Source: an uncultured Geobacteraceae bacterium
GTDB taxonomy: Bacteria; Desulfobacterota; Desulfuromonadia; Geobacterales; Pseudopelobacteraceae
Assembly: GCA_903876875.1 (NCBI GenBank)
Contig: CAIRBT010000137.1
Span: forward strand, 1-39,157
Direction of reading: 5' to 3'
Length of the DNA: 39,157 nucleotides
Shown piece after piece: positions 1 through 39,157 of this stretch (position 1 is its first letter; each line of letters opens with the position of its first letter). The notes under the pieces are model-generated. The model was not told the DNA's origin and searched no databases. It saw only the letters and a program-made list of their open reading frames with translations. The translations under genes and the position numbers were made by a program.

Positions 1-3
1 GAA

Positions 4-246
4 TTACTTTGCAGCAGGAGCTGCAGCAGCAGGAGCTGCTTCTTCTTTTTTCTCAGCTTTTTTTGCTTTTTTTGCTTTTTTTGCTTTTTTAGCAGGCTTA
101 GCTTCTTTTTTCTCAGCAGCAGGAGCAGCAGCTTCAGCAGGTGCAGCAGCAGGAGCAGCAGGTTTAGCAGCATCAGCAGCGAAAACAACAGCAGAGAAGG
201 AAACAGCTACGAGAGCGGCAACGATTGTGGACAGAACTTTTTTCAT
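4..246 (-). CDS. Small secreted Ala/Lys-rich low-complexity protein
   Basis: An 80-residue protein. The start at 246 is chosen over one 19 codons upstream because a GGAGG ribosome site sits just before it and a clean signal peptide follows (MKKVLSTIVAALVAVSFSA, then VVFAADAAK, with cleavage probably after AFA-type residues near 22). The mature part is almost entirely Ala, Pro, Lys and Glu, with a KKA tandem core (KKAKKAKKAKKAEKK) flanked by AAPA-rich tracts. It has no Cys or aromatic residues and is strongly basic in the middle. Such proteins are usually periplasmic and often annotated only as hypothetical; resemblance to acid-shock or histone-tail-like proteins is compositional only. It is the last gene downstream of the minus-strand epimerase, separated by about 210 bases that hold a palindrome, so it probably has its own promoter. 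Function unknown. Confidence 0.75.
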   Translation of the reverse strand: MKKVLSTIVAALVAVSFSAVVFAADAAKPAAPAAAPAEAAAPAAEKKEAKPAKKAKKAKKAKKAEKKEEAAPAAAAPAAK

Positions 247-396
247 GGGTACTACCTCCGAATAGAATGTGTTTGATTTATGTATATGCACGACCGATGC
301 CAAAAATAAAATAAAAAATAAAAGTGTGGGTAATCGTGCTGTTAATGCGGGTTTGAGCGTTCTCGGTATGCAGCTTGTTTCTGTTTGTTGATTTTA

Positions 397-416
397 TTTA
401 CCCCATATGGGGTAAA
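397..416. promoter_or_regulatory. Perfect 20-base palindrome, candidate operator
   Basis: TTTACCCCATATGGGGTAAA is its own reverse complement. The left half, TTTACCCCATAT, is repeated at 428-439. The pair lies about 150-190 bases upstream of the small secreted protein gene and just after the epimerase stop codon. On the minus strand the 428-439 copy can pair with either arm, but no U-tract follows, so a protein-binding site is favoured over a terminator. The cognate regulator is not identified. Confidence 0.55.
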
Positions 417-457
417 GTCTTCTGTTTTTTACCCCATATACAGTAGTGTGTACCCGG

Positions 458-1465
458 TTACCGGTAATACTCCTGATACCACCTGGTGAACCGTGCCAAC
501 CCCTCTTCGATGGGGGTGGCCGGGCTGAAGCCGACGGCATCGGCCAGATCGGTCACATCGGCATAGGTTTCGAGGACTTCACCCGGTTGCATGGGGAGAA
601 AGTTCTTGATGGCCGTGCGACCGAGGGATTCCTCAAGCAGTTCGATAAAAAGAGCGAGCTCGATGGGGCGATTGTTACCGATATTGTAGAGGCGGTAGGG
701 AGCCGAACTAGATGCCGGATCGGCCTGTTGACTATCCCATGCAGGGTTGGAGAGGGGAGCAGATCCCATGACCCTGACGATACCTTCGATAATGTCATCT
801 ATGTAGGTAAAATCGCGGCGCATTGCTCCGTTATTGAAAATATCGATACTGCGCCCTTCGAGAATGGCTTTGGTGAAAGAAAAATATGCCATATCGGGGC
901 GTCCCCACGGTCCGTACACGGTGAAAAAACGTAAGCCGGTGACTGGAATGCCAAAAAGATGGGCATAGGTGTGAGCCATCAACTCGTTTGATTTTTTGGT
1001 GGCGGCGTAGAGGGACACCGGGTGGTCGACCGAATGGTGCTCGGAAAAAGGTATGGTGGCGTTGGCACCGTAGACAGAGCTGGATGATGCGTAGATCAGA
1101 TGCTTAATGTGGCTGTGGCGGCATCCTTCGAGAATATTCAGAAACCCGCTGATGTTACTGTCTATATAGGCATGGGGGTTTTGAAGTGAGTACCTGACCC
1201 CCGCTTGGGCGGCAAGGTTAATGACGCAGTCAAACGGTCTGTTTTGGAACAGCTCTTCGATGACTACCCGGCTTTCAAGCCCCCCCCGGATAAACTCAAA
1301 GCCGTTCAATTCGTTGAGAAGAGAGAGGCGTGCCTCTTTGAGTGACACGTCATAGTAGTCGTTCAGGTTGTCAAGTCCAACGACCTGGTGCCCATCCCGA
1401 AGAAGCCGCCGGGTGAGATGGAAGCCGATAAAACCGGCTGCCCCGGTAACAAGTACGTTACTCAT
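458..1465 (-). CDS. NAD-dependent sugar-nucleotide epimerase, UDP-glucuronate 4-epimerase type
   Basis: A 335-residue extended short-chain dehydrogenase. The N-terminal Rossmann motif GAAGFIG at residues 8-14 binds NAD. The catalytic triad is visible as SSSSVYG (Ser/Thr) followed by YAATKK (Tyr-x3-Lys). RFFTVYGPWGRPDMA is the conserved segment typical of UDP-glucuronate/UDP-galacturonate 4-epimerases (CapI/LspL-like), which supply galacturonate for polysaccharide or LPS. Length matches the family. The start is supported by AGGAG seven bases upstream. It begins 39 bases after the hybrid kinase on the same strand, so the two may be cotranscribed. No glycosyltransferases are adjacent, so the polysaccharide served is not known. 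Substrate assignment within the epimerase family is an inference from motif resemblance. Confidence 0.88.
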   Translation of the reverse strand: MSNVLVTGAAGFIGFHLTRRLLRDGHQVVGLDNLNDYYDVSLKEARLSLLNELNGFEFIRGGLESRVVIEELFQNRPFDCVINLAAQAGVRYSLQNPHAYIDSNISGFLNILEGCRHSHIKHLIYASSSSVYGANATIPFSEHHSVDHPVSLYAATKKSNELMAHTYAHLFGIPVTGLRFFTVYGPWGRPDMAYFSFTKAILEGRSIDIFNNGAMRRDFTYIDDIIEGIVRVMGSAPLSNPAWDSQQADPASSSAPYRLYNIGNNRPIELALFIELLEESLGRTAIKNFLPMQPGEVLETYADVTDLADAVGFSPATPIEEGLARFTRWYQEYYR

Positions 1466-1504
1466 GGTGTAAACTCCTGCTTTTCGACAGAACTGCCATG
1501 GTGG

Positions 1505-4500
1505 TTAGTTCGCCTCTTCGGAAACATAGTCGGTAACTGCACTCTTGAATCCCGAGAAATCGTGATCCAGTCGGTGCAGACAGTCGCGCCATTTCAGCTG
1601 TTCTCCCGTGCCGACGATCAACTCAAGTACTTTGGCGGTTTCGTTCATGCCGTGGGCTGAAATGTTGGCCGCAGCCCCCTTAATGGTATGGGCCATAATA
1701 CGTATCTGTTCGACGTTTTCGGTTTCAATGGCCAGCCGCAGCTCTTCCATGTAGCCGGTAACATTGCGGATGAACATGTTGATAAAAATGCCCAGCATAT
1801 CTTCGTGGCCACCAAGACGAGTCAGCAGTTCCTCTTTGTCAAAGACGCCCGGCGTTGGTTCTGAACTGATAGACGTGGTAGCAGGCTCCTCAGGGGTGGC
1901 CAGGGGGGGCGCTTCCGGTGGAGAGGGGTTGGGGGGGGCGCCCGTGTGATCCCGTTGGGTAACCGGTGTTGCGGAGTGTTGGAGCTGTCTCCCCGGTGCC
2001 TTGGAAACGTGGGTGAGAACCTCAGCAATATCGTCAAGCTGGAACGGCTTACTGATGTAATTGTCCATGCCCGCCTCCTGACATTTATCTTTATCTTCCT
2101 TCATGGCATAGGCAGTCATGGCGATAATCGGTACGTGAGTGCCAAGTGCAATTTCCAGGGCACGAATCCTTCTGGTGGCCTGAAAGCCATCCATTACCGG
2201 CATCTGTATATCCATGAAGATCAAATCAAAACCGCCGGTTTCCGTTTGCCAGGCCTGCAGGGCTTCTTCACCATTGTCAGCAAGGGTTACGGTGTGACCG
2301 AAACGGGTAAGTATGGTTTTGATCAGTACCTGATTGATCTGAACATCTTCAGCAACCAGAATGGAAAGCTTCTGTCGGTTTTCGAGAACGGTGTGACGGG
2401 TGATCGGATTGCTTTCCTGTTGCATCGGGGAACCGCCGGAAGAGACGAGCATGCAGAGCAGGTCGTGAAGTTCCGTGTGAATTATCGGCTTGGTCAGGTA
2501 GCCGTCCACCCGTAACGTGCGGCAACGCTGGGAATCACCACGCATTCCGGCACTGGGAAGAAGGATGCAGAAGACGGTGTCAAAGAGCGGTTGTCTGCGG
2601 ATATCTTCGATCAGTTGCCAACCGTCATATTCTGGCATCATCACATCGACAAGTAAAAAGTCGAACAAGGTCTCTTCCCGTCCCGCTTCTTCGAGAAGGG
2701 CGAGTGCCGATTTGGCGTTTTCCGCACAGGTGACCACCATGCCCCACTTGCTGAGAAAATCGGCCAGAACGGCACGATTAATGGCAATGTCATCGACGAT
2801 TAAGGCACTGCGTCCTTTGAGAGACTGGATGGAGAGAACCGATTGGGGGGTTGGATCCAGTGCGAACCGTGCGGTAAAGGAGAATGTACTGCCGCTACCG
2901 ATTGTGCTTGCGACCGATATGGTGCCGCCGAGCAATTCCACCAGGTTTTTGGAGATGGCCAGACCAAGGCCGGTGCCACCGAAGGACTTGGTGGTTGAGA
3001 GATCGGCTTGTTCAAAGGGAGCAAAGATCAGTTCCAGTTTGTCCGGAGCAATGCCGATGCCTTCATCCTGGATGGCGAAGCAGAGCAGAACCCCCTGTTC
3101 ATCTTCCTCAACGACGTGGACGCCGACAACCACCTGCCCCCTGGGGGTAAATTTAATGGCATTGCCGACCAGATTGATCAAAATCTGTCTCAGACGTCCC
3201 GGGTCACCAATGAGGGCATCGGGCGTTTCCGATGTGGGATGAAAGATAACTTCAACCCCCTTTTCTGCCCCGCGAATGGCGATACTTTGCAGGCTCTGTC
3301 CAATGGTTGAACGGAGTAGAAACGGTACGGAGTCTATCCCCACTTTCCCAACCTCAATTTTTGAAAAGTCCAGAATGTCGTTGATAATAGCCAGTAGATT
3401 GTCGGCGGAGGATTTAACCGCTTTCAGGTAGTTCTGCTGTTCGGAGGTGACCGGTGTGGTCAGGCAGAGCTCGGTCATGCCGATAATACCGTTCATCGGA
3501 GTACGTATTTCATGGCTCATGTTGGCGAGAAAGACGCTTTTGGAACGACTGGCCGCTTCGGCAATGGCAATGGAAGCCTGCATGTCACTGAGATAACGTC
3601 TAATGCCGGACACGAGCAAAATGATGGCAGCACCGGTGATGAATACCAGTATGGTGACTTGCCACTTGACGATGCGAAGCTGCTCTATCTCCGTTATTGT
3701 TACGTAGGTGAAGATGGTATAGCCATCTTTGCCCTGGGGACTGCGTGCCACCATGCTTGGTGTGGTGGCACCGGGAAGGGTAATCTTCGGGTAGGGGGCA
3801 AACTGTTCTCCAAATGTGCCGATGACAAGTTGGGGAAAAGTCCGGCGTTTGTACTGTTTATCCTGCGATTCCGGCGACATTTTATAGATATCACTATCGG
3901 CGAGTGCGAAGTGCTCAAGCCCTTTGTCGCTGGAGAGGATGACGACGCCGGCAGCGTCGGTGACAAAACAGTCAAAGCGGTTAAACCATTGGGTTAGTTT
4001 GGTCATGTCTATTTTAACCGTGACTACACCGATGACCTGTCCCTTAGCGCCGAGTATGGGAGCGGAGAAGTAAAGTCCGGGAATGTTCGTCTGGCGGCCA
4101 ACCGCATACTGCCGTCCCCGTTGTCCGGCTACGGCACTTTTAAAATAGGCTCTGTCAGCGTAATTGATCCCCACAAACGATTCCGGATTGCTGTAGTTAC
4201 TACTGGCGATACAGTCACCGTTGGCAGCCAGCACCCAGATGACGTCAACGTCCATGTCCTGCATCTGTGCGTTGAGGTGTCGGTTTAGTTTTGCAATATC
4301 TGGCCGTCCGTTGAGATAGTCCCGTTTTCCTTCATAGGTTGTGAATGAAGAGAGCGAATGGTCATCAAGGGAATGAAGGGTGGCAATCACCACCTGATTG
4401 TCGGCGACGGTTGCCGGAATCACATGGAGGAATGAGAGGGAACGCTCAAAATGATAGGTAACTGCCATGGCTGTTTTACTCAGCTCAGCGGAGTAGCGCT

Positions 4501-4687
4501 TGAGATCGGTTTCAAACTGCTTATTGGTAAAATAGGTCACCGCAAGGTAGGAAATGAGGAACCATCCCCCCAGAAGGGCGAGCAGAAGTATGGCCTTATT
4601 GCGGCTTACAATGCCCCGTTCCATTGACGGAAGGACAATTTCGTCGGAGGGGGGGCTGGGTTTGCTCTGTGGCGGTTTCATAAACAT
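1505..4687 (-). CDS. Hybrid sensor histidine kinase: cache, HisKA, HATPase, two receivers, HPt
   Basis: A 1060-residue membrane sensor of the BarA-like multistep phosphorelay type. Order: a Pro-rich cytoplasmic tail; TM1 about 31-53; a periplasmic double-cache region about 56-335 with the typical YADRAYFKSA and YFSAPILG segments; TM2 about 343-363; HisKA with SHEIRTP (His392); HATPase_c with N-box near 505-509, DEGIGIA at 541 and GGTGLGL at 570; receiver 1 (phospho-acceptor Asp681, Lys733); receiver 2 (Asp781 pocket, Asp826, Lys880); a Pro/Thr/Ser-rich linker about 900-945; and an HPt domain with AHTIKGAAAN (His1000). All key phosphorelay residues are present. The ligand is unknown; cache domains usually bind small amino or organic acids. 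GGAG lies upstream of the start. No partner response regulator is adjacent, so the final output protein lies elsewhere. Confidence 0.93.
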   Translation of the reverse strand: MFMKPPQSKPSPPSDEIVLPSMERGIVSRNKAILLLALLGGWFLISYLAVTYFTNKQFETDLKRYSAELSKTAMAVTYHFERSLSFLHVIPATVADNQVVIATLHSLDDHSLSSFTTYEGKRDYLNGRPDIAKLNRHLNAQMQDMDVDVIWVLAANGDCIASSNYSNPESFVGINYADRAYFKSAVAGQRGRQYAVGRQTNIPGLYFSAPILGAKGQVIGVVTVKIDMTKLTQWFNRFDCFVTDAAGVVILSSDKGLEHFALADSDIYKMSPESQDKQYKRRTFPQLVIGTFGEQFAPYPKITLPGATTPSMVARSPQGKDGYTIFTYVTITEIEQLRIVKWQVTILVFITGAAIILLVSGIRRYLSDMQASIAIAEAASRSKSVFLANMSHEIRTPMNGIIGMTELCLTTPVTSEQQNYLKAVKSSADNLLAIINDILDFSKIEVGKVGIDSVPFLLRSTIGQSLQSIAIRGAEKGVEVIFHPTSETPDALIGDPGRLRQILINLVGNAIKFTPRGQVVVGVHVVEEDEQGVLLCFAIQDEGIGIAPDKLELIFAPFEQADLSTTKSFGGTGLGLAISKNLVELLGGTISVASTIGSGSTFSFTARFALDPTPQSVLSIQSLKGRSALIVDDIAINRAVLADFLSKWGMVVTCAENAKSALALLEEAGREETLFDFLLVDVMMPEYDGWQLIEDIRRQPLFDTVFCILLPSAGMRGDSQRCRTLRVDGYLTKPIIHTELHDLLCMLVSSGGSPMQQESNPITRHTVLENRQKLSILVAEDVQINQVLIKTILTRFGHTVTLADNGEEALQAWQTETGGFDLIFMDIQMPVMDGFQATRRIRALEIALGTHVPIIAMTAYAMKEDKDKCQEAGMDNYISKPFQLDDIAEVLTHVSKAPGRQLQHSATPVTQRDHTGAPPNPSPPEAPPLATPEEPATTSISSEPTPGVFDKEELLTRLGGHEDMLGIFINMFIRNVTGYMEELRLAIETENVEQIRIMAHTIKGAAANISAHGMNETAKVLELIVGTGEQLKWRDCLHRLDHDFSGFKSAVTDYVSEEAN

Positions 4688-4778
4688 GGTTGCCGCTCCA
4701 TTCGTGGTGAATGAAATGTGCCGGGCAGTGGTTCTAGACCATCCGGAAAAGGGTGAATGCAGCGAAGTAACTGCATTT

Positions 4779-6131
4779 TTACTGGAACAGCAGCGAGGCT
4801 GTGCCGACTGTTTTTACTTGAACGGAGATTTTTTCCTTTTGTACGATCATGTCACTGAACGTAAGATCCCGTATGTCCCCCCTCATGATCAGGTGGTCGG
4901 CGAGCTGAATCCGTTCCAGTGTTTTTCCCGCCATCTGGCGGGACTGCTCAAGCTGTTGGCCAAGGTTCATGTTCAGCTTTGCCTGGACAAGCTCTCTGAT
5001 GGTGCCGTGTAAAAACCACTCTGCCGACCGGTGCAGGATGTTCTGGGTCTGCATGTCGAAATCGACATTTTCCATGGCAATACCGTTGGTCTGAGGATTG
5101 AAAACCGGCGTTGCGGTCAGATAGAAAATGCCCTCCACGGAGCCGGTGGTCTGGAGCTTTACAACCAGTTTGTTGCCATTACCATAGAGGTCAAAATCGG
5201 TGATGGTGATCTGCTTGCCATCGGATTCAAAGCGTTTGTTCAGGATGAGGGGTGCGGCTATTGCCTTCATGTCGGCGTAGTAGAGGTCGGCGTTAATGGC
5301 AATCTGAAAGTTCTTGTCAAAGGTTGTGGCCTTTTTGAGCCCCGGAAGGGGAATTGCCGGAGTGGAAGCTGGCTCGGGGCCGACGACCAGCTCGGCATAG
5401 GTGACGATGCCGATGCTCGCCTTAATCTGATTGTTGACGGTTGTCAGAGGAAACAGCAGTACTTCCTGGGGGGCGAGTCGCAGCCAGGCGTTGTATTGTT
5501 TGTCGAGCAGGATGGTTTTGTGAGCTCTGTTCCAGGCGGTCTGTACTTCGGCTTTGATCGGGAACAGCTCATTGATTTTCGACGAGATGAGGTCGGAAAC
5601 CAGTTTCTGTACCGGTTGGGTGACCCCCTCGACAATGGCCCGGGGTTTAAAAGACAGGGGGCCGAGTCCGATCTCTTCGGCAAGCAGATCTCCCAGACCC
5701 AGATAGTATATCTCCGTATGGAGTCGCCAGTCGGCGGCGATGTCGGCCTTGATCCTGAATTTCAGCTGCAGCGGCAGCGTCGGAGAATGGAAAAAACTGT
5801 AACCCATTGACAGGGTGACGGGTAACGTCACATACAGATTGTTGTCGGAGGCCGTAATGGCAATGGCACCATTGCGGAGTACCGTTGCCGTAACTCCCTT
5901 TGTGGAGGTGGAGCCTTTGTAAAGCTCCGTACGAATTGACTTGTTGAGGATCCGGGTGAGTTCATCGGTCGTTATTTCGATCGGGATATTAAGTGTGGAG
6001 CGCTCACGCTTTAATGTGGTACGGAATGCTTCGTCTGCGGGGCGTTCGGCGGTGAGTGTGGTTACCCCGGCACAGGAACAGAGAATCCCGGCACACAGAC
6101 AGAGCAGCGCAGCATATTTAAAAAATCTCAT
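4779..6131 (-). CDS. DUF4403 family lipoprotein
   Basis: A 450-residue protein with a lipoprotein signal: MRFFKYAALLCLCAGILCSC, lipidation Cys20. The mature protein resembles the DUF4403 family: an early ITTDELTRILNKSI segment, a central DLISSKINELFPIKAEVQTAW block and a second beta-rich repeat with NADLYYADMKAIAAPLILN. This is judged from memory of the family, not from a search. DUF4403 proteins are thought to be elongated beta-rich cell-envelope proteins of unknown role. It starts a minus-strand run, 91 bases ahead of the hybrid kinase, so it could be coexpressed with it. A GGA ribosome site lies upstream. Its leader region is shared with the divergent gene at 6301 and carries a hairpin at 6203-6236. 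Confidence 0.75.
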   Translation of the reverse strand: MRFFKYAALLCLCAGILCSCAGVTTLTAERPADEAFRTTLKRERSTLNIPIEITTDELTRILNKSIRTELYKGSTSTKGVTATVLRNGAIAITASDNNLYVTLPVTLSMGYSFFHSPTLPLQLKFRIKADIAADWRLHTEIYYLGLGDLLAEEIGLGPLSFKPRAIVEGVTQPVQKLVSDLISSKINELFPIKAEVQTAWNRAHKTILLDKQYNAWLRLAPQEVLLFPLTTVNNQIKASIGIVTYAELVVGPEPASTPAIPLPGLKKATTFDKNFQIAINADLYYADMKAIAAPLILNKRFESDGKQITITDFDLYGNGNKLVVKLQTTGSVEGIFYLTATPVFNPQTNGIAMENVDFDMQTQNILHRSAEWFLHGTIRELVQAKLNMNLGQQLEQSRQMAGKTLERIQLADHLIMRGDIRDLTFSDMIVQKEKISVQVKTVGTASLLFQ

Positions 6132-6202
6132 TATTTATCCGTTTTTAAGCTGTGTTAATGGAATGGGGGGCGTTGTTGCGGAATATGATCCGCTCCCGGT
6201 GA

Positions 6203-6236
6203 GTTGACAGTACCCTAAAAGTAGGGTTGCGTCAAC
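6203..6236. repeat. Hairpin in divergent intergenic region
   Basis: GTTGAC and GTCAAC form the outer arms; ACCCTA and TAGGGT form an inner stem with AAAG as loop. It lies between the divergent DUF4403 and 6301 genes. It could be an operator or a small terminator. No U-tract follows on either strand, so an operator is the likelier reading. Confidence 0.4.
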
Positions 6237-6274
6237 TGCTGGTGCTGATGTGCTCTTTCTGTATATGTGCCAAA

Positions 6275-6302
6275 TTGACATACTGAAAAATGGTGCTATT
6301 AT
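6275..6302 (+). promoter_or_regulatory. Candidate sigma-70 promoter with extended -10
   Basis: TTGACA at 6275-6280, a 16-base spacer, then TATTAT at 6297-6302 preceded by TG at 6294-6295. The match to the sigma-70 consensus is strong. The -10 overlaps the ATG at 6301, so if this promoter is used that ATG cannot be the start in its transcript and the next ATG at 6313 would be nearly leaderless. Confidence 0.45.
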
Positions 6303-6696
6303 GGCACGCACTATGATAATTAAGTCGGCTGAAAATAAATCATCACTGGCACCGGCCCTGGCAACTACCGATATTCTTGATGGTGCCGGTTATGGTCGCA
6401 GTTCCTACGAAGATAAGCTGAACTCGACGCTGCGATCCGCCATTAGAGCCTATGAATTCAAGGGGCTTGAGGTGCAGTCGCCACCTCCCATTGAGCCTGC
6501 CGAACCTGTCGTCACATCCGGTAGTGTCAGTGTCAAGTTCATGATTACCATGAAGGATGAGTATGAACTTCGACGCTTGGGGTATGACCAAGCACACATC
6601 AACACACTGACACCCCAAGAGGCTGCTGACATTATCGCGTCGGGGAGGGCACCACTCGCAATCAGTGCCAGGTTTCCGACTCCGGCATCTGAATAA
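6301..6696 (+). CDS. Hypothetical protein, 131 residues
   Basis: Not recognised. From 6301 the protein is 131 residues, soluble, with no signal peptide, membrane segment or Cys. It has three parts: a basic N-terminus (MARTMIIKSAENK), a Pro-rich linker around residues 60-75 (SPPPIEPAEPVV), and a charged C-terminal part containing MKDEYELRRLGYDQAHINTL and PQEAADIIASGR, which look helical and may be a small binding module. The start is uncertain: 6250, 6301 and 6313 are all in frame, none has a strong ribosome site, and a good promoter -10 covers 6297-6302. Its 3' end overlaps the convergent gene at 6662 by 35 bases. Reading-frame length and ordinary composition support a real gene; function cannot be stated. 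Confidence 0.6.
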   Translation: MARTMIIKSAENKSSLAPALATTDILDGAGYGRSSYEDKLNSTLRSAIRAYEFKGLEVQSPPPIEPAEPVVTSGSVSVKFMITMKDEYELRRLGYDQAHINTLTPQEAADIIASGRAPLAISARFPTPASE

Positions 6697-7183
6697 GGGG
6701 ATGTTTTATCGTCTCGATACCGACGTGCCAATTGGCTCCGTCGACCACATTACGGAGCAGCCTATTGACTCCCGTGAGTATCTGAATATTAAAACTGATG
6801 GTCATGAGCCTGTTGTTCACCAGTGTGAAGGCGAGTGAAGCATCCTCTGTATGTACCGTGATATCGAGTCTGCTGACCAGAACCGGTTGCTCACCCAGTG
6901 GAAACGAAGAGGCCTTGCCGGTAAACTGGCTACTAAAGTCATTTTGATTGCGTGCTTCTTCGGCGTAAAACTGCTCAACGGTGCCGCGAACGGCCGGGTT
7001 GGCAATATGCTGTACGGCCGGCACAAGCAGTTGTTTTTCGGCATTTAGCAGGTCGGGCATCATTTTTATTGCCACTGCCCGCGTAATCCACAGCCTCAGC
7101 TCCGCCTCATCGGTGGTGCTGATACGCAACAGCAGCCGGTCTTCGATGGGTGCATATGAAATATTCACCTGTTTCATCTGCAT
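6662..7183 (-). CDS. Conserved hypothetical protein, 173 residues
   Basis: The N-terminus (VNISYAPIEDRLLLRISTTDEAELRLWITRAVA) resembles a small uncharacterised proteobacterial family that I recall only as hypothetical. The remainder is mixed alpha/beta, with no signal peptide, membrane span or obvious catalytic motif. The start at 7183 has GGAG seven bases upstream; a second Met two codons later is possible. It lies 33 bases downstream of the thioesterase, so the RRM protein, thioesterase and this gene probably form one transcript. The 3' end overlaps the convergent 6301 gene by 35 bases, which would make the two mRNAs complementary at their ends. No function is assigned. Confidence 0.75.
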   Translation of the reverse strand: MQMKQVNISYAPIEDRLLLRISTTDEAELRLWITRAVAIKMMPDLLNAEKQLLVPAVQHIANPAVRGTVEQFYAEEARNQNDFSSQFTGKASSFPLGEQPVLVSRLDITVHTEDASLAFTLVNNRLMTISFNIQILTGVNRLLRNVVDGANWHVGIETIKHPLIQMPESETWH

Positions 7184-7216
7184 GTCAAATCTCCACTCAA
7201 TCGTAGTGTGTCTGTC

Positions 7217-7729
7217 TTACCCGGGAAGTTCGATAAACGACGGGTCATTGTCATCTTCCACGATGCGCCATTCATTTTCTACGGCATCAAAGTCTGCTAT
7301 TTTTGAGAGGGGAGCTTTCATGTAACGCCCCGTTGCAATGACTGCAATCTCCCCGGTATCAAGGAGTATCTCGCCACTCCCCTCGAAAAACCGGCTGTTC
7401 TGGCTGGTTATTCTGCCGATAACTTTTATCTCCCGGTTGAGGGGAATCGGCTTTTTAAATTGAACGGACAGCTCCACCGTAATTCCCCAAATCTGTTCAG
7501 CCGCACCAATGGAAATCGCCCGGCCGATTGTCTCATCGAGGATCGCAGAGGCAATGCCTCCGTGCAGGCGGCCCGGATAACTTTGATGGTCTTCATGGGG
7601 GGTGAACTTCGCGATCAGTTCATTTCCTTCGGTCTCAAAAAACGAGGCCTTCAGGCCGGAACTGTTTTTCAAGCCACAGATAAAGCACTGTTTTGAGTTA
7701 TGTTGTTTGCCGGTAATGTTATGGCGCAT
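7217..7729 (-). CDS. PaaI/YbgC-like hotdog-fold thioesterase
   Basis: 170 residues. The hotdog core is recognisable: the segment GRLHGGIASAILDETIGRAI holds the conserved HGG with the downstream acidic residue used by PaaI-type acyl-CoA thioesterases (hydrolysis of aryl- or acyl-CoA to the acid and CoA). The protein begins with a short Cys-containing stretch (CFICGLKN-SSGL), seen in a common subgroup of these enzymes. It is cytosolic with no signal peptide. Its ATG shares one base with the stop codon of the RRM gene (TAATG), with AGGAG upstream, so translation is probably coupled. The physiological acyl-CoA cannot be told from sequence. Confidence 0.85.
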   Translation of the reverse strand: MRHNITGKQHNSKQCFICGLKNSSGLKASFFETEGNELIAKFTPHEDHQSYPGRLHGGIASAILDETIGRAISIGAAEQIWGITVELSVQFKKPIPLNREIKVIGRITSQNSRFFEGSGEILLDTGEIAVIATGRYMKAPLSKIADFDAVENEWRIVEDDNDPSFIELPG

Positions 7730-8022
7730 TAGGGACGTCTCCTTACCGTGTGCTGTTTGCCGGTCGACTGCCTCTGCTTTGGCGGGGCATTTTTTACCAG
7801 AATCTGCCCACCACCAAGCAGGGCACCATGTAAAAGACCAATGGCTTCATCGGCCTCTTCCTCCGTCGACATCCTTACATAGCCGCAACCCCGATATACA
7901 CCTGTTTCGGCATCTTTGACCAGATGAACGGAGGTCACCGTACCGGCGACGGAAAACAGCTTCCGTATCTCCTCTTCCGTCACCGATGCCGGGATATGTG
8001 CCACGTAGACTTCAATACCCAT
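7729..8022 (-). CDS. RRM-domain RNA-binding protein
   Basis: 97 residues from the ATG at 8022, which has GGTGGA upstream; a GTG three codons earlier (8031) is the alternative. Nearly the whole protein is one RNA recognition motif: RNP2-like VYVAHIP near residue 4, and RNP1-like YRGCGYVRM near residue 45, followed by a basic tail (KQRQSTGKQHTVRRRP). Bacterial single-RRM proteins of this size are widespread in cyanobacteria and delta-proteobacteria and bind RNA, with mostly unknown targets. The RNP1 here has Cys and Tyr where RGFGFV is usual; the central aromatic Tyr remains. It is translationally coupled to the downstream thioesterase. Confidence 0.88.
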   Translation of the reverse strand: MGIEVYVAHIPASVTEEEIRKLFSVAGTVTSVHLVKDAETGVYRGCGYVRMSTEEEADEAIGLLHGALLGGGQILVKNAPPKQRQSTGKQHTVRRRP

Positions 8023-8055
8023 TGAATCCACCCATTACCATAGAATCATTTTTCA

Positions 8056-8526
8056 CTATTTGTCACTGCTTTCTGCGTGGAGCGAGATGTCATACCCCTC
8101 CATCTTATAGCGGATAGTATACTCCAGTCCACACTTGCCGCAGCGATGTGTCTGAACAAGCCCGTCACTCTCCTTTTCCACCCATCCGGCTATAATATCG
8201 CGGGAGCCACATTTGGTTCGGGGACACCGTTCTCCCCCTTTTTTAACAAACAGTTCATCGGTCAAAAATTCCGGTTTTTCAACGCCCCCCATCATTGACT
8301 GCCGAAAAATCCGGTGGGTTGCGGCAACCGCTTCGATACAGGCACTGGCCTCCGATGCGCTCCCCTCTTCCAGAAGTAGTTCGGGCGGTGCCTGATCCCG
8401 GTAGACCAGACTACAGATATACCCTTTGTTCCCCCGATCCACTTTGATACCGAAGGTTGTCTCTTTCAAAATGCCGAGGTTAAGTTCGGTCACCCGCGCT
8501 TTCAGTTGTTTCTCTGTAACTTTCAT
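8056..8526 (-). CDS. Zinc-ribbon protein, hypothetical
   Basis: 156 residues. The C-terminal half contains a treble-clef/zinc-ribbon pattern: CPRTKCGSRDI around residue 100 and HRCGKCGLEYTI about 30 residues later, two Cys pairs suited to one zinc. The N-terminal half is mixed alpha/beta without a recognised motif. The start has GGAGA upstream. It lies 33 bases upstream of the RRM gene on the same strand and may head that transcript. Zinc ribbons of this kind occur in nucleic-acid or translation-linked proteins, which fits the RRM neighbour, but this is inference. The overall family is not recognised. Confidence 0.72.
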   Translation of the reverse strand: MKVTEKQLKARVTELNLGILKETTFGIKVDRGNKGYICSLVYRDQAPPELLLEEGSASEASACIEAVAATHRIFRQSMMGGVEKPEFLTDELFVKKGGERCPRTKCGSRDIIAGWVEKESDGLVQTHRCGKCGLEYTIRYKMEGYDISLHAESSDK

Positions 8527-8654
8527 CGGCTCTCCGTTTCTTTTTTACTTTGCTCTGGGGACATAATTAGAATATATCAGATCAAAGTGGCATTTCATAC
8601 TGCATTTTGGAGACATTTTTTTATCAGACGCCCGTGGTGGCTTGGAGGTATCAC

Positions 8655-9518
8655 ATGAAAATTGGTTTTATCGGACTGGGTATTATGGGGAGTGCCATGG
8701 CAGTAAACCTGCTTAAGGCAGGATTTCAGGTCACGTTATGGAACCGGTCACCGGATAAATATGCACCGTTGCAGGTGTTGGGCGCGACCGTGGCTCCCTC
8801 TCCCCGTGCGGTGGCAGAAGAGTCGGATTTGCTTATCGCCATGATGGCAACACCCGAGGCGGTCAGGGCGGTTCGGGATGGTGACGATGGTATTGTGGCC
8901 GGTTTGTCGGTTGGCAATGGTTTTATTGATATGTCCACGGTTGATGCCGAAACCTCCCGGGAATCTCAGCTGCTTGTCCATGACAAGGGGGCACTGTTTC
9001 TGGAGGCACCGGTTGCCGGAAGCCGGAAGCCTGCTGAAGATGCCACCCTGACTATCATGACCGCAGGAGACCGGGAACTGTACGACAGTGCTCTGCCGGT
9101 GCTGGAGAAACTCGGAAAGAAGCTGCTCTATCTGGGACACGTGGGTAAGGCCTCGGCCATGAAGCTAGCCAATAATCTGGTTATGGGGGGTGCCCTCGCC
9201 GCCCTCTGCGAGGGGTTGGCACTGGCGGAGAAAAGCGGCATTGATCCGTCCCAACTGTTGGAAGTGCTCGATTCCGGTGCGGTGGCCAACCCGATGTTCC
9301 GTCTCAAAGGACCGCAGATAGTTGCTAACGGGACGTTTTCAGCCGCCTTTCCGCTCAAGCATATGCAGAAAGATCTCCGTCTGGCCCTGCGTCTGGCTGA
9401 AGAATCGGGACTGCCGTTGTTCGCAACGGCAGCTAGTAATGAACTGTTTAAGGCCGCCATGGCAGCGGGGTGTGGTGATGAGGATTTTGCCGCAGTCAGC
9501 CGGGTTATCAGGAAATAG
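8655..9518 (+). CDS. Beta-hydroxyacid dehydrogenase (glyoxylate/succinic semialdehyde reductase type)
   Basis: 287 residues from the ATG at 8655, which has GGAGG seven bases upstream; the frame is open 16 codons further but without a ribosome site. Motifs are complete: dinucleotide-binding GFIGLGIMG at residues 4-12, NRSPDK after beta-2 (favouring NADP), substrate-binding APVAGSRKPAEDATL at about 118-132, and catalytic Lys170 in GHVGKASAMKLANN. The family interconverts hydroxyacids and oxo-acids. The nearest characterised group by resemblance is the glyoxylate/succinic semialdehyde reductases and the Geobacter gamma-hydroxybutyrate dehydrogenases. The gene appears monocistronic, with a short palindrome (9534-9543) after its stop. 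The exact substrate is not provable here. Confidence 0.9.
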   Translation: MKIGFIGLGIMGSAMAVNLLKAGFQVTLWNRSPDKYAPLQVLGATVAPSPRAVAEESDLLIAMMATPEAVRAVRDGDDGIVAGLSVGNGFIDMSTVDAETSRESQLLVHDKGALFLEAPVAGSRKPAEDATLTIMTAGDRELYDSALPVLEKLGKKLLYLGHVGKASAMKLANNLVMGGALAALCEGLALAEKSGIDPSQLLEVLDSGAVANPMFRLKGPQIVANGTFSAAFPLKHMQKDLRLALRLAEESGLPLFATAASNELFKAAMAAGCGDEDFAAVSRVIRK

Positions 9519-9578
9519 CTGTTTGACAGACTCCCATTAATGGCATTTGAAGGGGGTGCTTGTGAATATAGCAAGATT

Positions 9579-9604
9579 GCATTATTATTTAAAATAATTA
9601 ATGC
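9579..9604. promoter_or_regulatory. AT-rich imperfect inverted repeat upstream of vapB remnant
   Basis: GCATTA and TAATGC form the ends and TTATTT/AAATAA the core of an imperfect palindrome about 24 bases before the antitoxin start. AbrB-type antitoxins commonly repress their own promoter through such sites. This is inference; the promoter itself was not located. Confidence 0.35.
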
Positions 9605-9627
9605 ATTGTGTATAATCGGAGGCCGTA

Positions 9628-9898
9628 ATGGCTATTACAGCAATGGCAACAATTACAGAGCGTGGGCAGGTGACGTTGCCAAAAGTTGTCCGTGAAACAT
9701 TAGGTAACACCAAAATGGTGGAGTTCAAAGTTACTGCCAACGTTATAACCTTGCATGTGGTACCTGATATGGCCGGTTCCCTTGCCAAGTATGCCAAACA
9801 TAGATTTTGTCGACTGTCTGCCGGTCGCAAAAGCCCGAACCGGAGCATTGGAACTTGTTACCTTTGATCAGGGTCTTAAAAGGCTCCACCGTCTTTAA
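9628..9898 (+). pseudogene. Decayed vapBC toxin-antitoxin locus (AbrB-type antitoxin joined to VapC tail)
   Basis: An AbrB/SpoVT-type antitoxin begins at 9628 with GGAGG upstream. ATITERGQVTLPKVVRETLG is the swapped-hairpin DNA-binding core, and DMAGSLAKYAK is the usual start of the toxin-binding tail. The tail then breaks off: the open frame runs on as 22 non-homologous residues to 9867. In the +1 frame, 9803-9898 encodes 31 residues ending LELVTFDQGLKRLHRL and containing an early DFVD; this matches the C-terminal end of PIN-domain VapC ribonucleases. The simplest reading is a single internal deletion that removed the end of vapB and most of vapC. The antitoxin DNA-binding part could still be made; toxin activity cannot be. 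Confidence 0.72.
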
Positions 9899-9947
9899 CG
9901 GGCAAGTAGTTCTGCCCATTGTCACTGTCCCGGAGGTATGACTCCAG

Positions 9948-11558
9948 ATGTATTCCTGTCTTATTCGTGGTGCTACCCTGATAGATGGCTCCGGTGGGGA
10001 GCCGTGCCGAAAAGATGTGGCACTGGCCGGAGACCGGATCGGGGCGGTTGGTGCCGATCTGAAACTGCGGGCGGCACAGGTCATTGAGGGCGGTGGGTTG
10101 GTTCTCTCGCCCGGTTTTATCGACATCCATGGTCATTCGGATATGACCCTCTTCCGGCACCCCCTTCTGGAAAGCAAACTCTTTCAGGGGGTGACCACCG
10201 AGGTGACCGGGAATTGCGGCCTCGGTCTTTTTCCGGTACGTCACGGTGGGGAGGAGGAGCTGGCCCGTTATCTGACTATCCACGATTTTACCCTGCCACC
10301 GGAGGGGATTACCTGGCATGATTTTTCCGGGTATGGAGAGCGGGTTACTGAATGTGGTTTGGCACTCAATGTGGCGCCACTGGTGGGGCACGCCGCACTC
10401 CGCATGGCCGCCATGGGTATGGATGACCGAGCCCCGACGGCAACCGAACGGGAGCGGATGGTACAGCTGTTGGCAAAAGCTCTGACTCAGGGGGCGTGGG
10501 GCATGTCCACCGGCTTGATTTACCCCCCCGGCAGTTATGCCCTGACCGGGGAGCTGGTCGCGCTGGCACAGGTGCTCCATCGCTACGACGCCCTCTACAC
10601 CAGTCACATCCGGAGTGAGAGCGAGGGGCTGTTTACGGCCATCGAAGAGGCCATTGCCCTTGGTGTCGCCAGTGGGGCGCGGCTGCAGATTTCCCACCTG
10701 AAGGCTTTAGGAAACAGCAACTTCGGGCGGGGAGGGGAGCTGCTTGAGAAACTTGCAGCGGCTCGCAGGGAGGGCGTTGATATCGGTGCCGACCAGTACC
10801 CCTACGATGCCTCGGCAACCACTCTGACGGCGGTAGTTCCCCCTTGGGCCCATGCCGGTGGCGTGGGGTGCCTGTTGGAACGTCTGGCCGATCCCCTGCT
10901 GCAGAAGAAGCTGCATGCAGAGATCAATGGTGAAATAGCGCGACGAGAGGGAGCCGACGGTATTATGGTCACCGGCTGCCATGGGGAGCCGAACAGGGGG
11001 CTGTCGGGTAAAACAGTTGCCCATCTGGCCCACCTCTGGAACTGCTCACCGGCAGAGGTGGTTATCCGGTTAATTCGTGAAGAAGAGGGGAAGGTGGGAG
11101 CCATCTTTTTTTCCATGGCCGAGCGGGATGTGAGAACCATTCTTGCCGATCCCCTGGTCGCTGTCGGTTCCGACGGCCATGGGCTCCATTCGGTGCTGGA
11201 CGGTGCCGAGGCAACCCATCCCCGCTCCTACGGCACCTTCCCCCGGGTGCTGGGGCACTATGTGCGGGAGGAAAAGCTGCTGCCGCTTACCACGGCAGTT
11301 CACAAGATGACTCTGCTTCCGGCTCGGCGCTTGGGGTGTCTTGACCGGGGGCTTGTCGCTCCCGGGTATGTTGCCGATCTACTGCTTTTTGATCCGGAGA
11401 CCGTTGGGGAGACCGCCACCTATACCGCCCCCCATTGTCTGGCCACCGGGGTCAGGCATCTGCTGGTGGCTGGCCGGCCGGTACTTCGTGATGGTGTTGT
11501 GACCGGAGAACGACCGGGGCGGGTCTTGAAAAAAACGGACATGAGGATGTTATCGTAA
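9948..11558 (+). CDS. N-acyl-D-amino-acid deacylase (D-aminoacylase family amidohydrolase)
   Basis: 536 residues. It is an amidohydrolase-superfamily enzyme with the D-aminoacylase signature: HxH metal motif DIHGHSD (His61, His63), the bridging Cys in VTGNCGLG (Cys90), later metal-ligand segments YTSHIRSE and QISHLKALG, and catalytic Asp in GSDGHG. A small beta-sandwich is formed from both ends (SGGEPCRKDVALAGDRI and the C-terminal GRPVLRDG). The reaction is removal of an acyl group from N-acyl-D-amino acids; related members cleave other N-acyl amino acids. GGAGG lies upstream. Its stop shares a base with the start of the downstream permease (TAATG), pointing to uptake of its substrate or export of its product by that transporter. 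Confidence 0.9.
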   Translation: MYSCLIRGATLIDGSGGEPCRKDVALAGDRIGAVGADLKLRAAQVIEGGGLVLSPGFIDIHGHSDMTLFRHPLLESKLFQGVTTEVTGNCGLGLFPVRHGGEEELARYLTIHDFTLPPEGITWHDFSGYGERVTECGLALNVAPLVGHAALRMAAMGMDDRAPTATERERMVQLLAKALTQGAWGMSTGLIYPPGSYALTGELVALAQVLHRYDALYTSHIRSESEGLFTAIEEAIALGVASGARLQISHLKALGNSNFGRGGELLEKLAAARREGVDIGADQYPYDASATTLTAVVPPWAHAGGVGCLLERLADPLLQKKLHAEINGEIARREGADGIMVTGCHGEPNRGLSGKTVAHLAHLWNCSPAEVVIRLIREEEGKVGAIFFSMAERDVRTILADPLVAVGSDGHGLHSVLDGAEATHPRSYGTFPRVLGHYVREEKLLPLTTAVHKMTLLPARRLGCLDRGLVAPGYVADLLLFDPETVGETATYTAPHCLATGVRHLLVAGRPVLRDGVVTGERPGRVLKKTDMRMLS

Positions 11559-12865
11559 TGTTTGAAATCACCACCGCCACCTGCTGGGGACTTCTGGGGC
11601 TGGCTCCCCTCCTGCTCTATATCGTGCTGGTTTTTCGCAATGTGGATATTCTTGCGGCAACCGCCATCTGCGTGGTGGTGGGTGCCCTGTTAAGCCACCA
11701 GACCCTGACCACTTTTGGGGCGGCTCTGGCCAACGGTATGTCGTCATTTTTGGCTCTGGTTGGTCTGATTATCATGCTGGGGCGGGGGCTCGGTGAGGTG
11801 TTGAGTGCCACAAAGGTGTCCCACACGATTGTCCATCAGATCATCTACGGCATCGGTGTTGATACGGAAAAAAAAGCCATGGGGGGGATCATGGCGGCCT
11901 GTCTGGTTATGGTCGGTCTGCTCGGCACCATGGCCGGCGGTAATGCCATCATCGCCCCCATTGTGCTGCCGGTGGCCGCCTCGGTCGGGCTGTCACGGAG
12001 TACGGTCAGCGTGATTTTTCAGGCGGTTGGCGAAGAGGCGCTGATTCTCGGCCCGTTCACCCCGCCGGTCATCACCCTGCTCGGTTTAACACAGATCGGC
12101 TATGGCCAGATGCTGCTCTCCGTCTCCGGGCCGGTGGCACTGATTACCCTGGTGGTAACCTGGCTGATGCTGCAACGTATTCAGAGTGCCACCCGCAACA
12201 GCAACGGCTACCAGCTGCCAGAGCGAACCGAACAATTTACCCCGACTTCCCAAAGCCGCCGGGCAACGCTGGTTTTTATTGGCTGTTTTATGGCTGCTGT
12301 TATCTATGGTATCGCCGTCAAGGCTCCCACCTCCTTTGTCATCGTCATCATGCTGGGTCTGTCGGTCATCACCGGTCTGACCGGAGGGGTAAAATTTAAT
12401 GACATTCTGACACTGCTCATTAAGGGGATGGCCGGTAATGTGGGGCTGTTTCTGCTGTTTCTCCTGCTGGATCCTTTCATCTTTTTTGTGGAGAAGGCGG
12501 GAGGTTTTGCTGCCCTGAGTACGCTCATCAAGCCGTTGATGGAAATGGGGGGGAAGCCGGCCATCGTCGTTACCGGTGGCTTCCTTGGAGCCTTCGGCAT
12601 CAGCGGTGCCACGGTGGCAACCATGAAGCTGCTCCATGAAATGTTCAATCCGCTCCTGGCCCGGCACGGTGTCTCCATGGTTGCCTGGGCACTGGCTCTG
12701 GTGGTGGCGACCCGGGTGAATAACTTTGTGTTTCCCGGCGCAAATATGGTCAGCTCCCTGGGGTTTGCCGAATCTTCCGACATGAAGTCAATGCTCAAAA
12801 ACGGCTGGATGGTTGCCGTGTGCCAACTGACGTTTCTCCTGCTGTTTAGCCTCTGTTTCGCATGA
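11558..12865 (+). CDS. Ion-transporter-superfamily permease (GntP/NhaC-like)
   Basis: 435 residues, highly hydrophobic, with about 11-12 predicted membrane segments and no signal peptide. The conserved-looking TMAGGNAIIAPIVLPVAASVGLS and GAFGISGATVATMKLLHE re-entrant-type segments, related in sequence and placed in each half, suggest the inverted-repeat fold of the IT superfamily (GntP, NhaC, Dcu and citrate carriers). The precise family is uncertain. Because it overlaps the D-aminoacylase gene by one base and ends in an ATGA overlap with recO, it is probably cotranscribed with both. A role in carrying N-acyl- or D-amino acids is inferred from context only. Confidence 0.78.
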   Translation: MFEITTATCWGLLGLAPLLLYIVLVFRNVDILAATAICVVVGALLSHQTLTTFGAALANGMSSFLALVGLIIMLGRGLGEVLSATKVSHTIVHQIIYGIGVDTEKKAMGGIMAACLVMVGLLGTMAGGNAIIAPIVLPVAASVGLSRSTVSVIFQAVGEEALILGPFTPPVITLLGLTQIGYGQMLLSVSGPVALITLVVTWLMLQRIQSATRNSNGYQLPERTEQFTPTSQSRRATLVFIGCFMAAVIYGIAVKAPTSFVIVIMLGLSVITGLTGGVKFNDILTLLIKGMAGNVGLFLLFLLLDPFIFFVEKAGGFAALSTLIKPLMEMGGKPAIVVTGGFLGAFGISGATVATMKLLHEMFNPLLARHGVSMVAWALALVVATRVNNFVFPGANMVSSLGFAESSDMKSMLKNGWMVAVCQLTFLLLFSLCFA

Positions 12866-13614
12866 ACACGCGTGCTCAGCAGCTGGAAAAGCTTCAGGCC
12901 TTTGTTCTCTCCAGTCAAGATTATGGTGAGAGCGATCGCATCGTATCGCTGTTTTCCCTTGAACAGGGTCATCTGAGGGGGTTCGCCCGTGGTGCCCGGA
13001 ATAGTCGTAAACGCTTTGGGCCGTCCCTTGAAACCTTTGCCCGCATTGAACTCGTACTGAACCAGAAGGAGGGGCTTTCAGCACTGCACAGTGCCGACGT
13101 CATCACCCTGTACAGCGGCATTCGCGGCTCCCTCTGCGCCATTGCCCAGGCACTGTACGCCTGTGAACTGGTGGGTAACCTGACTCCGGAGGGGCAGCCG
13201 ATCCCCCGGCTCTTTCGGCTCATGGCAACCTACTTCGAATACCTTGATACGGGACAGGGTGGGGAGGCAGATCGTCGTATGTATGAGATTAACCTGCTGA
13301 ATATTCTCGGCTATCGCCCTAACCTTGAGGGGTGCAGTCGCTGTGGGGCTGACTTTGACGTGCAGGGGGCACTGCTGCAGCAGCGGGGTGAGCTGGCCTG
13401 CCGCTTTTGCGCCGCCACGGGGCGTAACATACCGCTGACGGCTCTGAAACGACTGGGACTTTGTCTGGCAACCAGCCGGTTTGGTCAGGCGGTTCTTGAT
13501 GAAGAAACATTACCGTTGGGAGGACTCCTGCTGGATGAATCCATCGCTTCACTCACCCCGAGAAAATTGCGTAGCCTTGAGTTTCTGCACCAAAGTTGCG
13601 GGCTTCCTGCTTGA
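12862..13614 (+). CDS. recO: DNA repair protein RecO
   Basis: 250 residues, the usual RecO length. The N-terminal OB-fold segment reads AFVLSSQDYGESDRIVSLFSLEQG, followed by GFARGARNSRKRFGPSLE, the basic family signature. The helical C-terminal part carries a zinc site with CSRCG near residue 157 and a CRFC pair near 178. RecO works with RecR and RecF to load RecA onto SSB-coated single strands and anneals complementary DNA. Its ATG overlaps the permease stop (ATGA), with no clear ribosome site of its own, so translation is probably coupled. The union of recO with a D-amino-acid operon looks like a positional accident. Confidence 0.95.
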   Translation: MNTRAQQLEKLQAFVLSSQDYGESDRIVSLFSLEQGHLRGFARGARNSRKRFGPSLETFARIELVLNQKEGLSALHSADVITLYSGIRGSLCAIAQALYACELVGNLTPEGQPIPRLFRLMATYFEYLDTGQGGEADRRMYEINLLNILGYRPNLEGCSRCGADFDVQGALLQQRGELACRFCAATGRNIPLTALKRLGLCLATSRFGQAVLDEETLPLGGLLLDESIASLTPRKLRSLEFLHQSCGLPA

Positions 13615-13638
13615 CAATGGGCATTTCGTGAGTATGGT
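13611..13638 (+). promoter_or_regulatory. Sigma-70-type promoter of hsp20
   Basis: TTGACA at 13611-13616, a 16-base spacer, then TATGGT at 13633-13638. It overlaps the recO stop codon and gives a leader of about 45 bases before the hsp20 start. No CIRCE or other heat-shock operator is seen. Confidence 0.5.
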
Positions 13639-13689
13639 AACAATGAATGGAATGGGGTGAGTGAACAACCGAAATTGGAGGAGAGACAA

Positions 13690-14136
13690 ATGGCACTGGT
13701 GAAATACAATCCCTTACGAGAGTTAAAGAACATGCAGGATCAGATGAATCGGTTGTTGAATCTCTCCTGGAACCATGACCTACCGAGCGAGGATAGTAAG
13801 GAGGGGCTCTGGCAGCCTCCCGTGGATATCTATGAAACAGTGGATTCCATCGTTATCAAGGCGGAGCTTCCCGCTGTTGACCAGAAAGATATTGAGGTTC
13901 GTATTGAAGATAGTACCCTGATCCTGCGGGGGGAGCGGAAGCATGAAGATGAGGTGAAGAAAGAAAACTATCACCGCATTGAGAGATACTTCGGGAGTTT
14001 CCAACGGAGTTTTAGTCTGCCGACCACCGTTAATCAGGAAAAGGTGGCGGCCACTTGTGATAAGGGGGTGCTGACAATCACCCTGCCGAAACGGGAAGAA
14101 ACCACGCCGAAGCATATTACGATCCCGGTGAAATAG
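13690..14136 (+). CDS. Small heat-shock protein, Hsp20/alpha-crystallin family
   Basis: 148 residues from the ATG at 13690, which has GGAGGAGAG upstream; the frame is open 11 codons earlier without support. The N-terminal arm (ALVKYNPLRELKNMQDQMNRLL) is typical of bacterial class A Hsp20. The alpha-crystallin beta-sandwich spans about 43-137 with VDIYETVDSIVIKAELP and GVLTITLPK. The C-terminal ITIPV is the I-x-I/V anchor for oligomer assembly. It is an ATP-independent holdase that binds unfolding proteins in the cytosol. The gene stands alone with its own promoter and is followed by an AT-only hairpin (14147-14169). Confidence 0.93.
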   Translation: MALVKYNPLRELKNMQDQMNRLLNLSWNHDLPSEDSKEGLWQPPVDIYETVDSIVIKAELPAVDQKDIEVRIEDSTLILRGERKHEDEVKKENYHRIERYFGSFQRSFSLPTTVNQEKVAATCDKGVLTITLPKREETTPKHITIPVK

Positions 14137-14146
14137 TTTCCGTCTG

Positions 14147-14169
14147 AAAATAATGATTTGAATTATTTT
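14147..14169 (+). terminator. AT-only hairpin after hsp20
   Basis: AAAATAAT and ATTATTTT form a perfect 8-base stem with a 7-base loop, 11 bases after the hsp20 stop codon. It lacks the GC-rich stem of a strong intrinsic terminator, so the call is weak. Confidence 0.3.
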
Positions 14170-14273
14170 AATAAATATCTTTACAAATTAGTGCGTACAC
14201 GATACGGTTTACACTATTTAACGTACCGGAACAACGTCGTTCTTAATGGTATTTATCTTGGGGGGATTTCACT

Positions 14274-15887
14274 ATGGCCACTATTAGATCTAAAATAATT
14301 GTCAATGTCATTATCGTCATTTTAACGGTTGGTGCCATTGCACTGATGAATTTTTCAAATCTCCATAAGCTGAAGAAGCTTCAGGATGATGTAGGTGTCA
14401 AAGCTCTCGAATCTGCGCTGGCGGAAGGAGCATCCAGCATCGGTTATCGCTTTTATGCAAAAATAGCTGATGCGGAGATTAACCGAGATCTTGCCCAATC
14501 AGAAAAAGAGTGGGTACCCTTTAAGGAAAAGGAATTCAAGTTACTCGATAAACTGGCTAAAATAGCCGACACTGCGGAGGAAAAAGCACTGGTTCTCACT
14601 GCACGGACGTCTCTTGAAGCGGAAATCTCGATTTTTGAAGGGAAGATGCTCCCCTTGCTGAAGTCAACTAATCTGATAACCGAGGAAATCCGAAAACAGG
14701 ATGACGAGATCGATAAACTGAACCAAGTTATTTATGTCACACTCGAAAAATTATCGGTTCTCAATACAAAACATGCAAAAGAGCTCGATGACCAATTTGA
14801 TGACGAGATAAAAGTGATTATCACGGAAACCCTCGTTCTCGGACTTATCGGTATTTTACTGCAGGCCGGTCTTGCCACTTGGCTCCTCCGCACCATTATG
14901 AAGCCGGTCGATGCGCTGCGGGAAATGCTCTTCGATATCTCCCAGGGGGAGGGGGATCTTACCAAACGTCTTGATGAAACCACTAAGGACGAACTTGCAG
15001 AAATAAGTAAATACTTTAATGTGTTTATCGGGAAATTGCGGCTGATTGTCGGCCAGATTTCCTCCACTTCCACCCAGGTCGCCTCCGCTGCCAGTCAGCT
15101 GAACTCAACGGCGACCCAGATCGCCACCGGAGCCGAAGAGGTCGCTGCACAGGCCGCTTCCGTTGCTACCGCCGGTGAAGAGATGTCTGCCACTTCGGGG
15201 GATATTGCCCAAAACTGCCAGATGGCGGTAGAGGGGGCGCAACGGGCTTCGGATAAGGCTCAAAGCGGTGCTCTGGTTGTTGAAAAAACGGTATCCGTCA
15301 TGGGACAGATTGCCTTGCGGGTTCAGGAGTCTGCCAAAACTGTTGAAAGCCTTGGGGCGCGCTCCGACCAGATTGGTGCTATTATCGGGACCATCGAGGA
15401 TATCGCCGATCAGACAAATCTTTTGGCGCTGAATGCGGCCATTGAAGCGGCCCGAGCCGGTGAACAGGGGAGAGGTTTTGCCGTCGTTGCCGATGAAGTT
15501 CGTGCCCTGGCGGAACGGACAACGCGGGCAACCCGGGAGATCGGCGAGATGATCAAGGCCATTCAGAAGGAAACCTGTGAGGCGGTTAACGCTATGGAAC
15601 AGGGGGTTCAGCAGGTAGAAACCGGTACCCGGGAAGCTGCCAAATCGGGGCAGGCACTTGAGGAAATTTTGCAGTATGTCAACGATGTTGCCATGCAGAT
15701 CAGTCAGGTGGCGACGGCGGCTGAAGAACAGACGGCCACTACGGGGGAGATCAGTAGCAATATGCACCAGATTACCGATGTGGTGCTTCAGACCTCCCTC
15801 GGTGCCCACGAATCGGCAACGGCAGCCACCCAGCTCAATGGCAATGCTGAAGAGTTGCAGCGACTGGTACGGCAGTTCAAGCTGTAA
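14274..15887 (+). CDS. Methyl-accepting chemotaxis protein
   Basis: 537 residues. TM1 is near 8-25; a periplasmic four-helix-bundle sensor (4HB_MCP type) spans about 26-180; TM2 is near 183-205. A HAMP domain follows (PVDALREMLFDISQGEGDLTKR). The cytoplasmic signalling coiled coil contains the invariant hairpin tip EDIADQTNLLALNAAIEAAR and GRGFAVVADEVRALAERT, which binds CheA and CheW. No CheR-tethering pentapeptide is at the C-terminus. GGGGGG lies upstream of the start. The gene is separate from any che genes and ends at a hairpin terminator. The ligand is unknown. It lies upstream of the sulfur genes and 4.4 kb from the flagellar operon. Confidence 0.95.
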   Translation: MATIRSKIIVNVIIVILTVGAIALMNFSNLHKLKKLQDDVGVKALESALAEGASSIGYRFYAKIADAEINRDLAQSEKEWVPFKEKEFKLLDKLAKIADTAEEKALVLTARTSLEAEISIFEGKMLPLLKSTNLITEEIRKQDDEIDKLNQVIYVTLEKLSVLNTKHAKELDDQFDDEIKVIITETLVLGLIGILLQAGLATWLLRTIMKPVDALREMLFDISQGEGDLTKRLDETTKDELAEISKYFNVFIGKLRLIVGQISSTSTQVASAASQLNSTATQIATGAEEVAAQAASVATAGEEMSATSGDIAQNCQMAVEGAQRASDKAQSGALVVEKTVSVMGQIALRVQESAKTVESLGARSDQIGAIIGTIEDIADQTNLLALNAAIEAARAGEQGRGFAVVADEVRALAERTTRATREIGEMIKAIQKETCEAVNAMEQGVQQVETGTREAAKSGQALEEILQYVNDVAMQISQVATAAEEQTATTGEISSNMHQITDVVLQTSLGAHESATAATQLNGNAEELQRLVRQFKL

Positions 15888-15900
15888 ACACCTCAAATTA

Positions 15901-15926
15901 CGGGAGGGGCTTTATGCCCCTTCCCG
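15901..15926. terminator. GC-rich hairpin after chemoreceptor gene
   Basis: CGGGAGGGGC and GCCCCTTCCCG pair around TTTAT, with one bulged T. It lies 13 bases after the chemoreceptor stop and separates it from the sulfur genes. No long T-run follows on the plus strand, so it may be an inefficient or stabilising terminator. Confidence 0.55.
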
Positions 15927-15964
15927 CTCGATTCCGAATCACCCGTGTGCCACCGATTATTCTC

Positions 15965-15991
15965 TTGACATTCCTAGTGCTGATGTAATAC
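15965..15991 (+). promoter_or_regulatory. Candidate promoter for sulfite reductase gene
   Basis: TTGACA at 15965-15970 is followed after 15 bases by TAATAC at 15986-15991. The spacer is short for sigma-70, as expected of a regulated promoter. It would give a leader of about 75 bases containing the hairpin at 16025-16051. Confidence 0.4.
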
Positions 15992-16024
15992 CTATAGAAA
16001 TAGTAGATTTGTCGCATATTGAAT

Positions 16025-16056
16025 GTTCCCCCCTGTTGTGGGGTAAAGAACTTTTT
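16025..16056 (+). terminator. Terminator-like hairpin in the sulfite reductase leader
   Basis: GTTC/GAAC outer pairs and CCCC/GGGG inner pairs enclose TGTTGT, and TTTTT follows immediately at 16052-16056. It lies between the candidate promoter and the start codon, so it could act as an attenuator. The stem has an asymmetric internal loop, which weakens it. Confidence 0.4.
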
Positions 16057-16073
16057 GAAAAGGGTATGTAGCC

Positions 16074-17357
16074 ATGGTGCCATCACCACCTAACTTCCGT
16101 CTTGACGGCATTTACACGCAGCGTCAAGACGGTTTCTTTATGCAGCGCATCAAGCTGGCTGCCGGGGTTATCTCCGCGACCCAGGCTCGTGCTGTTGCCG
16201 ATATCTCTGCCCGTTTTGGTCGGGGAACCATTCATCTGACCAGTCGTGGCAGTATGGAAATTCACTGGTTGCGTGAGGAGGCTCTGTCTTACGTCAAACG
16301 GGAGCTGGCTAAAACCGGTCTTACCTCGCGGGGAGCCTGTGGTGGTGCGGTGCGGGGAGTCACCAGCAGCAGTCACGGTACCCATGGCTTCCCCCGGCTT
16401 GAAGCACTTGCCCGGCAAGTGCAGCGGCATTTTACCGGTAATCCCCGTTTCGAGCGGTTACCAAAAAAATTTAAAATCGGTGTAGAGGCAGACATATCCG
16501 GTGGGCGACACCTTATTCAGGATGTGGGGCTGGTACCAGCCGGTGAAGAGGATGGTTCCCCCTGTTATGATGTCTGGATTGCCGGCGGTCTGGGGCGGGA
16601 GCCCCGACCCGGTTTCCTTCTGGGAGAGCGGTTCCCGGAGGGGCGGATTATCCCGGTCATTGAGGCGGTTATCGCCGTATATGCTGCCAATGCCCCCCCG
16701 CCGAAACGGCTCAAGTTTCTGGCACAGCAGATGGGTGAACAGAAACTTCGGGAGTTGATCGAGGCGGAGTCCGGGTTTTCCGAGCTGTTGCCGGCCGCCT
16801 CTGGCTTTGCCGAAGGTCTGGTTGCCGGAGGGGAGGTGAGTCAGCAGCGGGAGCTGCCGGTTTTTGCCGGTGAGTTAACGGCAGGCCAGTTACTTCGCCT
16901 CGCCGACGCTGCCGATGTCTGTGCCGATGGCGTTCTGCAGGTGACCGCCGACCAGAATATCCTGTTAACTGTGATACCCGGTGCCGACACGACGCTCCTG
17001 AATGATTTTTCCGATTTGTCACCTGTTCCTGCACCACGGGTATTGCGGATCTGTCCCGGCCGCCACGAATGTTCCATGGGGCTTGCAGAAACCCGAACCG
17101 TGGCGGCAGCTCTCCTTGAGCAGATGGGTGAGGCGGGGCAACAGCTGTCATGGGCTCTGTCGGGCTGTCCCAATTCCTGCACCCAGCCCCAACTGGCCGA
17201 GGTGGGTATTGTCAGTTCGGCACTGGTGAAGGGGGACGACGGTGAACGGACACCCCGCTTTGATCTGTACCGCCGGGGGGATACCCATTTCAATACCGCT
17301 TTTGCCCGTGCCCTGACTCTGGAACAATTGACGGCCATGGTGCGTGATATTGGCTGA
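16074..17357 (+). CDS. Siroheme [4Fe-4S] sulfite/nitrite reductase, probably assimilatory sulfite reductase
   Basis: 427 residues. It has the two-repeat nitrite/sulfite reductase plan: an N-terminal ferredoxin-like half (QRIKLAAGVISATQARAVADISARFG, GTIHLTSRGSMEIHW), the segment GACGGAVRGVTSSS, and a second half ending in the cofactor ligands Cys327 and Cys333 (CPGRHEC) and Cys365 and Cys369 (GCPNSCTQPQ), the C-x5-C...C-x3-C set for the iron-sulfur cluster bridged to siroheme. It is shorter than plant-type SiR/NiR (about 570). It lies 46 bases upstream of cysD, which argues for sulfite to sulfide reduction in sulfate assimilation rather than nitrite reduction. The electron donor is not encoded nearby. 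The start has an AAGGG ribosome site ten bases upstream. Confidence 0.85.
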   Translation: MVPSPPNFRLDGIYTQRQDGFFMQRIKLAAGVISATQARAVADISARFGRGTIHLTSRGSMEIHWLREEALSYVKRELAKTGLTSRGACGGAVRGVTSSSHGTHGFPRLEALARQVQRHFTGNPRFERLPKKFKIGVEADISGGRHLIQDVGLVPAGEEDGSPCYDVWIAGGLGREPRPGFLLGERFPEGRIIPVIEAVIAVYAANAPPPKRLKFLAQQMGEQKLRELIEAESGFSELLPAASGFAEGLVAGGEVSQQRELPVFAGELTAGQLLRLADAADVCADGVLQVTADQNILLTVIPGADTTLLNDFSDLSPVPAPRVLRICPGRHECSMGLAETRTVAAALLEQMGEAGQQLSWALSGCPNSCTQPQLAEVGIVSSALVKGDDGERTPRFDLYRRGDTHFNTAFARALTLEQLTAMVRDIG

Positions 17358-17370
17358 GTATTTTTTGCTA

Positions 17371-17382
17371 AGTACTTGTACT
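17371..17382. promoter_or_regulatory. Inverted repeat between sulfite reductase and cysD
   Basis: AGTAC-TT-GTACT lies 22 bases before the cysD start, in a 46-base gap. A second copy with a CC centre is at 29552-29563, between flgI and flgJ. It could be an operator; no regulator is identified. Confidence 0.35.
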
Positions 17383-17403
17383 AACTTATTTTGAGGTTTT
17401 ACT

Positions 17404-18309
17404 ATGACCAGCAATTTAACCCATTTACAGAAACTGGAAGCGGAAAGTATTCATATTCTCCGTGAGGTGGTTTCCGAATTTGCCAATCCGGTGATGCTCT
17501 ATTCCATCGGTAAGGATTCGGCCGTCATGCTGCACCTTGCCCGGAAGGCGTTCTATCCGGCTCCTCCCCCCTTTCCACTCATGCATGTGGATACCACCTG
17601 GAAGTTCCGGGAGATGATCCAGTTCAGGGACAAGATGGCCGCCGAATGCGGACTTGACCTGATTGTCCATATTAATGAGGAGGGGGTACGCCAGAAAATC
17701 TCCCCCTTTACCCATGGTTCCTCCCTCTATACGGATATTATGAAGACCGAGGGGCTCAAGCAGGCGTTGGGTCGGTACAAGTTTGACGCGGCCTTTGGCG
17801 GGGCACGGCGGGATGAGGAAAAATCCCGGGCCAAGGAACGGATTTTCTCCTTCCGAAGTGCCAATCACCGGTGGGATCCGAAACTGCAGCGGCCGGAACT
17901 GTGGAATCTTTACAATACCCGGATCAAGCCGGGGGAAAGTATCCGGGTGTTTCCGCTTTCCAACTGGACTGAATTGGATGTGTGGCAATATATCCATCGG
18001 GAACAGATTCCGATTGTGCCGCTCTATTATGCGGCGGTGCGGCCGGTGGTGGAGCGGGACGGCATGCTGCTCATGGTGGATGATGACCGGCTGGAGTTGT
18101 TGCCGGGTGAAAAGATCGAATACAAATCGGTTCGCTTCCGTACCCTGGGGTGCTATCCGCTGACCGCAGCGGTGGAGTCGGAAGCCACCACCCTGCCGGA
18201 GATCATCCAGGAGATGTTGCTGACCCGTACCTCGGAACGGCAGGGGCGTATGATCGACCATGACCAGGCCGGTTCCATGGAAAAGAAAAAACAGGAGGGA
18301 TATTTCTGA
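17404..18309 (+). CDS. cysD: Sulfate adenylyltransferase subunit 2
   Basis: 301 residues, the standard CysD length. The PP-loop (adenine nucleotide alpha-hydrolase) motif is [18 protein letters not shown] near residues 35-52. [16 protein letters not shown] and [20 protein letters not shown] are the conserved CysD blocks. With CysN it forms ATP sulfurylase, making adenosine 5'-phosphosulfate from sulfate and ATP in the cytosol, with GTP hydrolysis by CysN driving the reaction. The start has TTGAGG upstream. Its TGA overlaps the cysN ATG by one base (TGATG), which fits equimolar expression. Residues are intact. Confidence 0.97.
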
Positions 18310-19985
18310 TGGCACACCAATCGGACCTTATCGAACAGGATATCCTTGCATATCTGAAAAGTCAGGAGGAAAAGTCGCTCCTCCGCTTCATTACCTGCGG
18401 CAGTGTCGATGACGGCAAGAGTACCCTGATAGGGCGTCTTTTGTGGGATTCAAAAATGGTGTTTGAGGATCAGCTCGCCTCCCTGGAGGTGGACAGTAAA
18501 AAAGTCGGTACCCAGGGGGGGGCGATTGATTACGCCCTGCTGCTGGATGGCTTACAGGCCGAGCGGGAACAGGGGATCACCATTGACGTGGCCTATCGCT
18601 ACTTCTCCACCGACCGGCGCAAATTTATCGTTGCCGACACCCCGGGGCATGAGCAGTACACCCGCAACATGGTCACCGGTGCCTCCACCGCCCAGGTAGC
18701 CATCATTCTGGTTGATGCCCGCAAGGGACTGCTGACCCAGACCAGACGTCACAGTTATCTGGTGTCGCTGGTCGGTATCCGTAATATCGTGCTGGCCATC
18801 AACAAGATGGATCTGATTGACTTTGATGAACAGCAGTATCTGGCCATACAACGTGACTATGAACAGTTTGCCGCACCCCTTGGTTTCGGCTCCATTACTG
18901 CCATACCAATTTCGGCCCTGGGGGGGGACAATATGATCGAGGCCAGTGCCAATACCCCCTGGTACGCTGGTCCGACTTTGATGAATTATCTGGAAACTGT
19001 GCCGGTTGATGGTGACAGCAGAGGAGAAACGTTCCGCATGCCGGTTCAGTGGGTTAATCGTCCCCATCTGGATTTCCGTGGTTTTTGCGGTGTTATCGCT
19101 TCGGGTACTGTTCATCCCGGTGATGAGCTCCGCGTGGCGGCTTCGGGGCAGACCAGCAAAGTTGCCCGCATTGTCACCATGAGCGGCGATCTGTCGGAGG
19201 CAACCGCCGGTCAGGCCATTACGCTGACCCTGGAAGATGAGATCGATATCAGTCGGGGGGATATGCTGACCACTCCCGAGGCACCACCACTGCAATCCCG
19301 TCATCCGGAGGCCCATTTGGTCTGGCTCCATGATGAACCGTTGCAACCGGGGCAGCTTTATCTGGTCAAAACCGCCACGGCGGTGACTTCAGGGAGGGTG
19401 ACCGGTGTCCATTATTCGGTGGATGTCAATACGCTGGAACATAAACAGGCCGATACCCTCAAGCTGAACGAAATCGGTGTGGCACGTCTGGAGCTTGACC
19501 GTCCCATCTCTTTTGTCCCCTATAATCAAAACCGGGAAACCGGCAGCTTTATTATTATCGACCGCTTCTCCAACGCCACCGTTGCCGCCGGCATGATTAT
19601 CGGTGCCACCCCCTTTGAACAGCTGGGGGCAACCGACAGCTGGTCTCCGGAAGGGGGCACTTCGGCGGATGATACCGTACGGCAGGTCTATCTGAGTGAA
19701 GCGTCCATTAACAGTACCGGCATGACGGTGGTTGATCTTTCCGGTGAGGTGGGATTGCTGGCCTTCGAGGTTTCTTCCAGCTTCCTTGATTACCTGGACA
19801 AAGGAAACCGGGTGCTCTTCAGGCTCCGCAACCTGGAACAACTTCCGGCCACCGCCACCCTGGCCTATGAACATACGCTGGCCTTTGAATTCGACCGCAC
19901 CGCCGATGGCATCAGTATTTTGCTGTTCAAGCGGGGGAGCAGGTTTGTCAGCGGCGGCTTTGATAATAAGGGCACCGGAATTTAG
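18309..19985 (+). CDS. cysN: Sulfate adenylyltransferase subunit 1 (GTPase) with extra C-terminal domain
   Basis: 558 residues. The GTPase domain has G1 GSVDDGKST near residue 31, DTPGHEQYTRNMVTG (G3) and NKMDL (G4), followed by elongation-factor-like beta-barrels ending in PYNQNRETGSFIIIDRFSNATVAAGMI, the usual end of CysN (about 430-475 residues in the family). Residues 431-558 (19599-19985) are additional: an acidic linker (SWSPEGGTSADD) and about 100 residues of mixed structure, with LSGEVGLLAFEVSSSFLDYL and LAFEFDRTADGISILLFKRG. In CysNC fusions this position holds APS kinase, but no P-loop is present here. AGGAGGG precedes the start, and the gene overlaps cysD. Catalytic motifs are intact. 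Confidence 0.95.
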   Translation: MAHQSDLIEQDILAYLKSQEEKSLLRFITCGSVDDGKSTLIGRLLWDSKMVFEDQLASLEVDSKKVGTQGGAIDYALLLDGLQAEREQGITIDVAYRYFSTDRRKFIVADTPGHEQYTRNMVTGASTAQVAIILVDARKGLLTQTRRHSYLVSLVGIRNIVLAINKMDLIDFDEQQYLAIQRDYEQFAAPLGFGSITAIPISALGGDNMIEASANTPWYAGPTLMNYLETVPVDGDSRGETFRMPVQWVNRPHLDFRGFCGVIASGTVHPGDELRVAASGQTSKVARIVTMSGDLSEATAGQAITLTLEDEIDISRGDMLTTPEAPPLQSRHPEAHLVWLHDEPLQPGQLYLVKTATAVTSGRVTGVHYSVDVNTLEHKQADTLKLNEIGVARLELDRPISFVPYNQNRETGSFIIIDRFSNATVAAGMIIGATPFEQLGATDSWSPEGGTSADDTVRQVYLSEASINSTGMTVVDLSGEVGLLAFEVSSSFLDYLDKGNRVLFRLRNLEQLPATATLAYEHTLAFEFDRTADGISILLFKRGSRFVSGGFDNKGTGI

Positions 19986-20027
19986 GTCGTCTTGAATCAC
20001 AGATTTCAATGTGTGAGAACATACATT

Positions 20028-20057
20028 CGTAGGGGCGTATGGCCAGACGCCCCTACG
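20028..20057. repeat. REP-like palindrome, copy 1
   Basis: CGTAGGGGCGT and ACGCCCCTACG form a perfect 11-base stem around ATGGCCAG, 42 bases after the cysN stop. A near-identical palindrome is at 38709-38738. It may also end cysN transcription. The rest of the 330-base gap (19986-20315) holds the flhA promoter and its candidate enhancers, and no convincing gene. Confidence 0.7.
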
Positions 20058-20111
20058 TGTTTATTAATCAGGTTCCGTATAGCCATCCCCCGCTTTTAAA
20101 ATTCCCTTCAT

Positions 20112-20144
20112 TGAAAATTTCATCTTAATGGCGTCAAAATTTTG
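20112..20144. promoter_or_regulatory. Candidate enhancer pair for sigma-54 activator
   Basis: Two palindromes, TGAAAATTTCA (20112-20122) and CAAAATTTTG (20135-20144, within GTCAAAATTTTGTC), have centres about 22 bases apart, on the same face of the helix. They lie 110-140 bases upstream of the flhA sigma-54 promoter, the usual distance for a flagellar activator of the FleQ/FlrC/FgrM class. Inference from position and symmetry. Confidence 0.4.
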
Positions 20145-20250
20145 TCGCGTTCAATGGTTTGACACCGAATGGTGGCCGTTGCTGGTTAAAATTGGTGCCG
20201 AAGCTGGGGTGCTGTGAGTAAAACGCCCTTCATAACCGTTTTTCATGTTT

Positions 20251-20266
20251 CGGCACGAAAAATGCA
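20251..20266 (+). promoter_or_regulatory. Sigma-54 promoter of the flagellar operon
   Basis: CGGCACGAAAAATGCA matches the -24/-12 consensus: GG at 20252-20253 and GC at 20264-20265 with exactly 10 bases between, GGCACG complete, and one T replaced by A before TGCA. The predicted start of transcription is near 20277, giving a leader of about 40 bases before flhA. Confidence 0.75.
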
Positions 20267-20315
20267 AATTACTACGGCGCAGCTACCTACAATAAGGTGA
20301 TACAGGCACTTATCC

Positions 20316-22400
20316 ATGGCAAATGGTACGGTTGAAGCGATAGAGTTACGCGGTTTTCGCAAAAACTCCGATATATATGTGGCTGTCGGATTGATCGGTA
20401 TTCTGGCACTGATGATCGTGCCACTGCCGGCCTTTGTGCTGGATATTTTTCTGGCGGCCAATATTACGGTGGCTCTCTCTATTCTGCTGATCTGTCTCTA
20501 TACGATTCAACCACTTGATTTTTCTATATTTCCATCTGTCCTGCTGGTGACAACGCTCTTCCGTTTGGCTCTCAATATCGCCTCAACCCGGTTGATCCTG
20601 CTCCATGGCAGTGAGGGAGCCGAATCTGCCGGGGCGGTTATTAAGGCGTTTGGCCAGTTCGTGGTGGGGGGGAATTATATCGTCGGTGCGGTACTCTTCC
20701 TTATTCTCGTCATTATTAATTTTGTTGTTATCACCAAGGGTGCGGGGCGTGTTGCCGAGGTTGCTGCCCGCTTTACGCTGGACGCCATGCCGGGCAAGCA
20801 GATGGCCATTGATGCCGATCTTTCGGCCGGTCTGTTGACGGACAAGGAAGCCAAAATCCGGCGTCTGAAAATATCCCGCGAAGCAGACTTTTACGGTTCC
20901 ATGGATGGTGCCAGCAAGTTTGTCCGTGGCGATGCGGTGGCCGGTATCCTGATTGTGTTGGTCAATATTTTCGGTGGTCTGATCATCGGTGTCTGGCAGC
21001 AGGGGATGCCGCTCATGAACGCCCTGTCAAACTATACGCTGCTGACCATTGGTGAGGGGTTGGTGGCACAGATACCCGCTCTGGTTATTTCAACCGCAGC
21101 CGGTATTCTGGTGACCCGTTCTGCCGACGAGAACAGTTTTGGTCAGGAAATGACCGGCCAGTTCATGAATTACCCAAAGGCATTTTTTGTCGTATCCGGT
21201 GTCATGTTTTTGTTTGCCCTGATTCCCGGTCTTCCCCACTTTGCCTTTCTGTTACTGGCGGGAGTAACCTTTCTGCTCGGTAAAATGGCGCGCGAAAAGG
21301 CTGAAATTGTTGAAGAAACGGCGGTGTCAGAGGCAACAGCCGGTGAGGAGTCAATCGACCAGGCGTCAAATATCCGACCGCTCGATATTTTGGAGCTTGA
21401 GGTGGGATACGGACTGGTGCCGATGGTGGATGCGGCTCAAAATGGCGAGCTTCTGGAGCGGATACGTTCTATTCGCCGTCAGACAGCACAGAAGATGGGT
21501 TTTGTCGTACCGCCGATTCATATTCATGACAACTTACAGCTGAAACCCTATGAATATAACCTGCTTATCCGTGGTGCCCGCGTCGGTGGCAGTGAGTTGA
21601 CCGGCCAGTATCTGGCCATGGATTCCGGTGCCGTTACCGCCAATCTGCCCGGTGTGACGACCAAAGAGCCGGTCTTTGGTCTGCCGGCGGTCTGGATCAG
21701 AAGCGATGACCGCGATCAGGCTCAGATTAACGGCTATACCGTGGTGGACAGTACCACGGTGGTCGCAACCCACATCAGTGAAATTATCAAACGCTATTCC
21801 CATGAGCTGGTTGGACGACAGGAGTTGCAGCAGTTGCTCGATAATGTGGCGGTGACCGCTCCAAAAGTGGTTGAAGAGCTGATTCCGAACCTGCTTAACT
21901 TAGGTACGGTACTGCGGGTTATCAAGGGGCTGCTGAAGGAAGGGGTCTCGGTGCGTGACATGCGTACCATACTGGAAAGTCTGGCGGATTACGCCTCCCT
22001 GACCAAGGATCCCGATGTACTGACCGAATTTGTCCGGCAAGGTTTGGGGCGTTTTATCGTCGATCAGTACAAGATGGAGGATGAAACCCTCTTTCTGGTG
22101 ACCATTGACCGGGATGTGGAAGATATGATTGCTGAGGCGATTCAGCCGTCTGACCAGGGGAGTTACCTGGCGATTGAGCCTTCGGTTGCCCAGTTGATCA
22201 TTACTTCGGTGCGCACCATGTCGGAGCGCTTTGGTGCCAGTGGTGCCCAGCCGGTTCTGCTGGCATCCCCGTCAATTCGCCGTCATGTGAGAAAGTTAAT
22301 CGAGCGTTTTGTGCCGCATATGGCGGTGTTGTCCCATAATGAAATTCCTCAGAATGTCAAAATTCAGTCACTGGGGGTGGTAGGAATTAATGCTGGTTAA
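20316..22400 (+). CDS. flhA: Flagellar type III export gate protein FlhA
   Basis: 694 residues, as usual for FlhA. The N-terminal half has about eight membrane segments (from IYVAVGLIGILALMIVPLPAF) and the family signature RLALNIASTRLILLHG, followed by the FHIPEP-family cytoplasmic loop with RVAEVAARFTLDAMPGKQMAIDAD. The C-terminal half (from about 345) is the cytoplasmic ring that docks chaperone-substrate complexes. FlhA couples proton motive force to export of rod, hook and filament subunits. The ribosome site is weak; AGG lies upstream. It is the first gene of the block, behind a sigma-54 promoter, and overlaps flhF by 11 bases. Confidence 0.97.
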   Translation: MANGTVEAIELRGFRKNSDIYVAVGLIGILALMIVPLPAFVLDIFLAANITVALSILLICLYTIQPLDFSIFPSVLLVTTLFRLALNIASTRLILLHGSEGAESAGAVIKAFGQFVVGGNYIVGAVLFLILVIINFVVITKGAGRVAEVAARFTLDAMPGKQMAIDADLSAGLLTDKEAKIRRLKISREADFYGSMDGASKFVRGDAVAGILIVLVNIFGGLIIGVWQQGMPLMNALSNYTLLTIGEGLVAQIPALVISTAAGILVTRSADENSFGQEMTGQFMNYPKAFFVVSGVMFLFALIPGLPHFAFLLLAGVTFLLGKMAREKAEIVEETAVSEATAGEESIDQASNIRPLDILELEVGYGLVPMVDAAQNGELLERIRSIRRQTAQKMGFVVPPIHIHDNLQLKPYEYNLLIRGARVGGSELTGQYLAMDSGAVTANLPGVTTKEPVFGLPAVWIRSDDRDQAQINGYTVVDSTTVVATHISEIIKRYSHELVGRQELQQLLDNVAVTAPKVVEELIPNLLNLGTVLRVIKGLLKEGVSVRDMRTILESLADYASLTKDPDVLTEFVRQGLGRFIVDQYKMEDETLFLVTIDRDVEDMIAEAIQPSDQGSYLAIEPSVAQLIITSVRTMSERFGASGAQPVLLASPSIRRHVRKLIERFVPHMAVLSHNEIPQNVKIQSLGVVGINAG

Positions 22401-23724
22401 GACCTTTCAAGCAGCTAGTATGCCGGAAGCGCTCCGCATGGTGAAATCGGAGCTTGGCCCGGACGCCATGATCCTTTCGACAAAAAAAGAGAAAGTTGGC
22501 GGGATTTTCGGCTTTTTTTGCCGTCAGGTCTATCGGGTCACTGCGGCCATTGACCCGGTGCGCAAAGCACCGGTGGCTGCCCCTGTCGCTCAGCCTGCCT
22601 ATCGGGAGCCCCCCCCTCGTGAGCGTACGGCACGGGAGGAGATGGAAAGCTCCATGCTCGCCCCTCTGGCCCGTGAATTGAAAGATTTACGGGAGAAGGT
22701 GGAGTCTCTCACCCGGCGTGAGGAGGAAAGCCGGGCCGAAGTACGCCCCTTTGTTGCCGTTGACGGGGGGGATTCGGATGGGGGACTCAATCTTAAAAAT
22801 ATCCCCCGGGCAGACCTGGAGGATATTAAAAAGCTGCTTTTGGCCACCTTGGCAAAAAGCAATGAAGGGGAAGCCCGGGATGTGCAGTGGCCGATTATCG
22901 GGGAAAACGTCAGTCGGTCACCCCGTTCGGGAGATGAACTGCTTCCTGAAAACTCTCCCCTGGCACGGGAATTGGCTGCCAGTGGTATTTCCACGGATCT
23001 GATTCGGAAAATAATTGATACCCTGAATGCTCTACCGCTCCAGAATGATAATCAGTCGCTGAAAGGTCGCCTGGTGGAAACACTGGGCAGGCTGATCAAG
23101 TTTGCCGGTACCTTGAAGCTGAAGAAAAACTCGCCCCGTATCATCGCCCTGGTCGGGCCGACCGGTGTGGGGAAAACAACGACTACCGCCAAGTTGGCCG
23201 CTATGTACGCACTTAATAAGGGGAATAGGGTGGCGTTGATTACCATGGATATTTTCAGGGTCGGTGCCATTGAACAGCTGAAAACCTACTCACGAATCAT
23301 GGGTATCCCCCTTGAGGTCGCCTCTACTCCCAAGGAGCTTGAGAAGGCGGTTGACCGGCATTCGGCCTGTGATTTGATCGTTATTGACACCGCCGGTCGA
23401 AGTCACAAAGATAAGGAAAAACTCGATGAAATGAAAAACTTTCTGGAAAACAAGATCCCGGTGGAGGTGTACCTCTGCCTTTCGGCCACCACCAAGGATC
23501 TTGAGCTCAAGGAAATTTTAAATCGCTTCAAAATTTTCCAGGTGAGCAAAGTTGTTTTTACCAAAATAGATGAGTGTGAAAGTTTCGGGAACATGGTTAA
23601 TTTATTAATGAAGGATAACTTGCAGATAGCCTATTTTACTACCGGACAACGGGTTCCGGAAGATATTGAGATCGCCACACCGGCAAAACTGGCCGATATG
23701 ATATTTCATGAGGGGGCAGAATGA
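22390..23724 (+). CDS. flhF: Flagellar biosynthesis GTPase FlhF
   Basis: 444 residues. The N-terminal B domain begins LVKTFQAASMPEALRMVKSELGPDAMILSTKK; a low-complexity, Pro/Arg/Glu-rich middle region follows (about 60-120). The SRP-type NG domain follows, with GPTGVGKTTTTAKLAA (P-loop), DIFRVGAIEQLKTY and DTAGRS, and TKIDE as base-recognition motif. FlhF recruits early flagellar components to the pole and sets the assembly site. It overlaps flhA by 11 bases and flhG by ATGA, so expression is tightly linked. All GTP-binding motifs are intact. Confidence 0.96.
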   Translation: MLVKTFQAASMPEALRMVKSELGPDAMILSTKKEKVGGIFGFFCRQVYRVTAAIDPVRKAPVAAPVAQPAYREPPPRERTAREEMESSMLAPLARELKDLREKVESLTRREEESRAEVRPFVAVDGGDSDGGLNLKNIPRADLEDIKKLLLATLAKSNEGEARDVQWPIIGENVSRSPRSGDELLPENSPLARELAASGISTDLIRKIIDTLNALPLQNDNQSLKGRLVETLGRLIKFAGTLKLKKNSPRIIALVGPTGVGKTTTTAKLAAMYALNKGNRVALITMDIFRVGAIEQLKTYSRIMGIPLEVASTPKELEKAVDRHSACDLIVIDTAGRSHKDKEKLDEMKNFLENKIPVEVYLCLSATTKDLELKEILNRFKIFQVSKVVFTKIDECESFGNMVNLLMKDNLQIAYFTTGQRVPEDIEIATPAKLADMIFHEGAE

Positions 23725-24644
23725 GTAACGTTCCCGGTACGGGCGATCAGGCTGATACTCTCCGCCAGTTGGCCCGCAACGCAAAACAGAACAGGATGGA
23801 TCATGTTCCGTCCTTCGGACTGGTTGATCAGCAGGGAATACGGGTCATTTCGGTGACCAGCGGCAAGGGGGGCGTTGGCAAGAGCAATGTGGTCTCCAAC
23901 CTGGCCATTGCCCTTTCTGCCCAAGGGAAAAAAGTACTTCTGATTGATGCCGACCTTGGTTTGGGAAATCTTGACGTACTGCTGGGGCTGTCGCCGGTCT
24001 ATAATCTTAATCATGTGTTAAATGGTGAAAAGAGCATCCTTGATATTCTTATTGACGGTCCGGCCGGCATCAAGATCATTCCGGCCGGCTCGGGGGTGCA
24101 AGAACTGACCAGCCTGCGACAACATGAAAAATTGAAGCTGCTCGATGAATTGGATACCCTGGAAGAGCAGTTCGATGTGCTGATTGTGGATACGGAAGCT
24201 GGTATCTCGGAAAATGTCACCTATTTTACCGTTGCCGCCCAGGAAATTTTTGTGGTGGTAACACCGGAGCCTACCTCCATTACCGACGCCTATGCCTTGA
24301 TTAAGCTCTTGGCTACCCGCTATGCGGAGCATCATTTCAAAGTTCTGGTCAATATGGCCAAAGACAGTGAAGATGCTCTGGAAGTTTTTCGAAAACTGGC
24401 AAATGTTGCGGGACGCTTCCTTGATATCTCTCTCGATTATCTGGGGTGCGTGGTCAAGGATGAAAAGGTTGTCGAAGCGGTCAAACGTCAAAAAGCTGTC
24501 ACGGAGCTTTTTCCCGATTCTGACGCCGCTCACTGTTATACGACCATCGCCAAGCGGGTGATCGAGAACAAGCGGCAGACCCGCATTAAAGGTAATATCC
24601 AGTTTTTTTTCAGACGAATGCTTGACGGCGTGGGGGGGAGCTAG
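23721..24644 (+). CDS. flhG: MinD-like ATPase FlhG (FleN), flagellar number regulator
   Basis: 307 residues. A short N-terminal segment (DQADTLRQLARN) resembles the DQAxxLR motif, which in other FlhG proteins activates FlhF GTP hydrolysis. The deviant Walker A is SGKGGVGKS near residue 49, then DADLGLGNLDVLLGL (switch) and VDTEAGIS. FlhG limits flagellar number and, in polar flagellates, antagonises the sigma-54 activator. The C-terminus (RIKGNIQFFFRRM) is amphipathic and basic, suited to membrane binding. It overlaps flhF (ATGA) and ends two bases before fliA. Confidence 0.95.
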   Translation: MSNVPGTGDQADTLRQLARNAKQNRMDHVPSFGLVDQQGIRVISVTSGKGGVGKSNVVSNLAIALSAQGKKVLLIDADLGLGNLDVLLGLSPVYNLNHVLNGEKSILDILIDGPAGIKIIPAGSGVQELTSLRQHEKLKLLDELDTLEEQFDVLIVDTEAGISENVTYFTVAAQEIFVVVTPEPTSITDAYALIKLLATRYAEHHFKVLVNMAKDSEDALEVFRKLANVAGRFLDISLDYLGCVVKDEKVVEAVKRQKAVTELFPDSDAAHCYTTIAKRVIENKRQTRIKGNIQFFFRRMLDGVGGS

Positions 24645-24646
24645 CT

Positions 24647-25393
24647 ATGTCAGAAGGTAAGGTGCCCGGGAACCGGGCAAGCCTGTCGTCTGAGCGGGAG
24701 CAGCTTATTTTGGATCACATTCCACTCGTGCGCTATCTGGTGAGTAGAATGTCAACCAAGCTTCCCCATCATCTCGATATGCAGGATTTAATGAGTTCGG
24801 CAATGATCGGCCTGATAAATGCAGCTGATCGTTTTGATCCGGCTCGTGGGGTGCTTTTCAAAACATTTGCCGAGCAGCATGTGCGAGGCACCATTCTTGA
24901 TGAACTCCGCTCCTATGATGTACTCAGCCGATCGATGCGGGAGAAGTACAAACGTCTGGAGCGGAAACTGAACGAGTTGGAACATCTGCTGGGGCGGAAT
25001 CCGAGCAGTGAAGAGGTTGCCGCCGCACTGGAAATGTCACTGGATGACTATTATGAACTACTGGATGATGTCCATGTATTCACGTTTATCAGTCTGGATG
25101 ACAGTTGGGAGGGGGATGATGGCAGTCCGCTCTGTCTGGCCGATGTGTTGAGTGAAACCGATGCCAAAAATCCCCAGCAACAGGTCATTACCATGCAGCT
25201 GGCAGATGCGCTCGGTACCGCCATAGAATCCCTCCCTGAAAAGGAGCGGCTGGCGGTAACACTCTATTATAATGAAGATTTAAATCTGAAGGAAATCGGT
25301 GAAACCCTCGGTTTAACCGAATCACGCATTTCGCAGCTCATCAGTCAGGCCATGGTCAGGTTACGATCACGGCTGAAACTCCACCGGAGCTAG
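24647..25393 (+). CDS. fliA: Flagellar sigma factor FliA (sigma-28)
   Basis: 248 residues. Region 2 is at about 20-95 (LVRYLVSRM through DLMSSAMIGLINAADRFDP and FKTFAEQHVRGTILDELRSYD), region 3 is near 100-155, and region 4 with its helix-turn-helix is near 200-245 (LPEKERLAVTLYYNEDLNLKEIGETLGLTESRISQLISQA). FliA directs transcription of late flagellar, chemotaxis and motility genes and is normally held by FlgM, which was not seen in this window. GGAG upstream of the start falls at the end of flhG. Its stop codon overlaps the ribosome site of flgF. Confidence 0.96.
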   Translation: MSEGKVPGNRASLSSEREQLILDHIPLVRYLVSRMSTKLPHHLDMQDLMSSAMIGLINAADRFDPARGVLFKTFAEQHVRGTILDELRSYDVLSRSMREKYKRLERKLNELEHLLGRNPSSEEVAAALEMSLDDYYELLDDVHVFTFISLDDSWEGDDGSPLCLADVLSETDAKNPQQQVITMQLADALGTAIESLPEKERLAVTLYYNEDLNLKEIGETLGLTESRISQLISQAMVRLRSRLKLHRS

Positions 25394-25404
25394 GAGGAAT
25401 AGGT

Positions 25405-26142
25405 ATGAACACCGGTATGTACACAGCAGTCTCGGGCAGTTTGTCCGCCATGCGCAAGCTTGACACCATATCCAACAACCTTGCCAATATAAATACCCCC
25501 GGCTTTAAAAAGGATAAAATGTCCTTTGAAGGGGTGTTGAGCAGAGTTCTTCCCGCATCGGCCAATCCTGCGGAGGTGTCGGGCGATCCGGTCATGCAGA
25601 AAGAAAATGTCTATATCGATTACGGTACCGGACCAACTACCCAGAGCGGTAACACCTTGGATCTGGCACTGGAGGGGGATGGCTTCTTCGCGGTGACGAC
25701 TCCCCAGGGAACCGCCTATACACGCCAGGGGAATTTCCGCACCGCCGCCAATGGTACTCTGGTGACCGCCGACGGATACCCGGTTCAGGGGGCAAACGGC
25801 ACCGCCATCACCCTGCTGGGGAGCCATGTGGAGATCAACTCCAAGGGTGTCATCACCGTTGACGGAACCGATGCGGGTGCCCTTTCCGTGGTCGATTTCC
25901 CCAAGCCCTACGCCCTGAATAAAATCGGCAGTGCCCTTTTTCTGCCGGTGGATGCCCAGGCCGTACCCCAGGCGGCCACCGCCCAGGTACAGCAGGGGCG
26001 CATTGAGGGTTCCAATGTGGACAGTATTACGGAAATGGTACAGATGATCGAAACTAACCGGTATTTTGAAGCGTGTACCAAAATCATCAAGAGCTTTGAT
26101 GACATCGAAGGCAAAGCCGCAAACGATATAGGAAAAGTTTAG
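25405..26142 (+). CDS. flgF: Flagellar basal-body rod protein FlgF
   Basis: 245 residues of the flagellar rod/hook (FlgE/F/G) family. The N-terminal helix MYTAVSGSLSAMRKLDTISNNLANINTPGFKK is the family signature. ALEGDGFFAVTTPQGTAYTRQGNF is the core D1-type block. The C-terminal helix with VDSITEMVQMIETNRYFEACTKIIKSFDD packs against the N-terminal helix. FlgF forms part of the proximal rod. It could be called FlgG-like from sequence alone; its length and its position before the clear flgG favour FlgF. AGGAGG precedes the start. Confidence 0.9.
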   Translation: MNTGMYTAVSGSLSAMRKLDTISNNLANINTPGFKKDKMSFEGVLSRVLPASANPAEVSGDPVMQKENVYIDYGTGPTTQSGNTLDLALEGDGFFAVTTPQGTAYTRQGNFRTAANGTLVTADGYPVQGANGTAITLLGSHVEINSKGVITVDGTDAGALSVVDFPKPYALNKIGSALFLPVDAQAVPQAATAQVQQGRIEGSNVDSITEMVQMIETNRYFEACTKIIKSFDDIEGKAANDIGKV

Positions 26143-26176
26143 TTATTACTCTTTATTACACAGAAAAGGAGTTCAT

Positions 26177-26965
26177 ATGATTCGTTCACTCTGGAGTGCA
26201 GCGTCCGGTATGCAGGGACAGCAGAAAAGTATTGAGGTTGTAGCCAACAACCTTGCCAACATCGGCACCACCGGCTTTAAGAAAAGTCGGGCAGATTTTC
26301 AGGACTTGATTTATCAAAACCTCAAAACCACCGGTTCACCGGCCACCAGTGCCACCCAGGTGCCGACCGGTATCCAGATTGGTCTGGGGAGCCGCCTTGC
26401 CGCAGTAACCAAAATTTTTACCCCGGGAGATTTTTCCCAGACCGGCAATGAATTGGATCTCTCCATTCAGGGGGACGGTTTTTTTCAGGTAACTCTTCCC
26501 GATGGCTCCATCGGTTATACCCGTGCCGGTGCCTTTAAAAAGGATAGTGCCGGACAGATTGTTACCTCCGATGGTAACCTGCTCTCTCCGTCAATTACCA
26601 TTCCGGCCAATGCAACCAAGATTAATGTCGGTAGTGATGGTACCGTTTCGGTTCAGGTCGCCGGGCAGAACGCCTCCGCAACCGTCGGTTCGATCCAGTT
26701 GGCCAATTTTTCCAACCCGGCGGGGCTTTCCAGTCAGGGGGGGAATATCTATATCACCACCGATTCATCGGGTACGGCGACCTCCAGTGCTCCGGGGCAG
26801 AACGGTACCGGTACCCTCAGCCAGGGTATTCTGGAAATGAGTAACGTCAATGTTGCCGAAGAGATGGTTAACATGATTGTGGGACAGCGTGCCTATGAGG
26901 TTAACTCCAAGGCGGTTCAGGCCTCCGATGAAATGTTGCAGACGGCTAACAACCTGAAACGGTAA
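26177..26965 (+). CDS. flgG: Flagellar distal rod protein FlgG
   Basis: 262 residues, the typical FlgG length. N-terminal SLWSAASGMQGQQKSIEVVANNLANIGTTGFKKSRADFQDLIYQ and the C-terminal block LEMSNVNVAEEMVNMIVGQRAYEVNSK are strongly FlgG-like. FlgG polymerises as the distal rod that spans the periplasm through the P- and L-rings. AAGGAG precedes the ATG. It follows flgF by 34 bases and precedes flgA by 3 bases, in one plus-strand operon. Nothing is missing. Confidence 0.96.
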   Translation: MIRSLWSAASGMQGQQKSIEVVANNLANIGTTGFKKSRADFQDLIYQNLKTTGSPATSATQVPTGIQIGLGSRLAAVTKIFTPGDFSQTGNELDLSIQGDGFFQVTLPDGSIGYTRAGAFKKDSAGQIVTSDGNLLSPSITIPANATKINVGSDGTVSVQVAGQNASATVGSIQLANFSNPAGLSSQGGNIYITTDSSGTATSSAPGQNGTGTLSQGILEMSNVNVAEEMVNMIVGQRAYEVNSKAVQASDEMLQTANNLKR

Positions 26966-26968
26966 CCG

Positions 26969-27694
26969 GTGTTTGACGTGATGAAACTACTGACACGACT
27001 CATGGTGACACTCTGTCTGTCCCTGCTGGTGACGGTTCCCTGCGGGGCTACCTCCTCAGCAGAGCGGGAACAGGAGATCCGGCAGGTTATTACCACCTTT
27101 GTTACCAGTCGTACCGCCGGCATGGGGTGGGAGGTGCGTATCAGGAAGGTCGGGCTTCCCCCACTGTTGAAACTTCCCGAGGGGGGGGTGGAGTATGAGG
27201 TGGTTGTCCCGAAACAGTGGGAAGGCTGGGGGAAAATCAATGCAGCGGTCGTCGCCCGGCAGAACGAGCGGGTTGTTTCGAATATACCGGTGCTGATAGA
27301 TGTGGAAGCGGTGGCCGATACGGTGGTGACACTTCGCCAGATAGACCATGATACGGTGATTTCCGCCGATGATCTGGTGCTGCAGAAACGGGAAATTACC
27401 TTTAATTCCCAGTTGGCGGTACGTTCAATCGCCGGGGTTGCCGGAAAAAGTGCCCGAAGCACCCTGCGGGCCAATCAGCCGGTCAGGTCAGATCAGATTG
27501 AACGGGTACCTTTGATAAAAAGCGGTCAGATGGTCACCATTATCGGTGAAAATGGCGTCATAAAGATTACCATGCCGGGGAAAGCCCACAGCTCCGGCGT
27601 GGCGGGGGATATTATCCGGGTACTGAACCTGACCTCGCAGAAAGAAATTCCGGCCCAGGTGATTGATTCATCGACGGTAAAAGTGGCATTATAG
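26969..27694 (+). CDS. flgA: Flagellar P-ring assembly chaperone FlgA
   Basis: 241 residues from the GTG at 26969; an ATG four codons in (26981) is an equally good start, and both give the same signal peptide (MKLLTRLMVTLCLSLLVTVPCGA). The C-terminal SAF domain is recognisable: IDHDTVISADDLVLQKREIT, ANQPVRSDQIERVPLIKSGQMVTI and the closing GVAGDIIRVLNLTSQKEIPAQVID. FlgA is a periplasmic chaperone that binds FlgI during P-ring assembly. It starts 3 bases after flgG and is followed by a 48-base gap before flgH. Confidence 0.9.
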   Translation: MFDVMKLLTRLMVTLCLSLLVTVPCGATSSAEREQEIRQVITTFVTSRTAGMGWEVRIRKVGLPPLLKLPEGGVEYEVVVPKQWEGWGKINAAVVARQNERVVSNIPVLIDVEAVADTVVTLRQIDHDTVISADDLVLQKREITFNSQLAVRSIAGVAGKSARSTLRANQPVRSDQIERVPLIKSGQMVTIIGENGVIKITMPGKAHSSGVAGDIIRVLNLTSQKEIPAQVIDSSTVKVAL

Positions 27695-27742
27695 TGTTGC
27701 ACTAGGGTAAACTATCCCCGAGGGGACGTTTGAGGGATTCGT

Positions 27743-28417
27743 ATGAAACAGCTGCTGTTACCGCTTGTAGCCCTGATTCTGGAGGGATGTGCGGTGGAAA
27801 AAACCGAAATAAAGACCATTAGTCCCGAAGAACAACAGGTTCGACCGGTTGCTGACTATTCGTCCGGCTCGATCTGGCAGAGCACGTCGGGAGGGATGAC
27901 CGAGGATGTGAAAGCGCGCCGCCGGGGCGATATCATTACCATTGTCATATCGGAGACCTCCAGTGCCTCCAAACAGGCCAATACCGGTACGTCGCGGGAC
28001 AGTTCGAGCAGTGCCGGCATAACCAACCTGCTCGGTCTTGAGAACAAGGGGATTATGGCGAACAATTTTGCTGATTTGAGTAAAATTCTCAACGCCACCA
28101 GCAGTTCAGCTTTCAAGGGGTCTGGGTCCACATCCCGAAAAGAGGATCTCAATGCGACCATCACAGCCCGTGTAATTGATGTCCTGCCCAACGGTAACCT
28201 GATAATCGAGGGGCGGAGAAATATTAAGGTTAATGAAGAGGATCAGATTATTGTCCTTGAAGGAACCGTGCGGTCACGGGATATCGCCCAGGATAACACC
28301 ATCAATTCAATTTACGTGGCCGATGCTCGGATCAGCTATTCGGGGCGCGGCATTCTTTCCGACCGTCAGAGTCCCGGCTGGTTGATGAACTTTTTTGATA
28401 AAATCTGGCCTTTCTGA
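27743..28417 (+). CDS. flgH: Flagellar L-ring lipoprotein FlgH
   Basis: 224 residues. The N-terminus MKQLLLPLVALILEGC gives lipidation Cys16, although Glu at the -2 position of the lipobox is unusual. Family blocks: SIWQSTSGGMTEDVKARRRGDIITIVISETSSASK, then NATITARVIDVLPNGNLIIEGRRNIKVNEEDQIIVLEGTVR, and NTINSIYVADARISYSGRGIL. FlgH forms the outer-membrane L-ring around the distal rod. A GAGGG ribosome site lies upstream. Its TGA overlaps the first in-frame ATG of flgI. Confidence 0.96.
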   Translation: MKQLLLPLVALILEGCAVEKTEIKTISPEEQQVRPVADYSSGSIWQSTSGGMTEDVKARRRGDIITIVISETSSASKQANTGTSRDSSSSAGITNLLGLENKGIMANNFADLSKILNATSSSAFKGSGSTSRKEDLNATITARVIDVLPNGNLIIEGRRNIKVNEEDQIIVLEGTVRSRDIAQDNTINSIYVADARISYSGRGILSDRQSPGWLMNFFDKIWPF

Positions 28418-28449
28418 TGATGAAACTGAGATACACCTTGAGGAAATCC

Positions 28450-29547
28450 ATGAAGTACACCATACCTCTCATGCTGGTTATGCTGCTGACGGTGACGACA
28501 AACGCCCATGCCATACGGATCAAGGATCTGGCTTCCTTTGAAGGAGTGAGGGACAACCAGTTAATCGGCTATGGTCTGGTGGTCGGCTTGAACGGCAGCG
28601 GCGACAGCGATCAAGCAAAAATTCAGACGCAGTCCGTTGTCAATATGTTGGAGCGGATGGGTATTACCACGTCGGTTAACGACATTAAAATCAAGAATGT
28701 GGCGGCGGTCATGGTGACGGCAACCCTTCCCCCTTTTGCCAAACAGGGCAATCGTCTTGACGTGTTGGTTAACTCCATCGGTGATGCCAAGAGTATTGCC
28801 GGCGGCACACTGGTTATGGCACCGCTTAAGGGTGCCGACAATCAGATTTATGCTGTTGCCCAGGGTTCCATACTGACCAACTCGTTTGCCTTTGGCGGTG
28901 CCAATTCCTCGGCCATGAAAAACCACCCCACGGCCGGTCGGGTGCCCAACGGTGCGCTGATAGAGCGGGAACTTCCCAATTTTCTCATTGGTAAGGCGAT
29001 TCTCAATCTGAACCTTAACGTGGCGGATTTCACCACCGCTTCACGGATTGTCACCGCCATTAATGATAAGTTTAAAAGTGCCGTTGCCGTCAGTAACGAT
29101 CCCGGTTCCGTTGCCCTGACCATTCCCGATGTCTATGCAAAACGTCCGGTGGAGTTTGTCGCTGCCCTTGAACGGCTTGAGGTCAAACCGGATACCACCT
29201 CCAAGGTCGTGCTGAACGAACGTACCGGTACCATTGTCATGGGGGAGAGCGTCCGGATCTCAACGGTCGCCATTACCCATGGCAGTCTGTCGCTTATTAT
29301 CAAGGAAGCCCCCCAGGTATCCCAACCGAACCCCCTGAGCTCCGCCGGTGAAACCAAGGTGGTGGGGCGCACCGATGTGAAGGTTGAAGAGGAAAATCGG
29401 CGGCTTATGGTACTGCAGGAGGGGGCAACCATCGGCGATGTGGTGCGGGCTCTCAACCAGATGGGGGTAACTCCCCGTGACCTGATCAGCATTCTTCAGG
29501 CCATCAAAGCTGCCGGTGCCCTGCAGGCCGATCTTTCGATTATTTAG
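28450..29547 (+). CDS. flgI: Flagellar P-ring protein FlgI
   Basis: The frame is open from 28417, but the ATG at 28450 is preferred: GAGGA lies five bases upstream and a clean signal peptide follows (MKYTIPLMLVMLLTVTTNAHA). That gives 365 residues. IRIKDLASFEGVRDNQLIGYGLVVGLNGSGD is the hallmark start of mature FlgI; VMVTATLPPFAKQGNRLDVLVNSIGDAKSIAGGTL is the other strong family block. The C-terminus ends VVRALNQMGVTPRDLISILQAIKAAGALQADL. FlgI builds the periplasmic P-ring, folded with FlgA help. It is intact. Confidence 0.95.
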   Translation: MKYTIPLMLVMLLTVTTNAHAIRIKDLASFEGVRDNQLIGYGLVVGLNGSGDSDQAKIQTQSVVNMLERMGITTSVNDIKIKNVAAVMVTATLPPFAKQGNRLDVLVNSIGDAKSIAGGTLVMAPLKGADNQIYAVAQGSILTNSFAFGGANSSAMKNHPTAGRVPNGALIERELPNFLIGKAILNLNLNVADFTTASRIVTAINDKFKSAVAVSNDPGSVALTIPDVYAKRPVEFVAALERLEVKPDTTSKVVLNERTGTIVMGESVRISTVAITHGSLSLIIKEAPQVSQPNPLSSAGETKVVGRTDVKVEEENRRLMVLQEGATIGDVVRALNQMGVTPRDLISILQAIKAAGALQADLSII

Positions 29548-29551
29548 AAAA

Positions 29552-29563
29552 AGTACCCGTACT
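29552..29563. promoter_or_regulatory. Inverted repeat between flgI and flgJ
   Basis: AGTAC-CC-GTACT starts 5 bases after the flgI stop, in a 51-base gap. It has the same arms as the repeat before cysD (17371-17382). Possible operator or chance; no promoter elements are obvious beside it. Confidence 0.25.
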
Positions 29564-29598
29564 GTTAAACTGTTACGGAAAGAGGACGATAAGAAGGT

Positions 29599-29973
29599 AT
29601 GGACATTTCATTACCTACCCAACTGCCCGATGTTTCTGGTGCCTCCGCCGACAAGGCGCGGCAACTCCAGCGCGCTACCGCCGCTGGTGGGGTGCTGACG
29701 GAGAAACAGTTACAGCAGGCGAAGAAGGTATCCCGTGACTTTGAGGGGATGTTTGTCGGTATGATGATGAAATCCATGCGCTCCACGGTCGGCAAGGATA
29801 AGCTGACCGGTGGTGGCCATGGTGAAGAGGTGTTTCGCTCGATGCTGGATCAGGAGTACGCCAATATATCGGCGAAGAAAGGCGGCGGCCTCGGCATTGC
29901 AAAAATGGTCGAACGGGATATTATCCGTCAGGAAAGCCGGAAAATAGCCCCGAAAATTGACAGCAGGGAGTAG
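29599..29973 (+). CDS. flgJ: Rod-binding protein, FlgJ N-terminal type
   Basis: 124 residues. It matches only the rod-binding N-terminal half of FlgJ: KKVSRDFEGMFVGMMMKSMRSTVGKDKLTGGGHGEEVFRSMLDQEYANISAKKGGGLGIAKMVERD. The C-terminal glucosaminidase domain of enterobacterial FlgJ is absent, as is usual in delta- and epsilon-type proteobacteria, so wall opening needs a separate enzyme. It acts as a scaffold (cap) for rod assembly in the periplasm. GAAGG precedes the start. It is followed by flgN after 27 bases. Confidence 0.92.
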   Translation: MDISLPTQLPDVSGASADKARQLQRATAAGGVLTEKQLQQAKKVSRDFEGMFVGMMMKSMRSTVGKDKLTGGGHGEEVFRSMLDQEYANISAKKGGGLGIAKMVERDIIRQESRKIAPKIDSRE

Positions 29974-30000
29974 TTGGCAGCTGCTGTGGAGTACATACCT

Positions 30001-30492
30001 ATGGAATTAAAAAAATTACTGGACGCCGTTGCTGCTCTGACTGCTTTGATGCAGACCCTTCTTGCCGTTCTTGAGCGGGAGACTACCGAAATGGGAGTGG
30101 TCAATATTGATGCCATGGCTGACTCAAACCGGGAGAAGGAAGACCTTATTGAGAAGATAGCTGCTCAGGAACAGCTCATGAAGCAGGCTATCACCGGTTT
30201 GATACACCGGGAAGGGCTGCCGGCCGATACCTCCTTTGGTACCCTCGCTACCAGCCTTGCCCAACGGGGAGACCGGGAACTGTTCAATAAACGTCTGGAA
30301 TTGAAAAGCAGCGCGCATAAAATACAGCAGGTTGCGGTGTTGAACCGGGAAATCGCTGAGAAATTCTCGTCAACGGTTGCCACCACTCTCACTCTTATTA
30401 CCCGACTGGCCAACCAGTCCAATGTCTATGGATCATCCGGTGGCTATCAACAGCCCCGTAATGGTGCTGTCATGATCAATATGGAGGCGTAA
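30001..30492 (+). CDS. flgN: Flagellar export chaperone FlgN
   Basis: 163 residues from the ATG at 30001 (the frame is open nine codons earlier with only a TTG). GGAG lies 12 bases upstream. The protein is almost all helical: MELKKLLDAVAALTALMQTLLAVLERETTEM, then a long coiled region, as in FlgN-type chaperones that bind the C-termini of FlgK and FlgL before export. The C-terminal tail (YGSSGGYQQPRNGAVMINMEA) is disordered-looking and Gly/Gln-rich. Its stop codon abuts the flgK start, and flgK is its expected client. No flgM lies before it. Confidence 0.85.
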   Translation: MELKKLLDAVAALTALMQTLLAVLERETTEMGVVNIDAMADSNREKEDLIEKIAAQEQLMKQAITGLIHREGLPADTSFGTLATSLAQRGDRELFNKRLELKSSAHKIQQVAVLNREIAEKFSSTVATTLTLITRLANQSNVYGSSGGYQQPRNGAVMINMEA

Positions 30493-31914
30493 ATGGGACT
30501 TTCGTCGTTAATCAGTACTGCCCGAAGTGGTATCAATACCTATCAGGTAGCTACCAACGTCGCGGCTGAAAATATCGCTAATGTTAATACTCCCGGTTAC
30601 TCCCGCCAGTCGGCGGTAATCGAAAGTGCGCCCGGTACCACGGTTAACGGTGTCACCCTGGGAGCCGGTGTTATGGTCTCCTCGGTGACCCGCTACTATG
30701 ATGGGCTCATGCAGAAACAGTTGGTTAATGCCAACTCTACCCAGAGTTATGATACCCAGAAATCAACGGTACTTCAGCAGATTGAGCCTGTGTTAAACGA
30801 AGTTGCCAACGACGGCCTGGGGGCGGCAATCTCTAATTTCTTCGGTTCCTGGCAGGATCTTTCCCTCAATCCGGGGGGAATCTCCGAACGACAGGTTATC
30901 ATGAGTAATGCCCAGATACTGACCGACAACTTTCATTCGGTGACCCAAAGTCTTACCTCTGCCGCCGACACCCAAAATGCATCACTGGTTCCGCTGACGG
31001 AGAGTATCAACAAAACACTTACCAACATTGCCCAGCTGAACCTGCAGATTAAGAGTATTGGTGAGGTAAGTGCCAACCCGAACGAAATCAAGGATCAACG
31101 GGATCAGATGATAACCTCCCTCGCCCAGAGGATGGGGGTGAAATATACGGAGAATGCCGACGGCACAACCGATGTGTACCTGACCAAGGGGAATGTCAAC
31201 TACAACCTGGTCAAGGGAGCCACGGCCGGCTCCCTCACTGCGGTGGCTGAACCGGGGGGCAATTATGTGGTAACGGCCCATGATGCGGCGGGGCAGTCGA
31301 CGGCGATTGACGGTACTGTGTATTCGGGGCAGGAAGGGGGGCAGCTCTGGGCCACCATGCAGCTGCGCGATACGATCATTCCCGGTTACCAGAGTCAGGT
31401 TGATACGTTGGCAAAATCGATTACCGATGCGGTTAACGGCGTGCAGTCAACCGGCTACAGTCCCACCGGTGCCACCGGTCAAAACTTTTTTACTCCCCAA
31501 TCCACCGTGGCGGGTGCTGCCGGGAAATTTTCAATTGACTCTGGTTTGACAAGCGGTACCATTGCCGCTTCGGGGAATGCTTCGCTGCCGGGTGACAACA
31601 GTAATGCGCTGGCGATGATCGGATTGGTGAACGCGTACACAGTTCCCTCCGGTTCCCCGGTGGCGACCTTCAACAGTTACTACGGTTCTCTGGTCAGTAC
31701 GGTGGGTCTGGATGTGCAGTCCAGTAAAACGGTCGTTGCCCAGGATACGGCTTTTCTTAAGCAGTTGACCACCCTGAGGGATTCAAAGTCCGGGGTGTCG
31801 CTGGATGAGGAATTGACCAATCTGATGACCTATCAGCGCTCCTATCAGGCGTCTGCAAAGGTCTTGACTACGGCAACCGATATGATGGATATGGCACTTG
31901 CCCTTATCAGGTAG
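30493..31914 (+). CDS. flgK: Hook-filament junction protein FlgK (HAP1)
   Basis: 473 residues. The N-terminal segment SLISTARSGINTYQVATNVAAENIANVNTPGYSRQ is the FlgK signature, with GAGVMVSSVTRYYDGLMQKQL next. The central region is variable. The C-terminal helix with SLDEELTNLMTYQRSYQASAKVLTTATDMMDMALALI is conserved for coiled-coil pairing with the N-terminus. FlgK joins hook to filament. GGAGG precedes the ATG, and there is no gap after flgN. Length is within the family range. Confidence 0.96.
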   Translation: MGLSSLISTARSGINTYQVATNVAAENIANVNTPGYSRQSAVIESAPGTTVNGVTLGAGVMVSSVTRYYDGLMQKQLVNANSTQSYDTQKSTVLQQIEPVLNEVANDGLGAAISNFFGSWQDLSLNPGGISERQVIMSNAQILTDNFHSVTQSLTSAADTQNASLVPLTESINKTLTNIAQLNLQIKSIGEVSANPNEIKDQRDQMITSLAQRMGVKYTENADGTTDVYLTKGNVNYNLVKGATAGSLTAVAEPGGNYVVTAHDAAGQSTAIDGTVYSGQEGGQLWATMQLRDTIIPGYQSQVDTLAKSITDAVNGVQSTGYSPTGATGQNFFTPQSTVAGAAGKFSIDSGLTSGTIAASGNASLPGDNSNALAMIGLVNAYTVPSGSPVATFNSYYGSLVSTVGLDVQSSKTVVAQDTAFLKQLTTLRDSKSGVSLDEELTNLMTYQRSYQASAKVLTTATDMMDMALALIR

Positions 31915-31934
31915 TAGCACTTCGGGAGATAACC

Positions 31935-32855
31935 ATGCGTATAACTCAAAATATGTTGGCCAACAATACCATTTACAACTTACAGCAGTCGGCTTCACAG
32001 CTCAGTAAGCTGGGGGACCTGACCGCCTCGGGGCAGAATGTCAATACGCCCAGTGATGATCCCATTGCAACCCGTCTCCTGGTGCAGATAGGCCAGCAGC
32101 TGAAGTCTGCGGATCAGTATGGCAGCAATATTTCCAAGGCGACCACCTGGCTCAACTATACCGGCACCGCCCTGACCGGCATGTCAGATATTATCGGCCA
32201 GGCTTCAAAGGTAACCGGTTCCATCATTAACGGCAGCACGGATCCGAATATCAGGCAGAGTGTCCATGACCAACTGGTTGATCTAAAAAAACAGGTGATC
32301 GACATGGCAAACACCCAGTACGGTGACCAATATGTCTTTGCCGGTGCGAACAATACGTCCGCTCCCTTTAGTAATGCCAGTAATGCCTATAAAGGTGACA
32401 GCACCCAGATTGGTGTGGAAATTAGTCAGAACTCCACCATAGCACTGAATTTAACCGGGGATCGACTGCTCCTCGGTACCGGTGAAAACCCGGATTACGG
32501 TTCGACAAATATCCTGGCCACCTTCGATAACCTCATTGCAGCGGTGGGTGATAAATCAAACAGCAGTAATGTTACCGCCATTTCCCAGGGGATTATTGAC
32601 ATGCAGAGTGGCATAAAGCAGTTGAACAATGCCACCAGTGATATTCTGTCCCGTACCGCCCGGCTTTCCAATATGGCAAATCTCAATGACAATACCAAGA
32701 ATACCTTGAGTTCCATCGTCGGAAAAATTCAGAATGTTGATTACAACAAACTGGGCGTGGAGTTGAGCCAGCAGCAGACCGCCTATAATGCGGCACTGGC
32801 ATCAACAGCCAAGGTTCAGGGGATGTCGCTGCTCAACTATATCTCCATGGCGTAA
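31935..32855 (+). CDS. flgL: Hook-filament junction protein FlgL (HAP3)
   Basis: 306 residues of the flagellin-like family. N-terminal MRITQNMLANNTIYNLQQSASQLSKLGDLTASGQNVNTPSDDPIATRLL is the FlgL signature; the C-terminal helix has LGVELSQQQTAYNAALASTAKVQGMSLLNYIS. The central part (about 140-200) is the variable exposed domain. FlgL sits between FlgK and flagellin. GGGAG precedes the ATG. It is the last clear flagellar gene here; the csrA/fliW genes often found next in this class are not present, and a MATE transporter gene follows after 5 bases. Confidence 0.95.
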   Translation: MRITQNMLANNTIYNLQQSASQLSKLGDLTASGQNVNTPSDDPIATRLLVQIGQQLKSADQYGSNISKATTWLNYTGTALTGMSDIIGQASKVTGSIINGSTDPNIRQSVHDQLVDLKKQVIDMANTQYGDQYVFAGANNTSAPFSNASNAYKGDSTQIGVEISQNSTIALNLTGDRLLLGTGENPDYGSTNILATFDNLIAAVGDKSNSSNVTAISQGIIDMQSGIKQLNNATSDILSRTARLSNMANLNDNTKNTLSSIVGKIQNVDYNKLGVELSQQQTAYNAALASTAKVQGMSLLNYISMA

Positions 32856-32860
32856 TTGAT

Positions 32861-34210
32861 GTGAGTATTCCCCCCGTACCGGTCTCCGCCCGTCGGAGGC
32901 CGGTTTCCATTCGTCGTAATGTCCTGCGTCTCTCCCTGCCGGTTCTGCTTTCATCCCTGTTTCAACGGTTGGTATCCATCGTCGATGTCTTTATGACCGG
33001 CAGTCTGGGGGCTTCAGCCATTGCCGCCACCGGTCTGGGACAATTGCTGATGGTTACCACCATGACGGTATTCTGGGGGCTGTCCACCGGAGCCACCGTG
33101 GTCATTTCCCATCTCTGGGGGGGAGGACGGCGGGAAGAGGCCGGCCGTGCCGCCTTTGTCACCTGTCTGGCCGGGCTTGTCATGACATCGCTCTGCTCGT
33201 TGGCCGGTTATTGCTGGGGAGGGGAGATTGCCCGTATGATGGGGGTGGATCCCGGGGTGCAGGTGCTGGCCGCCGAATATATCCGGCTGGTATTTCTCTG
33301 GATGATCTGGACCACCGGGCTGAATGTGCTTTCCGCCATCATGCACGGTACCGGCGATACCCGCACCCCCATGGAAGCGATTATTCTGGTGAACATCCTC
33401 CATGTACTGCTGGCCTGGCCGCTGATTTACGGACGGTGGGGGCTCCCCCCCCTGGGGGTCAAGGGAGCCGCCATTGCCATCAACAGTTCCGAATGTGTCG
33501 GGTTTATCTACCTGCTCTTCCATGGGGTGCGCAAGGGGATCTTTCGTGTAACTTTCCCCGATCTGCCGCTCTTCGGAAAAATCTGGCAGGTCGGCTGGCC
33601 GGTGGCTTTGGAGCGGATTGCCCAGCAGAGCGGTCAACTGTTTTACTCCAGCTTCATCATCGCCTATGGAACCACCGCCTATGCGGCGCATCAGATCGGT
33701 CTCTCCATAGAATCACTCTCCTTCATGCCGGGAGCCGGCATGGGAATCGCCGCAGCCACCCTCATGGGGCAGGCGTTGGGTGCCCGTAAATACCGCCGGG
33801 CCAGAATCAGTCATATCGAGGCACTGCGACTGGCCGTCGGTGTCATGTCGGTCATGGCGGTAATCTTCTTTACGATCCCCCATCTGTTAATCGGGTTGTT
33901 CAGCAGTGATCCGGCGGTAATTGCCCAGGGGAGTGTCTTTCTGAAGCTGGTGGCCTTTGCCCAGGTGCCACTGGCAATCTCCTTTGTTTATGCCGGCAGT
34001 TTGCGGGGTACCGGCGATACCTTCTACGTCTTTATCGTGACGCTGGTTGCCATGTGGGGGATCAGGGTCGCCTTCTCCTGGATGGCGTCAAGCTGGTTCC
34101 ACCTCTCCCTGTACGCCGTGTGGGGAGTTTTTCTGATTGACTGGTATTTCCGGGGGGTGGCCTTTGCCTGGCGCTATCACCGGCGTGACCTGCATGGGAC
34201 GGTACTGTAG
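32861..34210 (+). CDS. MATE family multidrug/toxin efflux protein
   Basis: 449 residues, about 12 membrane segments. The two-repeat MATE fold is visible: VLRLSLPVLLSSLFQRLVSIVDVFMTGSLGASAIAATGLG at the start, and in the second half GWPVALERIAQQSGQLFYSS and AGMGIAAATLMGQALGARKYRRA. The family exports cationic drugs using a Na+ or H+ gradient, but the substrate cannot be told here. The start is a GTG at 32861, 5 bases after flgL, without a good ribosome site, so it is likely coupled to flgL translation. The gene ends 13 bases before the convergent helicase gene, with no terminator seen. Confidence 0.9.
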   Translation: MSIPPVPVSARRRPVSIRRNVLRLSLPVLLSSLFQRLVSIVDVFMTGSLGASAIAATGLGQLLMVTTMTVFWGLSTGATVVISHLWGGGRREEAGRAAFVTCLAGLVMTSLCSLAGYCWGGEIARMMGVDPGVQVLAAEYIRLVFLWMIWTTGLNVLSAIMHGTGDTRTPMEAIILVNILHVLLAWPLIYGRWGLPPLGVKGAAIAINSSECVGFIYLLFHGVRKGIFRVTFPDLPLFGKIWQVGWPVALERIAQQSGQLFYSSFIIAYGTTAYAAHQIGLSIESLSFMPGAGMGIAAATLMGQALGARKYRRARISHIEALRLAVGVMSVMAVIFFTIPHLLIGLFSSDPAVIAQGSVFLKLVAFAQVPLAISFVYAGSLRGTGDTFYVFIVTLVAMWGIRVAFSWMASSWFHLSLYAVWGVFLIDWYFRGVAFAWRYHRRDLHGTVL

Positions 34211-34223
34211 CGGGATGCTTGTG

Positions 34224-36491
34224 TCACGCCCGTTCGAGGCCGGCAAACCGGAGCAGCAGTTTTTTGGGGCCGACGGAGCCAAACCAGACAATGACTTTTT
34301 GCCCATCTCCTTCCCCTTCAATCTTTCTAATGGTACCGAGACCGAATTTGCCGTGCCGCACCTTCATGCCCAAAACTACCCCGTCATGCTCTTCGCACGG
34401 TTCGGGGATCAATTCGATGTCATTGTCAAAGGTGGCAACGGAGGCAAGATTGTGGGCTGGAGCCCCCTCTCCCCCCCGTGACCGGGTGTAGGCCGCTGGC
34501 CGGGGAGGAGTCTCTTTTCGGACAGTGGTCGAGTCGCCGCCGTACCTGCCGGTGAAGGGAGCATTCTGTGCGATACTTTCGGAGAGCAGTTCCCGGGGGA
34601 TGTCCTGCAAAAAGCGTGATGGCGGATTGAACTGTTCCTGCCCAAACAGGTAGCGGCGGCGGGCGTTGAGCAGATAGAGCCGTTCCCGTGCCCGGGTCAT
34701 GCCAACGTAACAGAGGCGGCGTTCCTCTTCCATGCCATCCAGGTCGTCGAGGGAACGGCCATGGGGGAACAGTTTTTCTTCCATGCCGATCATGAAAACC
34801 GCCTTAAACTCCAGTCCCTTGGCGGCATGCAGGGTCATCAGGGTGACGGACGGTTGCCCCGCTTCCCCCTGTTCAAGATCCGACACCAGCGATACCTGCT
34901 CAAGGAATTCGGAAAGCCCCGACTCCGGATTTTTTTCGCTGAACTCGTCGATTGCCGCCAACAGCTGCTCCAGGTTTTCCAGCCGTTCAGCGTCATCCTC
35001 ATCTCGACTGTTTTTTAAGCGTTCCAGATAACCGCTCTCCTCCATGACCGACCGGGCAAGGTCGGCGAGGCTGCTGGCAGCGGCCGCCTCCCTGAACCGC
35101 TCCAGCAGGGCGATAAATGTGGCAACCTTGCTGCGGGCAGCGGCGGCCAGCAGGCCGTCACCGGTTGCCTCCTGCAGGGCATCGCAGAAGCGCCCCCCCT
35201 GGCGGGCGGCGTGGAGGGAAATCTTGTCGATGGTCGTAGTGCCGATACCCCGTGCCGGAACGTTGATGATCCGCTTCAGGGACACCTCATCGGCCGGATT
35301 GTCAAGCACCCGCAGGTAGGCGAGAATGTCCTTGACCTCCATACGTGAGTAAAAACGGACGCCCCCGACAATATGGTAGGGGATGGCACTGCCGACCAGA
35401 GCCTCCTCGATGAGGCGGGACTGGGCGTTGGTGCGGTAGAAGACGGCCATCTCATTCAAGGGGATGCTCCCGCTGCGGAGACGGGCTATTTCCCGGCTGA
35501 CGAAACGGGCTTCCTCCCGATCCGACTCCACCCGTTCATAGCAGATCGGCTCGCCCGGTGGGTTCTCCGTCCAGAGCGTTTTTCCCTTTCTGCCGAAATT
35601 CTGCTGTACCACGGCACCGGCGGCGGCCAGGATGATGGCACTGGAACGGTAATTCTGCTCCAGACGGATGATGACCACGCCGGGGAAATCCTTCTCAAAC
35701 TCTAAAATATTGCGAATGTCGGCACCACGCCAGGAGTAGATGGACTGGTCGTCATCCCCCACCACGCAGAGATTTCTCCGGTCCCCCGCCAGTAGTCTGA
35801 TTAACCGGTATTGAACCGGGTTGGTATCTTGATATTCGTCCACCAGCAGCCAGCGGAACCGCTCCTGGTAATAACTGAGAACCTCGGGTATCCGGGTCAG
35901 GAGCCGTACGGTCTGGAGCAGCATGTCCCCAAAATCAAGGGCATTACACTTTTTGAGCCGCTCCTGGTAGGCTCCGTAGATGCTGATTACCGTGCGGGTA
36001 TAGACATCGCGGGGGGGGGGAGGGGTGATATCTTCCGGAAAAAGCCCCCGGTTCTTGAAGTCATCGATCTTTCCCGACACCGCCTTAACCGCAAAACGTT
36101 TTTCATCAAGGTCCATTTCGGCAATGACATCTTTCAGTAGTCGCTCACTGTCCCGGTCATCATAAATGGCAAAGGAGGGGAGAAAGCCCAGATGGTGGAT
36201 GTCACGGCGAAGAATACGGCCGCAGGCGGCGTGGAAGGTCGCAATCAGCGGCAATTCTCCCCCTTTGAGCATTTTCCCGACCCGTTCTGCCATTTCCCGT
36301 GCCGCCTTGTTGGTGAAGGTCACGGCCATAATGTTCCAGGGGTTGACGTCCCGCTCCCGGATCAGGTAGGCGATCCGGTTGGTGATGACGCGGGTTTTTC
36401 CCGACCCGGCACCGGCCAGAATCAGAATCGGTCCCTCGCCATGGAGAACGGCGTCCCGCTGGGGGGTGTTAAGGTTTTTCAACAGTTCCAT
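34224..36491 (-). CDS. ATP-dependent 3'-5' DNA helicase, UvrD/PcrA family
   Basis: 755 residues from the ATG at 36491, chosen because AGGAG lies nine bases upstream and the protein then begins MELLKNLNTPQRDAV like other PcrA/UvrD proteins. The frame is open 19 codons further upstream, overlapping the hydrolase gene. Motifs: Q-motif LNTPQRDAV, Walker A GAGSGKT, motif II DEYQDTNPVQ, motif III GDDDQSIYSWRGAD, motif IV YRSS, TLHAAKGLEFKAVF (V), and VGMTRARERLYL (VI). The Tudor-like C-terminal domain (MKVRHGKFGLGTI) is typical of PcrA. It unwinds DNA in excision repair and clears RecA filaments. All motifs are intact. Confidence 0.94.
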   Translation of the reverse strand: MELLKNLNTPQRDAVLHGEGPILILAGAGSGKTRVITNRIAYLIRERDVNPWNIMAVTFTNKAAREMAERVGKMLKGGELPLIATFHAACGRILRRDIHHLGFLPSFAIYDDRDSERLLKDVIAEMDLDEKRFAVKAVSGKIDDFKNRGLFPEDITPPPPRDVYTRTVISIYGAYQERLKKCNALDFGDMLLQTVRLLTRIPEVLSYYQERFRWLLVDEYQDTNPVQYRLIRLLAGDRRNLCVVGDDDQSIYSWRGADIRNILEFEKDFPGVVIIRLEQNYRSSAIILAAAGAVVQQNFGRKGKTLWTENPPGEPICYERVESDREEARFVSREIARLRSGSIPLNEMAVFYRTNAQSRLIEEALVGSAIPYHIVGGVRFYSRMEVKDILAYLRVLDNPADEVSLKRIINVPARGIGTTTIDKISLHAARQGGRFCDALQEATGDGLLAAAARSKVATFIALLERFREAAAASSLADLARSVMEESGYLERLKNSRDEDDAERLENLEQLLAAIDEFSEKNPESGLSEFLEQVSLVSDLEQGEAGQPSVTLMTLHAAKGLEFKAVFMIGMEEKLFPHGRSLDDLDGMEEERRLCYVGMTRARERLYLLNARRRYLFGQEQFNPPSRFLQDIPRELLSESIAQNAPFTGRYGGDSTTVRKETPPRPAAYTRSRGGEGAPAHNLASVATFDNDIELIPEPCEEHDGVVLGMKVRHGKFGLGTIRKIEGEGDGQKVIVWFGSVGPKKLLLRFAGLERA

Positions 36492-36510
36492 AGCTGGTGC
36501 TCCTGGTCGT

Positions 36511-37479
36511 TTACCAACGGTCGGTTGCGTTGGGGAGGGGAGAGTCATGATTCGTTATCCAGGCAGCGATATCTGCCAAGGGTTTGTCGGCGTGCAGATC
36601 CCTGAGCAGCAGGTGATAGCCGTTTTCATAGAAAGCTCTGCGGGTAGTCGCCGGCATCGAGTTGAGCATTTTCAGGGTCGGTTCTTTGGGGATTACCTGG
36701 TCATGTCTGCCGTAGAGAACCAGCACGGAGCCCGGAATCTGGCTCGCCTGCGCCAGTGCCCGATCCATCAGGTTAGTGACACCGTAGAGGGTGTCAACAC
36801 GGGTGCCTTTGATGACAAGGGGGTCATTACGGAAGGCTCTCAGCATGTCGCTGTTGTCGGAAGGGGCAATACGGAGCCCCTTGCCGGTCAGTTTTAGGGA
36901 GGGAACGGTGTGTGAAGCCACCGCCAACAGCCACCGTTGATACCAGGGCATGGCTTCCCTTGCCCAGACGGCGGGTGCCGAAAGGATTACCCCATCCACG
37001 TCGGGCCTGTTGCTGCTGGACATGGCGACAATGGCAATGGCCCCCCCCATACTTTCGCCCACGATATAGAGTGGTACGCCGGGGTGCCGTTTCCGGAGTT
37101 CCCGACTGAATATCGCCAGATCATCGGTGTAGGCAGTAATGCCGGGCCAGAGCCCCCGTCCCGGTGAACCGCCGAAGCCCCGTTGATCATAGGCATAACT
37201 GGCAATGCCGTACTTGGCCAGATAGGCGCCCGCCCCGGCGAAAAAATTGCCGTAATCGTTAAAACCGTGAAGGGCGATGATGATAGCCCGGGGGGGCTCT
37301 TGCGGCCACCAGTAGCGGAGCGGTAATGGTGCCCCATCGGCGGTGATAAAATGATCCTGTTCAATGCGAGCCGTGGTAACCGGACTGCCGGGGGCGTTCA
37401 CCAGTGGTGTGCAGCCGGTCATCAGCCAGAGGGGAGCCGTCGCACAGCAGAGGGTAAGGTATTTTTTCCAGGAAAGCAT
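36511..37479 (-). CDS. Lipoprotein alpha/beta hydrolase (monoacylglycerol lipase-like)
   Basis: 322 residues. The signal MLSWKKYLTLCCATAPLWLMTGC ends in lipidation Cys23. The alpha/beta-hydrolase fold carries HGFNDYGNFF (oxyanion region), YDQRGFGGSPG, nucleophile GESMGG with Ser143, acid GRHDQ with Asp260, and base GYHLLL with His289. This pattern is that of serine aminopeptidase S33/monoacylglycerol lipase-like (YtpA/PldB type) enzymes that cleave monoglycerides or lysophospholipids. It would sit in the outer membrane or periplasm. Its 3' end is 19 bases upstream of the helicase start on the same strand. Substrate unknown. Confidence 0.9.
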   Translation of the reverse strand: MLSWKKYLTLCCATAPLWLMTGCTPLVNAPGSPVTTARIEQDHFITADGAPLPLRYWWPQEPPRAIIIALHGFNDYGNFFAGAGAYLAKYGIASYAYDQRGFGGSPGRGLWPGITAYTDDLAIFSRELRKRHPGVPLYIVGESMGGAIAIVAMSSSNRPDVDGVILSAPAVWAREAMPWYQRWLLAVASHTVPSLKLTGKGLRIAPSDNSDMLRAFRNDPLVIKGTRVDTLYGVTNLMDRALAQASQIPGSVLVLYGRHDQVIPKEPTLKMLNSMPATTRRAFYENGYHLLLRDLHADKPLADIAAWITNHDSPLPNATDRW

Positions 37480-37635
37480 GGATCGATCCGTTCGTGGTTG
37501 GTTTCATACATAACGGCAGTGGTTTGGCGGCAGCCGCAGGTGATCGGTCATCATACCTGCGCGGAAAAAATATCGCCATTACTTTCCGCTGTTTTTTTGC
37601 CGGTAAGCGGATGGATTGATCCGGTGAACGGGTAG

Positions 37636-37659
37636 TGTCAACAGTACAGCGCGTTGACA
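37636..37659. repeat. Inverted repeat TGTCAAC-N10-GTTGACA
   Basis: Seven-base arms flank a ten-base spacer, 157 bases upstream of the hydrolase start. It may be an operator. It shares TGTCAA/TTGACA arms with the hairpin at 6203-6236 and the long repeat at 37732-37772. The remaining part of the 277-base gap holds no gene. Confidence 0.35.
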
Positions 37660-37731
37660 GAAGAGTGATAAGCTTTTTTTCAGGTTATGGTGAATACCTA
37701 TAAAGCCCTGTCTGGAACTTCTTTGCACCCT

Positions 37732-37772
37732 GTCAATACAATTTTAACGTGTGAAGTTAACATTGTATTGAC
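37732..37772. repeat. 41-base inverted repeat overlapping the 3' end of the GyrI-like gene
   Basis: GTCAATACAAT and ATTGTATTGAC form a perfect 11-base outer stem; after one mismatch TTAAC and GTTAA add five pairs, leaving a 7-base loop. It covers the stop codon and the last residues (SIQC) of the GyrI-like gene. AT-rich, with no U-tract, so not a classical terminator. Confidence 0.6.
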
Positions 37773-38377
37773 GTCGGCTGTCTGATGACTATTTTCCACT
37801 TCTCCGGTGCTGTGCGCCGCATATCGCTCAGATAAATTTCATGGTGCTTCCCGGTCAGCTGGCCACCATTGTCCGCTATGAAGCGATGCACCTTCTGAAT
37901 AGTCGGTCCCTCTTCTGAAAAGTGGCCGATGTGCATGGTTTGTGCCGCCGTTCCTTCCGTGAAAGTTTCAAACCTGACCAATGGTAAGGAAACTGGTCTT
38001 TTCTTGAGTGCCACTTCCTGTATGGCGTTACTCACCATTTCCGGTGTGATGAATGCCGGTTGCATAATCATGACGGTCCATTTCCAGGCATCCTTGTTGC
38101 CGGTCGTGAATGCAGACATATCATCGGCCCACCAGAGTGCTTCGAGGGGGAGTACCCCGTAGTCAATGGCCAACGGGCCTTTTTTGACCATGAACTTCAG
38201 CGTATAGGCAACCGGGTAGAGTGCTTCAATGGCATCCGTAAATGATTTTGACGTGTTTGGATCACCTTGGCCGTCCACCATGAGAAAGTTCATTGGTGGA
38301 ACATCGATAAAATCGACCTTTTTGGCAGTGGGGGAATAGAGTTGCTTCAGCTGTTTTTGGTAATTTATTTTCTCCAT
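37757..38377 (-). CDS. GyrI-like small-molecule-binding domain protein
   Basis: 206 residues. It resembles the stand-alone GyrI-like/SOUL-type ligand-binding fold: KKVDFIDVPPMNFLMVDGQGDPNTSKSFTDAIEALYPVAYTLKF, followed by PLEALWWADD and the second repeat VRFETFTEGTAAQTMHIGHFSEEGPTIQKVHRFI. No helix-turn-helix is attached, so it is not itself a complete regulator; some related proteins hydrolyse or sequester small compounds. AAGGA precedes the start. A MITE-like element lies 38 bases upstream and a 41-base inverted repeat covers its stop codon, so both ends of the gene have been altered by repeats. Confidence 0.85.
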   Translation of the reverse strand: MEKINYQKQLKQLYSPTAKKVDFIDVPPMNFLMVDGQGDPNTSKSFTDAIEALYPVAYTLKFMVKKGPLAIDYGVLPLEALWWADDMSAFTTGNKDAWKWTVMIMQPAFITPEMVSNAIQEVALKKRPVSLPLVRFETFTEGTAAQTMHIGHFSEEGPTIQKVHRFIADNGGQLTGKHHEIYLSDMRRTAPEKWKIVIRQPTSIQC

Positions 38378-38414
38378 GGGGAATCCTTTCGTGGGCGTTG
38401 TGTTATTTGTCTAA

Positions 38415-38582
38415 CTAGGAGTCTGTCGGACTTAGGGAATCGTCGCGAAAATTCGGCTGGGCGAGAGCAGATTTCGACGATTATGAAGGTCAATAGTCGT
38501 TCTATTGACCGAAAAAGCGGTGAAATATGATCCGTTCAGACGGATTTGCAGCAGATTCCTCCTAAGTCCGACAGGCTCCTAG
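38415..38582. mobile_element. MITE-like non-autonomous element with terminal inverted repeats
   Basis: About 168 bases bounded by CTAG. The left end GAGTCTGTCGGACTTAGG is inversely repeated at the right end with one mismatch (C for T), so the terminal repeats are 22 bases including the CTAG. CTAG could be a target duplication. Inside are two hairpins: GGTCAATAG/CTATTGACC at 38488-38510, and ATCCGT/ACGGAT at about 38530-38545. No transposase is encoded. It is probably moved by an IS with the same ends elsewhere in the genome. Confidence 0.75.
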
Positions 38583-38708
38583 CATATATTGTTTGATACA
38601 TAAAGTAATAATGAATGGTCGATGGTAAAATGCCATCAACATACGTGGTGCTGCAATCTATTCGGCCTTTCCGGTCGAAATCGTAAATCATAATGCGGAA
38701 TTTCACGC

Positions 38709-38738
38709 CGTCGGGGCGTATGGCCATACGCCCCGACG
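38709..38738. repeat. REP-like palindrome, copy 2 (perfect, 30 bases)
   Basis: Left half CGTCGGGGCGTATGG is the exact reverse complement of the right half CCATACGCCCCGACG. It matches the copy at 20028-20057 except for a few compensated and one uncompensated changes. No RAYT transposase is in the window. Confidence 0.7.
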
Positions 38739-38748
38739 CACATTTGGA

Positions 38749-38805
38749 ATTGCCCGGATGGGCAATCGGCTATAAACCGGGATTTACCCTTCACCCGGAG
38801 GGTGA
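38749..38805 (+). other. Cluster of small hairpins with GGA loops, possible sRNA or CsrA-type sites
   Basis: ATTGCCC-GGAT-GGGCAAT (38749-38766) and TCACCC-GGA-GGGTGA (38791-38805) each present GGA in the loop, the feature recognised by CsrA/RsmA. Shorter pairings lie between them. No promoter or clear terminator was identified, so this may be intergenic debris. This belongs to the 714-base gap (38378-39091), in which no other gene was found before gltB. Confidence 0.3.
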
Positions 38806-38849
38806 TTTCCCCCCCGCAACAATTTTTTAATCACATTTCAAAACTTCTT

Positions 38850-38874
38850 GTACATAAAGTACTCATCAGTGTAC
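38850..38874. promoter_or_regulatory. Candidate enhancer for the gltB sigma-54 promoter
   Basis: GTAC occurs three times, at 38850, 38859 and 38871, in a short AT-rich tract about 130-155 bases upstream of the promoter, where activator sites of sigma-54 promoters usually lie. The symmetry is suggestive only. Confidence 0.25.
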
Positions 38875-38992
38875 TATGGCAACACATAAATGACGGGCAG
38901 GGGAGGGGATGTCGGTGGGTTTGCCTGTGAGGGCTTTGCTAACTAGCTAAATTTTCACTTGTCACCACGGTTTTTCGTTTTTTGCGCAACTA

Positions 38993-39009
38993 TGGCACAC
39001 TCCCTGCTA
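38993..39009 (+). promoter_or_regulatory. Sigma-54 promoter of gltB
   Basis: TGGCACACTCCCTGCTA matches the -24/-12 consensus: TGGCAC complete, GG at 38994-38995 and GC at 39006-39007 with exactly ten bases between, and one mismatch (C for T) before TGC. The predicted start is near 39019, giving a leader of about 73 bases. Confidence 0.8.
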
Positions 39010-39021
39010 GCAAAACTGTCC

Positions 39022-39059
39022 ACGTCCATTCCGATGGGTGTCAGGAGTACCGACTCCTG
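39022..39059 (+). promoter_or_regulatory. Two abutting hairpins in the gltB leader
   Basis: Hairpin 1 (39022-39041) pairs ACGTCCAT with ATGGGTGT (two wobbles) around TCCG. Hairpin 2 (39042-39059) pairs CAGGAGT with ACTCCTG around ACCG. They directly abut and fill most of the predicted leader. No terminator follows. The architecture recalls dual-hairpin targets of RNA-binding antiterminators, without matching the known loop rule. Confidence 0.5.
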
Positions 39060-39091
39060 GTCTACGAAATACATTGATAAAGGTTATTTCC

Positions 39092-39157
39092 ATGAAAAAG
39101 AACCGGGCACCAGTAAAACAGGGACTGTACGATCCTCAATTTGAGCATGACGCCTGC
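39092..39157 (+). CDS. gltB: Glutamate synthase large subunit, N-terminus only (runs off the window)
   Basis: The first 22 codons: MKKNRAPVKQ then GLYDPQFEHDAC. This is the distinctive start of the glutamate synthase large chain, where a short propeptide precedes the Ntn-type glutaminase domain; the Cys encoded by the very last codon of the window is expected to be the nucleophile (the family continues CGVGF). The enzyme makes glutamate from glutamine and 2-oxoglutarate in ammonia assimilation. AAGG lies eight bases before the ATG. A sigma-54 promoter and two leader hairpins point to nitrogen-responsive control. Only the N-terminus is seen, so domain order cannot be checked. Confidence 0.88.
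   Translation, partial: MKKNRAPVKQGLYDPQFEHDAC

Follow-up and report, generated by a model that had tools for sequence, protein, structure and literature searches.

Sigma-54 promoter, upstream TACTCA site and leader hairpins of a glutamate synthase gene (gltB) in an uncultured Geobacteraceae bacterium

Organization of the gltB upstream region

The window analysed here is a stretch of 39,157 nucleotides from an uncultured Geobacteraceae bacterium (positions 1-39,157 of contig CAIRBT010000137.1, assembly GCA_903876875.1). It ends inside a gene whose sequence reads from an ATG at 39092, with the first 22 codons occupying 39092-39157 of the + strand. Contig C183 of the same genome begins with the last 115 bases of the window and then continues the long gltB frame. 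The first 132 residues of the product match the GATase_2 domain, and identity amounts to 86-88% with nine named records (six Geobacter/Geobacteraceae, two Desulfuromonadaceae and one Proteobacteria). By homology the gene is gltB, encoding the large subunit of glutamate synthase of the GATase_2 type. The elements recognized in front of it are listed below.

38859-38874, + strand: predicted activator site GTACTCATCAGTGTAC, an inverted repeat at about -160 to -145, assigned from conservation of TACTCA in the genus
38940-38949, + strand: TAACTAGCTA, short conserved element at about -79, with TAACTA in 17 of 34 upstream regions
38993-39008, + strand: sigma-54 promoter TGGCACACTCCCTGCT (-24/-12), GG-N10-GC, kept in 36/36 same-genus gltB leaders
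39019-39020, + strand: predicted transcription start, placed by sigma-54 promoter geometry 12-13 nt past the -12 C
39022-39041, + strand: hairpin 1, ACGTCCAT-TCCG-ATGGGTGT, 8 pairs including 2 G-U, counterpart of the single 5'-end hairpin of the genus
39042-39059, + strand: hairpin 2, CAGGAGT-ACCG-ACTCCTG, 7 Watson-Crick pairs, lineage-specific
39079-39083, + strand: AAAGG, ribosome-binding-like by sequence; AAGG-like stretches precede the start codon in many relatives
39092-39157, + strand: gltB, first 22 codons, frame continued on C183, GATase_2 match

Two further features were recorded upstream of the gltB regulatory region: a 168-bp MITE-like element at 38415-38582, whose 22-nt terminal inverted repeats are 95% complementary (CTAGGAGTCTGTCGGACTTAGG), and a perfect abutting 15-bp inverted repeat, CGTCGGGGCGTATGG/CCATACGCCCCGACG, at 38709-38738.

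For comparison we used the same genus (g1), comprising the genome of the window and 38 others (39 genomes), and leaders from a subset of the 89 genomes of the order in which gltB is present. The basic genus set contains 34 leaders and omits G013, whose contig starts inside hairpin 2, G014, in which gltB is divided among contigs, G023, where gltB gave no match, and G043. With the later inclusion of G111 and G112 the set grows to 36 leaders; 11 order-level leaders are excluded from all genus counts.

The promoter was taken to be the 16-mer most like a sigma-54 element no more than 220 bases from gltB. In the window it carries GG and GC ten bases apart in the context TGGCAC-N5-TTGCW expected of an RpoN promoter, and the GG-N10-GC element recurs in 34/34 genus leaders and in both later additions. 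In other genera of the order a sigma-54 promoter precedes gltB in g10 (3/4), g13 (1/1), g17 (1/1) and g15 (10/10, several with weaker -24 boxes), as well as in 10/10 readable g9/g22 leaders, one further g9 locus (G084) being without a readable start; it is absent from the five g12 leaders. The interval 38590-39157 yielded no sigma-70-like site. Such conservation places the predicted promoter beyond chance. The preliminary description of this DNA had proposed a -24/-12 element ahead of gltB and sigma-54 control of the gene; the element is there, and the control is supported by conservation both of the promoter and of the upstream TACTCA site discussed below.

RpoN control of glutamate synthase (GOGAT) is not new, since an RpoN promoter has been predicted before the GOGAT operon GSU1235-GSU1239 of G. 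sulfurreducens (PMC2725144). The two arrangements are alike in having a predicted RpoN promoter ahead of glutamate synthase genes. They differ in that gltB of G. sulfurreducens (GSU1239) closes a list of five genes and is annotated as a 'glutamate synthase-related protein' (PMC2725144), whereas here a gltB of the GATase_2 type directly follows the promoter. The passages on GOGAT in that source name neither a leader element nor an upstream site (PMC2725144).

Hairpins of the gltB leader

With transcription starting at the predicted 39019-39020 the leader would be 72-73 nt long; the leader string taken from the window, like the 73 bases shuffled below (39020-39092), includes the A of the start codon. 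The abutting hairpins of 8 and 7 pairs with TCCG and ACCG loops described previously are present at 39022-39041 and 39042-39059, but a conserved two-hairpin control element is not supported, for relatives show extra folding only near the 5' end. In 26-nt segments of the 34 genus leaders the mean fold z was -1.58, -1.89 and -1.02 at leader offsets 4, 8 and 12, and from -0.13 to +0.36 elsewhere, except for -0.71 at the last offset (n 7). The extra folding relative to shuffles thus lies in segments that cover bases 1 to about 20 of the predicted transcript, with none at the place of hairpin 2. Taken singly, 16 of 34 leaders had a 30-nt segment below p 0.05, that of the window not being among them.

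At least five pairs are predicted in 26/34 genus leaders and fewer than five in 8/34. Counted from a start that is itself predicted, the first pair falls at +1 to +4 in 20/34, at or just before the start in seven and at +5 to +10 in six, one leader being unpaired. The common form of this 5' hairpin is CCCGCA-N5-TGCGGG; two genomes (G008 and G015) have quite different arms (TTACGC/GCGTAA) that still pair.

Covariation, suggested earlier as a check on the leaders, gave a divided answer. Within the genus, native arms pair better than arms taken from different species (z -3.4, reached in 0.0008 of permutations, n 34), and this was so for 27 representatives under 75% identity (0.006) and for the 36 leaders (0.00065). 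The swap test is not clean, however, since two of its five control offsets were borderline (p 0.037 and 0.0495), the other three being not significant. Outside the genus it gave no support, with 0.87 for 15 leaders from other genera of the family and 0.34 for 13 g9/g22 leaders. A sequence-only alignment had 63.3% of cells paired versus 62.3% in shuffled columns, that is, no excess covariation, although sliding the arms on it lowers pairing to 32-44%; RNAalifold predicted no pairs on the alignment of 34 leaders. The hairpin near +1 appears to be a feature of the genus for which covariation evidence is mixed, and its stem is probably real but loosely kept. As to whether relatives might lack both hairpins, a point raised in the preliminary description, counterparts of hairpin 1 are kept in the genus and hairpin 2 is found only in G013.

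This G013 is a very close relative; none of the other genus leaders examined has hairpin 2, and the leader of the window exceeds that of G032 by about 22 nt. Contigs C116 of G013 and C183 of the genome of the window (G000) both start at the base matching 39043, one base inside hairpin 2 (L084, L085), and their first 141 bases are identical; two contigs starting at one base suggest strain variation just upstream. Hairpin 2 was also considered as a dispersed repeat and rejected: G000 holds no second copy of the 18-mer with fewer than 2 mismatches, and the sites with up to 2 mismatches number 18 in G000 (the known one included) versus 16 for a reversed-pattern control, and 12 versus 15 in G013. 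Rfam models, glutamine riboswitches included, matched nothing in the window when gathering scores were applied, and nothing in 38950-39157 with the limit relaxed to E 5.

The hairpins of the window might have no function, hairpin 1 being a drifted remnant of the genus feature and hairpin 2 a chance or inserted palindrome. The fold energy of the window leader is ordinary (z -0.18 for 39020-39095 and z 0.00 for its first 30 nt), a single hairpin of at least 7 pairs arises in 30% of shuffles of 39020-39092 (3.5% if only Watson-Crick pairs are allowed), and the restriction of hairpin 2 to this genome and G013 fits the same view. The folding excess seen across the genus at the offset of hairpin 1 speaks against it, as does the rarity of the pair: two abutting hairpins of at least 7 pairs, G-U allowed, occurred in 0.22% of 5000 dinucleotide shuffles, an optimistic figure given that the shape was chosen after looking, and two such hairpins anywhere in 1.7%. 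We regard absence of function as unlikely, though a serious contender.

The inverted repeat at +1 to +20 could instead act as DNA, serving as the operator of a dimeric repressor that blocks the promoter or early elongation. Both halves (CCCGCA...TGCGGG) are recognisable in many genus leaders, and the counts on the fixed alignment show conservation and not covariation, as an operator would have it. On the other hand, the spacing of the arms varies among relatives when judged by eye, G-U pairs occur, the swap test (two of whose five control offsets were borderline, as noted) has the arms changing in concert, and the copy in the window is far from the consensus palindrome. As a regulon-wide operator CCCGCAN5TGCGGG was rejected: it occurs at 18 places in the 39 genomes against 8 for the control, and only the one in G027 is at gltB. 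This rarity of the consensus elsewhere in the genus argues against a shared operator, and we consider the operator reading improbable.

ANTAR proteins and the nifH leaders

Nitrogen genes of Geobacter use RpoN together with an ANTAR-type RNA-binding regulator that acts on dual hairpins (GnfK/GnfR), and the preliminary description raised a variant of this type of control as one possibility for gltB. The genome of the window encodes one ANTAR protein, a REC-ANTAR of 188 aa, whose gene is preceded by a sigma-54 element of its own, the end of which lies 28 bases ahead of the ATG (L003 1062-1105). An ANTAR match was obtained in 54/58 genomes, this one included, and two of the four without a match are incomplete assemblies. 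In several relatives from other families the coordinates place the ANTAR gene near nifH. GSU2822 is listed as gnfR, nitrogen fixation response regulator (PMC7962754). The targets of ANTAR proteins are described as two hairpins with hexaloops in which A occupies the first loop position and G the fourth; substrates have been predicted in Desulfotomaculum reducens at glutamate synthase genes and in Pelobacter carbinolicus at nitrogenase units (PMC3369931).

The gltB leader resembles the ANTAR leaders of EutV, NasR and AmiR in having two neighbouring hairpins before a nitrogen gene, the genome also encoding a REC-ANTAR protein, but differs from them in its tetraloops in place of A1/G4 hexaloops, in the lack of an intrinsic terminator that overlaps the second hairpin and in the second hairpin being unconserved (PMC3369931). 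No A1/G4 hexaloop hairpin was found in 38901-39157 and no + strand terminator-like site in 38590-39157, as the preliminary description had already observed of the loops and the terminator. Among the 36 genus gltB leaders an A1/G4 hexaloop hairpin of any kind occurs in one (G007), the nifH-type element described below in none, and a TTTT run in five. Outside the genus, G047 is without an ANTAR match, yet its gltB leader, which follows a sigma-54 promoter, forms a strong 5' hairpin (z -3.9), whereas G053, G055 and G057 of the Geomonas group have ANTAR and the promoter and no 5' hairpin at gltB, which is suggestive, on four genomes only, that hairpin and ANTAR do not go together.

The leaders of nifH are also sigma-54-dependent by prediction and also precede a nitrogen gene. 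They differ from that of gltB, in the genome of the window and in its relatives, in having a hexaloop hairpin that overlaps an intrinsic terminator and in being without the TACTCAN3GWGT site. The A1/G4 hairpin GGC[AAAGGC]GCC (once AATGGC) is present in 27/30 nifH loci, and in 16/19 of those from the genus. The 27 are L219 (G000:C15) and 26 further loci among L220-L247, in which the hexaloop is followed by a GC-rich repeat and a run of T. TTTT lies within 60 bases in 25/27, and at nifH of the genome of the window the hexaloop overlaps a terminator-like fold ending at the T run. A further standard pair directly flanks GGC/GCC in 17/27, and a hairpin with a G4 hexaloop lies within 50 bases upstream in only 8/27. 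The nifH element is consistent with the layout of ANTAR antitermination, the dual hairpin being not proven.

Binding of both gltB hairpins by the REC-ANTAR (GnfR-like) protein as a variant target, for which the single such protein with its sigma-54 element, the frequency of ANTAR matches and the predicted substrates in other bacteria might speak, is very improbable in view of the loops, the missing terminator, the poor conservation, the discordant outgroup genomes and the nifH leaders that carry the A1/G4 loop and terminator instead. The gltB leader is not supported as a target of ANTAR antitermination by the three sequence features compared (loops, terminator, conservation). Of the earlier alternative, 'a variant or a different RNA control element', the second is the better half.

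The upstream TACTCA site and a candidate activator

The preliminary description missed a conserved site at about -159. TACTCA is present in 31/34 same-genus gltB upstream regions (shuffle mean 2.1), and of its 45 occurrences 23 fall at -157 to -161 and 15 at -137 to -140. The consensus is TACTCAN3GWGT, to which many relatives add a second TACTCA 21 bases on; in the window the first copy is intact and the second degenerate. A conserved site of this kind, predicted from sequence, stands where an RpoN promoter is expected to have its activator site. Nearer the promoter, 17 of 19 occurrences of TAACTA in the 34 upstream regions fall at -77 to -79. The TACTCAN3GWGT site was found at 0/26 nifH promoters, with a lone TACTCA or TGAGTA further up in three, and at none of 55 other sigma-54-like sites of the genome of the window (88 sites in 71 surrounding loci, of which the 55 with a following ORF were kept).

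We propose as a joint explanation, with a probability of about one half, that gltB has an enhancer-dependent sigma-54 promoter and a cis-acting stem-loop at the 5' end of its transcript, that hairpin 2 was inserted with no known addition, and that ANTAR is not involved. An enhancer-binding activator at TACTCAN3GWGT, ~160 (in many relatives also ~139) bases upstream, would switch on the promoter, and the transcript would begin with a short stem-loop at or adjoining its first base. The stem-loop would most likely hide the 5' end from RppH and RNase E in cis and so tune the life of the mRNA; the second, unrelated hairpin would have been inserted behind it in this lineage, adding nothing known. 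Of these parts, comparison shows the promoter, the upstream site, where the 5' hairpin lies and how narrowly hairpin 2 is distributed, while the start site, which activator it is and what the hairpin does are inferred. A 5' hairpin is reported to stabilise bla mRNA and to impede conversion of its 5' end by RppH (PMC3997798). Like the stabilising 5' stem-loops of E. coli (papA, ompA, and bla to which a 5' hairpin was added; PMC3997798), the hairpin of gltB would lie at the 5' end or a few bases from it, judged from the predicted start; a stem of this kind is expected to begin within about 4 nt of the end. It differs from them in being a prediction from sequence. By this analogy 5'-end protection is the plainest role for it, a DNA operator or no function being the alternatives.

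A candidate for the activator came from the tandem pattern TACTCAN3GWGTN8TACTCA, searched with one mismatch allowed in the 39 genus genomes. It occurs 29 times in 27 of them, that of the window not being among the 27, versus twice for the reversed control, and by coordinates 25 of the 29 occurrences precede gltB. Two of the four others (G004, G034) precede genes for one GAF/sigma-54 activator. The protein of G004 has Sigma54_activat and GAF domains and matches NF038230, 'GPMC system transcriptional regulator' of NCBIfam, with 1560.8 bits (cut-off 1200); in G034 the gene preceding that of the activator matches NF038231, 'GPMC system MBL fold metallohydrolase', with 398.7 bits (cut-off 360). Orthologues of the activator are encoded in 37/39 genus genomes. 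Upstream DNA of their genes, scored in 36 genomes, agrees with the site in at least 9 of its 10 positions in 28 and in all 10 in 26, mostly 35-48 bases ahead of the start codon (for example L327 and L328); this scoring supersedes a smaller one of 22 loci, 20 of which had at least 9 of 11 positions. At the activator gene of the genome of the window the site is weaker (8 of 10 positions, shuffle p 0.15). No activator gene beside gltB was matched in the motif scan of gltB loci L004-L029 and L085-L129.

Since the gltB site recurs before the gene of the GAF/sigma-54 activator and at 0/26 nifH promoters, that activator, and not GnfR, most likely controls gltB, as far as comparison of sequences can indicate. 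A fuller proposal, which we offer tentatively and at somewhat less than even odds, is that gltB of this genus is driven by a dedicated, self-regulating GAF sigma-54 activator through a TACTCAN3GWGT enhancer common to both genes and apart from the circuit of nif and ANTAR. On this view the GPMC system would be linked to ammonia assimilation via GOGAT, with the 5' hairpin as a second, post-initiation layer.

The GPMC system itself is little described: no paper on it was found in the literature collection searched, and the name of its regulator was found only in a family database (NCBIfam). The tempting link between ANTAR and gltB gives way in this analysis to a testable one, a conserved enhancer joining glutamate synthase to a GAF-type activator. 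If the enhancer link is true, it proposes a metabolic target for the GPMC regulator, and it suggests that in these bacteria different sigma-54 inputs govern GOGAT and nitrogenase.
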